IMG/VR virus record: IMGVR_UViG_3300046665_000306
Coordinates: 56,499-120,498 of that record
From: a virus
DNA: 64,000 nt
Direction: 5' to 3' (one strand)
The stretch's first letter is position 1; each line of letters opens with the position of its first letter. The notes beneath the pieces were generated by a model. It was given only the letters and a program-made list of their open reading frames with translations, was not told where the DNA came from and did not search any database. Shown piece by piece: positions 1 to 64,000 of this stretch. Both the position numbers and the translations under genes were made by a program.

Positions 1-246
1 CAACCAAGCCGTCTCTACCGGACCGAATCGTCTGCTATATCTTTTAAAAGTTTCAGCTTCGATAATGCTACCTTTTTCTTGGTTACATGTGACACAACAT
101 GGGACAAGGTTGGCTATACCATCCCCTCCACCTTGCCTCCTAGGCTTCTTGTGATCCGAAGATTCATTAGGACGTGTGTCACAGTAAAAGCAAAGCTTAT
201 ACCGTTTCCTTATAAGGCTTTTATTCCTATCAAATTGTCCGCTCAA
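1..246 (-). CDS. HNH endonuclease (3' end cut by window edge)
   Basis: N-terminal 82 residues of an HNH nuclease; the gene runs off the left edge. Visible zinc/active-site pattern: CFYC near residue 22, an SSDHKKPR segment carrying the catalytic His, a downstream GGGDGIANLVP stretch and a second CxxCNxEKG knuckle. This is the order of CxxC-DH-N-CxxC HNH proteins common as free-standing phage nucleases. I place the start at a TTG preceded by GGTGAG, directly behind the stop of the upstream gene; an in-frame TAA lies just before it. It is one of several HNH genes in the window. Confidence 0.75.
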   Translation of the reverse strand, partial: MSGQFDRNKSLIRKRYKLCFYCDTRPNESSDHKKPRRQGGGDGIANLVPCCVTCNQEKGSIIEAETFKRYSRRFGPVETAWL

Positions 247-254
247 GATTTATC

Positions 255-446
255 TCACCACTCATAGTCAGAAAGGTAGGGTGCGGTACGGCCCGCCACG
301 CCTTGGACCGGCTCATCACCCTCTAGATAAACATCACAGCCCGCCGCTTTCTTCTGATCCATGAAACGTGATGCGAGACTCTTGTAATGAAAATCTGCCG
401 TCCTAACCGGATCGCCCTTGTGTTTGTAATGAACTTTGTACCCCAT
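255..446 (-). CDS. Unknown small protein (63 aa)
   Basis: Basic N-terminal half, acidic end; no domain recognised. Strong ribosome site (AGGAGGGTG) before the ATG. It ends just before the HNH gene, with which it is probably cotranscribed. Confidence 0.7.
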   Translation of the reverse strand: MGYKVHYKHKGDPVRTADFHYKSLASRFMDQKKAAGCDVYLEGDEPVQGVAGRTAPYLSDYEW

Positions 447-457
447 GACACACCCTC

Positions 458-661
458 CTATCTCTTCGCCATCAGACCTTCATCAAGAAAATCGTCATCG
501 ATTTCTGCCCCGATATCGGTTAGCACATCAACCATTTCGAGAATCAGCAAGCGGCGCGCGTTATGCTCCTCAGCGCCGAGACTGTCGTCATGAATTGATT
601 CGCAAGCCTCGCGAAAATCCTTCAACGTGTTACGAAACTTGCAATAAGACATGTTGGACAT
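458..661 (-). CDS. Unknown small acidic protein (67 aa)
   Basis: Predicted mostly helical, ending in an acidic DIGAEIDDDFLDEG tract. AGGAG lies 7 nt before ATG, and a promoter (695-723) sits just upstream, so this is the first gene of its transcript. Function unknown. Confidence 0.75.
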   Translation of the reverse strand: MSNMSYCKFRNTLKDFREACESIHDDSLGAEEHNARRLLILEMVDVLTDIGAEIDDDFLDEGLMAKR

Positions 662-694
662 TCAATTTCTCCTCTTAAAATGTTTGACAACTTT

Positions 695-723
695 TTATTA
701 CATCATCATCGAAGCCATGTCAA
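695..723 (-). promoter_or_regulatory. Sigma70-type promoter
   Basis: On the minus strand TTGACA (718-723), 17 bp spacer, TAATAA (695-700), reading toward the gene ending at 458. Confidence 0.6.
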
Positions 724-743
724 TACGTTCCTCTGAAGTAATT

Positions 744-878
744 TCAGAGACCTAATGTGCGTTGCCCTTTGGCAAGTTTGACATAATAATGATCCATCCA
801 ATATGCTGTGAACATCAAGCCATCATCGCAAATATACATTTGCATGTTACGCCATGTGAATTGATTCAACACGTTCAT
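744..878 (-). CDS. Unknown small protein (44 aa)
   Basis: Begins MNVLNQFTWRNMQ; rich in aromatic residues and Met. Its ATG shares one base with the stop of the upstream gene (TAATG), which indicates translational coupling. No known family. Confidence 0.6.
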   Translation of the reverse strand: MNVLNQFTWRNMQMYICDDGLMFTAYWMDHYYVKLAKGQRTLGL

Positions 879-1051
879 TATTCAGAAATCTCAGCCGTGA
901 CGTTGTAAATACCCGTCAGGTTATCCCTGTAGTCATACATCGGACTAGACTTCAGCGAAACAGTTTTCATCTCAGGATATTTCACCTTCATCGCGGCGAG
1001 CAGTGCTTCCTTGATCTCTGTTTCGTTCAATTCAATTTTTAGTTTAGCCAT
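878..1051 (-). CDS. Unknown small protein (57 aa)
   Basis: Begins MAKLKIELNETEIKEAL and ends in TAATG overlap with the following gene. Alternating charged and aliphatic residues suggest a small alpha/beta fold. Unknown function. Confidence 0.65.
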   Translation of the reverse strand: MAKLKIELNETEIKEALLAAMKVKYPEMKTVSLKSSPMYDYRDNLTGIYNVTAEISE

Positions 1052-1052
1052 T

Positions 1053-1244
1053 TTATTCCTTCACCTTATTCATCTCATCCATCACATCAGCGAGACGATA
1101 CAACTCCTCCCTCGCCATGGCTTTACCTTCATTCGTACCGTTTTCCAATGCGGCGATGATGTAGTACATAGATTTGCGCCACGAAGGAGTGAAATCGATA
1201 GTACCTACCTGAACCACCTTTTTATTTTCCACTTCTTTTTTCAT
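1053..1244 (-). CDS. Unknown small protein (63 aa)
   Basis: Lys/Glu-rich N-terminus, then a helix-rich C-terminal half. Preceded by AAGGAGGGTGTG, the same strong site seen at 446. Function unknown. Confidence 0.7.
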   Translation of the reverse strand: MKKEVENKKVVQVGTIDFTPSWRKSMYYIIAALENGTNEGKAMAREELYRLADVMDEMNKVKE

Positions 1245-1260
1245 AACTCACACCCTCCTT

Positions 1261-1458
1261 TTAATAATCTGTCTTCATTTTCTTAAATGTATCACATAAG
1301 ACTTCAGCGATCAAGACAAAACAATGGTCATGAAGACCATCTTCCTTATCATCACCCTCGATGATTTCCTGCCTCACCCGTTCCGCTTCTTCCAGCGTGT
1401 CGCAGAGATGGATCGAAGGATAATAAGGGCGCTGGAACGCTACGACAAATTTCTTCAT
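1261..1458 (-). CDS. Unknown small protein (65 aa)
   Basis: Starts MKKFVVAFQRPYYP. The reading frame stays open much further upstream, but that part overlaps the preceding gene; the internal ATG just after that gene's stop is the sensible start. Unknown function. Confidence 0.65.
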   Translation of the reverse strand: MKKFVVAFQRPYYPSIHLCDTLEEAERVRQEIIEGDDKEDGLHDHCFVLIAEVLCDTFKKMKTDY

Positions 1459-1462
1459 TATC

Positions 1463-1696
1463 TTACTTCCCCGCCGAGGCCAAACGTTCGTCCCACGACT
1501 CGAACTTAGCCTGAACAAAATCTTGGGACACGTTGTGGCCATTCTCTTCGAAAACGAAATCGCCGGTATCGAAATCAACGGTGCAGGAAATGACATTCTT
1601 CTTGTCAAACGGAGAATGAACTTCCGAATAACCATCTTCTTCAGCATTTGCGCTGCAAATCAGATCGACGGCTTTAAAGCTTTTGACGTACCGCAT
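1463..1696 (-). CDS. Unknown protein (77 aa)
   Basis: Acidic, beta-rich protein (CTVDFDTGDFVFEENG). Overlaps the end of the upstream gene by 23 nt. No recognised family. Confidence 0.65.
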   Translation of the reverse strand: MRYVKSFKAVDLICSANAEEDGYSEVHSPFDKKNVISCTVDFDTGDFVFEENGHNVSQDFVQAKFESWDERLASAGK

Positions 1697-1952
1697 CTTC
1701 GATTCTCCTCTTCATACTCGGATGAGCATATATTGCACCGCCAGCTTGTAAAATGCAAGCCTCCATAACGAATTCAGAGCCATATCTCTTTATTAATTTT
1801 TTAAAAATCCGTTTACTGCGATGTTTCGAATATGGAAAATTCCTTGCCTCAGTCGGCTGCACCGCTGCTGCGGTATAATAAATTTTTAAACCGTTAAATT
1901 TGTCCGCCACGCTACCGGGATAATAGCCATAATCGTTATAAGGTAGATACAC
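1674..1952 (-). CDS. Unknown protein (92 aa)
   Basis: GTG start with GGAAG upstream. Tyr-rich N-terminus (YLPYNDYGYYPGS), basic middle (SKHRSKRIFKKLIKR), helical end. It could bind nucleic acid, but that is a guess from charge alone. Confidence 0.6.
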   Translation of the reverse strand: MYLPYNDYGYYPGSVADKFNGLKIYYTAAAVQPTEARNFPYSKHRSKRIFKKLIKRYGSEFVMEACILQAGGAIYAHPSMKRRIEDAVRQKL

Positions 1953-2118
1953 GACGTGCTTCCTTTATCAACCAGACCAGATAAGCCATGGCGGGCCAGT
2001 TGCAACTAAGGAATACTAAGACCCACTCCTTGTTAACCGAGAACACCAATAAAGGCATAAAGATGGTGAAATAAAACAACAGAAGAGTAATTAGAATTCC
2101 CAATACTATCTTATTCAT
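1936..2118 (-). CDS. Small membrane protein (60 aa)
   Basis: Two hydrophobic segments: residues about 4-27 (IVLGILITLLLFYFTIF) and about 30-52, with a basic tail. The start MNKIVLG overlaps the upstream stop by 8 nt; an upstream in-frame ATG lies inside that gene and is less likely. Confidence 0.6.
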   Translation of the reverse strand: MNKIVLGILITLLLFYFTIFMPLLVFSVNKEWVLVFLSCNWPAMAYLVWLIKEARRVSTL

Positions 2119-2404
2119 TCGCGGCGCACTCCGCAACAACTTCATCAAACAGTGGCCCGCCGATGAGATGGACTATATCACCACCATGAGCGAAACTAGG
2201 GCTCGTGGCTTCTGATTCGACATAGGAATAGCCTATACCGGGAACAACGTCGAAAGTTTCTGCTTCTTTTTTAACTTTCAGAGCGATTTCGAGTTGGAGA
2301 CAGTAGCTCCATGTCGCGCTGCGTCCATCTATGTCAGAGGTATAAAGTCCCGGAAAGATAAAACGATTACCCTTCTGATCCACGAATACTGGAAATTTAT
2401 ACAC
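2111..2404 (-). CDS. Unknown protein (97 aa)
   Basis: Mixed alpha/beta composition, no membrane segment. Overlaps the upstream gene by 8 nt, so likely coupled. Unknown function. Confidence 0.65.
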   Translation of the reverse strand: MYKFPVFVDQKGNRFIFPGLYTSDIDGRSATWSYCLQLEIALKVKKEAETFDVVPGIGYSYVESEATSPSFAHGGDIVHLIGGPLFDEVVAECAANE

Positions 2405-2816
2405 CGCGATCCTCCAATTCTTTATAATCTACCATAGCTCTGTAGGCATAGCCCCACGATCCACCGCCTGCTTCATATTCTTCTGTAGGCGAGACAGACA
2501 TTATATCGCTTTGCTTCTGCCAATACGCAAGACTCATAGCGTTAAGCATTCTCTGAGAAGGTTCGAGCGGAACAATGGCATAGCCCATCTCGTTAAGAAT
2601 ATGGCGCAAATTATTAATATCTTTGATTTGATTCTCGTCAAACAGCCTGATGGGTTTGCGATGTTCCGGCAATGTGCTCCAATGTGTGGCAAAACTATCA
2701 GCCGTGATATCTCCGACTATATATTCGGCGTAATAAGCTTTGACCACCATCCCCATGTAACGCTCCCCGTTCATGGCGCGACCGTCTTCTGTTAAGTTTG
2801 TGGCAAACATTTCCAT
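2397..2816 (-). CDS. Unknown protein (139 aa)
   Basis: A larger member of this region of small genes. It has an N-terminal NGERYMGMVVKAYYAEYI segment and an aromatic/Gly-rich C-terminus (GGGSWGYAYRAMVDY). No catalytic motif seen. Overlaps the next gene by 8 nt. Confidence 0.65.
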   Translation of the reverse strand: MEMFATNLTEDGRAMNGERYMGMVVKAYYAEYIVGDITADSFATHWSTLPEHRKPIRLFDENQIKDINNLRHILNEMGYAIVPLEPSQRMLNAMSLAYWQKQSDIMSVSPTEEYEAGGGSWGYAYRAMVDYKELEDRGV

Positions 2817-2818
2817 AG

Positions 2819-3136
2819 TTACGGATACTCCCTAGGCACAGCGTTGATGCGAATCTGCTCCTTAAGCCACCACTGATATGACCTAACCAAATTATAACGA
2901 ATATATTCTTCACACACTTCTTCTGTCATATCCGCTTCAAGTCTGCTATAGCAGATGGAATAATCATCGGGCCTGTCCCACGCCCTGCACCAAACCCTGA
3001 AGCCACCGGGACGCCCTGTAACTCTGATTTGATACCTGTCGCGAACCTGTTCAAATTCTACTGGAAATTCAGGTAGAACGGTGAGCATAGGCTCAGTCTG
3101 TTGTTGAACTATTTTCTTTTTAAAAGGCCAAAACAT
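2819..3136 (-). CDS. Unknown protein (105 aa)
   Basis: Begins MFWPFKKKIVQQQ. The start is the ATG that shares a base with the upstream stop (TAATG). Trp/Arg-rich middle; no known domain. Confidence 0.65.
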   Translation of the reverse strand: MFWPFKKKIVQQQTEPMLTVLPEFPVEFEQVRDRYQIRVTGRPGGFRVWCRAWDRPDDYSICYSRLEADMTEEVCEEYIRYNLVRSYQWWLKEQIRINAVPREYP

Positions 3137-3345
3137 TACGCCGCAATCCCCGTCATGAAAAGCATAGCACTGATCCACGTAGCGGTAAGACCGAGAAAAA
3201 TAGCAATGAAGACAAACTTAGCTCCGAGGGTCATATCGGTGCCGCGAGCTAATAGATCATCGCGGAGCACCGTGACGCGATGAAACATGTAGAACTTAGT
3301 TATGACACAGGTTAGGCCGATGAGTTGGAGAAATAAAATCTTCAT
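3136..3345 (-). CDS. Small membrane protein (69 aa)
   Basis: Hydrophobic stretches at about 2-20 and 44-66 flank a charged loop (RDDLLARGTD). ATGA overlap with the upstream gene. Probably an inner-membrane protein; function unknown. Confidence 0.6.
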   Translation of the reverse strand: MKILFLQLIGLTCVITKFYMFHRVTVLRDDLLARGTDMTLGAKFVFIAIFLGLTATWISAMLFMTGIAA

Positions 3346-3560
3346 GCATTTTCCTCCACATATGATTCAAGCTCTGCCTCGGCCCAAAGACATGCCGCGC
3401 CATCGTCACAGGAGAATGTCTTATATGGAAATAGATATTGATCCGCCACATATTCTTCGACCGTCATCACGCCATAACCCTTTAGGTCTGGATCATAGCT
3501 GTGTGTATCGATGTAGCGTTGACTGACAATGACCTTGTCGCCTGTTTTGAACTTGCTCAT
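3342..3560 (-). CDS. Unknown small protein (72 aa)
   Basis: Begins MSKFKTGDKVIVSQRY, a pattern of small beta-barrel proteins with a GDKV turn; C-terminal half acidic. The GAAAGG ribosome site supports this ATG over one 18 nt upstream. Confidence 0.65.
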   Translation of the reverse strand: MSKFKTGDKVIVSQRYIDTHSYDPDLKGYGVMTVEEYVADQYLFPYKTFSCDDGAACLWAEAELESYVEENA

Positions 3561-3564
3561 TTTA

Positions 3565-3729
3565 TTAAAACCTTTCAAACGAATTTCTGATACTGAAAAT
3601 TAGAGCAGTCACTGCCACAAAATCAAACACGTCCCGGCTTGGATTTATCTCATTGATAAAGCTGAACCATACCATAAGAACAACAGTGGCGATGACAGCT
3701 ATAACAGACAGCCCAATTTCCTTAAGCAT
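3565..3729 (-). CDS. Small membrane protein (54 aa)
   Basis: One long hydrophobic segment (IGLSVIAVIATVVLMVWF), then a polar linker and a second apolar stretch. AGAGGGG precedes the ATG. The ribosome site of the next gene lies at its 3' end. Confidence 0.6.
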   Translation of the reverse strand: MLKEIGLSVIAVIATVVLMVWFSFINEINPSRDVFDFVAVTALIFSIRNSFERF

Positions 3730-3757
3730 TTATTAAAACCCCTCTAAAACTAAATGA

Positions 3758-3787
3758 ACTCTAAATCACCTTATTATGATTTAGAGT
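3758..3787 (-). promoter_or_regulatory. Perfect 11-bp inverted repeat
   Basis: ACTCTAAATCA and its exact complement are separated by 8 nt (CCTTATTA), between the genes starting at 4055 and 3729. A TTGACT (minus strand, 3791-3796) abuts it but no good -10 follows. No T tract, so operator or mRNA processing hairpin is as likely as terminator. Confidence 0.5.
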
Positions 3788-3806
3788 CCAAGTCAATCAC
3801 TTTCTG

Positions 3807-4055
3807 TTATGATTTGCTGATCGCGTCTCGCACAGCTTCGACCAATGTGTCACCTATGCCAAGCGTGTTCAAGTGCTTCGCCGTAACAACGTATTGATCC
3901 ATTTCTTCCCATATCACGAATGAACCGTGATCCTCGGCCAACTCAATGATGCAACCATTGACTACATCTATCTTGACATAAGAGCCGAATTCTGTATCCC
4001 GGCCCTCTTCGTAGACCGATTCGACCATCTCTGGTACGGTAACATATTCATCCAT
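3807..4055 (-). CDS. Unknown acidic protein (82 aa)
   Basis: Acidic alpha/beta protein (MDEYVTVPEMVESVYEEG) with AAGGAG before its start. No family recognised. It is the last gene before the 3758-3787 hairpin. Confidence 0.65.
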   Translation of the reverse strand: MDEYVTVPEMVESVYEEGRDTEFGSYVKIDVVNGCIIELAEDHGSFVIWEEMDQYVVTAKHLNTLGIGDTLVEAVRDAISKS

Positions 4056-4071
4056 GGCATGACTCCTTCTG

Positions 4072-4284
4072 CTACTCCAAGCTCATGTGACCGTTACACC
4101 CAACCAACGTTCCTATCCGACCAAGGTTCCATTCATAGTTGCCTATCCCTGTCACGACTGGTTTGCCTAGGTCGGCCATCTCTAGCCCTGCCGCTCTCAG
4201 ATCAATGCTGAATTGGAGATTTGAATGTAGCCTCGCCTTGTTGCGAATCGCGATGAATTTCCTGATATTCTTGGTGTTAAGCAT
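4072..4284 (-). CDS. Unknown small protein (70 aa)
   Basis: Begins MLNTKNIRKFIAIRNKARLH, a basic helical start. AAGGA six bases before this ATG favours it over an in-frame ATG 18 nt upstream. Overlaps the upstream stop by 8 nt. Confidence 0.55.
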   Translation of the reverse strand: MLNTKNIRKFIAIRNKARLHSNLQFSIDLRAAGLEMADLGKPVVTGIGNYEWNLGRIGTLVGCNGHMSLE

Positions 4285-4750
4285 CACTAATCCTTGTCCC
4301 ATCCGGCTTCAGCCTAACACCCTCGCCCGTTCCATCGCATGGATGATGACCGTGCACCGCGAAATATTTATCTCGCTTAATGATTTTCCCCTTGACAAGG
4401 AATCCCCAACGAAACATTGGTGCGCCAGTGATGAGAAAGGTCCACGTATTACGTTTGACGTTTTGAACTGAATGCATATGATCCGCAGCACGATAGCGAA
4501 TCATTCCGGCCCTCATCCGCTCCACGTCTTTGACGAGAACTGCGCCCTCAATGGTTTCATAGGTCACATCGTCATAGCCGCCACGCAGCACGACAGTAAC
4601 GAACCAATAAGGATGATTGTGAGGGTGACGGTGATCGTCATCCCCGAGCCATTGGTGAAGCCTCACGCTCCACTTCTTGAACAGAACAGCCCATAGCCGG
4701 AAATATGGACATTCGGGAAGACCACCGGCACGGTTCCAGATGATTTTCAT
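4277..4750 (-). CDS. Cupin-like protein
   Basis: 157 residues. A His cluster (DDDHRHPHNHPYW, near 38-50), a following beta-rich core with RGGYDDVTYE and a later His (ADHMHS) match the metal-binding pattern of small cupin-fold proteins. Substrate cannot be read. The start MKIIWNRAGG lies two bases after the stop of the small upstream gene (TGAGATG), which argues against a longer N-terminus. Confidence 0.6.
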   Translation of the reverse strand: MKIIWNRAGGLPECPYFRLWAVLFKKWSVRLHQWLGDDDHRHPHNHPYWFVTVVLRGGYDDVTYETIEGAVLVKDVERMRAGMIRYRAADHMHSVQNVKRNTWTFLITGAPMFRWGFLVKGKIIKRDKYFAVHGHHPCDGTGEGVRLKPDGTRISDA

Positions 4751-4751
4751 C

Positions 4752-4877
4752 TCAGCGTTCCAGATAGTCGCGAGCCTCGCCAAAGCTCATCTCGAAATCG
4801 AAGACAAGGGCTTGCATCGCCTCTGTCATGAAAATATCGCCATTCTTGTAGCTGGCTTTGACTTGACGCTTTGTCAC
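4752..4877 (-). CDS. Unknown small protein (41 aa)
   Basis: GTG start, AAAGGAG upstream, basic N-terminus (MTKRQVKASYKNGD) then acidic helix. Directly coupled to the cupin-like gene. Confidence 0.5.
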   Translation of the reverse strand: MTKRQVKASYKNGDIFMTEAMQALVFDFEMSFGEARDYLER

Positions 4878-4888
4878 ATTGATCTCCT

Positions 4889-5353
4889 TTAAATTTTGTC
4901 CCAAACAGCGATAACCGCTTCGATGTAGCTATTATCTATCACAAACGTTTCACGAGGTAAATGATAAAACCTTACATCATGGAGAATCTTACAAATTTCG
5001 TCACGGTATGCGGCATGGAGCAGAGCGACAAGTCTTCCACCCTCTGCAAGCTGAGACGCGGCATGACTGACATGCGTGACGCAATTACGATGGGGTGGAT
5101 TCATAACGACTCGGTCGAACAGATTGTCAAACTTTTGACATAGGAAATTGGTGTTCAAACATTCCACCGATGGATGTGAATCTATCAAATCAGCAAACAT
5201 CTTCTTATTAAGTTCTATCGCCGTGATGTAGCGAGCGTGAACCTCAAGAGCTTCCACGATAGCACCAATTCCGGCACTAGGTTCAAGCACTCTGTCATGA
5301 ATTGTGATATCCGCAAGCGCGGCCATATCGGCGGCGAGCCACGACGGCGTCAT
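4889..5353 (-). CDS. SAM-dependent methyltransferase (adenine-methylase fold)
   Basis: 154 residues from the chosen start MTPSWLAADMAALADI. Motif I is LEPSAGIGAIVEAL, the SAM-binding loop. The catalytic motif reads VMNPPH: NPP[FYW] is usual in amino-methyltransferases, so His at the fourth place is odd. A C-terminal EGGRLVALLH strand follows, as in this family. The frame stays open upstream to an ATG at 5476 that has AAAGGA before it, but this extension would translate the 3' half of the tRNA-like gene, so I prefer 5353. No good ribosome site is seen there. Substrate (DNA or RNA) unknown. Confidence 0.6.
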   Translation of the reverse strand: MTPSWLAADMAALADITIHDRVLEPSAGIGAIVEALEVHARYITAIELNKKMFADLIDSHPSVECLNTNFLCQKFDNLFDRVVMNPPHRNCVTHVSHAASQLAEGGRLVALLHAAYRDEICKILHDVRFYHLPRETFVIDNSYIEAVIAVWDKI

Positions 5354-5367
5354 GGTCGCAAGCAATT

Positions 5368-5591
5368 TGGTCCGGGGTGATGGGCTCGAACCACCGACAC
5401 CTGTAGTTTCGTCCCTTATCCCCTTCAAATCATCTCCAACACTACTAGGGCCGGTTCTTGAGTTAATTACGCTCATTACTACATTCCTTTCATATCATTG
5501 ATTCATTTAAGGTTCAATTCATTCCTGTCGGTGATCAAGCCGGTCGAAATGAATCAGGCTAACAGTGCTCTACCAACTGAGCTAACCCCAG
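5368..5591 (-). tRNA. Interrupted tRNA-like gene A
   Basis: On the minus strand the 5' half has acceptor CTGGGGT, TA, and a textbook D arm (GCTC-AGTTGGTA-GAGC). The 3' half has variable GTGTC, T arm GGTGG-TTCGAGC-CCATC, acceptor ACCCCGG, A and encoded CCA. The acceptor strands pair over 7 bp (one T-G). The anticodon stem would be CTGTT with TACAG (one mismatch), but about 145 nt sit between the two halves. The insert contains a perfect 10-bp inverted repeat (5499-5508 with 5547-5556) and resembles the insert of gene B. Anticodon not assignable. A mature tRNA would need splicing; it could also be a non-tRNA structured RNA or a decayed gene. Confidence 0.55.
5455..5492 (-). repeat. Conserved insert segment, copy A
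   Basis: 38 nt inside the insert of tRNA-like gene A; 27 of 38 positions match 5716-5753 in gene B. Each copy has GAG...CTC able to form a small hairpin and a GAAAGG/AAAAGG stretch like a ribosome site. Confidence 0.6.
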
Positions 5592-5597
5592 AAATCT

Positions 5598-5620
5598 TCT
5601 TCAACCGTGGTTGAGGAAGC
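5598..5620 (-). other. Hairpin between the two tRNA-like genes
   Basis: TCAACC-AC-GGTTGA extended outward by CTTC/GAAG with one mismatch. No T tract. It may be a processing signal for a joint precursor. Confidence 0.4.
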
Positions 5621-5631
5621 TTTATGTAATT

Positions 5632-5879
5632 TGGTCCAAGAGAATGGATTCGAACCACCAACCCCACGTTTTCTACCAATCCTTTTCAATTCCATTGTCG
5701 CGGTACTAAGTCTCTTTCATGAGTTGATCTGACTCACTACTTAATCCTTTTCAACGGCAATGTCCTATCCAATTCCATCTAATGCTGTAACACGATTTGT
5801 CACATCGTTGCACTAAATAAGGCCGTGGTGCTCTACCTGCTACCTTTTGACACAAGGCATACTTTGGAGCTACCCTTGG
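5632..5879 (-). tRNA. Interrupted tRNA-like gene B
   Basis: On the minus strand: acceptor CCAAGGG, TA, D stem GCTC/GAGC with an unusually long loop (about 33 nt), anticodon stem CCACG with CGTGG (perfect), variable GGTT, T arm GGTGG-TTCGAAT-CCATT, acceptor CTCTTGG, A, encoded CCA. Acceptor pairing is 7 bp with one G-T. About 150 nt interrupt the anticodon loop. A promoter lies 36 bp upstream and gene A follows 40 nt downstream, so both should be on one transcript. Both genes have C1-G72 and A73. Anticodon identity cannot be read. Confidence 0.55.
5716..5753 (-). repeat. Conserved insert segment, copy B
   Basis: Partner of 5455-5492, same length without gaps. The flanking sequence (a hairpin upstream, TGAANNGGAT repeated downstream) is also similar, so the two inserts look homologous. 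Confidence 0.6.
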
Positions 5880-5914
5880 TTGAAACAAAAAGACTTTCGT
5901 CCTCTTGTTATTCC

Positions 5915-5943
5915 TATGTAAGACATTCGTTTCGTTTTGTCAA
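5915..5943 (-). promoter_or_regulatory. Promoter of the tRNA-like genes
   Basis: Minus strand TTGACA (5938-5943), exact 17 bp spacer, TACATA (5915-5920). Predicted start about 5908, some 30 nt before tRNA-like gene B. Confidence 0.65.
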
Positions 5944-5974
5944 ACAGTTTTTTCAGTCTCTTCGAAATTAATTT

Positions 5975-6028
5975 TTATAACTTCTTCAAACCTGTGAAGA
6001 CTTGGTCAAAAATTTCTTGTTCGGTCAT
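5975..6028 (-). pseudogene. Remnant of a third copy of the 6028/6395 gene family
   Basis: A 17-residue frame, MTEQEIFDQVFTGLKKL, starting with TAATG overlap to the upstream stop. It aligns with the first residues of the gene starting at 6736 (MTRQEIFDKIYLGMKS) and then stops at TAA. Most simply a truncated third paralogue; a functional micro-peptide is possible. Confidence 0.5.
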
Positions 6029-6414
6029 TAGATATATTTCTCCACCTTAACGTAGTGTTCTTTCGCCGTCTCAATGAGACGTTGCTTCATATCTGCTGGA
6101 CTTTTGGCAAAATCGTGAGCCCGCTGTAACTCGCGTAGGAACCAAATCAGGTTCTCAGAAAAATTATCCATAAAGTATCTCACGCCAGTAACAGCCATAC
6201 TTTCAAATTCTTCCTTGTAATCCGCATCTGGCAAGATATGCCCTGCGGCGCAGCGGCAATCATTAGCACCGCGATACTTGCACTGAATATAACTTGGATC
6301 AATATCCCACATCACACCTACCTGCTCAGGCACGACAGACTTGATAAAACCCTGCTTTTCAAGGGCGCTAAACACGACGTGAAAAAGTTCTTGCTCATTC
6401 GAAAATTGTGTCAT
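6028..6414 (-). CDS. Cys-motif protein, paralogue 1 (128 aa)
   Basis: Contains CKYRGANDCRCAAGHILPDADY, shared with the next upstream gene (C-x-Y-R, then RCxAGxxIPDxDY). The helical N-terminus and the motif are common to both; the two Cys could bind metal but are too few for a full zinc site. Function unknown. Overlaps its paralogue by 20 nt. Confidence 0.65.
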   Translation of the reverse strand: MTQFSNEQELFHVVFSALEKQGFIKSVVPEQVGVMWDIDPSYIQCKYRGANDCRCAAGHILPDADYKEEFESMAVTGVRYFMDNFSENLIWFLRELQRAHDFAKSPADMKQRLIETAKEHYVKVEKYI

Positions 6415-6736
6415 CTGGTATCTCCAATTCGTGGCGCAGTCCTAGCTGTTGAAGCCTGTACCGCATCTCTTCAATCATCATTGATTCATCGTGAATTTCT
6501 TGAATTTCCTCGATAAAGTCAATATGTTCCATGTCTTTAAAGAAGTCAAGCTCTTTAATGAGGAAGCCTTCCATTTTACGAGCATTATAATCACTATCAG
6601 GAATGAGCCAGCCAGCGGTACATCGGAGCTTTTTCCGTTTATTTCTATACCTGCACTCATATCCATCGGTGCATTGGCGGAAACCTTGAGACTTCATCCC
6701 GAGATAAATTTTATCGAAGATTTCTTGACGTGTCAT
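6395..6736 (-). CDS. Cys-motif protein, paralogue 2 (113 aa)
   Basis: Same layout as the gene ending at 6028: MTRQEIFDKIYLGMKSQGF, then CRYRNKRKKLRCTAGWLIPD. A tandem duplication with the remnant at 5975-6028 as third copy. The C-terminal part is divergent and acidic. Confidence 0.65.
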   Translation of the reverse strand: MTRQEIFDKIYLGMKSQGFRQCTDGYECRYRNKRKKLRCTAGWLIPDSDYNARKMEGFLIKELDFFKDMEHIDFIEEIQEIHDESMMIEEMRYRLQQLGLRHELEIPDDTIFE

Positions 6737-6737
6737 T

Positions 6738-6917
6738 TTATTTTCTTAAGAAATAGTTAAGATCATAAGTGTCGTGGTGACACAGACTAACTCGGTTCCA
6801 ATGATTGAAATCAATCTTCTCATAATTTTTATCGTCTAGAACATCTTCTAAATGATTTAAAAATTCAAGGACAGTTTCAAAATATTCTGTGAATTGTTCG
6901 TTAGTAATCTCAGCCAT
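6738..6917 (-). CDS. Unknown acidic protein (59 aa)
   Basis: MAEITNEQFTEYFETVLEF then an acidic tract and His-rich end. TAATG coupling with the gene before it and one base from the gene after it. Unknown function. Confidence 0.6.
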   Translation of the reverse strand: MAEITNEQFTEYFETVLEFLNHLEDVLDDKNYEKIDFNHWNRVSLCHHDTYDLNYFLRK

Positions 6918-7078
6918 TAATCACAATATCCCATGTAATAGGCCCAAACAACGTTCTTGCCAAAGAGAATAGAATTGGATAAACCGCAATGGTAACTCGC
7001 CACGGCCTTGGCATAGAGCCCGAGACCGGAGAGGATGATTAATATAGTGATTACAATAACGGGTAGGATGTTACGCAT
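6917..7078 (-). CDS. Small membrane-anchored protein (53 aa)
   Basis: N-terminal hydrophobic segment MRNILPVIVITILIILSGLG, then a short polar/aromatic tail with two Cys. Could be an uncleaved signal anchor. Start overlaps the nucleotidyltransferase stop by 8 nt. Confidence 0.55.
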   Translation of the reverse strand: MRNILPVIVITILIILSGLGLYAKAVASYHCGLSNSILFGKNVVWAYYMGYCD

Positions 7079-7910
7079 ATGGTTTAATAATACCTTCAGC
7101 TAGAGCTTTTTTGAAACGCTCAACATAATTTTCGTTATACATTTCTAACACGGTGAAGTAATTCTCATAAGCGAAGGTCCGCCACCAGCCTGAGCTAATC
7201 GAGGTGCAAACTTTCTCTAACGCCATTTTAAATGACCTAAATGGGTCAGGCTCGAAATTATGCGGAATTTGTGATCGTTCCAAGGCTAACGTGTATGTCT
7301 CTTCTAATACAGTCGCTAGTTGTAATTCTTCCGTAAGACTAAAGAATCGTTCTTTGGAACAGAACACGTCAGCTTTATCCGCTTTGATTTTTTCAAACGC
7401 GGGCACATCAAAAAGCTTTACTGCTTCGTGAATTGTGTCATGATCATAAATGTAAGGGAAATTATCAGTAAAGAAATCTTGTTTTGATCTGTTCAACGCT
7501 GGATGAGAATAATCGTAAGTAACTTTGGACCGCGCCTTGAGCCAATCCGTAAGCTGCCACGGCACAGTTGCTCCCCGTTCCCGCAACGTCCTGATATCCT
7601 TCATTGTTTTAAGGAAATGCGGACTATTTTTTAAAAAGCGGTGTGACATTTTTAAAGTTAAAAGTACGCCGGGACTAGCCTCATCATGTCCAACGATACG
7701 TAGTAGTTCTTGACCCGTTTCAGACGTGTCAAATTCAATCGGCACGGAGCCCGTCATGAAGATTGTCTCGCCAAACTTTGTAGGTTTGGCGAGAACGATT
7801 TTATCACTATTTATTTCTTTAAAAAGTTCTAACTCACCCGGAGTTGCGATATAGTCGATATCCCTAGGAGTACGACCGAAATCAAAGGCATGAGAACCAA
7901 CTAAAAGCAT
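7071..7910 (-). CDS. Nucleotidyltransferase-like protein
   Basis: 279 residues. The N-terminus GSHAFDFGRTPRDIDYIA fits the GSxA...R.xDID pattern of the polymerase-beta-type nucleotidyltransferase fold, where the two Asp bind metal. A third acidic residue is likely in PIEFDTS (near 58). The rest is a helical domain. Such proteins transfer a nucleotide to RNA, protein or a small molecule; the substrate is not visible. GGAGT precedes ATG. It is by far the largest gene in its neighbourhood. Confidence 0.55.
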   Translation of the reverse strand: MLLVGSHAFDFGRTPRDIDYIATPGELELFKEINSDKIVLAKPTKFGETIFMTGSVPIEFDTSETGQELLRIVGHDEASPGVLLTLKMSHRFLKNSPHFLKTMKDIRTLRERGATVPWQLTDWLKARSKVTYDYSHPALNRSKQDFFTDNFPYIYDHDTIHEAVKLFDVPAFEKIKADKADVFCSKERFFSLTEELQLATVLEETYTLALERSQIPHNFEPDPFRSFKMALEKVCTSISSGWWRTFAYENYFTVLEMYNENYVERFKKALAEGIIKPYA

Positions 7911-7931
7911 AACGTACTCCTTATCTTCTAT

Positions 7932-8072
7932 TTAGTAGCAGCTAGAGCTTTCCCAAGCGGTCCAGTCATCATAAATTTCTGCTTCTTCAAGAGCTTCAGC
8001 AATAATGGTGCGCTGCTCCACAGTCAATTCAACACCGGAGCGAAGTAGTTCAAGGGCTTCAGTCTTAGTCAT
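7932..8072 (-). CDS. Short paralogue of the 8108 gene (46 aa)
   Basis: MTKTEALELLRSGVELTVEQ... matches the C-terminal half of the next upstream protein (NALALLNSGVELTSSQKDAIAEVLE), including the terminal SSSC. AAGGAAA precedes ATG. A partial tandem duplicate that keeps only one half. Confidence 0.6.
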   Translation of the reverse strand: MTKTEALELLRSGVELTVEQRTIIAEALEEAEIYDDWTAWESSSCY

Positions 8073-8107
8073 AATGTATTTCCTTTTTATTTAGGTTAAA
8101 GTTTTGA

Positions 8108-8401
8108 TTAGCACATAGATGATGAAGAAACCCAACCAAAGTTTTCTTCGTCATAATCATCTTCGTCTGTTTCTAGGACTTCTGCAATGGCATCTTTTTG
8201 CGACGAAGTTAGTTCTACCCCTGAATTCAGGAGTGCCAAAGCGTTCTCTTTATCCATCGCGGGACGGTAGGTTCCACCCATTCCGTAAGCAACGTCAAAA
8301 TCAAATTCAATAAAATTTTTATCTGCAATATCTTCTGCGGCATGAAGTGAGGCATAGGCCTCAGCAACTAGGCCATCAATTTGTTCTTGTGGTGTAGTCA
8401 T
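8108..8401 (-). CDS. Unknown protein (97 aa), long paralogue
   Basis: N-terminal half unique, C-terminal half shared with the 46-residue neighbour. Acidic, no Lys/Arg clusters. Overlaps the upstream gene by 26 nt. Confidence 0.6.
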   Translation of the reverse strand: MTTPQEQIDGLVAEAYASLHAAEDIADKNFIEFDFDVAYGMGGTYRPAMDKENALALLNSGVELTSSQKDAIAEVLETDEDDYDEENFGWVSSSSMC

Positions 8402-8579
8402 TAAACATTTCTTCCATAATTTTTAAAACATTTACTCTAGGATATTCAGCCACGATGGCGTCACAGTCCATCATATCGTCTACTCTATGCTCAAGAGAAA
8501 GGGCCAACAGTTCCGATTCATAACCGTTCCGACAAGCATTTTCCCAAGATTCTTTAATTAATTCACGCAATACTTCCAT
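8376..8579 (-). CDS. Unknown small protein (67 aa)
   Basis: Helical, acidic; MEVLRELIKESWENACRNG start. Overlaps neighbours at both ends. No family recognised. Confidence 0.6.
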   Translation of the reverse strand: MEVLRELIKESWENACRNGYESELLALSLEHRVDDMMDCDAIVAEYPRVNVLKIMEEMFNDYTTRTN

Positions 8580-8769
8580 TTCGTTCTTCTTTGGTATAAT
8601 TTAGTGGTACGACCCAATGTGAGCCCACGCCATACGTTTCATTAAGTATTTCACAAACTTTCAACGCGTCGGAATGCTTATCACATTCGTAACTGCCATA
8701 AATTCTAACGGATGTTGCAGGGTAATTAAAATCCCATTTAATTTCAGCCATCAAATCTTCGTCATGCAT
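8563..8769 (-). CDS. Unknown small protein (68 aa)
   Basis: Beta-alpha character with IYGSYECDKHSDALKVCE. GAGGAG eight bases before the ATG, which overlaps the upstream stop (TAATG). Confidence 0.6.
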   Translation of the reverse strand: MHDEDLMAEIKWDFNYPATSVRIYGSYECDKHSDALKVCEILNETYGVGSHWVVPLNYTKEERNGSIA

Positions 8770-9005
8770 TATAAATACTCCTCACATAAAACCTTCCCAT
8801 TACCCTCCTCGATAAATTCGAGAACAGCGCTTTCCATCCACCAGCCACAGCTGTCGCAACACTCAAGGCTGGGACGGCAGTTCAACAACTCGTCTTCCCA
8901 ATCCAGCCCTTCGTCTAGGCTAAGGGCTTCACATGCCATACCTATGGTCTGACACGTTCCGTCAAGGAATGCAGCCATAGCTTCTCGATCTTCACTGAGA
9001 GACAT
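8769..9005 (-). CDS. Cys-rich protein, possible zinc knuckle (78 aa)
   Basis: MSLSEDREAMAAFLDG start, chosen for GGAGAAGGG upstream and position just after the previous stop. A CRPSLECCDSCGWWME segment plus a late Cys suggests a small zinc-binding module. Unknown role. Confidence 0.55.
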   Translation of the reverse strand: MSLSEDREAMAAFLDGTCQTIGMACEALSLDEGLDWEDELLNCRPSLECCDSCGWWMESAVLEFIEEGNGKVLCEEYL

Positions 9006-9006
9006 G

Positions 9007-9306
9007 TTAAGACCCTTCTCCAAAGTTTTCAGAGTCGCGATATGCAAGAGCCTTTTCTTGCTGTTCCTGTGTCAAGGTGGCCCAAAATCCAGCTGCCTCG
9101 CGAGGCGCATCAGTTTCCCTCATGATAAGCGCGATCATGTCTTCCCTGACCCTACCGCTGCAATAGCGCTTCATGACAAAATATAGCTCATCCATCGTGA
9201 GCTTGGCCAAGTCTTGGTCATTGATCGTGCCGTCATGCTTGATGACGATGCGCTTCCCGTCACCAACGACTAACATCATGCCGTGGTACATCTTCTTGAA
9301 CGCCAT
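9007..9306 (-). CDS. Unknown protein (99 aa)
   Basis: Basic, mixed fold (MMLVVGDGKRIVIKHDGTI); C-terminal helix rich in Gln/Glu. No known motif. Confidence 0.6.
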   Translation of the reverse strand: MAFKKMYHGMMLVVGDGKRIVIKHDGTINDQDLAKLTMDELYFVMKRYCSGRVREDMIALIMRETDAPREAAGFWATLTQEQQEKALAYRDSENFGEGS

Positions 9307-9588
9307 TTATAGCAGGCCTTTTTTGCCGGTCAGCTTCTCGATGGCGTACTGCTTCTTTGCCTCATCCATCGCAGTGATGGAGCACGCCTCGTTGATCTTA
9401 TAGACCGGGAGTTGCTTCATATATTTAGGCATCTCTGTGACGCAATTATCGAAGATTCTTTTGGCTATTGCTTCTGTCCTACCTGCCTCGGTTTGAGGCA
9501 GGCCTAAGTTGTCCCTAAAGACATATGCCATAGAACCTAATAGAGGGATGGCTAGAACGATAAACGGCACGACAATATTCTTATGCAT
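9307..9588 (-). CDS. Exported or membrane-anchored protein (93 aa)
   Basis: Start MHKNIVVPFIVLAIPLLGS has a positively charged end and a hydrophobic core typical of a signal peptide or anchor. AGGAGG eight bases upstream fixes the start. The mature part has two Cys that could form a disulfide. Confidence 0.6.
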   Translation of the reverse strand: MHKNIVVPFIVLAIPLLGSMAYVFRDNLGLPQTEAGRTEAIAKRIFDNCVTEMPKYMKQLPVYKINEACSITAMDEAKKQYAIEKLTGKKGLL

Positions 9589-9623
9589 TGACAAGTCCTC
9601 CTATGTTATACTACTAGAAGGAC

Positions 9624-9652
9624 ATTACGCATGATTCTGCGACATGTGTCAA
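9624..9652 (-). promoter_or_regulatory. Possible promoter
   Basis: Minus strand TTGACA (9647-9652), 17 bp, CGTAAT (9624-9629), ahead of the gene starting at 9588. The -10 matches consensus at only four positions. Confidence 0.4.
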
Positions 9653-9906
9653 GTAGTAATATTATCGATACCTACGAATTTAAGGTCAGCGATTAGCTGT
9701 TCTTTTGATTCATAGCCCATGGTAGAGATAGACTTATCGCCAAAGATATCTTGGATCATGGCGGACCAGCCGTGGAAATCTCCACCAGCCGCTTCGAAAT
9801 CAAGCACTGCGTTGGCCTCATCAATGACGATATCCAGTTCCATCAGAGCTTCTTCAATCTCTAGAAGATTGGCAGGGATAGGGTCTCCGAAAAAGTTCCG
9901 CTTCAT
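9649..9906 (-). CDS. Unknown acidic protein (85 aa)
   Basis: MKRNFFGDPIPANLLEIEEA then helices and a short beta end. ATGA-type overlap with the upstream gene. Function unknown. Confidence 0.65.
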   Translation of the reverse strand: MKRNFFGDPIPANLLEIEEALMELDIVIDEANAVLDFEAAGGDFHGWSAMIQDIFGDKSISTMGYESKEQLIADLKFVGIDNITT

Positions 9907-10067
9907 TCTCCGTCCTCTTTATCTCTCAGTTCATCAATCGCTTGTTGCACATCATCTATGTTTCGATACTCTTCATCTAGTAAAATCTTTCTAAACGGCT
10001 TGTACCACCACTTGCACCGAATCTTATACCGACGCGGCCCCATGACTTGAATTAAATATTTTACCAT
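9903..10067 (-). CDS. Unknown small basic protein (54 aa)
   Basis: Starts MVKYLIQVMGPRRYKIRCKW, overlapping the upstream stop by 7 nt. A longer frame exists inside the neighbour but has no support. Confidence 0.5.
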   Translation of the reverse strand: MVKYLIQVMGPRRYKIRCKWWYKPFRKILLDEEYRNIDDVQQAIDELRDKEDGE

Positions 10068-10342
10068 GATACGCGGATTACATAATTCCCTTCTTCGATC
10101 CAACCCTCATTGGCGGCATGAGTCATGACAATCCGACGATTACGACCCATACTTAGCCAGCCAGTATTTAAGAATTCATCAAGAGCCTTTTGATCCCATT
10201 GATCAAGGTTTTCTCTCTTCACTGAGACGGTATAATCTGAGTGATTATCTGCATCACCCACTTCAACAGATTTACCAATCTTTTTGGAAAGGTAAAGGGC
10301 CAGATCAAAAGCATCAACAAAATTCGTTGTCTGAACTTCCAT
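10061..10342 (-). CDS. Unknown protein (93 aa)
   Basis: Start MEVQTTNFVDAFDLALYL lies just after the previous stop. Alpha/beta protein with a C-terminal beta segment. No family recognised. Confidence 0.6.
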   Translation of the reverse strand: MEVQTTNFVDAFDLALYLSKKIGKSVEVGDADNHSDYTVSVKRENLDQWDQKALDEFLNTGWLSMGRNRRIVMTHAANEGWIEEGNYVIRVSW

Positions 10343-10344
10343 TT

Positions 10345-10530
10345 TCAAACCATCTGCCGCCACGTTTCGCCCTCCTCTGAAATTTTATACAAATCGAAAT
10401 CCCATGCATCAAGATATCCAGCTTCCCAATCCTGATATTCGAACTGCGACATTTTGTATGGATTTTCGCCCCTGTCAGACCCAAAGAAATATGCGTCATA
10501 ACCTTCTTCGAATGCCCTACTCTGTTCCAC
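10345..10530 (-). CDS. Ribosome modulation factor-like protein
   Basis: 61 residues from a GTG. AFEEGYDAYFFGSDRGENPY followed by W-x-x-GY matches the small Rmf-like pattern (A-x-x-x-G-x-x-A, G-x(3-5)-NPY, W-x-x-G-[WY]). In bacteria Rmf binds and dimerises 70S ribosomes; phage relatives are unstudied. The upstream part of this frame overlaps the previous gene and is not coding. Assignment rests on this short motif only. Confidence 0.45.
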   Translation of the reverse strand: MEQSRAFEEGYDAYFFGSDRGENPYKMSQFEYQDWEAGYLDAWDFDLYKISEEGETWRQMV

Positions 10531-10699
10531 TTTCCGGTTCCTCCTTTTCTTCGCCCTCGACTGTAACGATGTTAGCGTTTTTAGCAAAATATCTGATTCC
10601 ATTTGACAAGTCAATGGTTATACCGTCTGGATAACGCTTGAACAAAGTGCCTTCATACTTGTCCCGGTGATACGCGTCCCAAACTACAGCGGTTGCCAT
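10517..10699 (-). CDS. Unknown small protein (60 aa)
   Basis: Beta-rich N-terminus (VVWDAYHRDKYEGTLF), very acidic C-terminus. Start lies one base from the preceding stop. Confidence 0.6.
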   Translation of the reverse strand: MATAVVWDAYHRDKYEGTLFKRYPDGITIDLSNGIRYFAKNANIVTVEGEEKEEPESGTE

Positions 10700-10700
10700 A

Positions 10701-10901
10701 TCAGTAACGCCTCGCTAATTCTTGCCTAATCATTTCAATCTTAAGCGCTGCGCCGTGCCAGCTTTCGCCAATTTCAGCGCTATGATCTTCTAGCGCGATT
10801 TGCCATTCCAATGCGGAGCGCAGCTGAGCCGTTGTCATGGCGGATGCTTCTTGGCTCAATCTCTGGCGGCGCTCTTCCCTAGCTCTCTCATAATAGCTCA
10901 T
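10701..10901 (-). CDS. Unknown helical protein (66 aa)
   Basis: Entirely helical, Arg/Glu-rich (MSYYERAREERRQRLSQEAS). Coupled to the YqeY-like gene by a 1-nt overlap. Confidence 0.6.
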   Translation of the reverse strand: MSYYERAREERRQRLSQEASAMTTAQLRSALEWQIALEDHSAEIGESWHGAALKIEMIRQELARRY

Positions 10902-11314
10902 TATATCATTCCCTTCACAACTTTCGAAGCCGTTTTACCGTCATACGATCCGGCGTAATTGTCTTTGAGATATTTCATCAAAGAACCCATGACCTTCTCT
11001 GTACCACTTTTTTCGAGAATGTCAAGTATCTCTGTCTCACTAAGTTGCTTTGGAAGGAAAGATTCGATAATTTCCCTCTCGCGAAGTGATTTAGCGTTCT
11101 CAGGAACTACTAGCAAAAATTCAACCACCTTCTTTTCAAAAGATTTAAGGACTTTGACAGTGCCTTCCTCTGTCACTACCTTGACCCCGTCAATCATCTT
11201 AGCGTTAGATTCGATTTCACCAATGATGGTTGAGAGGAAGGCAGATGTTTCAGTGTCGCGAGCCTTACGGCTTTCGAGGAACTTGGATCGGATCAGAGTT
11301 AGTGTGTCACTCAT
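10901..11314 (-). CDS. yqeY: GatB/YqeY-domain protein
   Basis: 137 residues from MSDTLTLIRSKFLESRKARD. The sequence follows the YqeY family: N-terminal helices with RKARD...A-x-L-S-x-I-I-G-E-I, a central REREIIESFLPKQLSE block (family: E-x-x-I-x-x-x-x-P-x-Q-L-[ST]) and a C-terminal D-G-K-T-A-S-K-V-V-K end. This domain is the tail of GatB/GatE amidotransferases and binds tRNA there; solo YqeY has no settled role. AAGGAG before the ATG fixes the start. Its presence fits the tRNA theme of this phage. Confidence 0.8.
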   Translation of the reverse strand: MSDTLTLIRSKFLESRKARDTETSAFLSTIIGEIESNAKMIDGVKVVTEEGTVKVLKSFEKKVVEFLLVVPENAKSLREREIIESFLPKQLSETEILDILEKSGTEKVMGSLMKYLKDNYAGSYDGKTASKVVKGMI

Positions 11315-11510
11315 TGTTTTCTCCTTGTGATTCTTGCATGAAGTCGGAGACACGGCCATGATATTCGCCCTGCTCCTCCACATTGCTTTTCTTGTATATG
11401 TAATTGAAGTCATCGGTCAAGAATTTAACCTGACCCTGATTGGGATTTTCAGTATTACAGAGGTTAAACAGGGACAAGAATCTTTTCCACATTTCGTCAA
11501 TTTTGTTCAT
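11307..11510 (-). CDS. Unknown small protein (67 aa)
   Basis: MNKIDEMWKRFLSLFNLCN, then a polar Gln/Asn-rich part. Overlaps the YqeY-like start by 8 nt. Unknown function. Confidence 0.6.
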   Translation of the reverse strand: MNKIDEMWKRFLSLFNLCNTENPNQGQVKFLTDDFNYIYKKSNVEEQGEYHGRVSDFMQESQGENNE

Positions 11511-11524
11511 GTATGCCTCCTTTA

Positions 11525-11779
11525 TTAAAATTTTCGATACGGCGTTTCTCGGACGTGTGAGAAATTGATCCTAATACCTTCTAGGATAATGTGAGGCGGG
11601 TACATTTCTCCGCGCCTGTCGTGCCTGACATTGGCATGGCCAACGTATTTAGCTATGTCCCAAAACACACATGACGCAACGTCTATCTCTATCACAGCTA
11701 TGGTTCCGCTTTCTTGGAATCGGCCTCTGGCATAACGTATCACATCTAGGACAGCTTCAAAGTCTTTCCCATCTTCCAT
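11525..11779 (-). CDS. Unknown protein (84 aa)
   Basis: Starts MEDGKDFEAVLDVIRYARG just after the previous stop; GGAATT precedes it. The frame is open further upstream inside the neighbour. Mixed fold. Confidence 0.55.
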   Translation of the reverse strand: MEDGKDFEAVLDVIRYARGRFQESGTIAVIEIDVASCVFWDIAKYVGHANVRHDRRGEMYPPHIILEGIRINFSHVRETPYRKF

Positions 11780-11780
11780 A

Positions 11781-11963
11781 CTAAATTCCAAAAATTTCTT
11801 GCAGAACTTCGTTGGGAGTAATTTCCCCTTTTTGAAATCTGGCAAACACTTGAGAGCTTTCTGCATCATATAGTTCAGGAATTTCGTCGCGATCCACTTT
11901 ACGTGCCAGATCGGCGCGACCTACACCTACTAACCAAGGCTTTAGGTATTCTTTTATATGCAT
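11781..11963 (-). CDS. Unknown small protein (60 aa)
   Basis: MHIKEYLKPWLVGVGRADLA, helical. Shares one base with the stop of the membrane protein gene upstream. Confidence 0.6.
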   Translation of the reverse strand: MHIKEYLKPWLVGVGRADLARKVDRDEIPELYDAESSQVFARFQKGEITPNEVLQEIFGI

Positions 11964-12706
11964 TACTTCAAATCCTCTCCATTTACTGGACTACATGTCG
12001 CGCTCAACAAATGAGGGTAAATTTCCCAATTACGCATCAGGAGCTTTAACCTGAAGCCGTATGACGTTGTGGTACAAATATTAAGGCCGGGAGGAACGGT
12101 AGCACTGACATAGTCGCTGTAGAACAGGCCATGGCCGTGCACCAAGCTCCAAAGGTGGTTGAACAACGTGCCTTCGATTCGAAAATAGATAGTGTCGTTC
12201 TCATCCAATGGAAGGCGTGTCGCGCCTTGAACAGAGTGAATGTTGTTTTCCGAATCAATTTCTTGGCTGTTATGGAGGTAGATCGTCTCGTTGACTTTTG
12301 CGGTCAGGCCGTAACTCACCGTCTCTCCGACGAAGAATGTCAGGGGCCACAGGAAGAACCAAACAAAAATCACAGTGCTGGTCAAAAACGCTCCGGCTCT
12401 CACTTTTGAGAACCGGAGATTTTCGAATTCGTCCCGCCGATACACGACAAGGCTCCAAAGGCGTCTGTACTGCTTCAGGAGCTTCCAGAACGGCCAACGC
12501 ACAACTTTCCATGTCGGAACACCCACGTTCCAGAACGACCACTGACACGCAGCTATGACCTGAAGAATGAACCTATGGAACATGTTCAAGTCTTCCGACA
12601 TTCGCTCTATCCGGGATTCCGATTTTACCTTGGTCCTGTCTCGCTCAATTTTTTCTTGAGTCTCTCTGGCCCGCCGCATCTGTTCAAGAAGATCGTTGTC
12701 AGCCAT
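11963..12706 (-). CDS. Membrane protein of the Clp-like operon
   Basis: 247 residues: N-terminal coiled-coil-like charged stretch (about 1-40), an amphipathic/aromatic region (about 44-90, many Trp), one clear transmembrane segment (about 105-127, GAFLTSTVIFVWFFLWPLTF) and a beta-rich outer domain with three Cys. Its start overlaps the last base of the Clp-like gene, so the two are made together. It may be the membrane partner or substrate of that ATPase; this is inference from context. Confidence 0.6.
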   Translation of the reverse strand: MADNDLLEQMRRARETQEKIERDRTKVKSESRIERMSEDLNMFHRFILQVIAACQWSFWNVGVPTWKVVRWPFWKLLKQYRRLWSLVVYRRDEFENLRFSKVRAGAFLTSTVIFVWFFLWPLTFFVGETVSYGLTAKVNETIYLHNSQEIDSENNIHSVQGATRLPLDENDTIYFRIEGTLFNHLWSLVHGHGLFYSDYVSATVPPGLNICTTTSYGFRLKLLMRNWEIYPHLLSATCSPVNGEDLK

Positions 12707-14703
12707 TATTGTTCCTTCTCCACCTTAAATGATTTTGTTTCAGTATCATACCTTACAAAGAGCTTACCTGTAAAGCCATCAAGAGAGAAATCAGCGAAAA
12801 TAGGTTCAAGATTGGTTTCGATATATCCCGGCAAGCCACGAGCCCCTTTGACAGGGTCGTAATGATCGGCACAGAAGTTTGTAATCGTGTTTCCCTGAAT
12901 AGTGATAATAATCTCTTCCTCGCCGTAGACGTTAGAAATTTTATTAATTTCACGCATCACGATATGTTCGATATGCTCTACTTCAAGCTTTCTGAAGCAA
13001 ACAATGTTCTCACGACCCGCAAATCTGTTAAGAAATTCAGGACGATAGGTATTGTTAAGGTCTTCGAATGCAAGAGTTTCAGCTTCTTCCCACGTCAATT
13101 CCTCATTGAGGAAATGTGGCTGACCAATATTCGTTGTCATGATAATGATGGAATCCGCGAACGAAACGGTACGGCCCAAGTTATCAGTGAGGCGACCATC
13201 AGAAAGAATCTGAAGGAAGAGATTGAAAATCTGCGGATCAGCCTTTTCGATCTCATCGAAGAGGAGAATCTGATTAGGATTGTTCCGCATCAAATTGGTC
13301 AAAATACCACCAGCCTCGGCCAACTCGTAACCCGGAGGTGCACCGATAAGCTTTGCCACGGCATGCTTTTCCGAGTATTCTGACATATCGAAACGCGCCA
13401 GAGATTTCTCACTACCTAAGAGAATTGAGGCAAGAGCCTTTGCAATTTCGGTTTTACCGACACCAGATGGCCCGAGGAACATGAACGCGGCTTGTGGAGA
13501 TTCCTTATTTCGACGCACCGCCCGAGCCACCTTAACGGCATTAGCCAACTTGCCCACTGCTAGAGGCTGTCCAAAGACACGCTGCCCCAACTCTGCCTCA
13601 AGACCCTTCAGCTTTTCGCGCTCGTTTTCATTAAGCTTCGACGCCGCAATGCCAGAAATCATGGCAAACTCTTCCGTCACCATTTCCTTTGTCAGACGTA
13701 GATTGGCATTGATTTCTAGCTTTAATTTATCAAATTCTGCCTTATTCGCATCAACTACTTTTTGGAATTCTTTAATAGTTTTGCGAAGTTCAACAACGGC
13801 GGGAGGCTCAATTCCGATATTGAAACTATCACCCTTTTCCTTGATTTCTTTTAGCCGCTGCTCGATATTTTCTTCAAGGTTGGCGATTTCAATTTCACCA
13901 TCTCTTTTATTTTTATTAAATTCGCGCAATTTTGCAGAAACAGTTTCGTCTAGACCGGCATGAGCTTTGAGACGGTAACTGGCAAGGGCGCGATCCAGAA
14001 GCGTGACGCTACGCTCTGGCTGAGCACGGCTTAGACCGGGATCGCGGGTACGATATTTGTTCGTAAGTGCAATCGCCTCAAGAATAGCATCATCATTAAT
14101 CGCAATTTCATGATATTTGGCTAGACCTTCAGACGCCTTCGTGACAATCTCATGAAGAGCTTCTTTGACAGGCTCAATCACGTCCATCATTGTGAAACAT
14201 TCTTTTAGATCACTATGGACCCTCATGACAGTTTCAGCATCTTCGTCACGTGTCTCAAAGATGACCTGTGTCAGATTCCGCTTCACTGCCGACATAAGAT
14301 CGTTGATGAAATGAACCGCGCCGTTGTTTCGACACGCCTCAATGAAATCACGAGTGTCTTCGATAATCAGAATGGAATCAGGTGTCTTTTCGAGGCGAGC
14401 CATGATCTTTCGGAAATCTTCGCTCGTCTTATTGGAATCACCGGACGAGAAAAGCCTATCAGTATCGAGCCAGAACAGTCGCTTTGCCACGATATCGAAC
14501 GGCGCATCTGGATCAGCCTTCTTCATCTGAAGCCCGAGGCAGAGCGCGGTAATGCCTACACCACCGGGACCGACAAGTACGACAGAATTTGCCGCGCTTC
14601 GCATCAAAATAGCGCTTAACCTATCCAAATCGTGATTTCTACCAACGAGATTGAAACCTACGTGCTGCGCCAGATATTCAGAACCGCGAATCAGATAATC
14701 CAA
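12706..14703 (-). CDS. ClpB/ClpA-like AAA+ unfoldase with altered first ATPase site
   Basis: 665 residues, two AAA+ modules. Module 1: Walker A GPGGVGIT at 45-52 has Ile where the ATP-binding Lys should be; Walker B ILIIED near 111-116; the KYRG pore loop of ClpA/B is missing. A helical middle region (about 255-345) follows. Module 2 is intact: GPSGVGKT (411-418), ILLFDEIEK (479-487), sensor Asn in TTN (525), Arg finger in RPEFLNR (560). Its pore loop reads PPGYELAEAGG, not GYVG. There is no Clp N-domain and no visible ClpP-binding IGL/F loop. So a chaperone-like motor with one working ATPase ring is likely. Neighbours: coiled-coil protein before it, membrane protein after it. Confidence 0.85.
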   Translation of the reverse strand: MDYLIRGSEYLAQHVGFNLVGRNHDLDRLSAILMRSAANSVVLVGPGGVGITALCLGLQMKKADPDAPFDIVAKRLFWLDTDRLFSSGDSNKTSEDFRKIMARLEKTPDSILIIEDTRDFIEACRNNGAVHFINDLMSAVKRNLTQVIFETRDEDAETVMRVHSDLKECFTMMDVIEPVKEALHEIVTKASEGLAKYHEIAINDDAILEAIALTNKYRTRDPGLSRAQPERSVTLLDRALASYRLKAHAGLDETVSAKLREFNKNKRDGEIEIANLEENIEQRLKEIKEKGDSFNIGIEPPAVVELRKTIKEFQKVVDANKAEFDKLKLEINANLRLTKEMVTEEFAMISGIAASKLNENEREKLKGLEAELGQRVFGQPLAVGKLANAVKVARAVRRNKESPQAAFMFLGPSGVGKTEIAKALASILLGSEKSLARFDMSEYSEKHAVAKLIGAPPGYELAEAGGILTNLMRNNPNQILLFDEIEKADPQIFNLFLQILSDGRLTDNLGRTVSFADSIIIMTTNIGQPHFLNEELTWEEAETLAFEDLNNTYRPEFLNRFAGRENIVCFRKLEVEHIEHIVMREINKISNVYGEEEIIITIQGNTITNFCADHYDPVKGARGLPGYIETNLEPIFADFSLDGFTGKLFVRYDTETKSFKVEKEQ

Positions 14704-14738
14704 AATTTTTCTCCTTAAGTTCTTTTAGATAGATATGA

Positions 14739-14764
14739 TTAAGGCGCTATTTAAAGCGCCTTAA
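14739..14764 (-). terminator. Hairpin between coiled-coil and Clp-like genes
   Basis: Perfect 10-bp stem TTAAGGCGCT/AGCGCCTTAA with a 6-nt loop. No strong T tract follows in either direction, so it may attenuate rather than stop transcription and set the ratio of the two proteins. Confidence 0.5.
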
Positions 14765-14791
14765 GTGATTTTGTCAAGTGATTCTCTTCGT

Positions 14792-16441
14792 TTAAATCTT
14801 GAAAGGCGTGTCTTCGGCAGACTTAGAAGGCTGTTCCGTCGCTTCGATCTTGATCGAAGAGTGAACCGAAGCATTTTCCTTGACCGCGTCCTGCACCGAT
14901 GAAGCAAGTTCTCGGATCGATTCAAGGTTCTGTTCAAGTTCAGCCACGTTTTCGCGTGTGATCTTTGTGGCGTCGGCAACTACATCCTTGTACTGGTAAA
15001 GGTCTTCCATTGCCTTTACAAGCTCTTCGTTCACTTCGCCAGTTGCGACAGCCACTCTCATGCTTTCCTTCATAGCAATTTCGTTCGTCGCATCATTCAT
15101 CTGAACCATTGTATCACGAGCAATGGTTGCACTTTCAGCAATTGCGGCTTGGCCCACGGCCTGAAGCACGGTAGAAAGTCGATCCGCAACGCCCGCAACG
15201 CCTTGAGTATGCATAACACGCACCTTCTCGACCTGAGACGAGTTTGAATCTGCCATGGTCTTAATTCGAACACTCTGCGTAGAAAGATCAGCAAAAGTCT
15301 TTTCAGTGTCAACGGCGGAACTTGAGAGCACAGTGAGATGATCGTCAATGGCGCGAAGTTCATTGTCTCGCTTCATCTTAGTGATCATTGATTCTTCTTC
15401 GGCGGGTGTCGCTAGAGTTTCGCGCTTCGTCTTGATCTCCGAACCAGCTTCCTTAATACCTTCGCCAAGGATGGCATATGCACTAATCATGGATTGGTTA
15501 GCATCGGTAAGATCATCGATTTGATCTCCCATACCGGTAAGACTGCCACGAATTCCGCCGAGAGCAGACTTAGAAACTGCCACGAATTTCTTAGCCTTTT
15601 CAACAGTGTTGGCAGAATTTCGCTGATGTTCTTCCGCCGAAAGATCGAGCATGGCGCGAATCGTAGCCTTGGCCTTGCCGAATTCCGAATCATCTTCAAC
15701 AGAGACAGGAGCTTGAGCCGAAACTGCCGAAAGCTCTTGCTCCAAGCGAACAATATTGTCTTTGGCCTGAATGATAGAAATTTCATTCAAAGCGATCTTT
15801 TCGCGTGAGGATTGGCGCACCCCGAGCAGGCCGAACAGCGCTTTATCTTCGCTGAGTCGCGCATTTTCATTGGTAAGATCGTTGATCAGTTGCTGAGTTG
15901 TTTCAAAGCGCTGCTTAATGCCGTTGATCTTGCCGTTGAATTCTGTCTCAACGCTACGGTCGTTGCGAATATCTGAGAAGATTTCGTTGGTCTTCCCTTC
16001 TTTTCTCACAACGTGCATCGCGTCGATGATTTCAAGGATTGGCTTCATCGCTTCATTGAATTCGATAAGACCGTCATTCATTGTGGTATAAACTTGCTGA
16101 AGCTGAGCCGTGGTATTCGTATTGGTGACATCAATGATTTTACCAGCCATCGTTTCGCGCTGAAGCTGAAGAAATTCCTTGAATTCATCCAAAGCCTTAA
16201 TCGTGGCCTTGTTTTCTTCCTTCGTGCCCACGGTAGCGAGAGTTTTCGCTACTGCTTTCTGCTTATCTTCCGGCGAAAGCTCAGGATTAAGTACGATCTT
16301 GTAGAACGTGTTAGCCGCGATATTTTCGGCCCGCGTATCCTTGGCCGTTTCGGTCTGTACCGTCTTGGCCTTGACCCCGGTAATTTCCGCGATTCGCGCC
16401 TGACGTGCTTCCTTAAGCTTTGCTGCTCCAAAATCACTCAT
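14792..16441 (-). CDS. Long coiled-coil protein
   Basis: 549 residues, predicted almost fully helical with no membrane segment. Heptad-like stretches run over about 150-250 and 255-520, rich in Ala, Glu, Lys, Asp. Layout recalls TelA-type (toxic-anion-resistance) helical proteins, but I cannot claim homology. AAAGGAG before the ATG. It heads the operon with the Clp-like ATPase and the membrane protein, so it could be a scaffold or client of that motor. Confidence 0.65.
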   Translation of the reverse strand: MSDFGAAKLKEARQARIAEITGVKAKTVQTETAKDTRAENIAANTFYKIVLNPELSPEDKQKAVAKTLATVGTKEENKATIKALDEFKEFLQLQRETMAGKIIDVTNTNTTAQLQQVYTTMNDGLIEFNEAMKPILEIIDAMHVVRKEGKTNEIFSDIRNDRSVETEFNGKINGIKQRFETTQQLINDLTNENARLSEDKALFGLLGVRQSSREKIALNEISIIQAKDNIVRLEQELSAVSAQAPVSVEDDSEFGKAKATIRAMLDLSAEEHQRNSANTVEKAKKFVAVSKSALGGIRGSLTGMGDQIDDLTDANQSMISAYAILGEGIKEAGSEIKTKRETLATPAEEESMITKMKRDNELRAIDDHLTVLSSSAVDTEKTFADLSTQSVRIKTMADSNSSQVEKVRVMHTQGVAGVADRLSTVLQAVGQAAIAESATIARDTMVQMNDATNEIAMKESMRVAVATGEVNEELVKAMEDLYQYKDVVADATKITRENVAELEQNLESIRELASSVQDAVKENASVHSSIKIEATEQPSKSAEDTPFKI

Positions 16442-17459
16442 AAATTTTCTCCTTTAGTTCGTTAACTTCCATTTTCTGCCCATGCATCCAATGTTTGGTG
16501 GTCTGTATATGACCTTTCCTTACACACTTTGCAACATATTTTTTGAATTCTCCGAAAGAAAATTCACTTGCACTCCTAACGACATAACCTTCATGATTGT
16601 CCCACGACAAAGCTATGTTTTTAATAAGTTTTTCGTCATACATGCCTCGATACAGAACAGGAACTGGCTCAATGTTTAATAGTTTAAACCACTCCAACGT
16701 CTCGTCCCATGAGAGACAAACGTTTTTATCGTTCCAGATGGAGAAGCCGTAAAAATAAGTTTCGAGATTATCATAACCGATGGAGTGTTTGGCATAAAGG
16801 TTTTCACCACAAACTCTCCAACGCTCAGGAATATCTACGGCAATGGAACTCCAAAAGTTTTTAACCCAATTGCGACTAGGATGATTCCTGCCATCAAGAC
16901 TTCTGGCGTGAATATAATCGCTATAAAGCGTAGTGTTCTCACCATCCATTTTCTCCGTCACAACGACTTCCATACCGCTGAAAGCTGACATATCTCTTAG
17001 GATACGATCATCCTCATTCATGCCGGGAGACCATGGAACATGAGTCGTGCGTGGATATTTGACATAATGAGTGAACAGTGGGAGCTTATCATGAAGTATC
17101 TTTTGAACCGATTCGTCAAAGAAAAGTTCTCCGATCAACCTAGTTCCATTCGGCAGGATTGGATTTCCCCATTTGTCATACACCTGATCATCATAGAAAT
17201 GCTCAGGGATAACCTTCTTCGTGATCCCGGCACGTTCTCTGATTTCCTCGACTGAAATGTCTGTAGCCTCGCAAGCTATGTGGTGAATTCCGCAGACGCT
17301 GGCCCCGTTATCGAGATAATAACCACCATCGGAAAAGAGTCGGCGTTCCAAGATATGATGTGCGTCAAGCTTTCCACCTATTCCGCAAACGACACAGCGA
17401 TGACCGTCCCTGATAAAGACGCCCTCTCTGAAATCATCTCTGGTCAAAAGCTTTGCCAC
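16434..17459 (-). CDS. HNH nuclease-RNA ligase fusion
   Basis: 341 residues with two domains. Residues about 10-65 are an HNH zinc finger nuclease: CVVC (22-25), DAHH (32-35), Asn 51, GIHH (57-60). Residues about 135-330 are a nucleotidyltransferase-type RNA ligase: motif I EKMDGEN with Lys 170 as the AMP acceptor, motif III GENLYAKHS (218-226), motif IV EGYVVR (290-295), motif V KKYVAK (306-311). Ligases join RNA 3'-OH and 5'-phosphate ends. Having a nuclease in the same chain suggests coupled cutting or trimming and sealing. The next gene downstream is HNH-free and encodes the coiled-coil protein; upstream lies the receiver-like gene used in RNA end repair. Start MAKLLTRDDF is clear. Confidence 0.8.
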   Translation of the reverse strand: MAKLLTRDDFREGVFIRDGHRCVVCGIGGKLDAHHILERRLFSDGGYYLDNGASVCGIHHIACEATDISVEEIRERAGITKKVIPEHFYDDQVYDKWGNPILPNGTRLIGELFFDESVQKILHDKLPLFTHYVKYPRTTHVPWSPGMNEDDRILRDMSAFSGMEVVVTEKMDGENTTLYSDYIHARSLDGRNHPSRNWVKNFWSSIAVDIPERWRVCGENLYAKHSIGYDNLETYFYGFSIWNDKNVCLSWDETLEWFKLLNIEPVPVLYRGMYDEKLIKNIALSWDNHEGYVVRSASEFSFGEFKKYVAKCVRKGHIQTTKHWMHGQKMEVNELKEKIYE

Positions 17460-17460
17460 T

Positions 17461-17790
17461 TTAATAATCCGCCTCCGTCTGATATTTAAAATTCATATAA
17501 CCGTCGAGATAATTTTCAATGTTAGCCGCCCCGACAGGATTTTGACTATGGACGTACCACTCAAAATCCGGCCCGATCAGTGTTCCACCTCTATCCTCAT
17601 CCAGATCAACTAGATACTTGGCACACTCGTAGCCACTAAGGCTGTCATCTCCAAGATCGTGATCAAAGCTAATGAATTTGATCGGCGTTTTTGCGTAAAG
17701 CACTGCGTCAACGAATTCGTTATAATTCCTTACAATAACGAAGTCAAGGTAATTCGCGGGCAGGCGTTCGTCATCTAGAAAAATGTTCAT
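17461..17790 (-). CDS. Cyclic-phosphate receiver-like (cREC) protein
   Basis: 109 residues. MNIFLDDERLP at the start, KFISFDHDLGDD in the middle, an SGYECAKYLVD helix and a VHSQNPVGAANI end are the hallmarks of the cREC family, a receiver-fold group that Burroughs and Aravind predicted to process 2',3'-cyclic phosphates in RNA repair. It sits directly before the HNH-RNA ligase gene on the same strand, so the pair probably heals and seals RNA ends. TGATG overlap with the upstream gene sets the start. Confidence 0.7.
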   Translation of the reverse strand: MNIFLDDERLPANYLDFVIVRNYNEFVDAVLYAKTPIKFISFDHDLGDDSLSGYECAKYLVDLDEDRGGTLIGPDFEWYVHSQNPVGAANIENYLDGYMNFKYQTEADY

Positions 17791-17975
17791 CAAGTCACCG
17801 CGAAATAGATGCACCATGCCAGCAGTGATACAATCACAGCCGTTCCCATAAAAAGAGGAGCAAAAAACGCTCCTACCAAGGGATCATCTTCGCGCATGAC
17901 GAGAATTACCGCAGTCGTTATACTAATAAAAGTAACAAGGGCAGGAATACCCCAATAACCAATAACAATTGTCAC
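17790..17975 (-). CDS. Small membrane protein (61 aa)
   Basis: Two transmembrane segments (about 7-27 and 37-59) around a short acidic loop. GTG start overlapping the upstream stop (GTGA). Confidence 0.6.
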   Translation of the reverse strand: MTIVIGYWGIPALVTFISITTAVILVMREDDPLVGAFFAPLFMGTAVIVSLLAWCIYFAVT

Positions 17976-18307
17976 TTCAAATCACCTTCCTTAAATTCTG
18001 GCATGGTCACGACAGCTTTATAAAATGCCATCTTACCGTCACGATAATAAGTGTCGGTAATATCGCCACCGATGCCTTGCTCCCATTTCGACGTTACCTT
18101 GAACAGAATGCCGGGGAACATTTTAGAAACGGGAAGCATTGCCTCGTTCATCTCATCGTCATAAACGCTTTCACCGTAAAACAGGTACTTCTTATCCGCA
18201 GCTTGGGCCACAACATCTTCCGCCCTACCTTTGAACATGACGAGCATAGCGTTAAACGCCAAGTCGTGGCCAGTATATGTTAGAAAATGATCAACTTGAT
18301 ATCCCAT
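17972..18307 (-). CDS. Unknown protein (111 aa)
   Basis: Soluble alpha/beta protein; MGYQVDHFLTYTGHDLAF start. Overlaps the upstream gene by 17 nt. No recognised motif. Confidence 0.6.
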   Translation of the reverse strand: MGYQVDHFLTYTGHDLAFNAMLVMFKGRAEDVVAQAADKKYLFYGESVYDDEMNEAMLPVSKMFPGILFKVTSKWEQGIGGDITDTYYRDGKMAFYKAVVTMPEFKEGDLK

Positions 18308-18524
18308 TACTTTTCTCCTTCTTCCATCTCTTGTACTCCTTGATATAATGTTCAGGCACGATAGCCGTCATAACGCCGAGACTGTCTCTAAACATTGGGT
18401 CTAACTTACCGTCAATCACTTTTGCATAAGAAAACACATCACCTTTGACGCGTTCCAACGCTTCTACCCCGCCATTTTCAGTCACGATCCAGATGTATTC
18501 AGGACTGGTCAATATCCACTCCAT
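18291..18524 (-). CDS. Unknown protein (77 aa)
   Basis: Beta-rich N-terminus, basic C-terminal helix (YIKEYKRWKKEK). Unknown function. Confidence 0.6.
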   Translation of the reverse strand: MEWILTSPEYIWIVTENGGVEALERVKGDVFSYAKVIDGKLDPMFRDSLGVMTAIVPEHYIKEYKRWKKEKSNGISS

Positions 18525-18676
18525 TCCGCGATCTTCTTACCGATAATAAATGGCAAGGCAACAACGATTACGATGGGCCACAACACTGAGGCCCAAAATA
18601 CGTCTGACAAGCCCATCCTGCGAAAGAAGCCAAGTGCAACGAACATGCTGAAGAAGTAAAGGATAATGTAAATCAT
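18509..18676 (-). CDS. Small membrane protein (55 aa)
   Basis: Two hydrophobic segments: MIYIILYFFSMFVALGFF and about 28-47. The reading frame ends inside the start region of the following gene (16-nt overlap). Confidence 0.55.
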   Translation of the reverse strand: MIYIILYFFSMFVALGFFRRMGLSDVFWASVLWPIVIVVALPFIIGKKIAEWSGY

Positions 18677-18681
18677 GTCAG

Positions 18682-19122
18682 TTATACTCCAAAATAGAGA
18701 CGGTCATAGATTGAGGCGGCGCGGAATTTGGTGAATTCATGACTACAATCCACTTCGCCGTAGTAATCTTGCCAATAGTGAGTCGAGAAGCCTTCGATCA
18801 CGAACCACTCATCTTCTTTGATCTCATTCACGCCGATCATTTCTTTGATGGTGTATGATAGGCCAGCGCCGAACTCGGCTTCATACGCCGCCGCGCCACC
18901 TTCATATTGAATTTCATATATGCCCCAATCATCACCGTCAACATACTCTATCTGAAACAGAATTGTGGAAGGCTCGGCAGGATTAGGACATTCATATTCT
19001 TCATCTTCATCTATTCCGTCGATCACGGTCCAATCTTCGGCATCAATTACCGCTGCGGCCCTGTCACGCATGATAGCCACACCTTCAGCGATATCATCTT
19101 CTCTAATTTTTACTTCGACCAC
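18682..19122 (-). CDS. Unknown acidic protein (146 aa)
   Basis: Strongly acidic (GIDEDEEYECP, VDGDDWG) with beta-type segments. Acidic phage proteins of this size are often DNA mimics or inhibitors, but nothing here proves it. Overlaps the upstream gene by 20 nt. Confidence 0.6.
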   Translation of the reverse strand: MVEVKIREDDIAEGVAIMRDRAAAVIDAEDWTVIDGIDEDEEYECPNPAEPSTILFQIEYVDGDDWGIYEIQYEGGAAAYEAEFGAGLSYTIKEMIGVNEIKEDEWFVIEGFSTHYWQDYYGEVDCSHEFTKFRAASIYDRLYFGV

Positions 19123-19312
19123 TTACTTCTTCTCCCGGCATGATAATGCCCCAATAAACTGTGAACAGATCGACCGTGCCGATTCGTTCCATTTTAAGGC
19201 AATGGACCTTACGAATCGTGTCCGCCGTGCCTACCTTAAATTCAAATCCGGGTGAAGCGATGCAGTTACCGATTTCTCCTCGCCACGTTTCATGCTTGAT
19301 TTGGTAAACCAT
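19103..19312 (-). CDS. Unknown small protein (69 aa)
   Basis: MVYQIKHETWRGEIGNCIAS; beta-rich. Overlaps the HNH gene by 23 nt. Confidence 0.6.
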   Translation of the reverse strand: MVYQIKHETWRGEIGNCIASPGFEFKVGTADTIRKVHCLKMERIGTVDLFTVYWGIIMPGEEVSGRSKN

Positions 19313-19862
19313 TTTCCCTTGCTCCTAACTTTATAGGTCGATCCTGTTGAGCTTTTAAACCTTCAACAGTAACCTTGTCATTCTTTTCCCAACCTTCTTC
19401 TAGGGCGAGAATGTACAGGGACAGTTTAAGATTCTTTGCCAAGATTTGTTCCATCGCTTCTGCATCACCGTCTAGAGCGTTTAGCTTTCTGAAGTAGTGC
19501 TTGCCGCGAATCGGTGGCGGAACTTTACCACCATTTTCAATTATTTTAGCTTTGAATTTTTCAAAATTTTCGGTGCCTCGGCGCTGGTTGCAGGACCAAT
19601 GACTGAGAGGAACGTTCTCCTTAGCACTCGAACCACCTTTAGATTTGAGATGCACATGCTCAAACGTGGCATTACTTTTCGGCGTCTTGCTTTTGTGCTT
19701 CCCGACGCTGATCGTCATAGGTTTGCTACAGAGACAGCACAACCCATCTTGTTGCTTGAACAGTGCCACCTTTTTTCTATGCTGTCGCCTTACCCACGCC
19801 TCTGGTATGGCGGGAATAAGGGCTTCGTACACGATAAGCTGTTGCTGCTGTTCCGGCGTCAT
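19290..19862 (-). CDS. HNH endonuclease
   Basis: 190 residues. CCLC (about 42-45), ATFEHVHLKSKGGSS with the HNH His, ENVPLSHWSCNQRRGT carrying the Asn and last metal ligands. The C-terminal extension is helical and basic. Free-standing homing-type nuclease or small defence/competition nuclease. It is beside the PD-(D/E)xK nuclease near the strand-switch point. Confidence 0.8.
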   Translation of the reverse strand: MTPEQQQQLIVYEALIPAIPEAWVRRQHRKKVALFKQQDGLCCLCSKPMTISVGKHKSKTPKSNATFEHVHLKSKGGSSAKENVPLSHWSCNQRRGTENFEKFKAKIIENGGKVPPPIRGKHYFRKLNALDGDAEAMEQILAKNLKLSLYILALEEGWEKNDKVTVEGLKAQQDRPIKLGARENGLPNQA

Positions 19863-19873
19863 GGCACTCCTCT

Positions 19874-20533
19874 TTATATCTCGTCAGCTTCTGCGAATTT
19901 TCTCGACCTGAGCGCGGAGCAGACACCTTCAGTAATTTGCCTACCAGTTGCGCCGAGAATCAAGCGTTCTGTTAATTTCGTCATATTCTCTTTAGCCAGA
20001 TATGGCAAGCTTAAATTTTTGCAAAGCTGGACAAGTTCGTCGCGCCACAGCAAATTGAGCATGGCTCTGGTATCAGGTGTGTCATACAAACCCTTGATTT
20101 TCCACGTCTGATCCATGTAGCGATTTGAATTCCGTAACGGCTCTGGATAGGTCCAGACAAAATCTTTGACATGACTGCCGACTATTTCTGTCAATGGTGG
20201 GCTAGGATCGTAACGCGTACCACCATTATTGGCATAATCTTTCGCGACAAAAAACTTTTTATCGAGCACGAGAAAGGTTTGATGTGAGCAGCGTTTAAAC
20301 GCTTTCCACTGATGATCCAAACGCTTAAGTACGTCTTTCTCACTCTTAATTTCAAATAATAAAATTTCAGAAAGACCAACAACGGCTAGATCGGCACGAG
20401 GACTTCCTGTCCCTGCCGTATTTAGTTCATGGATTATTCGTGAACAGGGTCTAACTTGTCTGATTTTATCAATGACTGTATTTCTAATTTCGCGCTCTAC
20501 CGAACTGCCTGCCATAACGGGGATAAATCTCAT
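19874..20533 (-). CDS. PD-(D/E)xK nuclease (sce7726-like)
   Basis: 219 residues. RADLAVVGLSEILLFEIKSEKD (about 46-67) gives the catalytic D...ExK pair, with Asp 48 and EIK near 61-63. The downstream KRLDHQWKAF helix matches the sce7726 group, whose members have the same D-x-L-x-R-L-x-x-Q. The rest (about 110-219) is helical. Role unknown: recombination, host DNA degradation or defence are all open. Its start overlaps the upstream gene by 50 nt. Confidence 0.65.
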   Translation of the reverse strand: MRFIPVMAGSSVEREIRNTVIDKIRQVRPCSRIIHELNTAGTGSPRADLAVVGLSEILLFEIKSEKDVLKRLDHQWKAFKRCSHQTFLVLDKKFFVAKDYANNGGTRYDPSPPLTEIVGSHVKDFVWTYPEPLRNSNRYMDQTWKIKGLYDTPDTRAMLNLLWRDELVQLCKNLSLPYLAKENMTKLTERLILGATGRQITEGVCSALRSRKFAEADEI

Positions 20534-20741
20534 TTTTGTGTTGTGAATAAATGTTCATAATATTATATGAAGTGACTTTGGAGGTATCAATTTCGCTGGT
20601 GATTAGCCATTGAGCCAAGTGCCTTCCGATTTCATAACGTGGTCCTGTGAAATAATCATAATCATCAATTCTAGAAGGTAAATCATTTAACCTGTCACAA
20701 AAGCCAGCAAACATGGCGTCATAAACTGAATGGAACGTCAT
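20484..20741 (-). CDS. Unknown protein, first gene of leftward operon (85 aa)
   Basis: Starts MTFHSVYDAMFAGFCDRL with AGGAA upstream, directly behind the leftward promoter. An upstream in-frame ATG (20801) would lie inside the promoter and is rejected. Function unknown. Confidence 0.6.
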   Translation of the reverse strand: MTFHSVYDAMFAGFCDRLNDLPSRIDDYDYFTGPRYEIGRHLAQWLITSEIDTSKVTSYNIMNIYSQHKNEIYPRYGRQFGRARN

Positions 20742-20752
20742 TAAAATTCCTA

Positions 20753-20780
20753 TTGACTTATTGAATTTAGCTGTTATAAA
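20753..20780 (+). promoter_or_regulatory. Rightward promoter of divergent pair 1
   Basis: TTGACT (20753-20758), 16 bp, TATAAA (20775-20780). Its -10 overlaps the -10 of the leftward promoter by 4 bp. Confidence 0.65.
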
Positions 20781-20801
20781 CGACGAATTACAAAAAGTCA
20801 A
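20773..20801 (-). promoter_or_regulatory. Leftward promoter of divergent pair 1
   Basis: Minus strand TTGACT (20796-20801), 17 bp, TATAAC (20773-20778). Only one polymerase could occupy the shared -10 DNA at a time. Confidence 0.65.
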
Positions 20802-20838
20802 GCAAAATGATTATAACCTTTAAACATAAAGGATCAGT

Positions 20839-21042
20839 ATGTCCGCCACCAGCGCAGCAACTAAAAGCAAGTTTAAAGAAGTTTATATCGATGGAGAGCG
20901 CTATGTAAGTGACGAACTTGAGGCGCAGATTAAGTGGCTCAAGGTCAGGAGTGAAGAGATTTTCCACGGCTCCATTGATGATCGCGCCTCTCTCACCAAA
21001 CTTTATCAAATTATAGGGATGATTTCAGTTGAAAATAATTAA
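20839..21042 (+). CDS. Unknown small protein (67 aa)
   Basis: First gene of the rightward operon; AAAGGA before ATG. Basic/helical (ATKSKFKEVYIDGERYVSDE). Function unknown; position suggests early expression. Confidence 0.65.
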   Translation: MSATSAATKSKFKEVYIDGERYVSDELEAQIKWLKVRSEEIFHGSIDDRASLTKLYQIIGMISVENN

Positions 21043-21142
21043 TTATATTTGTTACGCCGTTACCATTTTAATCGTCGGTTCTTTTCTTTATAATTATCAA
21101 CTAACCTACGCCATTCTGCTCCTCCTGTTAGGAGCAAATTAA
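21029..21142 (+). CDS. Membrane micro-protein (37 aa)
   Basis: TTG start behind AGGGATGA. Nearly all hydrophobic apart from a short polar middle (LYNYQLTY). Stop overlaps the next ATG (TAATG), as in real coupled genes. Confidence 0.5.
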   Translation: MKIINYICYAVTILIVGSFLYNYQLTYAILLLLLGAN

Positions 21143-21339
21143 TGAGCGCACCAACTCTCTTAGCACCTGTATTTTTCGCTATTTCGATGTGCCTTGTTAT
21201 GACGTGGCTCTGCATCGGTTTGGAAAATTATCTTGTCAATGAACGGGCGAGAAGCATTCTTTCGTGGATTTCCCCCGTTTTCCTTGTCGCGATTCCTGTA
21301 TCGCTGACTTTTTATCTTTTTGGAACAAATCCGTCATGA
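21142..21339 (+). CDS. Small membrane protein (65 aa)
   Basis: Two transmembrane helices (about 5-27 and 41-60) with a short basic loop (VNERARS). AGGAG upstream. Unknown function. Confidence 0.65.
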   Translation: MSAPTLLAPVFFAISMCLVMTWLCIGLENYLVNERARSILSWISPVFLVAIPVSLTFYLFGTNPS

Positions 21340-21512
21340 AATTAGCTTTTAAAAAATCACACCCTCCCGGCTTTGTCGAAGTGAGGTACGGAAGCTTGTT
21401 GCTTTATAGCAACAAGGAATTTGAGAAGGCGGTTAATTGGGTAAAGTTGCATTATAAGTTGACAGATAAACAATTAGCTGCAATTGTCAGGGAATATGAA
21501 AAGGAGGATTGA
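21336..21512 (+). CDS. Unknown small protein (58 aa)
   Basis: MKLAFKKSHPPGFVEVRYGS; starts in ATGA overlap with the membrane protein. Basic N-terminal half, helical end. Confidence 0.6.
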   Translation: MKLAFKKSHPPGFVEVRYGSLLLYSNKEFEKAVNWVKLHYKLTDKQLAAIVREYEKED

Positions 21513-21514
21513 AA

Positions 21515-21784
21515 ATGAATGAAGAGCTAACCCTAGATCGTTACGCCGTGTTCGAAGATTACGCCATCCCCCATCCAACAGGCGCTTTTGTCCGATTCAC
21601 AGACGTTGCCACTTTGATTAGTCGACTCTGCATGGTGATTGAGGCACACAACGGCGCGGCAAACAGCCCTGCAAATGCTGTGTTCATGGCGTCTCCTCCT
21701 ATGGTTTGGGACGCCGTAATTGATAGAGACCTTGCCATTGCGGCTGAGGTTTGGGCCGAATTCGCCACGGCTAACTTAATTTAA
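21515..21784 (+). CDS. Unknown protein (89 aa)
   Basis: GGAGG seven bases before ATG. Ala-rich helical C-terminal half. No motif known. Confidence 0.65.
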   Translation: MNEELTLDRYAVFEDYAIPHPTGAFVRFTDVATLISRLCMVIEAHNGAANSPANAVFMASPPMVWDAVIDRDLAIAAEVWAEFATANLI

Positions 21785-21792
21785 GCTACCTT

Positions 21793-22143
21793 ATGTCGAA
21801 ACATCATAATTTATCAAAACTCGATAGAGCTTTTGTCAAAATCTATCGAGAGGAAGCTCTATTGAGCCAAGACAAGAAGTGCTGCTATTGCCACGAGCCT
21901 TTGTCATTTAAAAGCGTCACGGCGGAGCATAAGCAGCCAAGAAGCAAGAATGGGTCCGACGCTAAGGAAAACATTGCAGGCTCTTGTAGGGCTTGCAATG
22001 AGGCAAAGGGAGCCATTACTGACGCCAAGTTCAAGAAACTTATTAAAAGTTTTCCAAGCGGCATGAGCTACAAGATAATTTTGACATGGTCGAGGCGCAG
22101 GATCAACTTGGCGCTTGAGAGATTTGAGAAAGGTTGGAGCTAG
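21793..22143 (+). CDS. HNH endonuclease
   Basis: 116 residues. CCYC (30-33), VTAEHKQPRSKNGSD with the catalytic His, CRACNEAKG knuckle; basic C-terminus (WSRRRINLALERF) for DNA contact. Closely similar in layout to the HNH genes at 1-246 and 19290-19862. No clear ribosome site. Confidence 0.8.
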   Translation: MSKHHNLSKLDRAFVKIYREEALLSQDKKCCYCHEPLSFKSVTAEHKQPRSKNGSDAKENIAGSCRACNEAKGAITDAKFKKLIKSFPSGMSYKIILTWSRRRINLALERFEKGWS

Positions 22144-22988
22144 TGACCAAAATCACATGGTTAATCGACAATCACATGTTTGATCGCAGTCCGCTGTATC
22201 GGAACATGGATGAAAATTTTAAAGAATTAGGAATTCCTTATTATTATGCCCAATACATCCCTTTCGCTGACGCGAAAGACCAAGATTATGGGCCATTCAA
22301 AGACGGCGATCCCGTTGTGATCTACGGCTCGATTAATTTCGTCAAGAAATGTCCAAGAGTCTTCGTTCCCGGCGCTTATGGTTACACCCAAAATCGTCAG
22401 TGCAACGTCTATATGACGAATATCCCTCATGATTGGTTCCTCAACTCTGACTATATCATGCTGCCTTGGGGCGACCTTAAGGCGAGATGGAAAGAGGTTT
22501 ATGTCGATCTGCTTAAGTGCTACGAAATTTTTATCCGCCCCATGAGTGGGGATAAGAGTTTCACTGGCCAAGCCATATTCTACAGTGATTTCCTGTTCGA
22601 AGCAAATTCGACGCAGCAACTGACTTCTGTCACGGATGAGACAATCGTCATGATCGCGAAGTCGAAGAAGCAGGAAATTAAGGGTGAATTCAGATTCATC
22701 ATTGGCGCTGGTGAAGTCATCGCCGGTTCGGAATATCGTTGGGACGGAAATCTGGATATTCGTAGGGATTGGCCCGCTGAGTGTGAAGCCTTGGCAAAAC
22801 AAGTAGCCGAACTTCCGTGGCAACTCGACACGGTCTACACCTGTGACGTTGCCCTGATGGCAGATGGCGTTCCTAAAATTGTGGAACTAAATGGGTTTGC
22901 CAGCGCTGGCTGGTACGCCGCAGATCAAAAGAAAATTATTTCAAGAGTGACAGAAATTGCAGAGGCTGAACATGCCGAAAACATTTGA
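22143..22988 (+). CDS. ATP-grasp-domain protein
   Basis: 281 residues; GTG start sharing a base with the HNH stop (TAGTG). The C-terminal half has ATP-grasp signs: EIFIRPMSGDKSFTGQ (about 124-139; nucleotide-contacting Arg/Lys), EIKGEFRFIIGAGEV, and KIVELNGFASAGWYA with metal-ligand Glu/Asn. Matches DUF4343-type ATP-grasp proteins of phages. ATP-grasp enzymes join a carboxylate to an amine or thiol; target here unknown, perhaps a modification of a host protein. Confidence 0.7.
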   Translation: MTKITWLIDNHMFDRSPLYRNMDENFKELGIPYYYAQYIPFADAKDQDYGPFKDGDPVVIYGSINFVKKCPRVFVPGAYGYTQNRQCNVYMTNIPHDWFLNSDYIMLPWGDLKARWKEVYVDLLKCYEIFIRPMSGDKSFTGQAIFYSDFLFEANSTQQLTSVTDETIVMIAKSKKQEIKGEFRFIIGAGEVIAGSEYRWDGNLDIRRDWPAECEALAKQVAELPWQLDTVYTCDVALMADGVPKIVELNGFASAGWYAADQKKIISRVTEIAEAEHAENI

Positions 22989-23163
22989 TTATGTCGTGGC
23001 TCGTCATTGGGATAATGGTTCGAAGTGTATCTACACCTATCACACTCAGGTCCATCACGGCTCGATAGAGAGTGCTAGAAACTTGCTGGATTACGTCAAA
23101 CGTCGAAGTCCGGAACACAACGATTACAAAATTTATAAAATTAATTATGAGGAAGTTGAATAG
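22972..23163 (+). CDS. Unknown small protein (63 aa)
   Basis: MPKTFDYVVARHWDNGSKCI, GAGG before this ATG. His/Tyr-rich, basic. Overlaps the ATP-grasp gene by 17 nt. Confidence 0.6.
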   Translation: MPKTFDYVVARHWDNGSKCIYTYHTQVHHGSIESARNLLDYVKRRSPEHNDYKIYKINYEEVE

Positions 23164-23987
23164 TGGGAAGTTTTCATAAAGTCTGTGGCATCACTGGTAT
23201 GACGATTCAATGGGGCGAGCCGTGCTACGTGACACGTTTGGAGCGCCAGAAGCATGTGTATCGCCAAGGCGCTATTATTTTCAAACCGGATCAGGAGTGG
23301 CAACCCATTTCTTTCCCACAACTCACGTCATACTATGATTATGGCAGAGTTGATGAAGATTTCAAGCCGAATCCTCTCAATGAATTTCTTGGTCTTAACG
23401 TTGAAGATGGTGAAGAAGATAGGACCATTGATACGGACGATCTTGGCGCTGAATATAGCGTGTCTGACACTCTATTCCTTATCCATCCACAGGCCTACCA
23501 GAAATTTAGCTCTAAAGTGATCGATCCTGATGACCTGTTCAACTATCGGCGTACAATCTTCGAAACGGGACCGTCTTATTTCATTGATGCGTTCGAAGAG
23601 GCTAAGAAGATGACGGAATCCGCTCTTCCCGACGATCCAGTCAAACATTACATGTTTCATATGTACCTAGAGAATTCTCACGCCTTTGGCTGGAACCATA
23701 GCAAGATTGGTTGGAAAATTTTTAATAAAATCAATGATGCTAAATCTTATGAACCGTTGGACCGCGCCGTTAGCCTTGGACTGGCAGAAGAACTTTATAA
23801 GCAATTCATCTTTGAGACCAATATGGATCAGATGTGGAAAAGTTATAGGCCTTCGAATTATGGCGGGCAATACGATAACTATGAGACCTATCTTGAATTG
23901 GCCGATGTGATGATTGAAATCGCGGCAGAGAAGCGGCTCAAGATCGATGCTGAAGATGGCGATTACGATGAAGACGAGGATTTGTGA
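23163..23987 (+). CDS. Unknown phage protein (274 aa)
   Basis: GTG start in TAGTG overlap. N-terminus MGSFHKVCGITGMTIQWGEP with a C-x-x-(T)G turn is recurrent in phage proteins of unknown function. The middle is acidic, the end a pure acidic tail (DAEDGDYDEDEDL). Soluble. No enzyme motif. Confidence 0.65.
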   Translation: MGSFHKVCGITGMTIQWGEPCYVTRLERQKHVYRQGAIIFKPDQEWQPISFPQLTSYYDYGRVDEDFKPNPLNEFLGLNVEDGEEDRTIDTDDLGAEYSVSDTLFLIHPQAYQKFSSKVIDPDDLFNYRRTIFETGPSYFIDAFEEAKKMTESALPDDPVKHYMFHMYLENSHAFGWNHSKIGWKIFNKINDAKSYEPLDRAVSLGLAEELYKQFIFETNMDQMWKSYRPSNYGGQYDNYETYLELADVMIEIAAEKRLKIDAEDGDYDEDEDL

Positions 23988-23988
23988 C

Positions 23989-24258
23989 ATGGCAGTTCCA
24001 GTTGATTTTCCCGGCGCTAACCTAACCCTTGGTCCACCGAAAGGTATGACTGAGGAAGAGGTACGCAGCATGCCGGTCCATCATGCAAAGAATCACTTCA
24101 TTTCTTGTTGGTATTTATCCGATTCTGAGATCGAAGAGATAGTCAGGACTCGCTGCGTTTGGCAAACTTTGATGGGTAGCGGGGCTCAACCAAGCTTCAT
24201 TAGTGGCTCCTTAAATGATGTGATTGATCTAGTTTATGACCAAAACGAGGCAATTTAG
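23989..24258 (+). CDS. Unknown protein (89 aa)
   Basis: MAVPVDFPGANLTLGPPKGM; GAGGA before the ATG. His/Trp-rich mid part (HHAKNHFISCWYL). Unknown function. Followed by a 170-nt gap with a hairpin. Confidence 0.6.
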   Translation: MAVPVDFPGANLTLGPPKGMTEEEVRSMPVHHAKNHFISCWYLSDSEIEEIVRTRCVWQTLMGSGAQPSFISGSLNDVIDLVYDQNEAI

Positions 24259-24313
24259 GCGTGACGCCAACCTCTCCTCGAAAATAAATCCATGCATTTT
24301 CAAAGACTTATGA

Positions 24314-24339
24314 AAAAGTAATCAAAAGAGGTTACTTTT
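24314..24339 (+). terminator. Possible terminator hairpin
   Basis: AAAAGTAA ... TTACTTTT, 8-bp stem, A/T-rich and partly followed by T residues within the stem. The rest of 24259-24431 shows no gene and no convincing promoter. Confidence 0.45.
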
Positions 24340-24431
24340 CACGGAACATTTCTTTATGTTATCCATTATTCCGTCAGACAAACGCAAGGGGCGGTGTCAC
24401 AAACAACGGAAACGAAACAGGAGAAAATGTC

Positions 24432-24860
24432 ATGGCTACTGCAATCAATGAACTGAAGTCGATCAAGGTAAACGAAATCGCATGGAGCGGTCGCGCCGCC
24501 GCTGCGCTGAAGAATGGCGGCTTGCTGGATAAGACTCTGGCTGATGTTGACAACATCAAGGATGATGAGCTTCTGTCCATCAATCGTATGGGTCGTGGCT
24601 CTCTTGGCGAGATTCGCCAGAAGATCGTCCAAGCCGGTGCGAGGGCTCGTGAAGAAAAGATGAAGCAGGATATGGATCAGCGCAACGCTGATTTCAATAC
24701 CGGCAACAACACCAATGATCAGCCTGTGCCGGATCGGCGTGAAATCAAGGTCAGGTCGAACAGTTCCGTCGAGGATAAGGTCATGGAATTCGCCAAAACC
24801 CACCCTTCGATCATCAATTCGATCATCAACGAAGAAGTGATTTTGGTCCCCCGGCTGTAA
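24432..24860 (+). CDS. RNA polymerase alpha-CTD-like protein
   Basis: 142 residues. Residues about 6-68 follow the helix-hairpin-helix pattern of the RpoA C-terminal domain: I-x-x-L, a W-S-G-R-A-A-A-A-L-K-N helix, L-x-D-V-x-x-I-x-D-D-E-L-L, then NRMGRGSLGEIRQKI (bacterial alpha: N-x-G-x-K-S-L-x-E-I). The rest is a polar linker with Asn/Asp and a short helical end. In the host, alpha-CTD touches UP-element DNA and activators. A free copy could redirect host polymerase or act as a DNA-binding protein. AGGAG eight bases upstream. Its own hairpin/promoter follow. Confidence 0.6.
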   Translation: MATAINELKSIKVNEIAWSGRAAAALKNGGLLDKTLADVDNIKDDELLSINRMGRGSLGEIRQKIVQAGARAREEKMKQDMDQRNADFNTGNNTNDQPVPDRREIKVRSNSSVEDKVMEFAKTHPSIINSIINEEVILVPRL

Positions 24861-24868
24861 CATTTCTA

Positions 24869-24897
24869 TTGACATTCACGAAACGTTCTGATACAAA
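24869..24897 (+). promoter_or_regulatory. Promoter directly ahead of a hairpin
   Basis: TTGACA (24869-24874), 17 bp, TACAAA (24892-24897). The next base begins the hairpin at 24897-24928. Confidence 0.6.
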
Positions 24898-24928
24898 ACT
24901 CCCCATATTGATTTATGGGGAGTTTTTT
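24897..24928 (+). terminator. Terminator-type hairpin covering a ribosome site
   Basis: AACTCCCCAT/ATGGGGAGTT, 10-bp perfect stem, 8-nt loop, then TTTT. It has the form of an intrinsic terminator for the alpha-CTD-like gene. Its right arm contains GGGGAG, the only ribosome site for the next gene (TTG 24930), so the hairpin would also hide that site. Confidence 0.7.
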
Positions 24929-24929
24929 A

Positions 24930-25244
24930 TTGGCTACGAAGTTCTTATTTAACAACCTCCCCGCCTATCAAGAAGGGCGATTCGCCCTTGTTAAAAATTC
25001 CGACGATGGATTGTGGTATATTTATCACATTATGTCAGGGTTGAAAGCGATGTGGATCATCCCTCCTTTCAAGCAGAAACGCGATGCTCTTGTTTTTGCT
25101 CAACATTTGGATCAAGCACCGATTGATTGGAATGTCAATAGTGAGATTCAACTACTTGAGAAGAACGACGCGAATCAGCTACACACAATTATGTCGCGAA
25201 TTTCTCGCGCCATGAGACAACATAGGCTCAACGGGGGTTCTTAA
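24930..25244 (+). CDS. Unknown protein (104 aa)
   Basis: Begins at TTG (LATKFLFNNLP). An ATG at 24915 is in frame but lies within the hairpin. Mixed fold with WYIYHIMSG and a basic C-terminus. Expression is likely limited by the hairpin. Confidence 0.55.
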   Translation: MATKFLFNNLPAYQEGRFALVKNSDDGLWYIYHIMSGLKAMWIIPPFKQKRDALVFAQHLDQAPIDWNVNSEIQLLEKNDANQLHTIMSRISRAMRQHRLNGGS

Positions 25245-25247
25245 GAA

Positions 25248-25484
25248 ATGGCGCGATTTACTGCTTTTGTTACCTACAGAAAGACGGATGATGTAAATGA
25301 CAGTATTGTTTTCGACTTTGAAGAAGAGGGACAACTAGGCGAGGAATTGGAGAAACGGCATATCAGTCTTTTCAATATCGTAGGTAGAATGGAGCTTCTG
25401 TATAACGGTCATATGGGCAACCCTATCTCCATGGCGCAGTGTTTCGCAGAAGGCGACTTCGAACCAATTGGTGCAATGCATTAA
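25248..25484 (+). CDS. Unknown small protein (78 aa)
   Basis: MARFTAFVTYRKTDDVNDSI; acidic middle. GGGGG before the ATG. Last gene before a terminator. Confidence 0.6.
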   Translation: MARFTAFVTYRKTDDVNDSIVFDFEEEGQLGEELEKRHISLFNIVGRMELLYNGHMGNPISMAQCFAEGDFEPIGAMH

Positions 25485-25497
25485 CATTTTCTTCTTG

Positions 25498-25538
25498 CCC
25501 TCTTCCTGAGCGAAACTCGTGACGGAAGAGGGTCTTTT
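25498..25538 (+). terminator. Intrinsic terminator
   Basis: CCCTCTTCC paired with GGAAGAGGG over a 17-nt loop, followed by TCTTTTTT. Confidence 0.8.
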
Positions 25539-25560
25539 TTCATTTAAGGAATAACATTAT

Positions 25561-25971
25561 ATGACTATTAGAAATAATTGCGAATGGCTGTTTCAAGGCT
25601 CACTCCTAGCCGTGGCTAGGGTGAATAAGGTTGGCGAAATCTGGCTCACCATGACAGGCGGGAAAGACCCATTTGACCCTCGAAAAATTGGCGACACATG
25701 GCTGTGGGAGAGCACTGAAGAAAGATTTTTGAGCCAGTGGGTCTTTGTTAAAGAAATCGAGCCGGAAGTGGGCGAAGGTACGGATGACAGAGAACCGCTG
25801 ATCGAAACGTGGCTCATCGTGTGCCGTTTCGCTGATGGAGTTGATTACCATAATGGCTTTTTCACTTCCAAGGAGGAGGCTCAACTAGCCTATGATGAAG
25901 AGCCTTACGACATTGTCACAGGCGAGCGCGTAGAACTGCTCGACATTGTCAGGGTGCCATATTATGGCTAG
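25561..25971 (+). CDS. Unknown protein (136 aa)
   Basis: Trp-rich, beta-type N-terminal half (WLFQGSLLAVARVNKVGEIW), acidic centre. AAGGAA upstream. Overlaps the phosphoesterase start by 8 nt. Confidence 0.65.
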   Translation: MTIRNNCEWLFQGSLLAVARVNKVGEIWLTMTGGKDPFDPRKIGDTWLWESTEERFLSQWVFVKEIEPEVGEGTDDREPLIETWLIVCRFADGVDYHNGFFTSKEEAQLAYDEEPYDIVTGERVELLDIVRVPYYG

Positions 25972-26608
25972 ACAGCTGACCCGCGTCATTGGCGATGTTC
26001 ATGGCAAATATGATCAATACAAAAAGATCATCAAAGGCACGACTCGATCCATTCAAGTCGGAGATATGGGCGTAGGCTTTCGATCCTATAATTTTGAGAG
26101 AGAATTGGTGCGCAGCGCCAATCCTCCTCATGACTTGATGATTAAGCACGGTGCCCGATACATTAGGGGCAACCATGACAATCCCAATGTGTGCCGCATG
26201 GATAAAAAGTGGATTCCAGATGGCACGGTCGAAGATGATGTGATGTTTATCGGCGGCGCAACATCAATCGACAAAGCTTATCGGACTGAAGGCCTGTCAT
26301 GGTGGGCCGATGAAGAATGTGCATACAACGATCTTCAATCGTTTATTGATACAGCGGCTGTACATAAACCACGAGTCCTTATCACCCACGAATGTCCAGA
26401 ATTCATTGCTGATGGGATTTTAGCTGCGGTCAATAGGACAAAGCTGGAAGACCCTAGCAGGACTAGGCAGGCGTTACAGATAATGAGAGACTACCACAAA
26501 CCAGAGACGCACATTTTTGGCCATTGGCACGTAGATATCGATCAAGTCATTGATGGCACGAGATTTATTTGTTTAAACGAACTAAGTTACATAGATTTGG
26601 AACTATGA
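25964..26608 (+). CDS. Calcineurin-like metallophosphoesterase
   Basis: 214 residues. All metal motifs are present in order: GDVHGKYDQY (near 10), VGDMGVGF, RGNHDNP (near 69), THECPEF, and GHWHVDI near the end. The family cleaves phosphomono- or diesters; phage members include Ser/Thr phosphatase-like and nucleotidase enzymes. Start MARQLTRVIGDVHG is favoured over a longer one in the neighbour. A homing nuclease follows with ATGA overlap. Confidence 0.85.
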   Translation: MARQLTRVIGDVHGKYDQYKKIIKGTTRSIQVGDMGVGFRSYNFERELVRSANPPHDLMIKHGARYIRGNHDNPNVCRMDKKWIPDGTVEDDVMFIGGATSIDKAYRTEGLSWWADEECAYNDLQSFIDTAAVHKPRVLITHECPEFIADGILAAVNRTKLEDPSRTRQALQIMRDYHKPETHIFGHWHVDIDQVIDGTRFICLNELSYIDLEL

Positions 26609-27174
26609 AAATAGAATTAACTCAAGATATCCTAAAAGAACTGTTACATTACGAACCTCATACTGGCCATTTTTATTGGAAATTCAGAGACAAAAAATGG
26701 TTTGATAACCCAACTGGACCGGGATCAGCTAGTTGGAACAGTCGTTATGCCTATACTAAGGCCTTTACTTTAAATGATAAAGATGGTTACAAACTTGGGA
26801 CCATTTTCACAAAAAGGTATAGAGCGCATAATATTGCTTGGCTTTACGTTTATGGTTCATGGCCAAATGGAATCATTGATCACATCAATGGGAAACCTTG
26901 GGATAATCGAATAGAGAATTTGCGGGATGTAACAAAACTAGAAAACGATAAGAATCAGTCTCTAGCTAAAAATAATAAAAGCGGCATTATTGGAGTGGAT
27001 TTTTGGCCTTCTGCTTCACCTCCTAAACAGTGGGTTGCCCGTATCTCAACAGGAGATGGCAAGCGTAAATTTTTAGGCTATTTCCTAACTAAAGAAGAAG
27101 CAGCGGAAGCCAGAGCCAAAGCAGAAATTGAATATGGCTATCACGAAAACCATGGAAAACGAAAATGTCAGTAA
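26605..27174 (+). CDS. HNH homing endonuclease with AP2-type DNA-binding end
   Basis: 189 residues. N-terminal ELLHYEPHTGHFYWK is the usual opening of this family; central WPNGIIDHINGKPWDNRIENLRDVT is the HNH core (DH...N...N); C-terminal SGIIGVDFWPSASPPKQWVARIS resembles the three-strand AP2/NUMOD-like DNA-binding part. Free-standing homing gene between the phosphoesterase and the next small gene, overlapping both, so it sits in the operon rather than splitting a gene. Confidence 0.85.
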   Translation: MKIELTQDILKELLHYEPHTGHFYWKFRDKKWFDNPTGPGSASWNSRYAYTKAFTLNDKDGYKLGTIFTKRYRAHNIAWLYVYGSWPNGIIDHINGKPWDNRIENLRDVTKLENDKNQSLAKNNKSGIIGVDFWPSASPPKQWVARISTGDGKRKFLGYFLTKEEAAEARAKAEIEYGYHENHGKRKCQ

Positions 27175-27389
27175 TTGATTTTAATCTTTTTAAAGCTAAA
27201 GTTGAAACGAATCCTAAACTTTATAACAAAGAGACGGAAGAATTTTGCTACACCATTGAGTATTTTCACGACGGCAGGAAATTTGTGACCGACCTTTGGG
27301 CCAAGACGTGGACCGACGCGGAACTTAAACTGAAGTCAATTCAAGATACAGCGGTTGTGGTAGGAAAATTAGTTGAGCGAGAGGATTGA
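27165..27389 (+). CDS. Unknown protein (74 aa)
   Basis: MSVIDFNLFKAKVETNPKLY; beta-alpha type. Starts inside the homing gene's 3' end (10 nt overlap). Confidence 0.6.
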   Translation: MSVIDFNLFKAKVETNPKLYNKETEEFCYTIEYFHDGRKFVTDLWAKTWTDAELKLKSIQDTAVVVGKLVERED

Positions 27390-27392
27390 CAC

Positions 27393-27464
27393 GTGCTCAT
27401 AATCATTTTACTAAGCATCATTGTCTATTTATTGGTTGAGATAAGAGACAGAATGAAAAAGTAA
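27393..27464 (+). CDS. Membrane micro-protein (23 aa)
   Basis: MLIIILLSIIVYLLVEIRDR then KK: one transmembrane segment and a basic tail. GTG start with GAGAGGA upstream. Small but well formed. Confidence 0.45.
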   Translation: MLIIILLSIIVYLLVEIRDRMKK

Positions 27465-27482
27465 ACCGCAAAGGAGATTTAG

Positions 27483-28130
27483 ATGAATAAGTATTGGGGC
27501 AGCTTGAATTGGGGCACGATCCTCACAGTGATCACTTACGCCATCGGCTCAGTATTGGGTCTGGTTGATGTGCATAATTTTAACTATGTCGAATTTTTCG
27601 CGATCTGGACCAGCTATGTTTGCACCCTGATGTGCGTGTTCCAGACGAGGTGGAATTACCCGCTCGGCGCGGTTTCTACCATTCTCTACGCCATTCTATC
27701 TTATCAAGCCAATCTCCCCGCCGTTGGGCTGTTCAACATTCTCCTATCGATCAATTTGATTTATGGCTGGTTCCGTTGGCGCAGCGATGATGTGACTCGG
27801 CCCGTTACCAATCCTAATGCGGCATGGTGGCTCGGATATGTCGGGATCGGGTTGGCCACTTATCTGATCCTAACCATTGTCAATGGTTACTTTGGCTACG
27901 ACCAGACTTGGGTAGACGTTACTACAGCTGTAGTTTATGCCGTGGCTCAAGCCATGCTCGACAACAAACATCGCACATCGTGGACCGTATTCTTTGTCCT
28001 CAATGTCTTGTCGATCTACCTTTATTTCAAGCAGGAAGCTTATTTCGTGGTTATCCAATACGTTTACTTCCTCGGAAATACACTTTATGGTCATTTTGAA
28101 TGGCGTAAGTCAGAAGAAGTTTTCAATTAA
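27483..28130 (+). CDS. pnuC: PnuC-type nicotinamide riboside transporter
   Basis: 215 residues with about seven transmembrane segments. Family signs: the repeated W/Y-rich half-structure, QTRWNYPLGAVSTILYAILS, LFNILLSINLIYGWFRW, and the C-terminal YVYFLGNTLYGHFEWRKS. PnuC carries nicotinamide riboside across the inner membrane, where NadR phosphorylates it. NadR is encoded about 1 kb downstream, so the two form an import-and-convert pair. AAGGAG before ATG. A promoter with hairpin follows. Confidence 0.85.
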   Translation: MNKYWGSLNWGTILTVITYAIGSVLGLVDVHNFNYVEFFAIWTSYVCTLMCVFQTRWNYPLGAVSTILYAILSYQANLPAVGLFNILLSINLIYGWFRWRSDDVTRPVTNPNAAWWLGYVGIGLATYLILTIVNGYFGYDQTWVDVTTAVVYAVAQAMLDNKHRTSWTVFFVLNVLSIYLYFKQEAYFVVIQYVYFLGNTLYGHFEWRKSEEVFN

Positions 28131-28134
28131 ATCA

Positions 28135-28163
28135 TTGACAGTAGCCCCTAACGGGGCTACACT
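28135..28163 (+). promoter_or_regulatory. Promoter with palindrome in its spacer
   Basis: TTGACA (28135-28140), 17 bp, TACACT (28158-28163). The spacer holds the perfect repeat GTAGCCCC-TAAC-GGGGCTAC (28141-28160), either the pnuC terminator stem or an operator. Confidence 0.6.
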
Positions 28164-28188
28164 GCTATCTAGATAAAGGAGGGTGTTT

Positions 28189-28398
28189 ATGCTGAGATTT
28201 CTAATAATTTACGGCCTCGTCGCCTTTGGTACTTGGGCCGGATATGACAGAATTTATAGAGAGGCTTGCCCTTCGGAGAAGTTCTCATACGGTCCTGTCA
28301 CGGCGGGAATTGCATGGCCCTTCTTCGCCGGTCTAGCCATTGCCAGCGCCACCACTGATAGGATTTCCAATCCTGTCACTTGTGACAATAAATTTTAA
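28189..28398 (+). CDS. Small membrane protein (69 aa)
   Basis: N-terminal signal-anchor (MLRFLIIYGLVAFGTWAG), a second apolar segment near 40-56 and two Cys. AGGAGGG five bases before ATG. Confidence 0.6.
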   Translation: MLRFLIIYGLVAFGTWAGYDRIYREACPSEKFSYGPVTAGIAWPFFAGLAIASATTDRISNPVTCDNKF

Positions 28399-28410
28399 AA
28401 GGAGGTTTTG

Positions 28411-28626
28411 ATGCGTTATAAGAAATGGACCAGTGCATATCTTCTTAACGAAGCGTTGGAATCTCCCACGATGAAAGCAGAAGTCACGGTTAACGGCGAA
28501 ACTATTGCTGTCAGCGCCGTGACAGAGCTTGAAACATTTGGCGTGACTTGGAAGCGTAACGGCGTTCTTGTCACGGAAGAAGATGCGGCAGAAGTTTTGG
28601 CTCGATGGGCCGTGGAAGGAGTTTAA
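28411..28626 (+). CDS. Unknown small protein (71 aa)
   Basis: Begins MRYKKWTSAYLLNEALES; beta-rich with Thr/Val strands, helical end. AGGAGG upstream. Confidence 0.6.
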   Translation: MRYKKWTSAYLLNEALESPTMKAEVTVNGETIAVSAVTELETFGVTWKRNGVLVTEEDAAEVLARWAVEGV

Positions 28627-28631
28627 ATTTT

Positions 28632-29105
28632 ATGACGAGAGACGAAGTTAAAGCGAATCGAATCAAGTGGGCCAATTTCCTTCTCAATAAGAAGAGGAAG
28701 AAGGCTACCGGCATACTTGATAAGGGCGACGGTGCTAGATGCTGTTTGGGCCACGGCGCGTACTGCTTAGGCGTGTCTCGTCACAGACTTGGTGAAACGT
28801 ATGTCACGAGTTTCGAGTATGGAGATGGGCGCGCAACATATTCCGCTCCTTCTGAATTGGTAGACCTTGTCGGACTGTGGGACAGTGATGGCATGACTGA
28901 AGGCGAGGATTTAGTTATTGATGGTCTTAACTTTTCTTCACTAGCCTCTGCCAATGATGCTGATAGGCATTATGCCTTTGAAACAGGCGTTGAAAGCAGA
29001 GAAATAAACATCACTCCTCAAATGATTGGGACATATCTCCTCACCGTGATCGAAGGCGGCGACGATACTCCATTCCGCCCACTGTCGGAGTATCCCGAAG
29101 TATGA
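28632..29105 (+). CDS. CCLG-motif protein (157 aa)
   Basis: NRIKWANFLLNKKRKKATGI then DGARCCLGHGAYCLGV. The same arrangement (helix, basic stretch, DG-x-x-CCLG) occurs in the gene at 33962-34303, so the two are paralogues of a common phage family of unknown role. AAGGAG lies upstream. ATGA overlap with nadR. Confidence 0.65.
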   Translation: MTRDEVKANRIKWANFLLNKKRKKATGILDKGDGARCCLGHGAYCLGVSRHRLGETYVTSFEYGDGRATYSAPSELVDLVGLWDSDGMTEGEDLVIDGLNFSSLASANDADRHYAFETGVESREINITPQMIGTYLLTVIEGGDDTPFRPLSEYPEV

Positions 29106-30115
29106 CCACAACAGGACTATGCGTGATCAGTGGCCTCTTGCCGACACGTGGTCATCAATATCTAATTGATTTTGGTTCTAAATTCGTGGATCGGCTCCAT
29201 GTCATTGTCTGTATCAGGTCGTTTGAACCACGACTCACTCTGGATCGAGCCGAAGTTTTGGCACAGCATTATGCTGGAACGAATGTAACGATCCACGAGC
29301 ACTACGCCGATGATGCGCCTCAGAATGATGATGGCACGCCTGAGTTTTGGGACTATTGGTCCAATCTCGTCAACAAAGCCATCACGAAGCGTAAAAAGAT
29401 TGATTACTTCTTCGCCTCGGAAAAATACGGCGCGCGCTTCGCTGAAGCTCTTGGCATCACCTTTGTCCCGGTAGATATTGGCAGGGAAATCCTAAGCGTT
29501 ACAGGGACAGGTGTCAGGAAAAATCTGGCTGAAAATTTTAAATACATTCTGCCTGAGTATCAAAACCGTTTGGCCAAGACTGTGTGCCTCTACGGTCAAG
29601 AATCAGTAGGTAAAACCACTATGTCTAAGTGGCTCGCCAATAAGTTGGAAGGCCGTTGGATTCACGAATGGGCCAGACCTTATCTTGAAGAAGTCGGCGC
29701 TGAGATAACGGATGAAAAAATGTTAAACATTGTGCGTGGCCAGTACGCAGCGATGATTTCCGCACCTATGGCATTGTTTAATATAAGAGATACTGATCTC
29801 CTTTCCACTATTGGTTATTATAAAATCTATGGCGGAACTATGCCTGAAGAACTTATCCAAAAATTTAACTTGACAAAGAGTGATCTTTATGTAATGTTAA
29901 ATGACAATATCCCTTTCGAGCCTGATCCTTTGAGATACGGCGGTGATAAGAGGGAAAGTGAGATGCAGTTCTGGATCGACCTGTTGGACGAATATGACTG
30001 CAAATATCATGTCGTGGACAGCACTGATATTAAAAAGCAACGCAAAGAAGTTGTAGAAGCTGTTTATGATTTTTTCACCGATCTACGCGAGATAGAGGAA
30101 TTTATTCGTGACTGA
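29102..30115 (+). CDS. nadR: NadR-like NMN adenylyltransferase / ribosylnicotinamide kinase
   Basis: 337 residues, two domains. Residues about 5-150 are the adenylyltransferase: a GLLPTRGHQYLIDFG nucleotide-binding start (TRGH in place of the usual T/H-x-G-H) and SVTGTGVRKNL (ISSTxxR-like). Residues about 160-330 are the P-loop kinase: GQESVGKTTMSKWL, HEWARPY and a DTDLLST substrate region. In bacteria the kinase turns nicotinamide riboside into NMN, and the other domain makes NAD+. The regulatory helix-turn-helix of E. coli NadR is missing, as in most phage forms. It pairs with pnuC. Confidence 0.85.
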   Translation: MTTTGLCVISGLLPTRGHQYLIDFGSKFVDRLHVIVCIRSFEPRLTLDRAEVLAQHYAGTNVTIHEHYADDAPQNDDGTPEFWDYWSNLVNKAITKRKKIDYFFASEKYGARFAEALGITFVPVDIGREILSVTGTGVRKNLAENFKYILPEYQNRLAKTVCLYGQESVGKTTMSKWLANKLEGRWIHEWARPYLEEVGAEITDEKMLNIVRGQYAAMISAPMALFNIRDTDLLSTIGYYKIYGGTMPEELIQKFNLTKSDLYVMLNDNIPFEPDPLRYGGDKRESEMQFWIDLLDEYDCKYHVVDSTDIKKQRKEVVEAVYDFFTDLREIEEFIRD

Positions 30116-30440
30116 ATTCATTAGAGGTGACAAAGTTATCTTTGTCGATCCAGAACATAAATACGGCGGCTGGAATTTCACTGTGGGTAGGACCTATACC
30201 GTTGGTGGTAAGTATTTTCCATCAGACGACGGGTATTTAGGGATTATGGCGGACGACAGCGGCTCTCCTAATGGACATTTGCTAAAGTTCTTCGTCTCAG
30301 CGCCAGTTGTGGACCAAACTTTTTGCTCTTGGTGGAACGAATACTATCCTCAAGAATATGGCCACAACGCCGAATTTAGGAAGATTGTGGAACGACACGC
30401 AGAAGCAGCCTATGTGGCGGGAAAGCGCCACGGCTCGTAA
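30108..30440 (+). CDS. Unknown protein (110 aa)
   Basis: GTG start overlapping nadR by 8 nt. N-terminal FIRGDKVIFVDPEHKYGGW resembles small beta-barrel folds; helical, His-containing end. No assignment. Confidence 0.6.
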   Translation: MTEFIRGDKVIFVDPEHKYGGWNFTVGRTYTVGGKYFPSDDGYLGIMADDSGSPNGHLLKFFVSAPVVDQTFCSWWNEYYPQEYGHNAEFRKIVERHAEAAYVAGKRHGS

Positions 30441-30461
30441 CCAACAAATAGGAACTTTGAT

Positions 30462-30872
30462 ATGAACTACAAATGGCTTACCTTCAACTGCGTCACGCTC
30501 TTTATCGTGGCCTTTCTGATCCAGTTTTATGATGGATTTAATCAACTACTAGCTCTGGATCACACCTACGTCTCATTATTCATTGTAGCTCAATATGTTG
30601 CGATCAGCACCTATCTAGGCATCAAGAAAGAAGCCTCTAATTTCAACGCAGTCAGATACTATGCCAATATGCTTCCGCTAATTGGAATGGTTGGAACGCT
30701 TACCGCTGTGATGTTGGTTATGTACGAAGCTCAGATATCAGGCGCGAAAACAATCGCGGATTTTCACGGCCTCTTCTCAATGTTCACCACAACACTCTTT
30801 GGTGTGTTCTTCCTAGGCATGTCCAAGTTTCAGCTTGGTCTAGCATTTGGAGAGTACAAAGATGCTGACTAA
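30462..30872 (+). CDS. MotA/TolQ/ExbB-like ion-channel subunit
   Basis: 136 residues, four transmembrane segments (about 5-24, 31-51, 68-88, 104-125). The third and fourth match the proton-channel core: MLPLIGMVGTLTAVMLVMY (MotA/ExbB: P-x-L-G-x-x-G-T-x-x-G) and a F-T-T-T-L-F-G-V-F segment. It is shorter than MotA (about 290) or ExbB (about 240), with no large cytoplasmic loop. The next gene encodes a single-span partner with the expected Asp, so together they look like a minimal ion-driven motor. Purpose in a phage unknown. Confidence 0.65.
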   Translation: MNYKWLTFNCVTLFIVAFLIQFYDGFNQLLALDHTYVSLFIVAQYVAISTYLGIKKEASNFNAVRYYANMLPLIGMVGTLTAVMLVMYEAQISGAKTIADFHGLFSMFTTTLFGVFFLGMSKFQLGLAFGEYKDAD

Positions 30873-31449
30873 ATCACTATCAGTCTCGTACATCGACTTC
30901 CTTTGGGCTTTATGTGGCGTCTTTCTCCTCCTGTTCTTAATTTCTGACGTTCAGGTAGAGAAGGCGAAGGGGAATATCATTGATCCGGCCCAATTCCTAG
31001 TGGAAATGACATGGACCGATGATAGCCCCAACGATATTGACCTCTGGATGAGTAATCCTAACAACGATATTGTCTACTACCACACCAGAGAAATCGGCGG
31101 AATGACCCTAGACACAGACAATCTAGGTAGAAATAATACTTTTACTGATCCAGCTGGTAATCTGATTGTCAATCACACACGTCGCGAAGTTGCTAGTATT
31201 AGAGCAGTAATGGCAGGTACGTATACCGTCAATGTGATGCTTTTTGATAAAGTAACCAAAGGATCAGAAACGGTCAAGATCAGGGTTTTCAAGTTGAATC
31301 CTTATAAAGATATTATTGAAAAAGTGGTCGTGCTAGAAACGGTCAAGCAAGAATCCACCATATTACAGTTTGATGTTGATAAGGACGGCAATTTTATCAG
31401 TAAATCCGAAGCTGAACAGATTTCTCTCTTTGCGAGGTTGAAGGCATGA
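30862..31449 (+). CDS. MotB/ExbD-like partner with outer beta domain
   Basis: 195 residues. The single transmembrane helix is SVSYIDFLWALCGVFLLLFL; its Asp sits where MotB and ExbD carry the proton-binding Asp (Y-x-D-x-x-x-x-L). The periplasmic part has TDDSPNDIDLWMSNP, a D-x-D-L-W pattern known from beta-sandwich domains (DUF2135-like), instead of an OmpA peptidoglycan domain. Start MLTKSLSV with GGAG upstream overlaps the MotA-like gene by 11 nt, so both are coupled. Confidence 0.6.
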   Translation: MLTKSLSVSYIDFLWALCGVFLLLFLISDVQVEKAKGNIIDPAQFLVEMTWTDDSPNDIDLWMSNPNNDIVYYHTREIGGMTLDTDNLGRNNTFTDPAGNLIVNHTRREVASIRAVMAGTYTVNVMLFDKVTKGSETVKIRVFKLNPYKDIIEKVVVLETVKQESTILQFDVDKDGNFISKSEAEQISLFARLKA

Positions 31450-31913
31450 TTATCCCATCGATCATTATTCTCGGACTTCTACTTGTCACAGTTTTTGTTG
31501 GATTTAAATATAACTGGAAACTCTCACTAGCTATTTTCATTCCAATGCTTTATCTCGGTTATTGGACCGTAGCCACTCAGGTTCCAAAATACTTTGGCTA
31601 TGCCGTGCCAATCAATTTCGCTGAAATGGAAAATCAGGCCTTATTGATCAGCGGTTATGATGGCGGTAAACTTATTTACCTGCTCATCATAGAGAAAGGC
31701 ATCAAGGAACCACGCCTCGTCAGTATGCCAAATAATGACGAAAATAGGGCAATATTTAACGAACTTACCAAAAAAATCAAAAACGGGCAAGCCGCCATTA
31801 TTAAGAAAAACAATAAAAAAGGCGAAAAGGGTAAGGGCGATGGTCAATCCAGTATGGGCGATATTGAAGGTGTAGAGATGAAGGATCAAAATATCCTTCA
31901 AAAGGAGGGATAA
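31446..31913 (+). CDS. Third membrane protein of the motor-like operon
   Basis: 155 residues: two N-terminal transmembrane segments (about 3-21, 27-45), a soluble part and a strongly basic, Gly/Lys-rich tail (IIKKNNKKGEKGKGDG). ATGA overlap with the MotB-like gene. Likely an accessory of the same complex; no family known. Confidence 0.6.
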   Translation: MIIPSIIILGLLLVTVFVGFKYNWKLSLAIFIPMLYLGYWTVATQVPKYFGYAVPINFAEMENQALLISGYDGGKLIYLLIIEKGIKEPRLVSMPNNDENRAIFNELTKKIKNGQAAIIKKNNKKGEKGKGDGQSSMGDIEGVEMKDQNILQKEG

Positions 31914-31915
31914 TC

Positions 31916-32137
31916 GTGAAACCTGCATATTATTTAATTGAAAATTGCCGGTGTGAAGCCTATGTCCAAGAAATCGCGGTCTGCGTGTTCTGGCGTAGGT
32001 GGTATTGGAAGGCAAAGTTTTATTACGAGGGCGAATGCACCCCGTATGACATTTTCGACGGCACAGAATTGACGGAACAAGAGGCGGTAGAATCCTGCCT
32101 CAGTAAATATGGGGAGTTGTTTCCAAGCGATGACTAA
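31916..32137 (+). CDS. Unknown small protein (73 aa)
   Basis: GTG start after AAGGAGGG. Aromatic and Cys-bearing N-terminus (YYLIENCRCEAYVQE), acidic end. Confidence 0.6.
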   Translation: MKPAYYLIENCRCEAYVQEIAVCVFWRRWYWKAKFYYEGECTPYDIFDGTELTEQEAVESCLSKYGELFPSDD

Positions 32138-32372
32138 AGCAGTTGTAGTATATCAAGCCGGTGACGAGGCCCATAGCATTCAAGTCGCACTGAGCCGACG
32201 TGACGGCAAAACGTTCGTGAGAGAATTCAAGCGGCATACCAGATTTGGCAAGAAGTGGGACACGTGGCGCGAGACTTCTTTTCCTGAAGTCATTGCGCTA
32301 GGCTTCGAAGAATTTAAGCGTGTCGATAAAGGAGTTAAGGTTGTCTTACCAATTACCGTTGCTGTTATTTAG
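32130..32372 (+). CDS. Unknown small protein (80 aa)
   Basis: MTKAVVVYQAGDEAHSIQVA; beta-rich with a basic centre. Overlaps neighbours at both ends. Confidence 0.6.
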   Translation: MTKAVVVYQAGDEAHSIQVALSRRDGKTFVREFKRHTRFGKKWDTWRETSFPEVIALGFEEFKRVDKGVKVVLPITVAVI

Positions 32373-32625
32373 TGCTGGACTAAATTTAATTTTTATATTT
32401 GGTTTCTTTGCTTGGCGCATGGGCCAAACTCCTTTGAACAGGGCGAGACATAAAGTTCGCGGCACGGATTATGAAATTTTAGGCTTTGCCACGGTACAAA
32501 CCGCTGATGCACTTAAAGACGATGACAGAGTTTTTGTTTATCGAGATATTGACAATGACGAAATGTATGTTAGAAAAGATAGTGAATTTGCGGACGGAAG
32601 GTTTGAATTAATCGATGCCAAGTAA
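32341..32625 (+). CDS. Membrane-anchored protein (94 aa)
   Basis: TTG start preceded by AAGGAGTTAAGG; a GTG 21 nt earlier is an alternative. One transmembrane segment (LPLLLFSAGLNLIFIFGFF), then a soluble beta-type domain. Confidence 0.55.
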   Translation: MSYQLPLLLFSAGLNLIFIFGFFAWRMGQTPLNRARHKVRGTDYEILGFATVQTADALKDDDRVFVYRDIDNDEMYVRKDSEFADGRFELIDAK

Positions 32626-33109
32626 TTTAAAAACTATGATCCTTGTCAAAGCCGCTCTATCTGGTCAATACGACCAGCAGAAAGTATCTAAGTACGATCA
32701 CTGTGTCAGAGTATCTAATAATGCATTAATGCTGGTGAAGCGTTACGACATTGCGGACGAAAAACTGGCAAGTGATATTTATCAAGTCGCACTGCTCCAC
32801 GACGTACTTGAAGATAGCGATATTACGGCTTATGATCTCCATCTCTATGGATATAGCAATGCCATTATCGACGCGGTAGAGCTTTTGACTCACTATAACG
32901 AAGATGGAAGTTATTCAGACTATATCGATACGCTCTGCGCCAGCGGTAATATCACTGCTCTGATCGGCAAGCTGGCCGACAATATGGATAACACATCAAT
33001 TGGACGCAACGCAGGCCTAGATGACAGGTTCAAAAATTATTTAAACCGACGTTATGCCGGTGTGAGAGAAAAGCTGGAAGCAGCGATTGAGAAGGCTTTA
33101 AATGTCTAA
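32615..33109 (+). CDS. SpoT/MESH1-like HD hydrolase
   Basis: 164 residues. HD-domain signs in order: first His in KYDHCVRVSNNAL (29), ALLHDVLEDSDITAYDL (His 62, Asp 63, Glu 66, Asp 67) and GKLADNMDNTS (Lys 119-Asn 126). This is the set used by the RelA/SpoT hydrolase domain and by stand-alone MESH1, which remove the pyrophosphate from (p)ppGpp; some related enzymes act on NADPH or (p)ppApp. A phage copy could cancel the stringent or alarmone response. Start overlaps the previous stop. Confidence 0.75.
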   Translation: MPSNLKTMILVKAALSGQYDQQKVSKYDHCVRVSNNALMLVKRYDIADEKLASDIYQVALLHDVLEDSDITAYDLHLYGYSNAIIDAVELLTHYNEDGSYSDYIDTLCASGNITALIGKLADNMDNTSIGRNAGLDDRFKNYLNRRYAGVREKLEAAIEKALNV

Positions 33110-33509
33110 TTCTAATACAGTTTTTGATAATCTAAAAATCATTTATAATAATTTTGTTGTGAAAGCCGCCGAGATTGGAGCTTATGCCAGCAGCTGGACC
33201 CCGGAATTTTCTGTAAGTTGTTTGACTGAAATTTTCGACAATAAGCATAAGTGGAAGCCTAATGAAAAGTGGTTCGATGTGGAATTCAGTCAGAAGGACT
33301 TTCAGGGCCTCACCCCGGATCAGCTTATCAGTGTAGGCTTCAGGAAGTGGGACAACGATTTCTCATTTCTAGTCCCTCTGTATCTCCTGAATTATCTAAA
33401 AATTGATGAGACTTATAAGTGCATCTCAGGAGATGCTGTCATGGTCAAAGATTTTGATAATGATAATCGGTATGGCTGTTTGGCCTATTATTTTAATCTA
33501 GTTAATTAA
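33102..33509 (+). CDS. Unknown protein (135 aa)
   Basis: Soluble; MSNSNTVFDNLKIIYNNFV, Trp/Phe-rich middle. ATG in 8-nt overlap with the HD gene. No family. Confidence 0.65.
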   Translation: MSNSNTVFDNLKIIYNNFVVKAAEIGAYASSWTPEFSVSCLTEIFDNKHKWKPNEKWFDVEFSQKDFQGLTPDQLISVGFRKWDNDFSFLVPLYLLNYLKIDETYKCISGDAVMVKDFDNDNRYGCLAYYFNLVN

Positions 33510-33520
33510 TAAGGAAAATT

Positions 33521-33736
33521 ATGTCTAATAATGTTAGTTCTTCTTCCGCAAGCGGCGGTATCGGATTCTTCGGCGGCTTGACGCTGTTATTCATTGCCCT
33601 GAAACTAACCGGATTCATTGCATGGTCGTGGTTTTGGGTTCTATCTCCAATTATTTTTGCCTTTGGCATTTTTCTTTTGGCTGTAGGTCTTTTCATTTGG
33701 TTAGCGCTTAAAGAAGCTGGTGTGAAAAGACGATGA
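33521..33736 (+). CDS. Two-span membrane protein of Fragile-X-F type
   Basis: GGIGFFGGLTLLFIALKLTGF then AWSWFWVLSPIIFAFG: this conserved pair of segments is found in many phage and proteobacterial proteins named 'transmembrane Fragile-X-F'. Function unknown. AAGGAAA upstream. Confidence 0.7.
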   Translation: MSNNVSSSSASGGIGFFGGLTLLFIALKLTGFIAWSWFWVLSPIIFAFGIFLLAVGLFIWLALKEAGVKRR

Positions 33737-33972
33737 CTCTATTTGATTATTATTTGCTTTGGGCCGGAACAGGGCTTTTGGGCTGTGTCATAGGATTCTA
33801 TATAGATTATTATCTAGGGAATGACTCTAGATTAAAGGATTTGCTAGGATTTATCACTCTTGCTCTAACTATCGGACCTTTTGTTGCCGTAATGGCTATA
33901 TCGTATTTTTGCTCAGAATTTAAAATTTTTGACAAAGTCGTTATTAAGGGAAGGAATAAGAATGAGGATTGA
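33733..33972 (+). CDS. Small membrane protein (79 aa)
   Basis: Two hydrophobic segments (about 7-25 and 38-60) joined by a polar loop, basic tail. ATGA overlap with the preceding membrane protein gene. Confidence 0.65.
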   Translation: MTLFDYYLLWAGTGLLGCVIGFYIDYYLGNDSRLKDLLGFITLALTIGPFVAVMAISYFCSEFKIFDKVVIKGRNKNED

Positions 33973-34303
33973 GAACAACCATAAAGAACTGCGAGCGGCG
34001 TGGGTCGCTGCGCTGCGATCCGGCGAATATAAGCAGGGAGTGAACAATCTTCGCACCCCTGACGGGGAATACTGCTGCCTCGGCGTGGCAGGCAAAATCA
34101 TTGGACTAAGTGATGATTTGCTAGGAGATTGGACCGAGGATGAATATCCTTATGACACGATTCAACAGGCATTTGGTCTATCAGATTGTTTGGGAGCGTA
34201 TGCAGAAGGCCAACTTTATTCACACAACGACCACGACGGCTTGACTTTCTCCCAAATCGCAGATATAATCGACGCCGAACCAGAAGGTTTGTTCATCGAT
34301 TAA
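33962..34303 (+). CDS. CCLG-motif protein (113 aa)
   Basis: MRIENNHKELRAAWVAALRS then TPDGEYCCLGVAGKI: paralogue of the gene at 28632-29105. Common in phages, no known role. GGAA upstream of the ATG, which overlaps the previous stop. Confidence 0.65.
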   Translation: MRIENNHKELRAAWVAALRSGEYKQGVNNLRTPDGEYCCLGVAGKIIGLSDDLLGDWTEDEYPYDTIQQAFGLSDCLGAYAEGQLYSHNDHDGLTFSQIADIIDAEPEGLFID

Positions 34304-34355
34304 CCTTCTTCCAATTCATTGGAGGAAGGTGTCATACCATAAGGAGAACCATGTC

Positions 34356-34577
34356 ATGCTTATCACAGTCCTCGTGCTCAGCGCCAATATCGTTTTCGTC
34401 CAGAACGGCGAAATCAAAGTCGGAACCGTGGTAAAGAAATCCGGTTCTGTAACTTATGTAAGAGACTGTGAAAATGAGTCTCAAATTTATCGCGTCCCGG
34501 TACAGCGTGGCGAAGTCGTTGGGGCGTATCGCGGCACGTGTGCCGACTTCAGAGAATTGAAAAGGGAACTTAGGTGA
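34356..34577 (+). CDS. Unknown protein, possibly exported (73 aa)
   Basis: N-terminus MLITVLVLSANIVFVQNG could be a weak signal peptide. Two Cys, beta-rich. AAGGAG lies 9 nt before ATG. Confidence 0.55.
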   Translation: MLITVLVLSANIVFVQNGEIKVGTVVKKSGSVTYVRDCENESQIYRVPVQRGEVVGAYRGTCADFRELKRELR

Positions 34578-34795
34578 CGGTGGATTTTTGGAGCCTTTTT
34601 GGCTGGTGGTTTTTTGTTGGAATTTGTGAGTATTTAGGTCTGACCCTTTATGCTTTTGTTATGTTTGCCGTCTCTGAGCGTTATTTTGGACTAGGCGGCG
34701 CAATTGTTGTTGGTTACACCGTTTGGTGTTCGATTTTCATTCTGCCAATTGCTTGGCTATGTTATGGGTTTTATTTAATTGGTACACAATTTTAG
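34574..34795 (+). CDS. Small membrane protein (73 aa)
   Basis: GTG start in GTGA overlap. Aromatic-rich, two transmembrane segments (about 9-34 and 45-68). Confidence 0.6.
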   Translation: MTVDFWSLFGWWFFVGICEYLGLTLYAFVMFAVSERYFGLGGAIVVGYTVWCSIFILPIAWLCYGFYLIGTQF

Positions 34796-34958
34796 ATTAA
34801 GGCTCCGATATTGGGTAAGCCGTTGGGCCTATCCATATTATGATTGCGAGAATTGTATCGGCATGATAGAACATGGATGTTACTGTTCGTATTACGACGC
34901 CTACAGTCCCGGCTCAGGTGATATTCCTTGGTGGGTCAAAATTTTAAGAAAGATTTAG
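34779..34958 (+). CDS. Cys-rich small protein (59 aa)
   Basis: Read from TTG overlapping the previous gene's end. Contains YYDCENCIGMIEHGCYCSYY: C-x-x-C and C-x-C could form one zinc site. Ends in a basic helix. The gap it fills is otherwise empty. Confidence 0.5.
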   Translation: MVHNFRLRLRYWVSRWAYPYYDCENCIGMIEHGCYCSYYDAYSPGSGDIPWWVKILRKI

Positions 34959-34961
34959 TTT

Positions 34962-35189
34962 ATGAAAATTGTTTTAGTAAGTGGTGATGATTGGGAAGGT
35001 CTGTATATAAACGACTGTCTTGTAACCGAAGGTCATAAAGTCACTGTGAGAGAAGTTGTTGAGGCTATTTCTGAACGCTTGGTCCGTCTCGACATTACGT
35101 ATGAATGGCAAGAAGTTGATTATGAATGGCTTCATGACCGAGGTGACTTGCCACAAGAACTTAAGAAGGTTAAATTAAATGCTCGATAA
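34962..35189 (+). CDS. Unknown protein (75 aa)
   Basis: MKIVLVSGDDWEGLYINDCL, alpha/beta, acidic. Starts three bases after the Cys-rich gene. Confidence 0.65.
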   Translation: MKIVLVSGDDWEGLYINDCLVTEGHKVTVREVVEAISERLVRLDITYEWQEVDYEWLHDRGDLPQELKKVKLNAR

Positions 35190-35553
35190 TCCATTTGAAT
35201 TTCTGACCCCGGCATGGCATGAGAGAGCCAATGAGATTCGTGAAGCGCGGGCCGTGGCTGATGCGGCTCGTGTCGAAAAGTTGAGGGAAGAAGGTATTTC
35301 TGGTGTCCTCGTTAACGCATTTTTCAACGATAATAAGCATGATCCAAGATATCCAAATATCGTTGGCCGCATCGATATTGATGCTAAGGGCCGATTTAAT
35401 TTTTGGGACTTGGTTTATACCAGTCGTCTCAAAAAGATTTATGCTGAGAATGGCAGAACTTTTGCCAAGACACATTATTCACTTTATGAATTAATTGGTT
35501 TCGATCCAGAATCTATTCCAGAGGATTTCCGTTTTGCCTTCCAAGACCTTTGA
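35179..35553 (+). CDS. Unknown protein (124 aa)
   Basis: Long N-terminal helix (NEIREARAVADAARVEKLRE), then alpha/beta. 11-nt overlap with the previous gene. Confidence 0.65.
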   Translation: MLDNPFEFLTPAWHERANEIREARAVADAARVEKLREEGISGVLVNAFFNDNKHDPRYPNIVGRIDIDAKGRFNFWDLVYTSRLKKIYAENGRTFAKTHYSLYELIGFDPESIPEDFRFAFQDL

Positions 35554-35818
35554 TAAAGAAGAACTTAAACTAGTTATTTGGGGAGATTCAGAATCTCTAG
35601 AACTGATTGAAGATGATATTACTGATACGGGTCGCTGGACCGTGCATCACAAAATGATTTTCAAAGACGTTGAGACTGGAAAATTTTACTTGACAAATTA
35701 TTCAGTTGGTGCTACAGAACAACAGGATGAGTATCCGTTCGAATACGAACCAGACGAAATTTCATGTGCAGAAGTTAAGCCGGTAGAAAAAATTGTAATT
35801 AAATACGTAAAGGTTTGA
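35534..35818 (+). CDS. Unknown acidic protein (94 aa)
   Basis: TTG start with AGAGGA upstream; the frame is open further 5' inside the neighbour. Acidic beta-type protein (DSESLELIEDDITDTG). Confidence 0.55.
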   Translation: MPSKTFDKEELKLVIWGDSESLELIEDDITDTGRWTVHHKMIFKDVETGKFYLTNYSVGATEQQDEYPFEYEPDEISCAEVKPVEKIVIKYVKV

Positions 35819-35819
35819 A

Positions 35820-35963
35820 ATGTCTAAAATTAATGAAACGCGTACCGAAAAGATGAAGAAGAAGAGCACGGAAGAGCTTAAGGCAATTATCCAAAGCGGC
35901 AGTCTCAGCAGGGCTGCGGCAGAATATGAAATGCAACGCAGAATGAAGGGTGGCGGGAAGTAA
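35820..35963 (+). CDS. Unknown small basic protein (47 aa)
   Basis: MSKINETRTEKMKKKSTEEL; helical and Lys/Arg-rich, ending KGGGK. Starts one base after the previous stop. Confidence 0.6.
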   Translation: MSKINETRTEKMKKKSTEELKAIIQSGSLSRAAAEYEMQRRMKGGGK

Positions 35964-36008
35964 GAAGCTTCCCCTCCTTGTTACAACAACTCTTGAAAAG
36001 GAACTAAA

Positions 36009-36158
36009 ATGTTTGCACTTATTATCGATCTCGCATTCCTCGCCCTCGTTGGATATGCCGGTTATACCGCATATACCACTTACGTAGAGCGCGGTAATTC
36101 CATCTCTCCTCTCGATGAATACTTTGCCGCCTTCACAAAGAAGCTGTTTCGTAAGTAA
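36009..36158 (+). CDS. Small membrane-anchored protein (49 aa)
   Basis: MFALIIDLAFLALVGYAGYT is one transmembrane segment, followed by a polar, basic tail. AAGGAA upstream. Last gene before a terminator. Confidence 0.6.
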   Translation: MFALIIDLAFLALVGYAGYTAYTTYVERGNSISPLDEYFAAFTKKLFRK

Positions 36159-36185
36159 TCAACTAATTGATAATGCTTAATAAAG

Positions 36186-36216
36186 GCCCTGTCAAGACAT
36201 TGTCAGGGCTTTTTAT
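36186..36216 (+). terminator. Intrinsic terminator
   Basis: GCCCTG ... CAGGGC with inner CA/TG pairing, then TTTTTATTTTTT. Confidence 0.75.
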
Positions 36217-36241
36217 TTTTTAAAAATGGATCATTAAAGCA

Positions 36242-36272
36242 TTGACTTTTTTGATTTTTTGTGCCATATAAC
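36242..36272 (+). promoter_or_regulatory. Promoter of the primase-helicase gene
   Basis: TTGACT (36242-36247) and TATAAC (36267-36272), 19-bp spacer, longer than ideal. Directly behind the terminator at 36186. Confidence 0.5.
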
Positions 36273-36296
36273 AAGCATGTGAAAAAAGGCATAATG

Positions 36297-39200
36297 ATGA
36301 AGATTACTGAAAACGAGCTTGAAAGGCTTGTTGCTGGTTTATTTGGTGACGGTCTTACTCAAGGCAATATTGAATTTTTTAATGAAGAAGACAAAGTTTT
36401 AAAGACTCGTGACATAGACGAAGTCATCGCTTTCGATCCTACCCACTTCAGCTTGGAAACAACGGCTCAGGAATTGGTAGGTTTCGCCCTACCTGAAGAT
36501 GAAGTCCCGGCTCACTATCCCGCACCAAGTGCGACAGGTGGCGGTTTGAAGCTGTGGTTCTACGAAACCGCGATTGATAGTGATCTCCTGCCCCAAAACG
36601 GCGAGCCCATCGTTGAAATTCCGCTGATCCAATATACCTTCAATGAAGATAATTTTTACGAAACGTTTGACTTCGATGAAGTAAGCGAATCGTCTGAATT
36701 GTTATCGAAAATCGACCGAAAGACAAAAATTACTTTCGCCATGGCTCCAACCGCAGCTGCTAAAAAGGGTGGCTGGAAGAATGTCGAAGGCACTTTTGGC
36801 GATGTTATTGAAATGCTTACCCTTCACCAAGAGGGTAAGAAGGATGGGGCGTGCTTTGTTCAGGGCGAACTAGCTGGTGGGGATCGTGCCGCTAAGGCCA
36901 TGGTCAAAAATTATCTAATCGGCTTCGATCTGGATACGGGTGAGACGGCGGAAGAAATTGATACCCGCCTCGCTGAAACAGGTCTGGCCTATGTCAGATA
37001 TACCACTCATTCTCATATGAAGGATGAGTCTGAAGTCAAACGCGATTCCTTTTTCAGGTGGAGCGAGCGCGATCCTACAAAAAATATCGACATTAATCTC
37101 CTCAGAAAATATCTAATTTCTAAGAAGGGTTTCATCCCGCGTGTCGTGGAAAAACTTGAAATCATCGAAGACGCTAAAGTCTCCGAAGAAGGTACGCTCA
37201 CGATTGTCAAGCATCACCAGATGCCGAAGCACAGAATCATTTTCTTCCTATCCGAGCCTTTCGTGTTTCAGGGCAAAGCAAATCAAATGGAAGAGATTAA
37301 GGCGTGGAAAGAGCATTACCACGGCCTAGGGATTGATCTAGGCTTCGTCTACGACCACACTTGTATCGATCCGGCCCGTTTGTTCTTCATGCCGCGCCAC
37401 GCCAAGGATGGGCCGTATGAGACACGTTTCGTAGACGGTGATTATGTCGATCTCCGCTCCTATGACCGTGTCGAGATGAAACGTAGTGATAAGGCCGAGC
37501 CAGCAAATGCGTTTCAAGACGCTGGTAAATCTCTTGGTGCCACGAGTGAGGGCTTGTTTGTCAATGGTTACAACCTGAAGCGTTGGATCATGACAAGGGA
37601 TTGCGAAATTGTCGATCTGATCGAAGAATTTTATCCAGATGCGATTAAGACACCTCGCACCAATGGTCCCGGCTTTCACATCGAATGCCCGTATGAAGAT
37701 GAGCATACCAAAGCTGGTGGTTTAGGCACATATGCCATCAATGCTTCAGACGGTGATCGCGGCTTTCATATCCATTGCACTCATAACAGCTGTCAGGGCA
37801 GAAATAAACTAGAATACGTTCAGCGCATGGCAGAGCTTGAATGGTTCACGATAGATGATCTTCAGGACGAGCGCTTTTGCCCCAGCCTTTTGAGAGAAGA
37901 AGTTGAGGAAAGAGAAAGTTCTGAACCGCAAGAAGAATTTAACATTGCTGAACTGATCGACTCACTTTCACAAGCGAGTAAAAAAGATGACGTGATCGAC
38001 GCGGTTAGGAAGATTGGCAGGGTCGAAGATTTGGACGAAGATGACTTCGACGTTTATCTGTCTAAAATCAGCAGAAAAACTAAAGTCCCTAAGAAAATTC
38101 TGAAGAAGCACTTACCAACTAAGTTCGAAAAAACTGAGGATGAAAAAAATAAAAAACTTGACGAATTGGATAAAAGGCTTCATAAGTACAACGAACGTTA
38201 TGCAATGGTTGACACTGGATCAAAAGTAGTTATTATGGATTCACATAAGAAAGACATGACGTTTACCGGTCGAGATGACTGGAAAGCACTTAAAGCGAAT
38301 GAGAAAATTTTGGTACATGAAGGAACAGGCGAACCTCGCCTAGAACCGATTTCGAAGATTTGGTTGGAATGGGAGCAGAGACGCACCTATGAAGGCGTGA
38401 CTTTCGATCCACGCCCTAATCCAGACCCGTCTAAGTTCAATCTTTTCAATGGGTTTCAAACCGTGTCCCGCAAAGGTAATTGGGATAAGTTAAAAAATCA
38501 CATTTTCGAAGTGATTTGCCACAACAACGAAGAGCATTATCTTTGGGTCATGACATGGCTTGCTCATATCGTGCAACGCCCTTGGGAAAAGAAGGGCTCA
38601 GCTATCGTGGTTCGCGGCCTTAAAGGCGTGGGTAAATCTCTCGTCTTCACAATCTTTCAAGATATGATGGGCAAGTACGGTATGAGTTCGGCTAATGCGT
38701 CCCACATTACGGGACAATTTAACTGGCACTTCAGAGACAAACTGTTTATGATCGCTGAAGAAGGCTTGTTCGCCGGTAATTCCAGAGAAGATTCGATCCT
38801 GAAAGAACTGATCACAGGTTCTTCCCTCCTCATGGAGCCAAAAGGTATCGATGCGTTCCAGATGGAAAACTTCCTTCGTATCGTGATCATTTCGAACGAA
38901 GAATGGGTTGTCAACGCCTCATCCGATGAGCGCCGCTATTTCGTCACTGAAGCCTCAAATAAATATAAAGATAACATCCTGTACTTCAAGGCCATCATTG
39001 AACAAATGGAAAATGGCGGCAAGGAAGCGATGATGTACGACTTGCTGCATTTCGAGCCTCAGACCGAAGCGGGTTGGGACATTCTGCGTCAGCCGCCTAA
39101 GACTGACGCGCTGAGCCAGCAAGTAACACAATCCACACCGCCTTGGGAAAAGTTCTTCATCACGTTTGTTGAAAACATGGGCGTAGAAGAAGCCTCGGAC

Positions 39201-39485
39201 GATCTGGAAAAAATCGAACTTGAATTTGGTGTTGATAATTGGGTCGATCCTAAGTTCTTGAGGCAGTATTACTACAACAGCTTGAAGACCGGTAATTCTC
39301 GATACAAGGCCGATCCAAAGACTTTCCAAAAACTTGCTGAGCATTACTTGGATGCAAAAATGGTTCGAAGAAAGAAAAGAGCCAACGAAGTTTGGATGAA
39401 ACTACCACCACTAGAGACTATCATAGATCATATCCAAAATAACCTAAAAATTAAACTTGACATGCTCAACATTACGGAAGAATAA
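36297..39485 (+). CDS. Primase-helicase (AEP-like primase plus SF3 helicase)
   Basis: About 1062 residues. N-terminal part (about 150-380): IGFDLDTG with the catalytic Asp pair, RIIFFLSEPF, and YDHTCIDPARLFFMPRHA, as in archaeo-eukaryotic-type primases. A Cys/His block (GFHIECPYEDEH ... FHIHCTHNSCQG, near 460-510) could hold zinc. C-terminal part (about 730-960): helicase Walker A VRGLKGVGKSLVF, Walker B-like KLFMIAEEG, and RIVIISNEE sensor, as in DUF5906/D5-type SF3 helicases. Replication initiation and unwinding. AAAGG before the ATG; an upstream GTG at 36261 falls in the promoter. It is the largest gene in the window. Confidence 0.8.
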   Translation: MKITENELERLVAGLFGDGLTQGNIEFFNEEDKVLKTRDIDEVIAFDPTHFSLETTAQELVGFALPEDEVPAHYPAPSATGGGLKLWFYETAIDSDLLPQNGEPIVEIPLIQYTFNEDNFYETFDFDEVSESSELLSKIDRKTKITFAMAPTAAAKKGGWKNVEGTFGDVIEMLTLHQEGKKDGACFVQGELAGGDRAAKAMVKNYLIGFDLDTGETAEEIDTRLAETGLAYVRYTTHSHMKDESEVKRDSFFRWSERDPTKNIDINLLRKYLISKKGFIPRVVEKLEIIEDAKVSEEGTLTIVKHHQMPKHRIIFFLSEPFVFQGKANQMEEIKAWKEHYHGLGIDLGFVYDHTCIDPARLFFMPRHAKDGPYETRFVDGDYVDLRSYDRVEMKRSDKAEPANAFQDAGKSLGATSEGLFVNGYNLKRWIMTRDCEIVDLIEEFYPDAIKTPRTNGPGFHIECPYEDEHTKAGGLGTYAINASDGDRGFHIHCTHNSCQGRNKLEYVQRMAELEWFTIDDLQDERFCPSLLREEVEERESSEPQEEFNIAELIDSLSQASKKDDVIDAVRKIGRVEDLDEDDFDVYLSKISRKTKVPKKILKKHLPTKFEKTEDEKNKKLDELDKRLHKYNERYAMVDTGSKVVIMDSHKKDMTFTGRDDWKALKANEKILVHEGTGEPRLEPISKIWLEWEQRRTYEGVTFDPRPNPDPSKFNLFNGFQTVSRKGNWDKLKNHIFEVICHNNEEHYLWVMTWLAHIVQRPWEKKGSAIVVRGLKGVGKSLVFTIFQDMMGKYGMSSANASHITGQFNWHFRDKLFMIAEEGLFAGNSREDSILKELITGSSLLMEPKGIDAFQMENFLRIVIISNEEWVVNASSDERRYFVTEASNKYKDNILYFKAIIEQMENGGKEAMMYDLLHFEPQTEAGWDILRQPPKTDALSQQVTQSTPPWEKFFITFVENMGVEEASDDLEKIELEFGVDNWVDPKFLRQYYYNSLKTGNSRYKADPKTFQKLAEHYLDAKMVRRKKRANEVWMKLPPLETIIDHIQNNLKIKLDMLNITEE

Positions 39486-39486
39486 A

Positions 39487-39741
39487 ATGCAGCGAAATAT
39501 GTTTGGACTAAAAATTATTGAAAATATGGACGACATGGTAGAAGCCATGGAAGATTACGAAATTGATGAATTTTATGTAACTCTTGAAAAGGACAGAGAA
39601 TCCAGTGGTTGGAAAGCCTTCTTTTTTCTAACAGTTGATGGCGAATCGTTAGCAGAAACTGATTCATGGTTCACTAGTAAAGCTGAACTGATTGAAGATA
39701 TCGTGTCTGTTTTTGGCGAAGATGTAGATATTTTGAATTGA
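39487..39741 (+). CDS. Unknown acidic protein (84 aa)
   Basis: Start MQRNMFGLKIIENMDD behind GGAAG. Very acidic alpha/beta protein. Follows the primase-helicase by one base; ends before the next cassette. Confidence 0.6.
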   Translation: MQRNMFGLKIIENMDDMVEAMEDYEIDEFYVTLEKDRESSGWKAFFFLTVDGESLAETDSWFTSKAELIEDIVSVFGEDVDILN

Positions 39742-39753
39742 ATTATTGAGAAT

Positions 39754-39793
39754 GAAGATTCCGCTTGACAAAAGCGGAATCTTCTGTTATAAG
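39754..39793 (+). promoter_or_regulatory. Promoter inside a 13-bp hairpin cassette
   Basis: Perfect repeat GAAGATTCCGCTT/AAGCGGAATCTTC (39754-39784), 5-nt loop GACAA. The -35 TTGACA (39765-39770) spans the loop; 17 bp later is TATAAG (39788-39793). Drives the NadM-Nudix and NAMPT genes. Could also terminate upstream transcripts, though there is no T tract. Confidence 0.75.
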
Positions 39794-39830
39794 TCGAATG
39801 TTAAATGAAATGGCAAGAGAAGGAGTTTCT

Positions 39831-40901
39831 ATGCCGGGTATTAAATACGACTACGGCGTCTTCATTGGACGCTATGCACCAATGCACGACGGTCATTTTA
39901 AAGTAATGACCGAAGCACTTGAGCAATGCGATTATTTGATCGTAGTTTGCGGTTCCGATAATATGGCGCGGAACACCAGAACCCCCTTCACAGCATTAGA
40001 GCGTCAACACATGATTCGTCTAGCCACGAATCATAATGAACGGATTCTGCTTACAAGTGTTGGCGATTATCCTTACAATGATAATCTCTGGCTCGCAGAG
40101 GTTCAGCGCGCCGTAAATGAAGCCATCGTGTTGAACGAAAAGCAGCACACAGTTAGTTACACGAATAAAGGCTTTAAAGATTATAACTACAAAATAGCTT
40201 TGGCCGGAATGCACAAAGATGCCAGTAGTTTTTATCTGAAGAAGTTCCCTCAATACGAATCTATTGCAGTGACGCCTGACATGATCGGGAGTGTTGTACT
40301 GAGTGCTACCGAAATCAGGACAAAACTTTTCACCGGAGCGTTTGATACGGTGAAGCACTTGCATCCAGAGGTACAATCCCTAATTCTTGGTGACATGAAT
40401 GCGCGCCCTGATATTTGGGACAGGCTTCGATCCGATTGGGAATATGAACTAGGCTACGAAGCGAAATGGGGCAAAGGTCCACACACCACGGTAGACAATG
40501 CTGTGATCCAAGCCGGTCATATCCTTCTCATCCAGAGAGGGAATGAGTATGGCGAAGGTCTATATGCTCTTCCGGGTGGTTTTGTAAATCGTGAACGATT
40601 GCTTCACGCAGCTGTTCGAGAACTTCGCGAAGAGACTAAACTAAAAGTACCTGAGAAGGTTCTTTTTGGCTCATTAAAGGCTGTTAAGGTCTATGATGAT
40701 CCATTTAGGAGCAATCGCAGTCACATCATCACTCACTGCCACAAATATGTGCTTGAAGATGTGAGCGCTGGCCTTCCCAAAGTCAAGGGTAGTGATGACG
40801 CCAAATGGGCAGGTTGGGTGCCTATTTCTGAACTAAAACAAATGCGTGGTCAGTTCTTTGAGGACCATGAGAGTCTTATCCAGTCAATTTTAACAGCATA
40901 A
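39831..40901 (+). CDS. NadM-type NMN adenylyltransferase-Nudix hydrolase
   Basis: 356 residues. Residues about 5-180 are a nucleotidyltransferase: GVFIGRYAPMHDGHFKVM (H-x-G-H), NTRTPF for the nicotinamide, and SATEIRTKL (ISGTxIR-like). Residues about 215-350 are a Nudix hydrolase: GGFVNRERLLHAAVRELREE fits G-x5-E-x7-R-E-x2-E-E. The first domain makes NAD+ from NMN and ATP; the Nudix part may remove ADP-ribose or sense NAD. Known as the NadM-Nudix fusion. AAGGAG before the ATG; upstream open frame is promoter. The NAMPT gene follows in the operon. Confidence 0.85.
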   Translation: MPGIKYDYGVFIGRYAPMHDGHFKVMTEALEQCDYLIVVCGSDNMARNTRTPFTALERQHMIRLATNHNERILLTSVGDYPYNDNLWLAEVQRAVNEAIVLNEKQHTVSYTNKGFKDYNYKIALAGMHKDASSFYLKKFPQYESIAVTPDMIGSVVLSATEIRTKLFTGAFDTVKHLHPEVQSLILGDMNARPDIWDRLRSDWEYELGYEAKWGKGPHTTVDNAVIQAGHILLIQRGNEYGEGLYALPGGFVNRERLLHAAVRELREETKLKVPEKVLFGSLKAVKVYDDPFRSNRSHIITHCHKYVLEDVSAGLPKVKGSDDAKWAGWVPISELKQMRGQFFEDHESLIQSILTA

Positions 40902-40916
40902 ATGAAGGAGCTTCAT

Positions 40917-42320
40917 ATGTTTAAACGTAATCCCGTAATCTCAACAGACAGTTATAAAATTTCACATTTTAAGCAGTATCCTCCCGGTACTACTGAAGTA
41001 AGCTCATATATTGAATCTCGCGGCGGGCCATTCAATAATGTTGTCTTCAATGGCCTCCAAGGCTTTATGATGGAGAAACTTGAAGGTCCAAGAATTACCA
41101 TCGAAGACGTTTTCAACGCAGAAAAAGTCGCGGAAGCTCATGGCGAACCTTTCAACAGGGAAGGTTGGGAGCGTATTGTTTATAAGCACGGCGGCATGTA
41201 CCCTGTAGAGATTCAAGCCCTTCCCGAAGGATTTGTGACACGTCCCGGCGTTCCTTTGGTACAAATTAAGAACACTGATCCTGAACTTCCATGGCTGACT
41301 TCTTATCTGGAAACTTCTTTGCTGCGCTCGATATGGTTCCCGGTAACGGTAGCCTCTCTCAGCCGTTCTATCAAAGAAGTTATTTATGATAACCTGAAAG
41401 CGACTTCTGATAATCCAGAAGCCGAACTTCCGTTCAAGCTGCACGATTTTTCGGCTCGCGGCGTATCTTCTCAAGAAAGTGCAGAGATTGGCTCAACTGC
41501 TCACCTCCTAAACTTTATGGGAACGGATAGCATTGAGGCAATTCCTTACTTGCAATACGTCTACGGCTATGCAGACATGCCGGGATATAGCATTGCTGCA
41601 TCCGAGCATAGCACTATCACTAGTTGGGGCAGGGAAAATGAAATTCTTGCCTACAGTAACATGATTGAGCAATTCGGCGGCGAAGGAAAAATCTACGCCT
41701 GCGTCAGTGACAGTTACGATATCTATAAAGCTGTGACTGAAATGTGGGGCAATGTGCTCAAGGAAAAGATTATCGCTAAAGGTGGAACCTTGGTGATCAG
41801 GCCAGACAGCGGTGATCCTGTAGAAATCACGCTTGAAGTCGTGAAGCGATTGGATGACGCATTTGGCAGCACCATTAATTCTAAGGGTTACAAGGTTCTA
41901 CATCCCTCGGTTAGAATTATTCAGGGTGATGGAATTAACATTGATTCTATTAAAGCGATAGGTGAAAACTTTAAAGCCAATGGATATAGTGGTTCCAATA
42001 TAGCGTATGGTATGGGCGGCGCTCTTCTTCAGCGAATTGATCGTGACACGATGAAATTTGCTATGAAGGCAAACGAAATTGTAGTCAATGGCGAACCTCG
42101 CGAAGTCTACAAAGACCCTGTTACTGACACTGGCAAGCGCTCCAAGCGAGGTAGACAAGCCGTTGTAGCTTCCCATCATGGACACATTGTGATCCCTGAG
42201 AAGGATTGGATAGGCACAGGAGAACATAACTTCCTACAGCCTGTGTTCCGAGACGGCGTTATTCTAAAGCGTTGGACTTGGGATGAAGCTAGGGCTTACG
42301 CCTCGTTAAACACTATGTGA
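40917..42320 (+). CDS. nadV: Nicotinamide phosphoribosyltransferase
   Basis: 467 residues, full length for NAMPT/NadV. Family signs: TDSYKISHFKQYPPGTTEVSSYI at the start (substrate-binding Tyr/Lys/Pro), YIESRGG, DFSARGVSSQESA (near 185), SIAASEHSTI with the catalytic-region His, and VIRPDSGDPVE (phosphoribosyl binding, near 300). It joins nicotinamide and PRPP to NMN, which the enzyme upstream turns into NAD+. Together they equal the two-step 'NARP2' NAD+ rebuilding route described for phages that resist NAD-depleting defences. AAGGAG six bases before ATG. A strong terminator follows. Confidence 0.9.
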   Translation: MFKRNPVISTDSYKISHFKQYPPGTTEVSSYIESRGGPFNNVVFNGLQGFMMEKLEGPRITIEDVFNAEKVAEAHGEPFNREGWERIVYKHGGMYPVEIQALPEGFVTRPGVPLVQIKNTDPELPWLTSYLETSLLRSIWFPVTVASLSRSIKEVIYDNLKATSDNPEAELPFKLHDFSARGVSSQESAEIGSTAHLLNFMGTDSIEAIPYLQYVYGYADMPGYSIAASEHSTITSWGRENEILAYSNMIEQFGGEGKIYACVSDSYDIYKAVTEMWGNVLKEKIIAKGGTLVIRPDSGDPVEITLEVVKRLDDAFGSTINSKGYKVLHPSVRIIQGDGINIDSIKAIGENFKANGYSGSNIAYGMGGALLQRIDRDTMKFAMKANEIVVNGEPREVYKDPVTDTGKRSKRGRQAVVASHHGHIVIPEKDWIGTGEHNFLQPVFRDGVILKRWTWDEARAYASLNTM

Positions 42321-42331
42321 TCTAAAACATT

Positions 42332-42354
42332 AGCCCGCTTCGGCGGGCTTTTTG
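42332..42354 (+). terminator. Rightward terminator
   Basis: AGCCCGC-TTCG-GCGGGCT followed by TTTTGTTG; a classic UUCG tetraloop terminator closing the NAD operon. Confidence 0.9.
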
Positions 42355-42373
42355 TTGTCCTGAATATAAGTCA

Positions 42374-42398
42374 AAAAGAAGGCCCGCTGACGCGGACC
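42374..42398 (-). terminator. Leftward terminator
   Basis: Minus strand GGTCCGC-GTCA-GCGGGCC then TTCTTTTT. Closes the leftward island. It faces the 42332 terminator. No gene is seen in 42399-42450. Confidence 0.8.
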
Positions 42399-42450
42399 TA
42401 CACTAGTTTATTGAATTGTTGTCGCACTACTTTTGTGAATAGTATTAGAG

Positions 42451-42624
42451 TTAATCTAGAACCACAGCCAACGCTGAAGCGGTAACTATTGCGGTAGTCA
42501 ATAAGAGCGCAGGCATTCTATATTGCTCGTTCTCCCAATGCCCGATTGTTATGAACCAGCTGAAAAAGAACACGACCCACGGCGTAAGTAGTATCATCGC
42601 TATCAGAGAGCAGATGTGACTCAT
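42451..42624 (-). CDS. Small membrane protein (57 aa)
   Basis: Two hydrophobic segments (about 5-27, 38-56) separated by WENEQYRMP. TGATG coupling to the gene before it. Confidence 0.6.
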   Translation of the reverse strand: MSHICSLIAMILLTPWVVFFFSWFITIGHWENEQYRMPALLLTTAIVTASALAVVLD

Positions 42625-42761
42625 CACCAATCACCCTCTTCATCGGCCTTACCAACGATCCAGCTGTAACTCTCATCATCTTCAGGGTCGTTCAACGCTT
42701 CCATGATCTCGGCATATTCATCAAGAATGTCTGATTCGCGTTTCGTGACTGGATTACCCAT
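42624..42761 (-). CDS. Unknown acidic protein (45 aa)
   Basis: MGNPVTKRESDILDEYAEIM; acidic throughout. AAGGAGAACG before its ATG. Confidence 0.6.
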   Translation of the reverse strand: MGNPVTKRESDILDEYAEIMEALNDPEDDESYSWIVGKADEEGDW

Positions 42762-42885
42762 GAATTTCGTTCTCCTTGATTAAGTCTTTCAGTTCTTTTT
42801 GGTAAACTTCGTTGCCCGTTGTGTCATACATGTGGCAAAGAAAATCGATGATGCTTTCGAGTTGGTCTTTTTCTGCGTTATCCAT
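42754..42885 (-). CDS. Unknown small protein (43 aa)
   Basis: MDNAEKDQLESIIDFLCHMY; helical. 8-nt overlaps with neighbours on both sides. Confidence 0.55.
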   Translation of the reverse strand: MDNAEKDQLESIIDFLCHMYDTTGNEVYQKELKDLIKENEIHG

Positions 42886-43267
42886 AGACTTCTGTTAGGT
42901 TCCTGATTGCTGTTTTGATGTAGTTGTCGATCTTGGGCGCACGTTGTGGCAGTTCGGAAAGGCCGGTGCCTAGGCCGTCGAGAGGGATGATCAGTATGCC
43001 GTCAAGCGCGAGATGCTCATAGACCGGCTCCATATCAACGAGATAATGGTCTTCAAATAGATCGAAGTCATCATCGCTGAAAAAGCTGTTGTCATATTGA
43101 GAAGGGAGTTTCTTTGTCGCGATGCCAACGGCGTTAGGTTCGCCCCGCATTTCTTTTGCCTGTCCACCTAAGCCTTGACGCTTCAGGTTGTCTCCGAAGA
43201 GATATAGGACGTGGGGATTGGCTTGTAGATCGACGCGGTAAATAAATTTCTGGAAGATTACTGGCAT
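42878..43267 (-). CDS. FGDN/GxGGQA-motif protein
   Basis: 129 residues. YLFGDNLKRQGLGGQAKEMR, GEPNAVGIATKKLPS and a late IPLDGLGTGLSELPQRAP. This set is widely conserved in phages and bacteria; the Gly-rich loops recall macro-domain ligand sites, which bind ADP-ribose, but that is only likeness. If correct it would fit the NAD theme next door. Confidence 0.65.
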   Translation of the reverse strand: MPVIFQKFIYRVDLQANPHVLYLFGDNLKRQGLGGQAKEMRGEPNAVGIATKKLPSQYDNSFFSDDDFDLFEDHYLVDMEPVYEHLALDGILIIPLDGLGTGLSELPQRAPKIDNYIKTAIRNLTEVYG

Positions 43268-43404
43268 TTTGCAACGGTCTCCGTGGCGATTTTCTCTGCC
43301 TGCTCTTTTGTTAGTTCCGTGCTATGCATAATGATTTTGGTTAAATCGTTTCTAAGAAATGTCGTTAGTGTTTTCTCAGAAAATACTTTACTTTTTTTGA
43401 TCAT
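43258..43404 (-). CDS. Unknown small basic protein (48 aa)
   Basis: MIKKSKVFSEKTLTTFLRND; start chosen for GAGGA five bases before it. Earlier in-frame starts lie in the neighbour. Helical. Confidence 0.5.
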   Translation of the reverse strand: MIKKSKVFSEKTLTTFLRNDLTKIIMHSTELTKEQAEKIATETVAKCQ

Positions 43405-43561
43405 TCGTATCCTCATTTTCAATGCGTTTAAAACCATGTACGGCACAATCTTTGTGATACCGTGCCACTATCTTACCGTCTGGCCTTATAAAGTCAACCG
43501 CTTCAGATGGTTTAATGTTGCCTTGAACAGGGTCACAGGAGCAAATTTTTTCTTCAGTCAT
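43388..43561 (-). CDS. Cys-bearing small protein, first gene of the island (57 aa)
   Basis: MTEEKICSCDPVQGNIKPSE, later HKDCAVHGFKR. C-x-C and a C-x-x-H could bind one zinc. Directly downstream of the leftward promoter of pair 2. Confidence 0.6.
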   Translation of the reverse strand: MTEEKICSCDPVQGNIKPSEAVDFIRPDGKIVARYHKDCAVHGFKRIENEDTNDQKK

Positions 43562-43577
43562 TATGTTTCTTTTTGTA

Positions 43578-43606
43578 TTGACTTTTTGATTATGACGTGA
43601 TATCTA
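43578..43606 (+). promoter_or_regulatory. Rightward promoter of divergent pair 2
   Basis: TTGACT (43578-43583), 17 bp, TATCTA (43601-43606). The -10 is exactly the same 6 bp used by the leftward promoter. Confidence 0.6.
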
Positions 43607-43629
43607 ACACACTTATTAACGAAAGTCAA
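43601..43629 (-). promoter_or_regulatory. Leftward promoter of divergent pair 2
   Basis: Minus strand TTGACT (43624-43629), 17 bp, TAGATA (43601-43606). Confidence 0.6.
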
Positions 43630-43636
43630 GAGTTAA

Positions 43637-43861
43637 GTGATTATAATTTATAATAATTTTGAGTGGGTCTATTTCTCGGAGCAGTTTGATTACTACATTG
43701 TCTCAGGTTATGTCATGACTTGTCCCTGCCCCGTCACTGGTGATCCAATTATTCACGACGTTATTGTTGACGAAATTTGGGACGTGGAACAAAATAATAA
43801 CTTGACAAATGTGATCGGACATGATTGGATAGCCTCGAATTTAGATAATCGCATATATTAA
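43637..43861 (+). CDS. Unknown protein (74 aa)
   Basis: GTG start. MIIIYNNFEWVYFSEQFDYY, then CPCPVTGD. Beta-rich. First gene of the rII operon. Confidence 0.6.
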   Translation: MIIIYNNFEWVYFSEQFDYYIVSGYVMTCPCPVTGDPIIHDVIVDEIWDVEQNNNLTNVIGHDWIASNLDNRIY

Positions 43862-43874
43862 TTAGGCATTTTTA

Positions 43875-46019
43875 ATGAAAACAAATACAGTAGCTAATGA
43901 TGACGTGCTGGTTCATGGCGCGCGGCAGACCAGAAAGTTTAGCATCGCGGCTAATGGTAAAGCCTTCAAAATTCTTATCGACGGCATTTACTCAAATAAA
44001 ATTCAAGCCATTGTCAGGGAAATTTCTTCTAACGCTTTTGATGCACATATCGGGGCGAATAGGAGCGAAACTCCTTTCGATATTCAACTTCCCAATCTTC
44101 TTGATCCAAGTTTCAGCGTCAGAGATTATGGCACCTCACTGTCTCACGAAGACATTATGGGTCTTTATACCACTTTGTTTGAAAGCACGAAAGAGGATTC
44201 TAACGATGAAATCGGTAAGTTTGGTCTCGGATCGAAGACGCCATTTGCCTATACCGACAATTTCACTGTAACAGCCTTTCTTCGTGGCACGAAGCGTGTC
44301 TATGCTGCATATATCGATGTCAAGGGCGAGCCTAATATCTCCCTCATGGCTTCGGAAGACACGGACGAACATGATGGCCTAATGGTTTCATTCCCGGTTA
44401 ACTCCAAGGATTGTGAACGCTTCAGGGTTGAATGTGAAAAAGTAGTCGAAGGTTTTGATATTAAGCCAAATATTCGTGGCGCTAAAATCTCGTTGAAGCG
44501 CCACGGCGAGACCATCAAAGAAGGCTCTAACTTCAAGGTCTATCCTAATGGCGGGGCGCGCGCCAAGCAAGGCTGCGTAATTTACCCCATTGATCTTGAC
44601 GCCCTGCCCTCATTGACACAGCAGCAGAAGAATATCCTGACTTCTGATATTTTAATTGATTTTCCAATTGGCGAACTTGATATCACGCCGAGCCGCGAAA
44701 TGCTGAGCTATGACGATATCACGATCCAGAATATTTTGGATATGGCTGAGAAAATTGACGCCGAAATCTTAGGCGATATGGAACAGCAATATTCTAAGAT
44801 GAGAACTATGCATGAGGCGCGATGCTTCATGACAAGGCATAAAAATGCTGCACTCAAGACTATCAGCAATTTCGCAACCAATCTACGGTTCAACGGCAAG
44901 ACCGTGTCCAGCCATTCCAACATGCAGCGCGACAAGCTTAAAAAAATCTACGGCGCAAGCATTTATAATGTTGATGGCTATGACATTAGGAACTTGAAAA
45001 CGCTAAAATACAAAGGCGATAAGGGTTATGTTACGAGTTGGGACGTTGATGAAGGAACGATGTTTCTTGTCGAAGATTATCGTGACCCTAATAAGGCAGT
45101 TAAACTAGTCAATGCAAGGATTCGCAACAATTTAGGTGATCATACCAATATCGTCTGGATCAGAGATTACGGTATGACGGACAAGCAATTTAGGCAGTTG
45201 CGTAAGCTACTCGGCTACCCACCTAAGTTTTATAAACTTTCGGACTTCCAACTCCCGGTTCGTGAGAAGACTGTCAGGTCTTACAATTATGACCCTGTGC
45301 CTCGCATCGCGCGCCACGAAATCCGTGCCGAGAAAGTGAATAGTAGCAACCAGACCTACGAATATATCTTCGATCTGAATAATCTCTCGCAAGACACCAA
45401 ATATCTTTTTTTCTATAAGGGATATTTCTTAAGCAATGAGGCAGATGCAGACAGCGGCGTAGTCAATATTAATAACTATTTTACCAAGGAAGAGCTTGAC
45501 AGTTTTATCGTTGTTCGTAATAAGCACTTGGAAAAAATTAAAAAATTAGGATTCACCAATGCTTTGACCGAAAAGCGTGACGCACTTGAGCAAATTCTCG
45601 ATTTCCAAGCGTTTAACGCGCGGGCTGAGTTAGATAAAGAAATGAACCATTGGATTAAAAAATATGCCAATGACTTAAGTGCTTTAGAGTATGACAGTGA
45701 CACTTCGTTTAAAAAAGTGCTTGACTTTTTACGTAGATATGCTAATAACGATGAGAGTGACACCAACAGCGCTAACATTGCGTTGTGGAAACGACTCGTT
45801 CCTCTCTCAGCCTATGTCGCTAAAAAAGATGAATTCCCTGTAGAATTCACAGGTGCTGACACTCTCAGCTATTGGGTAGATAAATTTAAAGCGGATTACC
45901 CTCTCGTAAATCTGTATCTCCCGACATATACCAGCAGTGAATTTTACAAAAATTTAGAACATATTTTTAATTACATCAAAATGGTTGACAAAGAAAATGG
46001 CCAAAATATTATTACATAA
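43875..46019 (+). CDS. rIIA: RIIA-like GHKL ATPase
   Basis: 714 residues (T4 RIIA 725). The N-terminus has a GHKL ATPase fold: N-box REISSNAFDAH (Glu 49, Asn 53), G1 RDYGTS (83-88), G2 GKFGLGSK (114-121). The rest is alpha/beta and helical with no transmembrane helix. In T4, RIIA with RIIB acts at the inner membrane, lets the phage grow on lambda rex hosts and affects lysis timing; biochemistry is unclear. rIIB follows one short gene later, the T4 order with an insertion. Confidence 0.9.
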   Translation: MKTNTVANDDVLVHGARQTRKFSIAANGKAFKILIDGIYSNKIQAIVREISSNAFDAHIGANRSETPFDIQLPNLLDPSFSVRDYGTSLSHEDIMGLYTTLFESTKEDSNDEIGKFGLGSKTPFAYTDNFTVTAFLRGTKRVYAAYIDVKGEPNISLMASEDTDEHDGLMVSFPVNSKDCERFRVECEKVVEGFDIKPNIRGAKISLKRHGETIKEGSNFKVYPNGGARAKQGCVIYPIDLDALPSLTQQQKNILTSDILIDFPIGELDITPSREMLSYDDITIQNILDMAEKIDAEILGDMEQQYSKMRTMHEARCFMTRHKNAALKTISNFATNLRFNGKTVSSHSNMQRDKLKKIYGASIYNVDGYDIRNLKTLKYKGDKGYVTSWDVDEGTMFLVEDYRDPNKAVKLVNARIRNNLGDHTNIVWIRDYGMTDKQFRQLRKLLGYPPKFYKLSDFQLPVREKTVRSYNYDPVPRIARHEIRAEKVNSSNQTYEYIFDLNNLSQDTKYLFFYKGYFLSNEADADSGVVNINNYFTKEELDSFIVVRNKHLEKIKKLGFTNALTEKRDALEQILDFQAFNARAELDKEMNHWIKKYANDLSALEYDSDTSFKKVLDFLRRYANNDESDTNSANIALWKRLVPLSAYVAKKDEFPVEFTGADTLSYWVDKFKADYPLVNLYLPTYTSSEFYKNLEHIFNYIKMVDKENGQNIIT

Positions 46020-46341
46020 TACCTATGGCTACTACTGGCTCCCAAAAGAAATCGTTATGCGTTATCTGGAACTAGCAGGTCTGTCATATATTTTTGACCC
46101 TGATGGTGGGTGGAGCAACGAAAAGAAATGGACAGTTAACGGCAAGCCGTTTGATCCAGACGATGAAATCGAGCGTCACGACACTTTACTTGTCCAAGCC
46201 GTGGAAGAATTCGAAGACTCTTTCGGGAGTCATTTAAACATTGAAGAAGTACCAGCTGGTACGCATTACATGATTGAAGATTATGACGGAAAAGAAATGA
46301 TCCGTATTCGAGAAAATATTAATTGGAGAATAGCAGAATAA
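45997..46341 (+). CDS. Unknown protein between rIIA and rIIB (114 aa)
   Basis: MAKILLHNTYGYYWLPKEIV; acidic alpha/beta. Overlaps rIIA by 23 nt and rIIB by 1 nt (TAATG). In T4 the two r genes are adjacent, so this is an addition that may belong to the same function. Confidence 0.65.
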   Translation: MAKILLHNTYGYYWLPKEIVMRYLELAGLSYIFDPDGGWSNEKKWTVNGKPFDPDDEIERHDTLLVQAVEEFEDSFGSHLNIEEVPAGTHYMIEDYDGKEMIRIRENINWRIAE

Positions 46342-47306
46342 TGACTTTTGGATTTGTACAAACTGGTCGCGGCGGCGTCAATCTTTTCTTTGGCGCTAAG
46401 CCAGTTGCGGTAGACCCGACCCACCTCTATTATAACGAAATTTTGGAAGAATTGAAGAAAGGTGCAACGTCTTGGAGCGTGGATCGACTCAAGGAGCTTT
46501 CCAACATCCCTGAAGCGATTAAGGGCCTGCTTTATGGTGACGTAACTGTCACAGATGGTGAAATTTATTATAAAAATCACGTCGTGCATAACACTCTGAC
46601 CAACAAAATGATCGAACTGATTCGCGAAGGTTGGGACGTTGGTATTTGGGCCAACTTCTTGAATAATGTGATGAAGAACCCTTCACAAACTGCTGTTGAC
46701 GAACTATATCTGTTTCTTGAAGCGGCGCAAATGCCCCTCACATCAGATGGCCACTTCCTAGCATTTAAGAAGGTACGCGATGACTACACCAGTATCCACG
46801 ACGGAAAGACCGATAATAGTATTGGGTCAAAACCTTCTATGCCTCGCGAAGAAGTCGATCCCGACCGTGACCGTCATTGCAGCCGTGGTCTTCATTTTTG
46901 TGCTCATAGTTACTTAGGTTCTTTCGGTAGCACCGTAGGTCATCGTGTCGTTGTGGTTAAAATCAACCCCGCCGATGTTGTCGCCATCCCTTCAGATTAT
47001 GCTAATGCAAAGGGTAGGGCTTGGACCTATGAAGTCGTAGATGAAATTGATAATCCCGGCAAGGGTGAGCGTGACAAGCGTTTCAATGTTGCGGTAGATG
47101 ATTCGTGGGACGCTCCCGAGGAACTAGCCCTTGGTGATACTCCTAGTGATCTTCTCTTTGGCGACATTTATACCGCTAAGGAAATCCTTGACAAGGTGAA
47201 CGAAGTAGGGTCTGTCAGGGGTGCGGGTCGAGCCCTTGGAATCGCTAAGTCAACTTTTGGCGATTGGGTTAAGAAGGCTAAGGAAATCGTTTCACAGGAG
47301 GATTAA
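46341..47306 (+). CDS. rIIB: RIIB-like protein
   Basis: 321 residues (T4 RIIB 312). Conserved stretch: LTSDGHFLAFKKVRDDYTSI, DNSIGSKPSMPREEVD, then HCSRGLHFCAHSYLGSFGS and VKINPADVVAIPSDYANAKG, all as in T4 RIIB. The C-terminus ends in a helix-turn-helix-like segment (GAGRALGIAKSTFGDWVKKA). Partner of RIIA. Translational coupling through TAATG. Confidence 0.9.
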   Translation: MTFGFVQTGRGGVNLFFGAKPVAVDPTHLYYNEILEELKKGATSWSVDRLKELSNIPEAIKGLLYGDVTVTDGEIYYKNHVVHNTLTNKMIELIREGWDVGIWANFLNNVMKNPSQTAVDELYLFLEAAQMPLTSDGHFLAFKKVRDDYTSIHDGKTDNSIGSKPSMPREEVDPDRDRHCSRGLHFCAHSYLGSFGSTVGHRVVVVKINPADVVAIPSDYANAKGRAWTYEVVDEIDNPGKGERDKRFNVAVDDSWDAPEELALGDTPSDLLFGDIYTAKEILDKVNEVGSVRGAGRALGIAKSTFGDWVKKAKEIVSQED

Positions 47307-47660
47307 ATGAAATTTCGTTACAAGATGGCTTTAGGACTGGCGGCTTTTTTGGCAGTCACCTATGGCGTGCGATACATATATGTAGCTGCGACGACAACCA
47401 CAGTCACTGACCTATTTGTTAGGGACAGTGAGAGGGTTTGCGACAAGACTGGCAAGGATTGCAAGTACCTAGCCTTTGGACAGAACGAGACTTACGAAAA
47501 TGTAGATGAATGGGTTTTTGCAAAATATAATTCGTCTGATGTTAATAAAGTTCTTGTCAAGGGCAATAGCTGTAGGCTCAAGGTTCACGGCTTCAGATTT
47601 GGTTATATGTCATGGTACAGAAATATTATCACGGCGGACTGTGTACCAAATACTAAATAA
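47307..47660 (+). CDS. Exported or anchored protein (117 aa)
   Basis: N-terminus MKFRYKMALGLAAFLAVTYG with basic end and hydrophobic core; four Cys in the outer part (VCDKTGKDCKY, SCRLKV, ADCVP) may form two disulfides. Follows rIIB without gap. Function unknown. Confidence 0.65.
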   Translation: MKFRYKMALGLAAFLAVTYGVRYIYVAATTTTVTDLFVRDSERVCDKTGKDCKYLAFGQNETYENVDEWVFAKYNSSDVNKVLVKGNSCRLKVHGFRFGYMSWYRNIITADCVPNTK

Positions 47661-47661
47661 A

Positions 47662-47677
47662 TGAGCGCTTCGGCGCT
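47662..47677 (+). terminator. UUCG hairpin
   Basis: GAGCGC-TTCG-GCGCTC, then CCTTCCC without a T run. May stabilise the mRNA end or weakly terminate. Confidence 0.5.
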
Positions 47678-47706
47678 CCCTTCCCGTTTCAAAATTAAGA
47701 AAAATT

Positions 47707-48843
47707 ATGATTTATAAAACATTATTCCACCTCGATAACAACGACAATATTCGAACATGGTTTATGGAGCAGGACGGCTCTCAATATCGGACCCACTCAG
47801 GCATTGAAGGCGGCAAGATCGTCATTTCTGAATGGAAGCAGGCCACGGCGAAAAATGTTGGCAAGACAAATGCCACGAGTGATGAGAGCCAAGCCACGGC
47901 TGAAATTGAAGCTCTGTATCAAAAGAAGCTGGACCGCAAGTACAGTCTAACTCCCGACACGGCGCAGCGCTCAAATTTTGTCCAGCCCATGCTAGCTGAT
48001 AAATTTCACGAAACCAAAACTTTTAAAACCAAGAAGACTTGGATTCTCCAACCAAAGCTAGACGGACTCCGCTGTGTCATGGATGACACTGGTGGCACGT
48101 CGCGCGCCGGTAAGCCGTTTCACACCGTGGCGCATCTCGTCGCTAAACTGGACGAAGCCGCGCTAAAATATAATGTCACTTTCGACGGCGAGCTTTATAA
48201 TCATTCGTACAAGGAGGATTTCGAAAAGATCGTTTCACTGGTCAAAAAGCAAAAGCTCTCAAGCCTAACAGATGAAGAGTTGCGAGAAATTGCTGACAAG
48301 GTTGAATTCCATATCTACGACGTAATTTTTTGGGACAATCTTGAGCGACCGTATCGCGAAAGACTTGACTTTCTGGAAGAAATCTTTGTCGAAGACTTTT
48401 CTACCAGCACCAAAATTAAACTAGTCGAAGCGATTCAAATCGAAGGCCTTGATTTTGAAAGGGTTCAGCAGGCACACGACAAGTATTTTGCTGAAGGTTA
48501 TGAAGGCCTTATGCTTCGTGACGCGGATTCTCCCTACGAATTCAAGCGCTCAAAAGGCCTTCTAAAATATAAAAACTTTGACGAAGATGAATTTGAACTT
48601 GTAGATATCATCGAAGGTCAGGGCAATTGGAGCGGCGCGGCTAAGGCTGTAGTTGTTAAAACCCCGCACGGAGAATCCGAAGCCGGTGTTGCTGGCACCT
48701 ACGAGCGCAACAAAGAGATTTGGGAAAACCCTAAAAAGTATATCGGCGGACAAGTTACCGTTAAATATCAAGGGTATACCAAAGACAATAAATTGCGTTT
48801 CGGTGTAGTCAAAGCTTTCCATGAAGGCAAAAGAGATTATTAA
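47707..48843 (+). CDS. ATP-dependent DNA ligase with WGR-like N-domain
   Basis: 378 residues. Residues about 1-60 look like a WGR-type module (YKTLFHLDNNDNIRTWFMEQ). Residues about 95-300 are the adenylation domain: motif I QPKLDGLRCV with Lys 117, TSRAGKPF (motif Ia/Ib region), FDGELYNH (motif III), EGLMLRD (motif IV), and FKRSKGLLKYKNF (motif V). A C-terminal OB fold follows. Seals nicked DNA during replication. Small phage ligases with this N-domain exist; the domain may help bind nicks. Confidence 0.85.
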   Translation: MIYKTLFHLDNNDNIRTWFMEQDGSQYRTHSGIEGGKIVISEWKQATAKNVGKTNATSDESQATAEIEALYQKKLDRKYSLTPDTAQRSNFVQPMLADKFHETKTFKTKKTWILQPKLDGLRCVMDDTGGTSRAGKPFHTVAHLVAKLDEAALKYNVTFDGELYNHSYKEDFEKIVSLVKKQKLSSLTDEELREIADKVEFHIYDVIFWDNLERPYRERLDFLEEIFVEDFSTSTKIKLVEAIQIEGLDFERVQQAHDKYFAEGYEGLMLRDADSPYEFKRSKGLLKYKNFDEDEFELVDIIEGQGNWSGAAKAVVVKTPHGESEAGVAGTYERNKEIWENPKKYIGGQVTVKYQGYTKDNKLRFGVVKAFHEGKRDY

Positions 48844-48846
48844 ATC

Positions 48847-49035
48847 ATGGATAATTGGTATCCTTGGACCGGTGGACACAGTAATGGACCGGTTAGTCCA
48901 ACAGCTGTTGTTGAGACTAAACTTCGGGATGGAACTTTGATGAAGCCATATCCAAGTGAAGGCATCATTTGGACTCATTATGGCCAATCCACTGATATTA
49001 TTGAATATCGTGTTATTAACAAAGAAGAGTCTTGA
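48847..49035 (+). CDS. Unknown small protein (62 aa)
   Basis: MDNWYPWTGGHSNGPVSPTA; aromatic. Starts after the ligase stop. Unknown. Confidence 0.6.
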   Translation: MDNWYPWTGGHSNGPVSPTAVVETKLRDGTLMKPYPSEGIIWTHYGQSTDIIEYRVINKEES

Positions 49036-49364
49036 TGTACGGAGTAGAAAAAATAACGCTGACGAGGCCTGAGTACAATCTCATGCAACGTCGGCTCGCA
49101 AAACTAGCTGCATTGGAAAGTCGCGGCGTCAATTATTGGGAATTTCATGACGAAGCGCTGATTGAATGGAAACGTGAAGAAGCGCTAAGCGATTTACTTT
49201 CCGCAATTATTGATGAAATTAACGACTTCCTAACCGAAGCTGAAATAGATCAACCCGCTGGTTATGGCTGTGGATATTCGATTACATTTGACGAGGGTCA
49301 GATGGAAAATATCTTAAAAGGCTTTGCCGATAAATATGTTAGAATTAAGACCGATGACAGATGA
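49035..49364 (+). CDS. Unknown helical protein (109 aa)
   Basis: MYGVEKITLTRPEYNLMQRR; mostly helix, then beta end. TGATG overlap with the previous gene. Confidence 0.65.
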   Translation: MYGVEKITLTRPEYNLMQRRLAKLAALESRGVNYWEFHDEALIEWKREEALSDLLSAIIDEINDFLTEAEIDQPAGYGCGYSITFDEGQMENILKGFADKYVRIKTDDR

Positions 49365-49848
49365 AGTTTTAAAATATTATTGCGGCGTGGGCAGCAGACA
49401 AACGCCGGATGAAGTGATGGCGGAAATGAGAATGATTGCTGCTATCTTGAGAGAGAATGGCTATATTCTCAATTCTGGCGGCGCAGACGGAGCCGACACA
49501 GCTTTTGAAGATGGCGCGGGCGATGAGAAGCAAATCTTTCTCCCTTGGGAAGGTTTTAACGGCAGAGATGGCATTGTTGCTGGCGGAAAAACTGCGGCAA
49601 GAAAGATCGCAATGAGAATTCATCCCTATTGGGATAATCTGACACAGGGCGGGAAGAAGCTTCACACCCGCAACGCGTGTCAAGTCCTCGGCTTCGATCT
49701 GAAGACTCCTGTGGATTTTGTTGTGTGTTGGACCCCCGATGGCAAACCAAGTGGTGGAACCAGAACTGCCGTAATTATTGCTGAAGAACATGGAATTCCG
49801 GTATATAATTTAAAGGTCGATAAATTTCCTATTGACAAATTCCTGTGA
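49354..49848 (+). CDS. SLOG/DprA-fold nucleotide-binding protein
   Basis: 164 residues. YCGVGSRQTPDEVMAEM at the start and ILNSGGADGADTAFEDGAGD after it are the Rossmann-type signature of the SLOG superfamily (GSR-x-T-P and SGGA-x-G-A-D). Later HPYWDNLTQGGKKLHTRN and CWTPDGKPSGGTRTA complete the fold. SLOG proteins bind or cleave nucleotides and include defence sensors of NAD-derived signals. A phage SLOG might bind such a signal, but the ligand is unknown. Confidence 0.65.
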   Translation: MTDEVLKYYCGVGSRQTPDEVMAEMRMIAAILRENGYILNSGGADGADTAFEDGAGDEKQIFLPWEGFNGRDGIVAGGKTAARKIAMRIHPYWDNLTQGGKKLHTRNACQVLGFDLKTPVDFVVCWTPDGKPSGGTRTAVIIAEEHGIPVYNLKVDKFPIDKFL

Positions 49849-49859
49849 CGTGCTAACTT
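49832..49859 (+). promoter_or_regulatory. Extended -10 promoter
   Basis: TTGACA (49832-49837), 16 bp, TGC-TAACTT (-10 at 49854-49859). Lies in the end of the SLOG gene, ahead of 49891. Confidence 0.55.
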
Positions 49860-49890
49860 TTCCTTACATTCAAATCAAAGGAGAAACCAG

Positions 49891-50208
49891 ATGCAACAGA
49901 TTAGCTACCGCGCCGCGCTTCGCAAGATCATTCTCGCTGGCGGCGATATCATGGGCATCACATTCGTTAAGGCTGACGGCGAACTTCGCGACATGACGTT
50001 TCGCCGTAACGTCGCTACGATGGTAAAGAACAACCCCGACAATGCAAAGAACGATAGCACTAAGAGAGTACGTCGCGGCTCTCTCATCACTGTCGTTGAA
50101 ATGGATGGGACGCAGGACCGGAAGTGGAAGACGATTAATCTTCGCACCGTAACAGAACTGCGTGTCAATAAAGAAAGATATGTAATCGATGAATCAACAG
50201 TACGTTGA
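49891..50208 (+). CDS. DUF2693/SH3-barrel-like phage protein
   Basis: 105 residues. YRAALRKIILAGGDIMGITF, KADGELRDMTF and a late DGTQDRKWKTINLRTV fit small phage proteins with one beta-barrel (WYL_2 / DUF2693). Probable nucleic-acid binder. AAAGGAG upstream, own promoter. Confidence 0.6.
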   Translation: MQQISYRAALRKIILAGGDIMGITFVKADGELRDMTFRRNVATMVKNNPDNAKNDSTKRVRRGSLITVVEMDGTQDRKWKTINLRTVTELRVNKERYVIDESTVR

Positions 50209-50527
50209 AGGACTGCTTGAACATTTAAAAACCTTTTACTGCGAAACGCAGTGGGATAAGGTACTTGAATATTTTGGCGAAGAAGCTGCAAATGATCTTG
50301 ACTTCATGGCACATTTTGATTATGAAGAAATCTTTGCCAGAGGCGACCTAAAAGAATGTGAAGCATTTTATCACGTCTGCTTTATGCAGAGATGCTTGAT
50401 TCTTGGCATGTTTGATCTTTCAAAAAACGAGGAAGCTGCAACAACTTTTGCCTATCTCGAATATTGGGTAATTAAATTGCACACGAAATTTACAGGAAGT
50501 ACGGAAAAAGATTTATGGCTTCATTGA
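50189..50527 (+). CDS. Unknown acidic helical protein (112 aa)
   Basis: MNQQYVEGLLEHLKTFYCET; mainly helical. Overlaps both neighbours. No family. Confidence 0.65.
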   Translation: MNQQYVEGLLEHLKTFYCETQWDKVLEYFGEEAANDLDFMAHFDYEEIFARGDLKECEAFYHVCFMQRCLILGMFDLSKNEEAATTFAYLEYWVIKLHTKFTGSTEKDLWLH

Positions 50528-50757
50528 TTAAGAGAACTGCTGTTATTTGCGACGACGTTGTAGAATTTGACGAACTGACTAGGTTTCGCCACAAAGAGGG
50601 TGTAGAGGAATATATTCACGTAACGACGGTAGACGTATTAAAAAGTATTGACATTCTTACAAATGCCATATACCTTGGTTCGGCTACTAAGTTAGACGAA
50701 TTTGCAGCACTACGTGCCGCAGTGAGTGAAAGAGGAGTATCGGAGCGATGGCAGTAA
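50515..50757 (+). CDS. Unknown protein (80 aa)
   Basis: MASLIKRTAVICDDVVEFDE; mixed. Overlaps the recombinase start by 10 nt. Confidence 0.65.
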   Translation: MASLIKRTAVICDDVVEFDELTRFRHKEGVEEYIHVTTVDVLKSIDILTNAIYLGSATKLDEFAALRAAVSERGVSERWQ

Positions 50758-51332
50758 AGCGAGCTAAAATTCTAGAATCGAAAGATTTGAAGACCATCTT
50801 TAAATACATAGATTCGAACAAAGACCATAAGACAAATGCTCGCGACAAGGTCGCTGTACTTCTGAGCGCCAAGGCAGGGCTTAGAGCTTCTGAAATCGCC
50901 GGGATTCGCTGGATCGATGTGACGAAAGCCGATGGCACGATTAACGATGTGATGCATATCGGCAATCACATCACCAAGGGCGGGAAGCGAGAGCGACAAG
51001 TACCTATCCATCCAGAACTGAAACATTACCTTGAAGTCCTGAGACGCCAGCGCCCCGCTGATGAGTACATCCGATTCGGAGACTACAAGGAGACCATGAC
51101 GGCCAACGCCATGACGGTGTGGTTCACGCGCCTGTATAAGGCTGTGGAGCTTCAAGGCTGTTCCTCCCATAGCGGTAGACGGACCTTCATCACAGAGGCG
51201 GCACGCCGCGCCAACCTGTACAACGCATCACTTCGGGATGTACAGGACTTGGCGGGACATGCGAACCTTACCACAACGGAACGGTATATCGATCCTAGCG
51301 ACGGTGTCAAGAAGCTGGTGTCATCTTTGTGA
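50748..51332 (+). CDS. Tyrosine recombinase, catalytic domain only
   Basis: 194 residues. Full active site: Arg 46 (AGLRASEIAG), Lys near 77-80 (HITKGGKRER), His 141-x-x-Arg 144 (HSGRR), His 171 (LAGH), Tyr 180 (TTERYID). The usual N-terminal core-binding domain is largely missing (about 25 residues remain), so it probably needs a partner or binds only weakly. Candidates: resolving genome concatemers, integration or inversion. No att site or repeat pair is visible beside it. Confidence 0.85.
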   Translation: MAVKRAKILESKDLKTIFKYIDSNKDHKTNARDKVAVLLSAKAGLRASEIAGIRWIDVTKADGTINDVMHIGNHITKGGKRERQVPIHPELKHYLEVLRRQRPADEYIRFGDYKETMTANAMTVWFTRLYKAVELQGCSSHSGRRTFITEAARRANLYNASLRDVQDLAGHANLTTTERYIDPSDGVKKLVSSL

Positions 51333-51577
51333 CACAAGATATCCCCGTATTTGAATATGTCGAGACGTTTAAGATATCAGGGAGAGGGACGCTTTATTGC
51401 GGCCCTTCCCCCTTTGACGATCCGTTGCGCGTCATGACGTGGATCGGAACCAAAGTCATGATTGACGGCGAGGTTCGCACGATTCGCGGCACTGAGACAT
51501 ACATGTCATTCGTAGGCCCTAGGAAGGGAAGTCCGATTGGGCTACTTTTTACTGCTGAAAATAAGGAAGATTTATGA
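51329..51577 (+). CDS. Unknown small protein (82 aa)
   Basis: GTG start in overlap with the recombinase stop. Beta-rich, Gly-containing (ISGRGTLYCGPSPFDD). Unknown. Confidence 0.6.
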   Translation: MTQDIPVFEYVETFKISGRGTLYCGPSPFDDPLRVMTWIGTKVMIDGEVRTIRGTETYMSFVGPRKGSPIGLLFTAENKEDL

Positions 51578-51822
51578 CTACGACAACTATTGATAAAGTT
51601 GATATTTTAGACACTCTCAACGCGGCTGAAGATTACGGTTATTTTAAGCCTATCATTCTGCAAACATTGACGGCGTGGTACGGCCCTATCACTGTGGCTG
51701 AGATTGCAGCCTTTGCCGAAAGCTATCTAGAAGAGGATGGCTATAACGAAAATGATGTAGATTTTACCATAGAAAATATTACTTACATTTTTAAGATGTA
51801 TGGGAAAATTATTGATGCGTGA
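51574..51822 (+). CDS. Unknown acidic protein (82 aa)
   Basis: MTTTTIDKVDILDTLNAAED; helical and acidic. ATGA overlap before it and 8-nt overlap with the phosphatase gene. Confidence 0.65.
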   Translation: MTTTTIDKVDILDTLNAAEDYGYFKPIILQTLTAWYGPITVAEIAAFAESYLEEDGYNENDVDFTIENITYIFKMYGKIIDA

Positions 51823-52252
51823 TATTATTGTCGATCTAGACGGCACGGTTGCGGACTGTAGCCATCGCCAGCATTACGTGCAATCCAAACCATCAAACTG
51901 GAAAGCCTTCGAAGCAGGTATTCCTCATGATACGCCACACCAGCACGTCATCGATCTGGTCAACGCGCTCTATGCCGCTGGCTGGCGCGTCGTGCTTTGC
52001 TCCGGTCGTGGCGAGCAATCCAGAGACCATAGCGTAACATGGCTTGAGAAGCATGACGTAAATTATCATGCCCTTTATATGAGAGCGCGTAACGATAGCC
52101 GCCGCGATGATATCGTCAAGATGGAGCTTCTTGATCAAATTATTGCAGATGGTTACAACCCTTCGTTTGTATTAGACGATCGAGATCAAGTTGTAGTTGC
52201 TTGGCGAGCCCGAGGTATTCCCTGCTTCCAAGTCGCGCCGGGAGATTTTTAA
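51815..52252 (+). CDS. PseT-like polynucleotide 3'-phosphatase (HAD)
   Basis: 145 residues. DLDGTVADCSHRQ with Asp 7/Asp 9, LCSGRGEQSRD, YMRARNDSRRDDIVKM and VLDDRDQVVVAWR match the C-terminal HAD phosphatase domain of T4 polynucleotide kinase/phosphatase in order. It removes 3'-phosphates, including 2',3'-cyclic ends in T4, to give 3'-OH for ligation. Here it stands alone; the kinase half is a separate gene at 57967. A start 15 nt upstream is possible. Confidence 0.85.
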   Translation: MRDIIVDLDGTVADCSHRQHYVQSKPSNWKAFEAGIPHDTPHQHVIDLVNALYAAGWRVVLCSGRGEQSRDHSVTWLEKHDVNYHALYMRARNDSRRDDIVKMELLDQIIADGYNPSFVLDDRDQVVVAWRARGIPCFQVAPGDF

Positions 52253-52253
52253 A

Positions 52254-52337
52254 ATGAATCCTTTCACTAACAAAGGCTCAGAGAAACTTGCTAAGTTTTT
52301 GCGTGGGCTTTGGAACAAGATTGCAGTTAAAAAATAA
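52254..52337 (+). CDS. Micro-protein (27 aa)
   Basis: MNPFTNKGSEKLAKFLRGLW; basic amphipathic helix. GGGAG lies upstream; stop overlaps the next ATG (TAATG), which supports it. Confidence 0.45.
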   Translation: MNPFTNKGSEKLAKFLRGLWNKIAVKK

Positions 52338-52663
52338 TGAAAATGTACATCGCCGTACTTGATGAGTTTCCTGACTATATGGTCCCGACGCTTGTCGCTC
52401 ATTCCGTGCTAGGCGCTCATCTCGAATTCCAAACGCAGCCTAGGTATAAGGGCTGGCTCAGCATGTCTTTCAAGAAATGTGTGGTCCGTGTCAATCAGCG
52501 CGAATTCGATAAGATTGCTGCGTTAGAGCATGTCTACCTAGGCCACGAGAACAAGACTCTCGACGGTCGTAAAGCTTGCGCCGTTGTTCTGCCTAATTTG
52601 GAGGAAGACGATCCTAACGTTTTAAAATTTGCAAAATTGTGGAAGCCAAAAGTTAATGATTAA
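52337..52663 (+). CDS. Peptidyl-tRNA hydrolase 2-like protein
   Basis: 108 residues. MKMYIAVLDEFPDYMVPTLVAHSVLGA, a central SFKKCVVRVNQREFDKIA and a closing VVLPNLEEDDPNVL follow a phage family related in fold pattern to Pth2. Pth2 frees tRNA from stalled peptidyl-tRNA. The catalytic Asp of true Pth2 cannot be confirmed here, so function is tentative. Confidence 0.5.
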   Translation: MKMYIAVLDEFPDYMVPTLVAHSVLGAHLEFQTQPRYKGWLSMSFKKCVVRVNQREFDKIAALEHVYLGHENKTLDGRKACAVVLPNLEEDDPNVLKFAKLWKPKVND

Positions 52664-52664
52664 A

Positions 52665-52754
52665 TGGCATTACGGCATAATTGTTAAATCAAACAAGCCA
52701 CTTAAAGAACAAATCTGTGACGCGGTCAAGCGTTTAGAAGAAAAAGATAATTAA
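52665..52754 (+). CDS. Micro-protein (29 aa)
   Basis: Short frame starting one base after the previous stop and ending EEKDN; the C-terminal half (KSNKPLKEQICDAVKRLE) looks like a real helix. Weak evidence because of size. Confidence 0.35.
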   Translation, partial: WHYGIIVKSNKPLKEQICDAVKRLEEKDN

Positions 52755-52769
52755 TAGAAAGATAAAATT

Positions 52770-53303
52770 TTGGGAAAGCGTTCTGATTTCGAACGACTTC
52801 CACGTGATTATTATAGAACCATTGATCCTAGGGCTGTTCAAGCCCTTAAGCCTTTTATCGAGGAAAATCAAACCTTTATCGAGCCATGTGCCGGTGATGG
52901 GATTCTTACTGATCAATTAGTGGAAGTTTTAAAACTTAAATGTGTAGCAGAATATGACATTGAGCCTGATCACAAACGCATTTTGCAAAAAGATGCATTG
53001 ACTTTGACGGAAAGTGATGTTATAGGTGTTGACATAATCGCTTCTAACCCGCCTTGGGATAGGAAGTTACTTCACCCGCTTATCGAAAGGTTCGCTACAC
53101 TTCGTCCAACTTGGCTCCTTTTCGATGCAAATTGGGTCTGGACCAAACAATCGTCACGTTTCATCACATCCTATTGTACCGATATCGTTGCAATCGGCAG
53201 GCTAAAGTGGATCGAGAACACCACAATGTCTGGTAAGGATGACAATGCGTGGTTCCGTTTCGATATAAACAAACAAGGATCGACAAAGTTCCATGGCCGT
53301 TAG
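52770..53303 (+). CDS. SAM-dependent methyltransferase (NPPW type)
   Basis: 177 residues, TTG start. FIEPCAGDGILTDQLVE is motif I; IIASNPPWDRKLLHPLIERF carries the NPPW catalytic motif of N6-adenine / amino methyltransferases; LLFDANWVW follows. No target-recognition domain, so it could act on DNA, RNA or protein. Second such enzyme in the window. Confidence 0.65.
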   Translation: MGKRSDFERLPRDYYRTIDPRAVQALKPFIEENQTFIEPCAGDGILTDQLVEVLKLKCVAEYDIEPDHKRILQKDALTLTESDVIGVDIIASNPPWDRKLLHPLIERFATLRPTWLLFDANWVWTKQSSRFITSYCTDIVAIGRLKWIENTTMSGKDDNAWFRFDINKQGSTKFHGR

Positions 53304-53649
53304 AGAAATGAGCGAAGAAGAGAAGGTTGAGTGTGAAACCATCACTAAAGAGATGCACGCTCAAGCCAGAAATCTTCTGAAAGACAAAGAGAAAACTGTT
53401 TGGCTATTTAAACCAAAGCCGCCTGAACCGGTGGGCTACATAACTACCCCGATGGGCGAATACCAAACATCAGCCTCAATCGCGAAAGAGGTGCAAGAAT
53501 TCTTTGATTCAACCCGCAGAGAAAATACGGGAGCAATCGGTGGTCAATACAGTTACACCTTTACTGACACACAGCTAGGCCTGATTCTAGAAATCAAAGA
53601 CGGTTTTACCAATAAAACCATCAACGCAACGGACTTTAGTGAATTTTAA
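53293..53649 (+). CDS. Unknown protein (118 aa)
   Basis: Helical basic/acidic N-terminus (EMSEEEKVECETITKEMH), Pro-rich middle, beta end. 11-nt overlap with the methyltransferase gene. Confidence 0.65.
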   Translation: MAVREMSEEEKVECETITKEMHAQARNLLKDKEKTVWLFKPKPPEPVGYITTPMGEYQTSASIAKEVQEFFDSTRRENTGAIGGQYSYTFTDTQLGLILEIKDGFTNKTINATDFSEF

Positions 53650-53669
53650 AGCAGAAAGGGAAATACGAA

Positions 53670-54008
53670 ATGAAGCCTGACATTTATTACGAAAACAAGT
53701 GCGCCCACATCATCAACTGCTCCGCAATTATCAACCTTCAGATTCCACGTGCCGCTCGTGACGGCGGAAACGCGATCAGAAATCTCCGACAGCATGTCAT
53801 TGACTTCATTGCCCTTACTCCTGATGTTTCTGATGGCCGTACCGATATGACTTGGGTCGCGTGTTGGAAAACAACCTATGCCCGCGTCAGTGATGCTATT
53901 CGTGATATCAAGGATATTGGCGATTATCGTCTGGATCAGAAGCGTAAGGAACTTGTTGCTGTGGCTAACTCTCTCCTCGCCGCACGCCGTGCCGTGTTCT
54001 GGTCCTAA
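53670..54008 (+). CDS. Unknown helical protein (112 aa)
   Basis: IPRAARDGGNAIRNLRQHVI; basic helical protein. AAAGGG upstream. Could bind nucleic acid; not assigned. Confidence 0.65.
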   Translation: MKPDIYYENKCAHIINCSAIINLQIPRAARDGGNAIRNLRQHVIDFIALTPDVSDGRTDMTWVACWKTTYARVSDAIRDIKDIGDYRLDQKRKELVAVANSLLAARRAVFWS

Positions 54009-54026
54009 ACGAAAAGTTTTTATTTT

Positions 54027-54425
54027 ATGAAGCCATTTATTCACGCCAGATCGAGTGCCGCCAAGTTCGGCGGCACCCCTTCAGATTACATTAAAATTCA
54101 CGAATATTTCGATAGCACGAAGTCCAGTCATGCCGATGTTCGCCACAGGGCAATTCTCCATACCGCGTTTGGTATTTATCTCGTGGCAGATGTTTTTGGT
54201 CATCACATCACCAACAGCGACGGCAAAACCGTTTCAGTGCGCGATATTGGCGAGCAGCACGTCATGGAAGATTTGGGCCGCATCCCATCCATGTCTGATT
54301 ATTTAAATCATATGACGATTGAGGATTGGATGTTGGGTCCGCATAATAAAGCAAAAAGAAATATTACTAAATTTTCGATGGCTGGTACGGACGAAGGTGA
54401 TTCCCACGTATTCTGCCGAGTATGA
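54027..54425 (+). CDS. DUF6915-like protein
   Basis: 132 residues. GGTPSDYIKIHEYFDSTKSS, RHRAILHTAFGIYL, NSDGKTVSVRDIGEQHVMED, IPSMSDYLNHM: conserved pattern of a broad phage/bacterial family with several His. Looks enzymatic (metal His), function unknown. Confidence 0.65.
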   Translation: MKPFIHARSSAAKFGGTPSDYIKIHEYFDSTKSSHADVRHRAILHTAFGIYLVADVFGHHITNSDGKTVSVRDIGEQHVMEDLGRIPSMSDYLNHMTIEDWMLGPHNKAKRNITKFSMAGTDEGDSHVFCRV

Positions 54426-54449
54426 TTATCACTTAGAAAGTTTAATTTA

Positions 54450-55631
54450 ATGAATTACGAATTCCCTCGGATCGTTCACATTCAGCAGGCGCTTGATGCA
54501 ATCAAAGGAGATGAAGACCTTTTCTACGTCGTGGAGAAGGATGGTTATACCGTCATCAATTATAAGCTGCCATGCAACAAGACCTTTCCGCCTGTGACAA
54601 ATCGTAACACTGCGATTCGTAGGGAACTTCGTGGCATTAAATTTGATTCCGCTACAGGCGAGACAATTTCTCGCCCGTACCACAAATTCTTCAACGCGGG
54701 AGAGCGTGAAGAAACTCTTCTTCCCTCTATCGATATTTCAAAAATCTACAATCGTTTGGAAAAGCTTGATGGGTCTATGGTTCATCCGTTGAGGATCAGA
54801 GGTGCCCAACGTTGGGCCACCAAAATGGGGATTACTGATACCTCAATGCAAACCGAGAATTGGTTAGTCGCTAATCATTATCAGGAAATTATTGAATTTT
54901 GCAACGAAGCTATGGACGACGGTTTTACTCCTATTTTTGAATGGTGTAGTCGTTTGAATAGAATTGTCGTGGACTATCCAGTAGATAGACTTGTGCTTAC
55001 CGCTGTTCGCCACACCTTGGACGGTTGGTACATGACCTATGACGAAATGGTTGTCTATGATGCGGTAAAAGAATATGGAATAGAAGTTGTGAGCAAAAAC
55101 GAAGCTCCTCTTCATTCCATGGAAGAATATGTTAATTTCATCTACGAACTGAAGTCCGATGAAATGACTGAAGGTGAAGTCCTTCGGTTCAGCGACGGCC
55201 ACATGGTCAAGGTAAAAACGCAAGACTACATCAATCTCCATAGGACCAAGGATAAGATTCAGCGTGAAAGACATTTCGTTGCTATACTGCTCGCTGGTCA
55301 ATTAGACGACCTAAAGCCATTCATGCTAGCCGAAGATTTGACTAAGGCCGAGGCTTACGAGATTCAGTTAAACCAGAACATCACAGAACTTTGCCGAACC
55401 TTGTTTCATGAAGTTAATGCCATTCTGAAAGTGAAGCTCCCGCGTAAGGACTTCGCCATTAATTCAAAAGCGCCTCCTTTGATCAAGTCAATCATTTTCC
55501 ATCTGTGGGACAGAGATTTTCCATTGGATGAGATGGAAGATGAAATCATGAATCGGCTCCGAGAGGCGTGTGAATCTGAGCAGAAATTTGAACGAGTCAA
55601 ACCCTTAATCTTGAAAGGATGTGAGTGGTGA
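54450..55631 (+). CDS. rnlA: RNA ligase 1 (T4 Rnl1 type)
   Basis: 393 residues (T4 Rnl1 374). Motif I LEKLDGSMVHPL with Lys 105 as AMP acceptor (T4: Lys 99 in KEDGSL), preceded by FDSATGETISRPYHKFFNAGE as in the family; motif III region PIFEWCS, motif IV EGEVLRF, motif V HMVKVKTQDY; helical C-terminal domain that recognises tRNA in T4. Rnl1 with Pnk repairs host tRNA cut by anticodon nucleases. The two lipoprotein genes follow. AGAAAG upstream. Confidence 0.9.
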   Translation: MNYEFPRIVHIQQALDAIKGDEDLFYVVEKDGYTVINYKLPCNKTFPPVTNRNTAIRRELRGIKFDSATGETISRPYHKFFNAGEREETLLPSIDISKIYNRLEKLDGSMVHPLRIRGAQRWATKMGITDTSMQTENWLVANHYQEIIEFCNEAMDDGFTPIFEWCSRLNRIVVDYPVDRLVLTAVRHTLDGWYMTYDEMVVYDAVKEYGIEVVSKNEAPLHSMEEYVNFIYELKSDEMTEGEVLRFSDGHMVKVKTQDYINLHRTKDKIQRERHFVAILLAGQLDDLKPFMLAEDLTKAEAYEIQLNQNITELCRTLFHEVNAILKVKLPRKDFAINSKAPPLIKSIIFHLWDRDFPLDEMEDEIMNRLREACESEQKFERVKPLILKGCEW

Positions 55632-55849
55632 AAAAGTTTATAATCATTGGGGTGATGGCGTTAGGTCTAACGTCTTGTGGAATAGATGAAGGTGATTTTG
55701 TTTATGTCAGAGGTGACACTGAGACGCTTTTTGGCTATGTCATTACAAAAAACTTTAACGTGACTTTTGTTAAGCTTTGTGACGGCAGGGTTGTTAGTGC
55801 CTCCGAAGGCTATATGGCTGAAGCCCCTGACGGGGAAGTATGCCAATGA
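55628..55849 (+). CDS. Small lipoprotein 1
   Basis: 73 residues, GTG start. VKKFIIIGVMALGLTSCGID: basic end, hydrophobic core and lipobox LTSC, then a short beta-type outer domain (LCDGRVV) and a final Cys. Paralogue of the next gene. Small phage lipoproteins often block superinfection or take part in lysis; either is possible. Confidence 0.7.
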   Translation: MKKFIIIGVMALGLTSCGIDEGDFVYVRGDTETLFGYVITKNFNVTFVKLCDGRVVSASEGYMAEAPDGEVCQ

Positions 55850-56073
55850 GAAAGCTTTTAATCCTTGGCCTAATTGCTTTAGGTCTCACGTCTTGCGGAC
55901 CTGAAGTTGGACAGAATGTTTATGTCGGCGCTAAGGGTGGGCCAACCCTTTTAGGCGCTGTCGTGGCTGGCGGTTACGCCAGAGACTATTCTGTTGTGCG
56001 CCTTTGCGATGGCCAAACCTTCTCCGTGAAGACTGACAATCTCATAGTCACTGAAGAAATGTGCCCCCAATGA
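55846..56073 (+). CDS. Small lipoprotein 2
   Basis: 75 residues. RKLLILGLIALGLTSCGPE with the same lipobox; the mature part shares the LCDG turn and a terminal Cys with its twin. ATGA overlap shows coupled translation. Tandem duplication. Confidence 0.7.
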   Translation: MRKLLILGLIALGLTSCGPEVGQNVYVGAKGGPTLLGAVVAGGYARDYSVVRLCDGQTFSVKTDNLIVTEEMCPQ

Positions 56074-56693
56074 GTGAGTGCGCCAATTGTGACACGTGCC
56101 CCTTCACTACGCCGGTCGATACACTTCATTACGAGATTCACATCACTGTGGATCACCGTGATACTTTTGTGGACGATTGTTACGCCATCGGTGTACGGCC
56201 TGTCATTATTGATATGGGACATGGCGTCCCGACCCACTCAATGACTACGTCCACGCTTAAAGATTCAAACGACACCATGGCGTTTGTCACGGCACATTCC
56301 ATAGCAAAAGCTTTAGAAGATATTGGTTACGACGTAGAACGTATCAAAATCGAAACGGTTCCATGGCATCCCAAAGCCTCATGCCCGGAGTCGGAACAAT
56401 ATTTCGAAACGCATTTCGCTATCGACAATCCTAGTACGATGGACAATGTTTTAATATTAGGGCTGGCAAGTTTTCTCCACCGCTCCCGAAATGTCCTAAA
56501 GAAGAATGATAAAAACGTTCAGATGTACACTTACAGGAGTAGGGACAAGGCTGAACACTTCCGAACCGTGACAGAGGTAACAGATACTTTGAAATGGTCC
56601 GAAGTGCCTCTGAATAAAGTGATTACAGAATTTGCATTATATGACACAAACGAAAGAATGGATGATCCATGGCTAAAATCCTTATTGCGCTGA
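56070..56693 (+). CDS. Unknown phage protein (207 aa)
   Basis: Start MSECANCDTCPFTTPVDTL: an N-terminal C-x-x-C-x-x-C cluster that may bind metal. Then an EIHITVDHRDTFVDDC segment and RIKIETVPWHPKASCPE. The frame is a clean overlap with lipoprotein 2 (ATGA). Soluble; no enzyme class recognised. Confidence 0.65.
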   Translation: MSECANCDTCPFTTPVDTLHYEIHITVDHRDTFVDDCYAIGVRPVIIDMGHGVPTHSMTTSTLKDSNDTMAFVTAHSIAKALEDIGYDVERIKIETVPWHPKASCPESEQYFETHFAIDNPSTMDNVLILGLASFLHRSRNVLKKNDKNVQMYTYRSRDKAEHFRTVTEVTDTLKWSEVPLNKVITEFALYDTNERMDDPWLKSLLR

Positions 56694-57136
56694 GCTATCC
56701 GCTCTATGCCGTTTACTTCCCCTTCAATCTCTTACTCGTACTGCTCTCCTATATCCTGTCGCCAGTTCTTGCCGCGCTATCTTTTATTTTCGGCCCTAAG
56801 CTTCCCGGTATGCTTCAGTGGTTCGGAACAATTGATGACGATCTAGATGGAGGAATTCACCAACACGTAGGCGGTTATGATCCTGATGCAAAGGGTTTCT
56901 CGTTGTGGTGGCAAAGAACTTGTTGGGTATGTCGTAATCCGGCCCACGGTTGGCAGTCCGTCGTTCTTGGATTTAAAGGTACTAATAAAGGCTTCACTTT
57001 TAAACGCGATATCAATGTCACTTCAAAATACTACCTAAAGCTTTGGCTCGGTTGGAGCGATAGATCGTATGACGGAACTTATTTCCACTACCTGTTCCAG
57101 TCCGGAATTAAAACAAGAAAAGATTACAATGACTGA
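56669..57136 (+). CDS. Membrane-associated protein (DUF7338-like)
   Basis: 155 residues. N-terminal hydrophobic region (about 5-42, LLVLLSYILSPVLAALSF), then WFGTIDDDLDGG and WWQRTCWVCRNPAHGW, the repeated signature of a phage family with DD-x-D-G and W-x-R-T-x-W-x-x-R-N-P. Role unknown. Confidence 0.6.
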   Translation: MAKILIALSYPLYAVYFPFNLLLVLLSYILSPVLAALSFIFGPKLPGMLQWFGTIDDDLDGGIHQHVGGYDPDAKGFSLWWQRTCWVCRNPAHGWQSVVLGFKGTNKGFTFKRDINVTSKYYLKLWLGWSDRSYDGTYFHYLFQSGIKTRKDYND

Positions 57137-57605
57137 ATATCTGTACAATCCTGACATGCCCCTCGTGACGCAGTTTGATTTCCTGAGAGAAAACATTAGA
57201 CCAGAGGCTTATACCGATACCGCAATCGCAGCCGCGATGGAACGTCTCTATGACGCCATTGTTCCAGTGATGCAGGGCTATCGAGACTTGTTGGGCCCAG
57301 ATGATCCCCTTGCGGTCTATCTCAATTATTTCACCCGCACCGCTATTGATATTTTGGAGGATGAAAATGATGAACCCGAACTTTATGCAACAGTACCACT
57401 TGGAAGCATCATTGAAGGGAAATTCACTAAAATCCCTGCTCTGTCTACTGTTCGCATCACTGCTGCCTCCCCTCTTGGTGATGTTGGCATCACTCGTAAT
57501 CTATCAGCATCTCGTGGCTTTGAAACTCGCGTCTTTTGGGACAGCTTGACAGATTACCGCGTCACGGCAGAGAAGGAAGTCGAAAATGGAAACACCTCCG
57601 CCTAG
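57129..57605 (+). CDS. Unknown protein (158 aa)
   Basis: Start MTEYLYNPDMPLVTQFDFL. Helical N-terminal half, beta C-terminal half. Overlaps neighbours. No family. Confidence 0.6.
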   Translation: MTEYLYNPDMPLVTQFDFLRENIRPEAYTDTAIAAAMERLYDAIVPVMQGYRDLLGPDDPLAVYLNYFTRTAIDILEDENDEPELYATVPLGSIIEGKFTKIPALSTVRITAASPLGDVGITRNLSASRGFETRVFWDSLTDYRVTAEKEVENGNTSA

Positions 57606-57765
57606 AACAATTACGCGAGAAAACGCGACAGTATTTCTTATCGAAGATGGTGGATTAACGCTGCCAATCGATGACGGGCTGGATGTGCCGGGATGGGAAT
57701 ATGTAGTGCTCAGAACTGTTGATGGTATGACAGTTAGAATGCCAACCAAGCGTGAGGGATATTGA
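57586..57765 (+). CDS. Unknown small protein (59 aa)
   Basis: METPPPRTITRENATVFLIE; Pro-rich start, then beta strands. 20-nt overlap with the gene before. Confidence 0.6.
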   Translation: METPPPRTITRENATVFLIEDGGLTLPIDDGLDVPGWEYVVLRTVDGMTVRMPTKREGY

Positions 57766-57767
57766 TT

Positions 57768-57965
57768 ATGACAAATGAAGAACGCCGCGCAGCTTATTCT
57801 CAGTTCCGCTTGGATTATAATGATTATCTTAATTCGGAAGTCCCTGTGGATGAGAAGGAAGATTTGTTCGAACCTCCCGTTGGTGTCAACATTATTTGGG
57901 CCAGTGGATCAAGTGATTTTCTCGGACAAGATGATCGAAGGTACTTTACTTTTCTAGGAGATTGA
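57768..57965 (+). CDS. Unknown acidic protein (65 aa)
   Basis: MTNEERRAAYSQFRLDYNDY; acidic. An in-frame TTG 6 nt earlier is possible. Directly before the kinase gene. Confidence 0.55.
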   Translation: MTNEERRAAYSQFRLDYNDYLNSEVPVDEKEDLFEPPVGVNIIWASGSSDFLGQDDRRYFTFLGD

Positions 57966-57966
57966 T

Positions 57967-58482
57967 TTGCCTAAAAATTTTATTATTGTGCTTGTCGGAC
58001 CGCCCTGTACCGGCAAGTCCACGTTCCGCCAAAGACTGAAGCAAGACTTTGAATTCATGCCGATTTCTTCAGACGATTATATCGAGGAAGCGGCACGTCG
58101 CCACAACACGACGTATAGCAAAATCTTTGAACACGCTGTGAGTAATGCTACGAAACAGGCCGAGCTTGATGCTAAATTAGCTTTGGATAGCAGTCTTGAC
58201 GTGGTTTGGGATCAGACTAACTTAACCGAGAAGAAGCGGAAGAAAATCCTTGACAAATTCGATAATTATGTTAAGATATGCGTATATTTCGAGATTGAAG
58301 ACTCTTTCGAATGGATGAAGCGATTGTATCATAGGGCCGGAGCTGAAGGTAAGTACATTCCTTACCATATCATTGATGGTATGAACCGCACCTATCAGCA
58401 TCCGGTTTATTCCGAAGGTTTTGATTACGTCACGGATCGACATGGCTTCAGTAATAATATTGTGAAGGAGTTAATTAAGTAA
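57967..58482 (+). CDS. PseT-like polynucleotide 5'-kinase
   Basis: 171 residues. TTG start with AGGAG. P-loop GPPCTGKST (11-19), SSDDYIEEAARRHNTTY with the substrate Asp, WDQTNLTEKKRKKI and a late YHIIDGMNRTYQHP lid: the kinase half of T4 polynucleotide kinase/phosphatase. It phosphorylates 5'-OH ends. The phosphatase is a separate gene at 51815. Together they make ends the RNA ligases can seal. Confidence 0.85.
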   Translation: MPKNFIIVLVGPPCTGKSTFRQRLKQDFEFMPISSDDYIEEAARRHNTTYSKIFEHAVSNATKQAELDAKLALDSSLDVVWDQTNLTEKKRKKILDKFDNYVKICVYFEIEDSFEWMKRLYHRAGAEGKYIPYHIIDGMNRTYQHPVYSEGFDYVTDRHGFSNNIVKELIK

Positions 58483-59030
58483 TGTCTAATGTTTACTTCA
58501 CCAGTGATACCCATTTTGGTCACGCCCGAATCATCACTATCGGCGCGGGTCGCCCCTTCAAAACCATTCAGGAGCATGACGCTGAACTTATCAAGCGTTG
58601 GAACGCCAAGGTAGGACCGGATGACGTTGTTTTCCACCTCGGAGATTTCAACTACAAATCTTCCGTCGATGCTGATTACTATCTGAAGCAACTCAATGGC
58701 AAAATATTCTTCCTCATCATTGGGAATCACGACGGGCAAAAGACTATCACAGCCGAAGGTTGGGGAGTTACACCGCTTCCGTACCAAGAGCTTGAACTGA
58801 ATGGCACGCTTATCACGCTCTGCCATTATCCAATCGAAGAATGGAACGGTTATTTCAAAGGTTCGTGGATGCTACACGGCCATGTCCACGGCATGACGAA
58901 GACTGTTCCAATCAGGAAGAATAGAGTAGATGTAGGCGTTGATAATTTCAACTTCGCCCCGGCTACTTTCGAAGAAATTCAGGAGTTTAACAGAAAGGCT
59001 TTAGATGCCAAAATACCTGCGACAAGTTAA
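58482..59030 (+). CDS. Metallophosphoesterase
   Basis: 182 residues. DTHFGHARI, LGDFNYK, IGNHDGQK, LCHYPIEEW, HGHVHGM: all five calcineurin-type metal motifs. It belongs to the small 'DTHFGH' group of phage and bacterial phosphodiesterases. One base from the kinase stop, so maybe part of RNA end processing, e.g. a 2',3'-cyclic phosphate remover; this is inference from position. Confidence 0.8.
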   Translation: MSNVYFTSDTHFGHARIITIGAGRPFKTIQEHDAELIKRWNAKVGPDDVVFHLGDFNYKSSVDADYYLKQLNGKIFFLIIGNHDGQKTITAEGWGVTPLPYQELELNGTLITLCHYPIEEWNGYFKGSWMLHGHVHGMTKTVPIRKNRVDVGVDNFNFAPATFEEIQEFNRKALDAKIPATS

Positions 59031-59256
59031 TCAAGGGGTAGAAGCTTTTAAAATTAGAAATGATGGACCTACGCCTGTCCCTGATTGGTTTCCTTCCAAT
59101 TATGAAATAGTCAGAGTTGGCATTGTGTTCGAATCTTCAAAAGGAGATTATAGTCTAGCCCCTTGGGGAAGTTACATAGTGAAATATGAAGGTGAAGATT
59201 TATTAGGAGTAATGAGTGCTCTCACGTTTGAGAACCACTTCACTCTAGTTCCATAA
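59005..59256 (+). CDS. Unknown protein (83 aa)
   Basis: MPKYLRQVNQGVEAFKIRND; beta-rich, resembles small phage proteins of unknown function with PEWF-like turn (VPDWFPSNY). Overlaps the previous gene by 26 nt. Confidence 0.6.
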   Translation: MPKYLRQVNQGVEAFKIRNDGPTPVPDWFPSNYEIVRVGIVFESSKGDYSLAPWGSYIVKYEGEDLLGVMSALTFENHFTLVP

Positions 59257-59293
59257 TTAAATAATAAAAACAAAATAGAATAGGAATGGGCAT

Positions 59294-59794
59294 TTGACCA
59301 CAATCGCATTTCGTGACGGCGTACTAGCATCAGATTCAAAAGTATCTTCAGGTTCTGATGTTTTCGTTGGAGAATTCCAGAAGATTTTTAAATTGATTGT
59401 CGAAGAAGAATTATCTTGGATCGATAGATTAGTTTTTAGGAAAGAGCCGGAACAGGTTGAATATCTGATTGGCGCAGCTGGCACCTTGGAGGATATTCAG
59501 GAGTATATTGGTAATATGTTTATGGGAGGAGAAAGAACCAAAGCAAGTTATGATTGCTCTCTCCTCGCAGTTTGTCAAGATGATGAAGGCGGTTACATCA
59601 TTACTAAATATGACGGCGGGCAAAAAGGTTTTCAACTCTCAGCAAAATACGCTTCTATCGGCTCTGGATACGAAATTGCGCTAGGCGCGATGTATCATGG
59701 CGCGTCGGCGGAAGAAGCTGTCAAAGCGGCAATGTATCACGACAATACAAGCGGCGGCGAGTTGCAAAGAGTGAGCTTCGCTGACGATGAGTGA
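59294..59794 (+). CDS. Proteasome/HslV-like N-terminal-nucleophile protein
   Basis: 166 residues, TTG start with AGGA upstream. MTTIAFRDGVLASDSKVS has the Thr after Met and G-V-x-A-x-D-S strand of HslV and beta proteasome subunits, where Thr 1 is the nucleophile. A Lys corresponding to Lys 33 is plausible (QKIFKL). Central DEGGYIITKYDGG and GSGYEIALGAM match the second beta layer. Peptidase or other amidase; no ATPase cap gene (HslU) nearby, though the ClpB-like protein is in this genome. Confidence 0.65.
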   Translation: MTTIAFRDGVLASDSKVSSGSDVFVGEFQKIFKLIVEEELSWIDRLVFRKEPEQVEYLIGAAGTLEDIQEYIGNMFMGGERTKASYDCSLLAVCQDDEGGYIITKYDGGQKGFQLSAKYASIGSGYEIALGAMYHGASAEEAVKAAMYHDNTSGGELQRVSFADDE

Positions 59795-59966
59795 AGAATT
59801 TAAAAAGGACTTTGGCGAGCTAAATAAATATTTTGAAATGCTGCGCCAAGGCAACGCAATTGCGTCTCGTCTCAATGCTCAAATCATTTCCGAACACAGC
59901 GCAAAAACTTTATTTGTCAAAATGATTGAGAATTTGACCAAGGAAGTTTTGAAAGATAAAAAATGA
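59787..59966 (+). CDS. Unknown helical protein (59 aa)
   Basis: MSEEFKKDFGELNKYFEMLR; all helix, Lys-rich end. Overlaps both neighbours (8 and 4 nt). Confidence 0.6.
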   Translation: MSEEFKKDFGELNKYFEMLRQGNAIASRLNAQIISEHSAKTLFVKMIENLTKEVLKDKK

Positions 59967-60319
59967 ATATAATGATTGACTATGACCTAACCTATACCGC
60001 TGCGATTGAGATGTGGCGCATGGTAGTGCCCATGTTTCTGGATCACGGTCATAAGGTTTTCCTAGTCACGTCGAGAGGGATGGACACGCCGGTTGAACTG
60101 GTTAACGATTTCCTTCCTCTAAATATTCCCATAATTTACTGCAACTACAGGGCTAAGAAGAAGGTCTGCGAAGGGCGCGGTATCAAAATTGATATCTGGA
60201 TCGATGACGATCCTTATTACATCGTACATGGATTTATTGAAGAAGATGATCAAGATATTCAAAACGGACCCGGAGACAGTCACACCGTTCGGCATCTGGT
60301 TGGCAACGGGCCTAAATAA
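59963..60319 (+). CDS. HAD-like hydrolase, short
   Basis: 118 residues. MIDYDLTYTAAI (HAD: D-x-D-x-T), VFLVTSRGMD, IWIDDDPYYIV: first, second and last HAD motifs. Lacks the Lys motif between, or it is within YRAKKKVCEG. Small phosphatase or nucleotidase-like; substrate unknown. Confidence 0.65.
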   Translation: MNIMIDYDLTYTAAIEMWRMVVPMFLDHGHKVFLVTSRGMDTPVELVNDFLPLNIPIIYCNYRAKKKVCEGRGIKIDIWIDDDPYYIVHGFIEEDDQDIQNGPGDSHTVRHLVGNGPK

Positions 60320-60731
60320 AGCAATCAATATTATTTGGCCTTTTGTGCCACGGCACAGATACGAATACCTAGAAGAAAAGTACACTATTAAAAGTTTCGA
60401 ACTTTACGAGACCACCAGAAATTTAGCCGAGTTAGAAGAGTTTCAATTTAATAAGGGTCCGCGTTACGTCCCGTTCCCGGACTACAAATATTCGTTTAGG
60501 CAGCAAGAAATTGCCGACCAACGCCCCATCACTCGCATTAGTTTGAGTGCTGAGCCGCTTCGAAGTTATTATCAGATCGATACCTATCAATTAAGTTTCG
60601 AAGATAGTTCCGAATATATTAAAAATTTATTAGTACGACAATCCGGTGAACTTTTCAGAAAGAAGGGTGAGGCTGATATGCGTAAAGTTATTGAAAGTTT
60701 ATCCCAAAATGACGACAGGAAAATTTATTAA
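60246..60731 (+). CDS. Unknown protein (161 aa)
   Basis: Start MIKIFKTDPETVTPFGIWLA, GAAGAAG upstream. Contains an apolar stretch (about 14-32) that may touch the membrane; the rest polar with Arg/Glu. Overlaps both neighbours. Confidence 0.55.
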   Translation: MIKIFKTDPETVTPFGIWLATGLNKAINIIWPFVPRHRYEYLEEKYTIKSFELYETTRNLAELEEFQFNKGPRYVPFPDYKYSFRQQEIADQRPITRISLSAEPLRSYYQIDTYQLSFEDSSEYIKNLLVRQSGELFRKKGEADMRKVIESLSQNDDRKIY

Positions 60732-61758
60732 ATTCCCTTCTATCGAAGCGTTTTCAAGTGTGAATGCCACGGTCAAGCGTCGATTCGAACTTGACAATCG
60801 ACCAAAGGTGTTGTACCGTGGCAAGGTAAAACTTCATGGCACGAACGCCGGGATCAGAGTCGATCCAGATGGGACAGTGACTTGCTTCAAAAGAACCGGG
60901 GTTTGCAACGTCGAGAACGATAATGCAGGATTCGCTAATTGGGTGGAGACTGTAAAAGATAAACTTATTGTTTATCCTTGGACCTACATCCTTTATGGTG
61001 AATGGGCCGGTCCCGGTATTCAAAAGAAAGTGGCTGTATCTCAAATTGCCAAGAAGACTTTCTTTGTGTTCGCTGCGCATCTTCCTCACGCTGTTATGTT
61101 AGAAGCTCTTCCCGGCGAGCCTAGAATTCCTAGCGGAAGTGACAGAAGTAATTATGTGATGCTGGATAAGAGCGGAATTGATTACGTCTTTAACAAGCAC
61201 AATGTCTTTGAGACAATCCCTTGGGGAACGGAAGAATTTGTCGTAGATTTCAGGCTGCAAAGCTCTATGGAGCGTTTCACCAAGGAAGTGACTTCTTTGG
61301 TCGAAGCTTGTGACAAAGTCGATCCTTACATTAAAGATCGATACGGAATTGAAGGCATTGGTGAGGGTTATGTTTTTGTGCCTCTTGATCCAATTGATTC
61401 TTTAGACTTCGATGTTTACAGCGATTTTCTTTTCAAGGCTAAGGGTGAGAGCCATCACGTCTCTTCCTCTGAGAAGAAGGTTTCGATTCAAATCGATCCA
61501 GCCGTGCTAGAAGGCTCAGCGGCTTTTGCCAAGGAGTTTGTCACTCAAGGCCGTTGCGAACAAGGCGTGACTGAGGCTTGCGGCGGGGAAGCTGTGATGA
61601 AGAATATGGGCGCATTCATGAAGTGGATCGGCCAAGACGTGCAGAAAGAATCTGTGAATGAGTTGGAAGCTTCTGGCCTTGATTGGAAGAACGTTTCTAA
61701 AGCAGTAAATCAACAAGCGAGAGATTGGTATATCCTCGCAACTGAGAGGAATTTGTAA
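60709..61758 (+). CDS. RNA ligase 2 (T4 Rnl2 type)
   Basis: 349 residues (T4 Rnl2 334). Motif I RGKVKLHGTNAGIRV with Lys 41 as AMP acceptor (T4 Lys 35 in KxHGTN); motif III YGEWAG (96-101); motif IV EGYVFV (219-224); motif V LFKAKGE (241-247). C-terminal helical domain about 255-349. Rnl2 seals nicks in double-stranded RNA or RNA/DNA hybrids, leaving this phage with three different RNA ligases. GAAAG upstream of the ATG. Confidence 0.9.
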   Translation: MTTGKFIKFPSIEAFSSVNATVKRRFELDNRPKVLYRGKVKLHGTNAGIRVDPDGTVTCFKRTGVCNVENDNAGFANWVETVKDKLIVYPWTYILYGEWAGPGIQKKVAVSQIAKKTFFVFAAHLPHAVMLEALPGEPRIPSGSDRSNYVMLDKSGIDYVFNKHNVFETIPWGTEEFVVDFRLQSSMERFTKEVTSLVEACDKVDPYIKDRYGIEGIGEGYVFVPLDPIDSLDFDVYSDFLFKAKGESHHVSSSEKKVSIQIDPAVLEGSAAFAKEFVTQGRCEQGVTEACGGEAVMKNMGAFMKWIGQDVQKESVNELEASGLDWKNVSKAVNQQARDWYILATERNL

Positions 61759-62240
61759 TGTCTAACGAGTCTTTTAATGATTACGTAGTTTTCGATCTTG
61801 AATCATTGAGTCAAGTCCACGGAAGCGATTTTTATAACATTTCTTATGACTTAAGCGGGGCAGAAGCTCCTGTGGCTGGCGCTCCGACCACTCCTGATAG
61901 TGGTGAAGTCGTTGTCGGTGATCGATTCTACGACACCCTAGCCGGTGAAATCGAAGTAATTTATGTTTCGGAGTTTGGTCAGATCGTTGCTAAGTTTAGC
62001 GACAACTCTATCTCGCTATTCGAATGCCTAGAAGATATTGAGGATGATGGCTTTGTTAAGGTCTTGGAAACCTCTGGCTTCATCAACGTGATTCGCGACA
62101 CAGATTTCAATGACATTTTCTTTGACGATGGTGTGTATCTAACTCGGGATGCGGCGATTGCTGCATTTGCAGATAACAAGCTTTCGACATGGGAACTGCT
62201 TGACACGACGCCCATTTCTTGGAGCAACAAGAATGACTGA
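61758..62240 (+). CDS. Unknown protein (160 aa)
   Basis: Acidic; Ala/Pro/Thr-rich linker (GAEAPVAGAPTTPDSGE) joins two beta-type parts. Overlaps the ligase stop by one base. Unknown. Confidence 0.65.
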   Translation: MSNESFNDYVVFDLESLSQVHGSDFYNISYDLSGAEAPVAGAPTTPDSGEVVVGDRFYDTLAGEIEVIYVSEFGQIVAKFSDNSISLFECLEDIEDDGFVKVLETSGFINVIRDTDFNDIFFDDGVYLTRDAAIAAFADNKLSTWELLDTTPISWSNKND

Positions 62241-62427
62241 CAAGTCAGAAATTTGGGTCACAAGTGGAACGACTGAAAGTGGCGATCCCATCGCCATTTT
62301 CCTTTGGGACAAAATGCCGTCTCGGAAGGAAGTGAAGAAAGTTTATATGGAACTTTATCCTGACGAGTATGAAGAAGTGGGCCACGTATATTTCAACATA
62401 GAATTAGCAAGTTGGGCAAATAAATGA
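62233..62427 (+). CDS. Unknown small protein (64 aa)
   Basis: MTDKSEIWVTSGTTESGDPI; beta-alpha. Start sits in the end of the previous gene. Confidence 0.6.
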   Translation: MTDKSEIWVTSGTTESGDPIAIFLWDKMPSRKEVKKVYMELYPDEYEEVGHVYFNIELASWANK

Positions 62428-62621
62428 GAAAAGAAGCTAAAGCAGCAGTCCTCAAAGCCGTTACGAAACTCTTGGAAACAGCTACTGATCAACTGGAATA
62501 TGACATTTACGGCGTAGATGATAAAGACTTGATCAACGTGATGAAGACCACGCTTGAGAAGCAGGCCGACGTAAATATCCAGCTGGCAGTTAGTTTTCTC
62601 AACAAGTTGAACGAGTCGTAA
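62424..62621 (+). CDS. Unknown helical protein (65 aa)
   Basis: MRKEAKAAVLKAVTKLLETA; helical, amphipathic. ATGA-type overlap with the gene before. Confidence 0.6.
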   Translation: MRKEAKAAVLKAVTKLLETATDQLEYDIYGVDDKDLINVMKTTLEKQADVNIQLAVSFLNKLNES

Positions 62622-62622
62622 C

Positions 62623-62883
62623 ATGTCAAAGAAAAAGATGGGCTACCATCTCACAGAAATCAAGAAGGGCGAGTTGGGTAAAAGCTCAAAGATTTTAGAG
62701 GAAATTCTTGAGCTTCAGGACGCGGAACAACAGGGCTGTAAGGTTATGGCCCTTGTCGAATTATCTGACATGGTAGGCGCGATTCAGGCTTATCTGGTCA
62801 GCAATTATCCCGATATGAGTCTTGCCGATCTGATGATTATGGCAGGAATTACGAAACGAGCTTTTGACAATGGAAGACGATGA
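62623..62883 (+). CDS. MazG-like all-alpha pyrophosphohydrolase-type protein
   Basis: 86 residues. KSSKILEEILELQDAEQQG then MALVELSDMVGAIQAYL gives the E-x-x-E-x-x-D-A ... E-L-S-D metal-binding pattern of the MazG/dUTPase-like alpha superfamily, which removes pyrophosphate from NTPs. Very short, so a dimeric helical core. Substrate unknown. Confidence 0.5.
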   Translation: MSKKKMGYHLTEIKKGELGKSSKILEEILELQDAEQQGCKVMALVELSDMVGAIQAYLVSNYPDMSLADLMIMAGITKRAFDNGRR

Positions 62884-63073
62884 TTTTGAAAACTCAATGG
62901 CGGAATATGATGAAGGTTACGAGCGCGTAAGATCACTTCTTCTAGAACAGTTGCGCCATCTGGACCAAGAATATAAAATGCGGGCCAGACCAATTATAGA
63001 TAAACTTGCGCAGCTTGAAGCCTATAGGCCTTCGCCATTTTTAAGAGAGTTGTCATGGAAGACGATAACCTAA
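62870..63073 (+). CDS. Unknown acidic/helical protein (67 aa)
   Basis: MEDDDFENSMAEYDEGYERV, then a basic helix (HLDQEYKMRARPIIDK). Overlaps both neighbours. Unknown. Confidence 0.6.
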   Translation: MEDDDFENSMAEYDEGYERVRSLLLEQLRHLDQEYKMRARPIIDKLAQLEAYRPSPFLRELSWKTIT

Positions 63074-63606
63074 TTCGTTACGATCTAATCGCTAAAGCTC
63101 TTGACTTTTATAAAGATAAGGGTTATGTGGAGATATGTGTACCGTGGCACGTCAGGCCAGAAATTTCGGCACTGACTTGCCCTAGCCCCGATAGGGCATA
63201 TCCGTTTGAAGATGGCGTGTTTGTCGGCTCGGCTGAACAATCTATGATCCAAATGGCTGTTGATGGCGAACTGATCGAAGATCAATATTATGTTGCCTGC
63301 TCCCCATGTTTCAGAAATGAGCCGGTTCTCGATGACCTTCATCAAAAATATTTTATGAAGGTCGAATTGTTTCATTTCGGAACCGCCCAAGACCCGTACA
63401 ACAAAATCCGCAGAGATGCGTACAACTTCTTTAAAACTTTAACTAATAAAACTATTTATTGGACGTTCGAAAACGAGACCGAGACAGATACCGACTTCGA
63501 AATAGCTGGCATCGAAATCGGCTCGTACAATTATAGAACTGGCGCTGGAATTACGTGGACCTGTGGTACTGGCCTCGCATTGCCTCGATTTACTAAGGTG
63601 ATGTGA
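63055..63606 (+). CDS. Minimal class II aminoacyl-tRNA synthetase-like core
   Basis: 183 residues. GYVEICVPWHVRPEISALT resembles motif 1 (helix, strand, Pro); CFRNEPVLDDLHQKYFMKVE resembles motif 2 (F-R-x-E ... H ... F); CGTGLALPRFT resembles motif 3 (G-x-G-x-x-x-R). That is the complete class II catalytic layout, with no anticodon-binding domain. Such minimal cores act as synthetase paralogues (amide-forming, tRNA-modifying, or lysyl/peptide activating). Charging of the odd tRNAs is an appealing but unproven idea. Start overlaps the previous gene by 19 nt. Confidence 0.6.
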   Translation: MEDDNLIRYDLIAKALDFYKDKGYVEICVPWHVRPEISALTCPSPDRAYPFEDGVFVGSAEQSMIQMAVDGELIEDQYYVACSPCFRNEPVLDDLHQKYFMKVELFHFGTAQDPYNKIRRDAYNFFKTLTNKTIYWTFENETETDTDFEIAGIEIGSYNYRTGAGITWTCGTGLALPRFTKVM

Positions 63607-63734
63607 TGTTCCAAATTGCTTGGGTAATGTTTGACGGTTCATTTGATATTGCAAACGAATTTGCCTCATTGAGCGAACTACATGAATGGGCCAGAAAATG
63701 GCCATCGTCAGAATATGTTTGGAGACAAATCTGA
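63606..63734 (+). CDS. Micro-protein (42 aa)
   Basis: MFQIAWVMFDGSFDIANEFA; TGATG overlap at both ends. Trp-rich, unknown. Confidence 0.55.
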   Translation: MFQIAWVMFDGSFDIANEFASLSELHEWARKWPSSEYVWRQI

Positions 63735-63895
63735 TGACCATCAAATTATTTGATTATAAGCTTTCTAAATTAACAGAGAAACGAGACGCGGCGATGAGTG
63801 CCGGTGCAACAGCCGTCGCGTTGAGACTGACATACGAAATTCTTGAACTAATTAATAATGAAAAGACTTTAAGAAAATTAGTATATAATGTATAG
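63734..63895 (+). CDS. Unknown helical protein (53 aa)
   Basis: MTIKLFDYKLSKLTEKRDAA; starts in TGATG overlap. Helical, Ala/Leu-rich. Confidence 0.55.
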   Translation: MTIKLFDYKLSKLTEKRDAAMSAGATAVALRLTYEILELINNEKTLRKLVYNV

Positions 63896-64000
63896 AGAAT
63901 TTCATTGTAAAATAGTTAGGGACGAACTTCCAAACGAAGAGGGAAGATGGGTTTCCTATATTGTAAAAGAGGGAGAAGATATCCCTACTTATGATACAAT
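63888..64000 (+). CDS. Unknown protein, cut by window end
   Basis: Opens MYREFHCKIVRDELPNEEGR in 8-nt overlap with the previous gene and is open to the end of the window (37 codons seen). Confidence 0.5.
   Translation, partial: MYREFHCKIVRDELPNEEGRWVSYIVKEGEDIPTYDT

Follow-up and report, generated by a model that had tools for sequence, protein, structure and literature searches.

The window analyzed here, a 64,000-nucleotide stretch corresponding to bases 56499-120498 of a 120,498-bp IMG/VR virus record, carries three overlapping genes on its plus strand, which we refer to as A, B, and C. Gene A (30462-30872) encodes a 136-aa MotA/TolQ/ExbB-type subunit, gene B (30862-31449) a 195-aa MotB/ExbD-like protein, and gene C (31446-31913) a 155-aa protein composed of a two-helix hairpin and a small domain. 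All three reading frames are present where the first-pass annotation of this DNA had placed them. The genes are tightly coupled: B begins at the ATG at 30862, 11 nt inside the 3' end of A, and C begins in an ATGA overlap with the stop codon of B.

The phage setting of the locus was confirmed by the terminase and the RIIA/RIIB homologues encoded by the 120-kb record, the latter two being homologues of the T4 proteins that lie side by side at 43875-47306 of the window. A DNA primase and NAD-salvage genes are also encoded in the window. The NAD-salvage set (27483-30115 and 39765-42320) comprises a PnuC-like transporter, a NadR-like adenylyltransferase, an NMN adenylyltransferase/NUDIX-like protein, and a nicotinamide phosphoribosyltransferase. 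The module itself sits among replication/metabolic genes, away from recognized lysis genes, a placement that is shared by other lytic-type phages and suggests early or middle expression there. A 549-aa protein (14792-16441, minus strand) belongs to no PHROG family, and its only relative among phage records, at 45% identity, is found in the Agrobacterium jumbo phage Atu_ph07. Two small proteins (28605-29105 and 33929-34303) have in common a CCLG-type motif (ARCCLGHGAYCLG and EYCCLGVAGKIIG, respectively) and may be paralogues belonging to an unnamed family.

Sequence and predicted structure of the three proteins

Hydropathy analysis of the window A protein predicted four helices, with a cytoplasmic loop of ~12 residues between helices 2 and 3 and a C-terminal tail of ~14 residues. 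Its chromosomal homologues (see below) are longer by roughly 100 residues, most of which lie between these same two helices. When searched alone, the window protein matched Pfam MotA_ExbB at E = 8e-4, which is under the cut-off, and the chromosomal homologues clear that cut-off (E about 1e-8). A profile built from 50 A proteins was compared with the PDB and matched ZorA (E = 1e-9), 8vvn, which is a 696-aa protein with a MotA/TolQ/ExbB domain (2e-9), TolQ (6e-6), PomA (1.5e-4), and ExbB (1e-3). Judged from these profiles, the similarity of A to known motor subunits is above chance.

The putative channel of A is recognizable in two motifs, LPLIGMVGT (residues 71-79) and TTTLFG (residues 109-114). 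The first channel helix contains Gly75, Gly78, and Thr79 within PLIGMVGT (residues 72-79, 30675-30698), and the second contains Thr111 and Gly114 within TTLFG (residues 110-114, 30789-30803). Comparison of 136 distinct A proteins showed Gly75, Gly78, Thr111, Gly114, and the loop residue Asp33 to be nearly invariant; position 79 is mostly Thr, with Asn in some homologues. The channel segment had been described as Pro/Gly-Thr; its Gly and Thr residues hold up well, but the Pro is found in only 3 of 50 proteins and is not conserved.

AlphaFold2 modeling of B predicted a helix at residues 4-30 that is joined by a linker of low confidence (31-43) to a beta-sandwich; the latter spans residues 45-182 (30994-31407), has a mean pLDDT of 92.1, and would form the outer domain. 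The helix carries Asp12 (30895-30897), the putative proton-binding residue, and this alignment column holds an Asp in each of the 102 distinct viral homologues whose sequence covers it. The first-pass annotation had proposed a MotA/ExbB-like and MotB/ExbD-like pair and had named absence of the Asp from homologues as grounds for abandoning the idea. The profile matches of A and the presence of the Asp in every one of these viral copies bear the pairing out.

Among genome copies the same column holds Asp in 20 and Val or Ile in 12. In one chromosomal clade of B (L048-L050, L054, L063-L073, and L085-L087), the helix Asp is lost to Val or Ile and a Lys occurs four residues further on, while the A protein keeps its channel Thr. 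Asp-dependent flux is thus not universal in the family, and these chromosomal motors, judging by the substitution, may be uncoupled or work differently.

The outer domain of B had been described as a D-x-D-L-W beta module rather than an OmpA domain, and this description agrees with our results: a beta-sandwich was predicted, and no OmpA match to B was found. The DIDLW motif (residues 58-62, 31033-31047) is followed by LDTDNLG (residues 83-89, 31108-31128), which reads LDRDDxG in the family. Asp58 and Asp60 of the first motif (NDIDLW with its preceding residue) and Asp86 of the second are invariant in 136 of 136 proteins, Gly89 is likewise invariant, and Glu109 is invariant wherever a residue is present. 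A Foldseek search of the PDB with this domain returned one confident but distant match, to 2qng, a protein of unknown function (E = 3.5e-4, TM 0.44-0.50); the next match was 2lge, a calcium-bound protein (E = 7.5e-3). The acidic motif might form a calcium site. TolR and ExbD are absent among the sequence matches and the listed fold matches of B, and no family for B was found in Pfam, NCBIfam, PHROGs, or PADLOC. A DUF2135/YfaP or TerD domain, which we had suspected, was not supported by Pfam, and a PPC domain reached only E = 0.08. We also considered phrog_1735 as a known phage family for the module and rejected it, as only the beta-domain is in common: this Vequintavirinae protein of 672-673 aa (L007:4768-6786) has a domain related to that of B, and adjacent A and C genes are absent.

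For C, AlphaFold2 predicted a helical hairpin (residues 2-19 and 24-50) followed by a small beta/alpha domain (residues 65-121, 31638-31808), with a mean pLDDT of 84.4. The basic loop between the two helices suggests that this domain is probably periplasmic. No significant structural or sequence relative of C was found, nor any family for it in Pfam, NCBIfam, PHROGs, or PADLOC. With its two helices, C gave no match to TonB or TolA.

Occurrence of the module in phages and bacteria

With the aim of finding further copies in phages and prophages, as had been recommended, we searched phage records, IMG/VR contigs, and bacterial genomes and recovered the module from rhizobial phages, environmental contigs, three 16-3-like prophages, and a cellular operon. 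When B was searched by tblastn against 50,697 phage records, 27 matched. Rhizobium and Sinorhizobium phages account for 26 of these, RefSeq duplicates among them, and in the 27th, from a Salmonella phage, the match is confined to the beta-domain. A chromosomal query added one more phage, RHph_TM3_3_14B. The rhizobial carriers span several genome types, namely, temperate 16-3-like phages (in which the module corresponds to p038/p040/p042), 68-kb N3_19-like phages, 153-158-kb Pootjesviridae, and the 171-kb I1_18. In the rhizobial phages examined, A lies upstream and C downstream of B, and the three genes bear no functional annotation; in PHROGs, no family describes A, B, or C. Gene order in two other phages, the 120-kb Rhizobium phage RHph_X66 and the Mesorhizobium phage Cp1R7A-A1, differed too much for a synteny comparison to reveal an empty site.

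Two scans of IMG/VR, whose result sets partly overlap, yielded 36 loci in one and 93 relatives, of which 80 were kept, in the other. Collectively, about 100 environmental viral contigs contain the module, T4-like contigs included; IMG/VR contigs may be misassigned, though checks on several of these bore out the presence of phage hallmark genes. The module-bearing contigs reach 342 kb, a T4-type portal gene was detected on 3 of the 8 contigs tested (E < 1e-110), and on contig L026 a phage DNA polymerase adjoins the module. The order A-B-C is kept in 72 of the 80 loci; in four of the others C lies slightly further downstream, and the remaining four are cut by contig ends. This order, its recurrence in chromosomal operons, and the gene overlaps uphold the proposal that the third membrane protein is part of the unit. 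The view that these are not standard phage genes holds for catalogued isolates outside the rhizobial phages, but copies turn up in many environmental phages as well as in a cellular operon.

Secreted peptidases are found near some copies. The 16-3-like phages encode a trypsin-like peptidase with a signal sequence (Pfam Trypsin_2); its gene follows the lysis genes and immediately precedes A, frequently with an overlap. In the N3_19-like phages another such peptidase is encoded downstream of the module. The secreted trypsin-like peptidases coupled to the module or near it in these two groups include those at L005:4247-5146, L001:9285-9977, and L128:2994-3704. The window itself yielded no such peptidase in a crude motif scan, and the peptidase was rejected as a universal partner.

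The A-B-C operon is also present on the chromosomes of some Alpha- and Gammaproteobacteria, including Rhizobiales and gammaproteobacterial metagenome-assembled genomes. Our sampling covered parts of the Pseudomonadota, where the operon was found in 17 of 399 genomes at E < 1e-20. Within one order, 28 of 249 genomes contained it; the query genome is counted here, as are some copies that probably belong to prophages. The neighbors of the chromosomal copies are ordinary, non-defense genes (by eye, for example, TRAP transporters and RluD/YfiH). A search for conserved chromosomal partner genes showed that only Sel1-repeat proteins recur, beside some of the operons, and that most other neighbor clusters consist of spurious ORFs of GC-rich DNA. 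In the Rhizobiaceae, the family of Shinella that also includes hosts of 16-3-type phages, a full-length match was found in only 4 of 249 genomes, so that most members appear to be without the operon that their phages carry. Three of these four copies are 16-3-like prophages with the peptidase, an exonuclease, and other phage genes, and one appears chromosomal.

We analyzed the relationships of the B proteins in a careful tree of 69 proteins and a quick tree of 106, both unrooted. Both trees place the window B with lytic-type rhizobial phages in a clade. The larger tree, which leaves out the very long-branched genome rows L077 and L112, groups 29 of the 30 genome copies in one supported clade (SH-aLRT 98) within viral diversity; the remaining copy (L078) is in a 16-3-like prophage context. 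We put forward, only tentatively, that the three genes could be a distinct, viral-owned motor lineage that evolved largely in phages and works in the envelope of the infected cell, and that the chromosomal operon was captured once.

A candidate proton-driven motor and its relation to known systems

The conserved channel residues of A, together with the Asp of B, most likely reflect a proton-driven motor of the 5:2 type, as far as sequence can indicate. In such an assembly, five A subunits would surround two B helices, protons would reach Asp12 of B and pass along the Thr/Gly-lined channel of A, and their passage would turn or strain B relative to A. Work would then be delivered periplasmically through the beta-sandwich of B, with C as the partner receiving or gating it. 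Since A is almost without a cytoplasmic part, the output is placed in the periplasm and ZorA-like signaling to cytoplasmic effectors is unlikely; the coupling of a secreted peptidase gene to A in the 16-3-like phages likewise points to the periplasm. We therefore regard it as probable that A, B, and C constitute a proton-driven MotA/TolQ/ExbB 5:2-type membrane motor that would work in the periplasm and remodel or hold the envelope, its stoichiometry, flux, and role being deduced. The motor would be made during infection or from a prophage, and the host proton gradient would power the remodeling or holding of the envelope. Its biological role is the least certain step of this proposal; most plausibly, the motor would alter conditions for superinfecting phages or keep the envelope intact during host shutdown.

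The presence of A-B-C operons on the chromosomes of free-living bacteria suggests an ordinary envelope function, and the module might accordingly be a substitute Tol-like or Ton-like energizer that preserves envelope integrity or powers uptake while infection proceeds. Its position amid replication/metabolic genes in lytic-type phages, where such help would be needed, is in keeping with this. Host cells, however, should already possess Tol and Ton motors, the module encodes no partner resembling TonB or TolA, and the operon is missing from most Rhizobiaceae chromosomes; we consider this explanation rather unlikely. The same position among replication/metabolic genes, away from recognized lysis genes in the window and other lytic-type phages, speaks against a part in lysis, in which the module would dissipate the proton gradient or disrupt the envelope at the end of infection. 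That role would suit the 16-3-like phages, where the module follows lysis genes and a secreted peptidase, but the chromosomal copies are stably kept, and we judge it very unlikely.

Two further explanations turn on the resemblance to Zorya. Among solved structures, ZorA matches A best, and temperate phages and prophages, in which superinfection defense pays, carry the module, as might be expected of a phage-borne, Zorya-like inter-phage defense that detects how a second phage disturbs the envelope and acts by proton leak or periplasmically, without nucleases. Against this stand the missing ZorA tail, an extension that is required for Zorya defense (PMC11890865), and the lack of a nuclease/helicase partner. 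In addition, PADLOC gave no match of A, B, or C above E = 0.29, and the chromosomal copies lie among ordinary genes with no evident defense island, which leaves this explanation distinctly improbable. Alternatively, A and B could be decoys, that is, truncated subunits that poison host motors (Zorya, Tol) by mixed assembly. A is indeed shortened, and phages are presumably under pressure to block Zorya-type defense. Yet one subunit would suffice for this purpose and the channel residues of a decoy should decay, whereas A is kept together with a matched B, whose Asp is intact, and with a conserved third gene; we hold decoys to be the case with very little probability.

If the proton-driven motor reading is correct, the host envelope is a site where phages perform work powered by protons, with an output domain and a third subunit of their own. 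We found no report of a phage-encoded member of the 5:2 motors in the open-access literature, and the literature found describes bacterial machines. Being compact and recurrent, the module would lend itself to structural study as a small motor, and the function of the unnamed bacterial operon would become testable with laboratory phages of Sinorhizobium and Rhizobium such as 16-3.

Known motors of this kind serve motility, Ton, Tol, gliding, secretion, and Zorya (PMC9389320, PMC12204202, PMC12505986). By profile, the closest solved relative of A is the ZorA of Zorya ZorA/ZorB (PDB 8qyy, 8qyd), and, as in Zorya, the partner has a single Asp-bearing helix and a periplasmic domain. Although ZorA is the best PDB match, we do not assign the module to Zorya: the 136 residues of A lack the long cytoplasmic tail, and neither a scan of the immediate neighbors in the window nor the annotations next to its relatives showed ZorC/ZorD or ZorE effector genes, a third membrane protein being present instead. 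The outer domain of B is a beta-sandwich, unlike the presumed peptidoglycan-binding domain of ZorB. With TolQ-TolR and ExbB-ExbD (with TolA/TonB), the module has in common the motor family, the Asp-bearing helix, the periplasmic output, and a third membrane protein nearby. It differs from them in the four predicted helices of A, the outer fold of B, which is not that of TolR/ExbD, the two-helix hairpin of C, and the lack of tolB, pal, and a TonB/TolA-type transducer gene, and membership in TolQRA or ExbBD-TonB was rejected. The flagellar stators MotA/MotB and PomA/PomB resemble it in the four-helix topology of A, the Thr/Gly channel segment, and the Asp in the B helix. Stator membership was rejected as well, because both the large cytoplasmic torque-generating, rotor-contacting region of A and the OmpA-like domain of B are absent. 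The systems that combine a TolQ-like subunit with a vWA transducer (PMC12204202), whose function is unknown, likewise pair that subunit with an unorthodox Asp-bearing partner that has a globular periplasmic domain; the domain is vWA there and a beta-sandwich here, gene C is not described there, and no viral copies are reported. The sequence hallmarks of the 5:2 superfamily are nonetheless present in the phage module, namely, a homologous A with conserved channel Gly and Thr residues and a partner with one Asp-bearing transmembrane helix.
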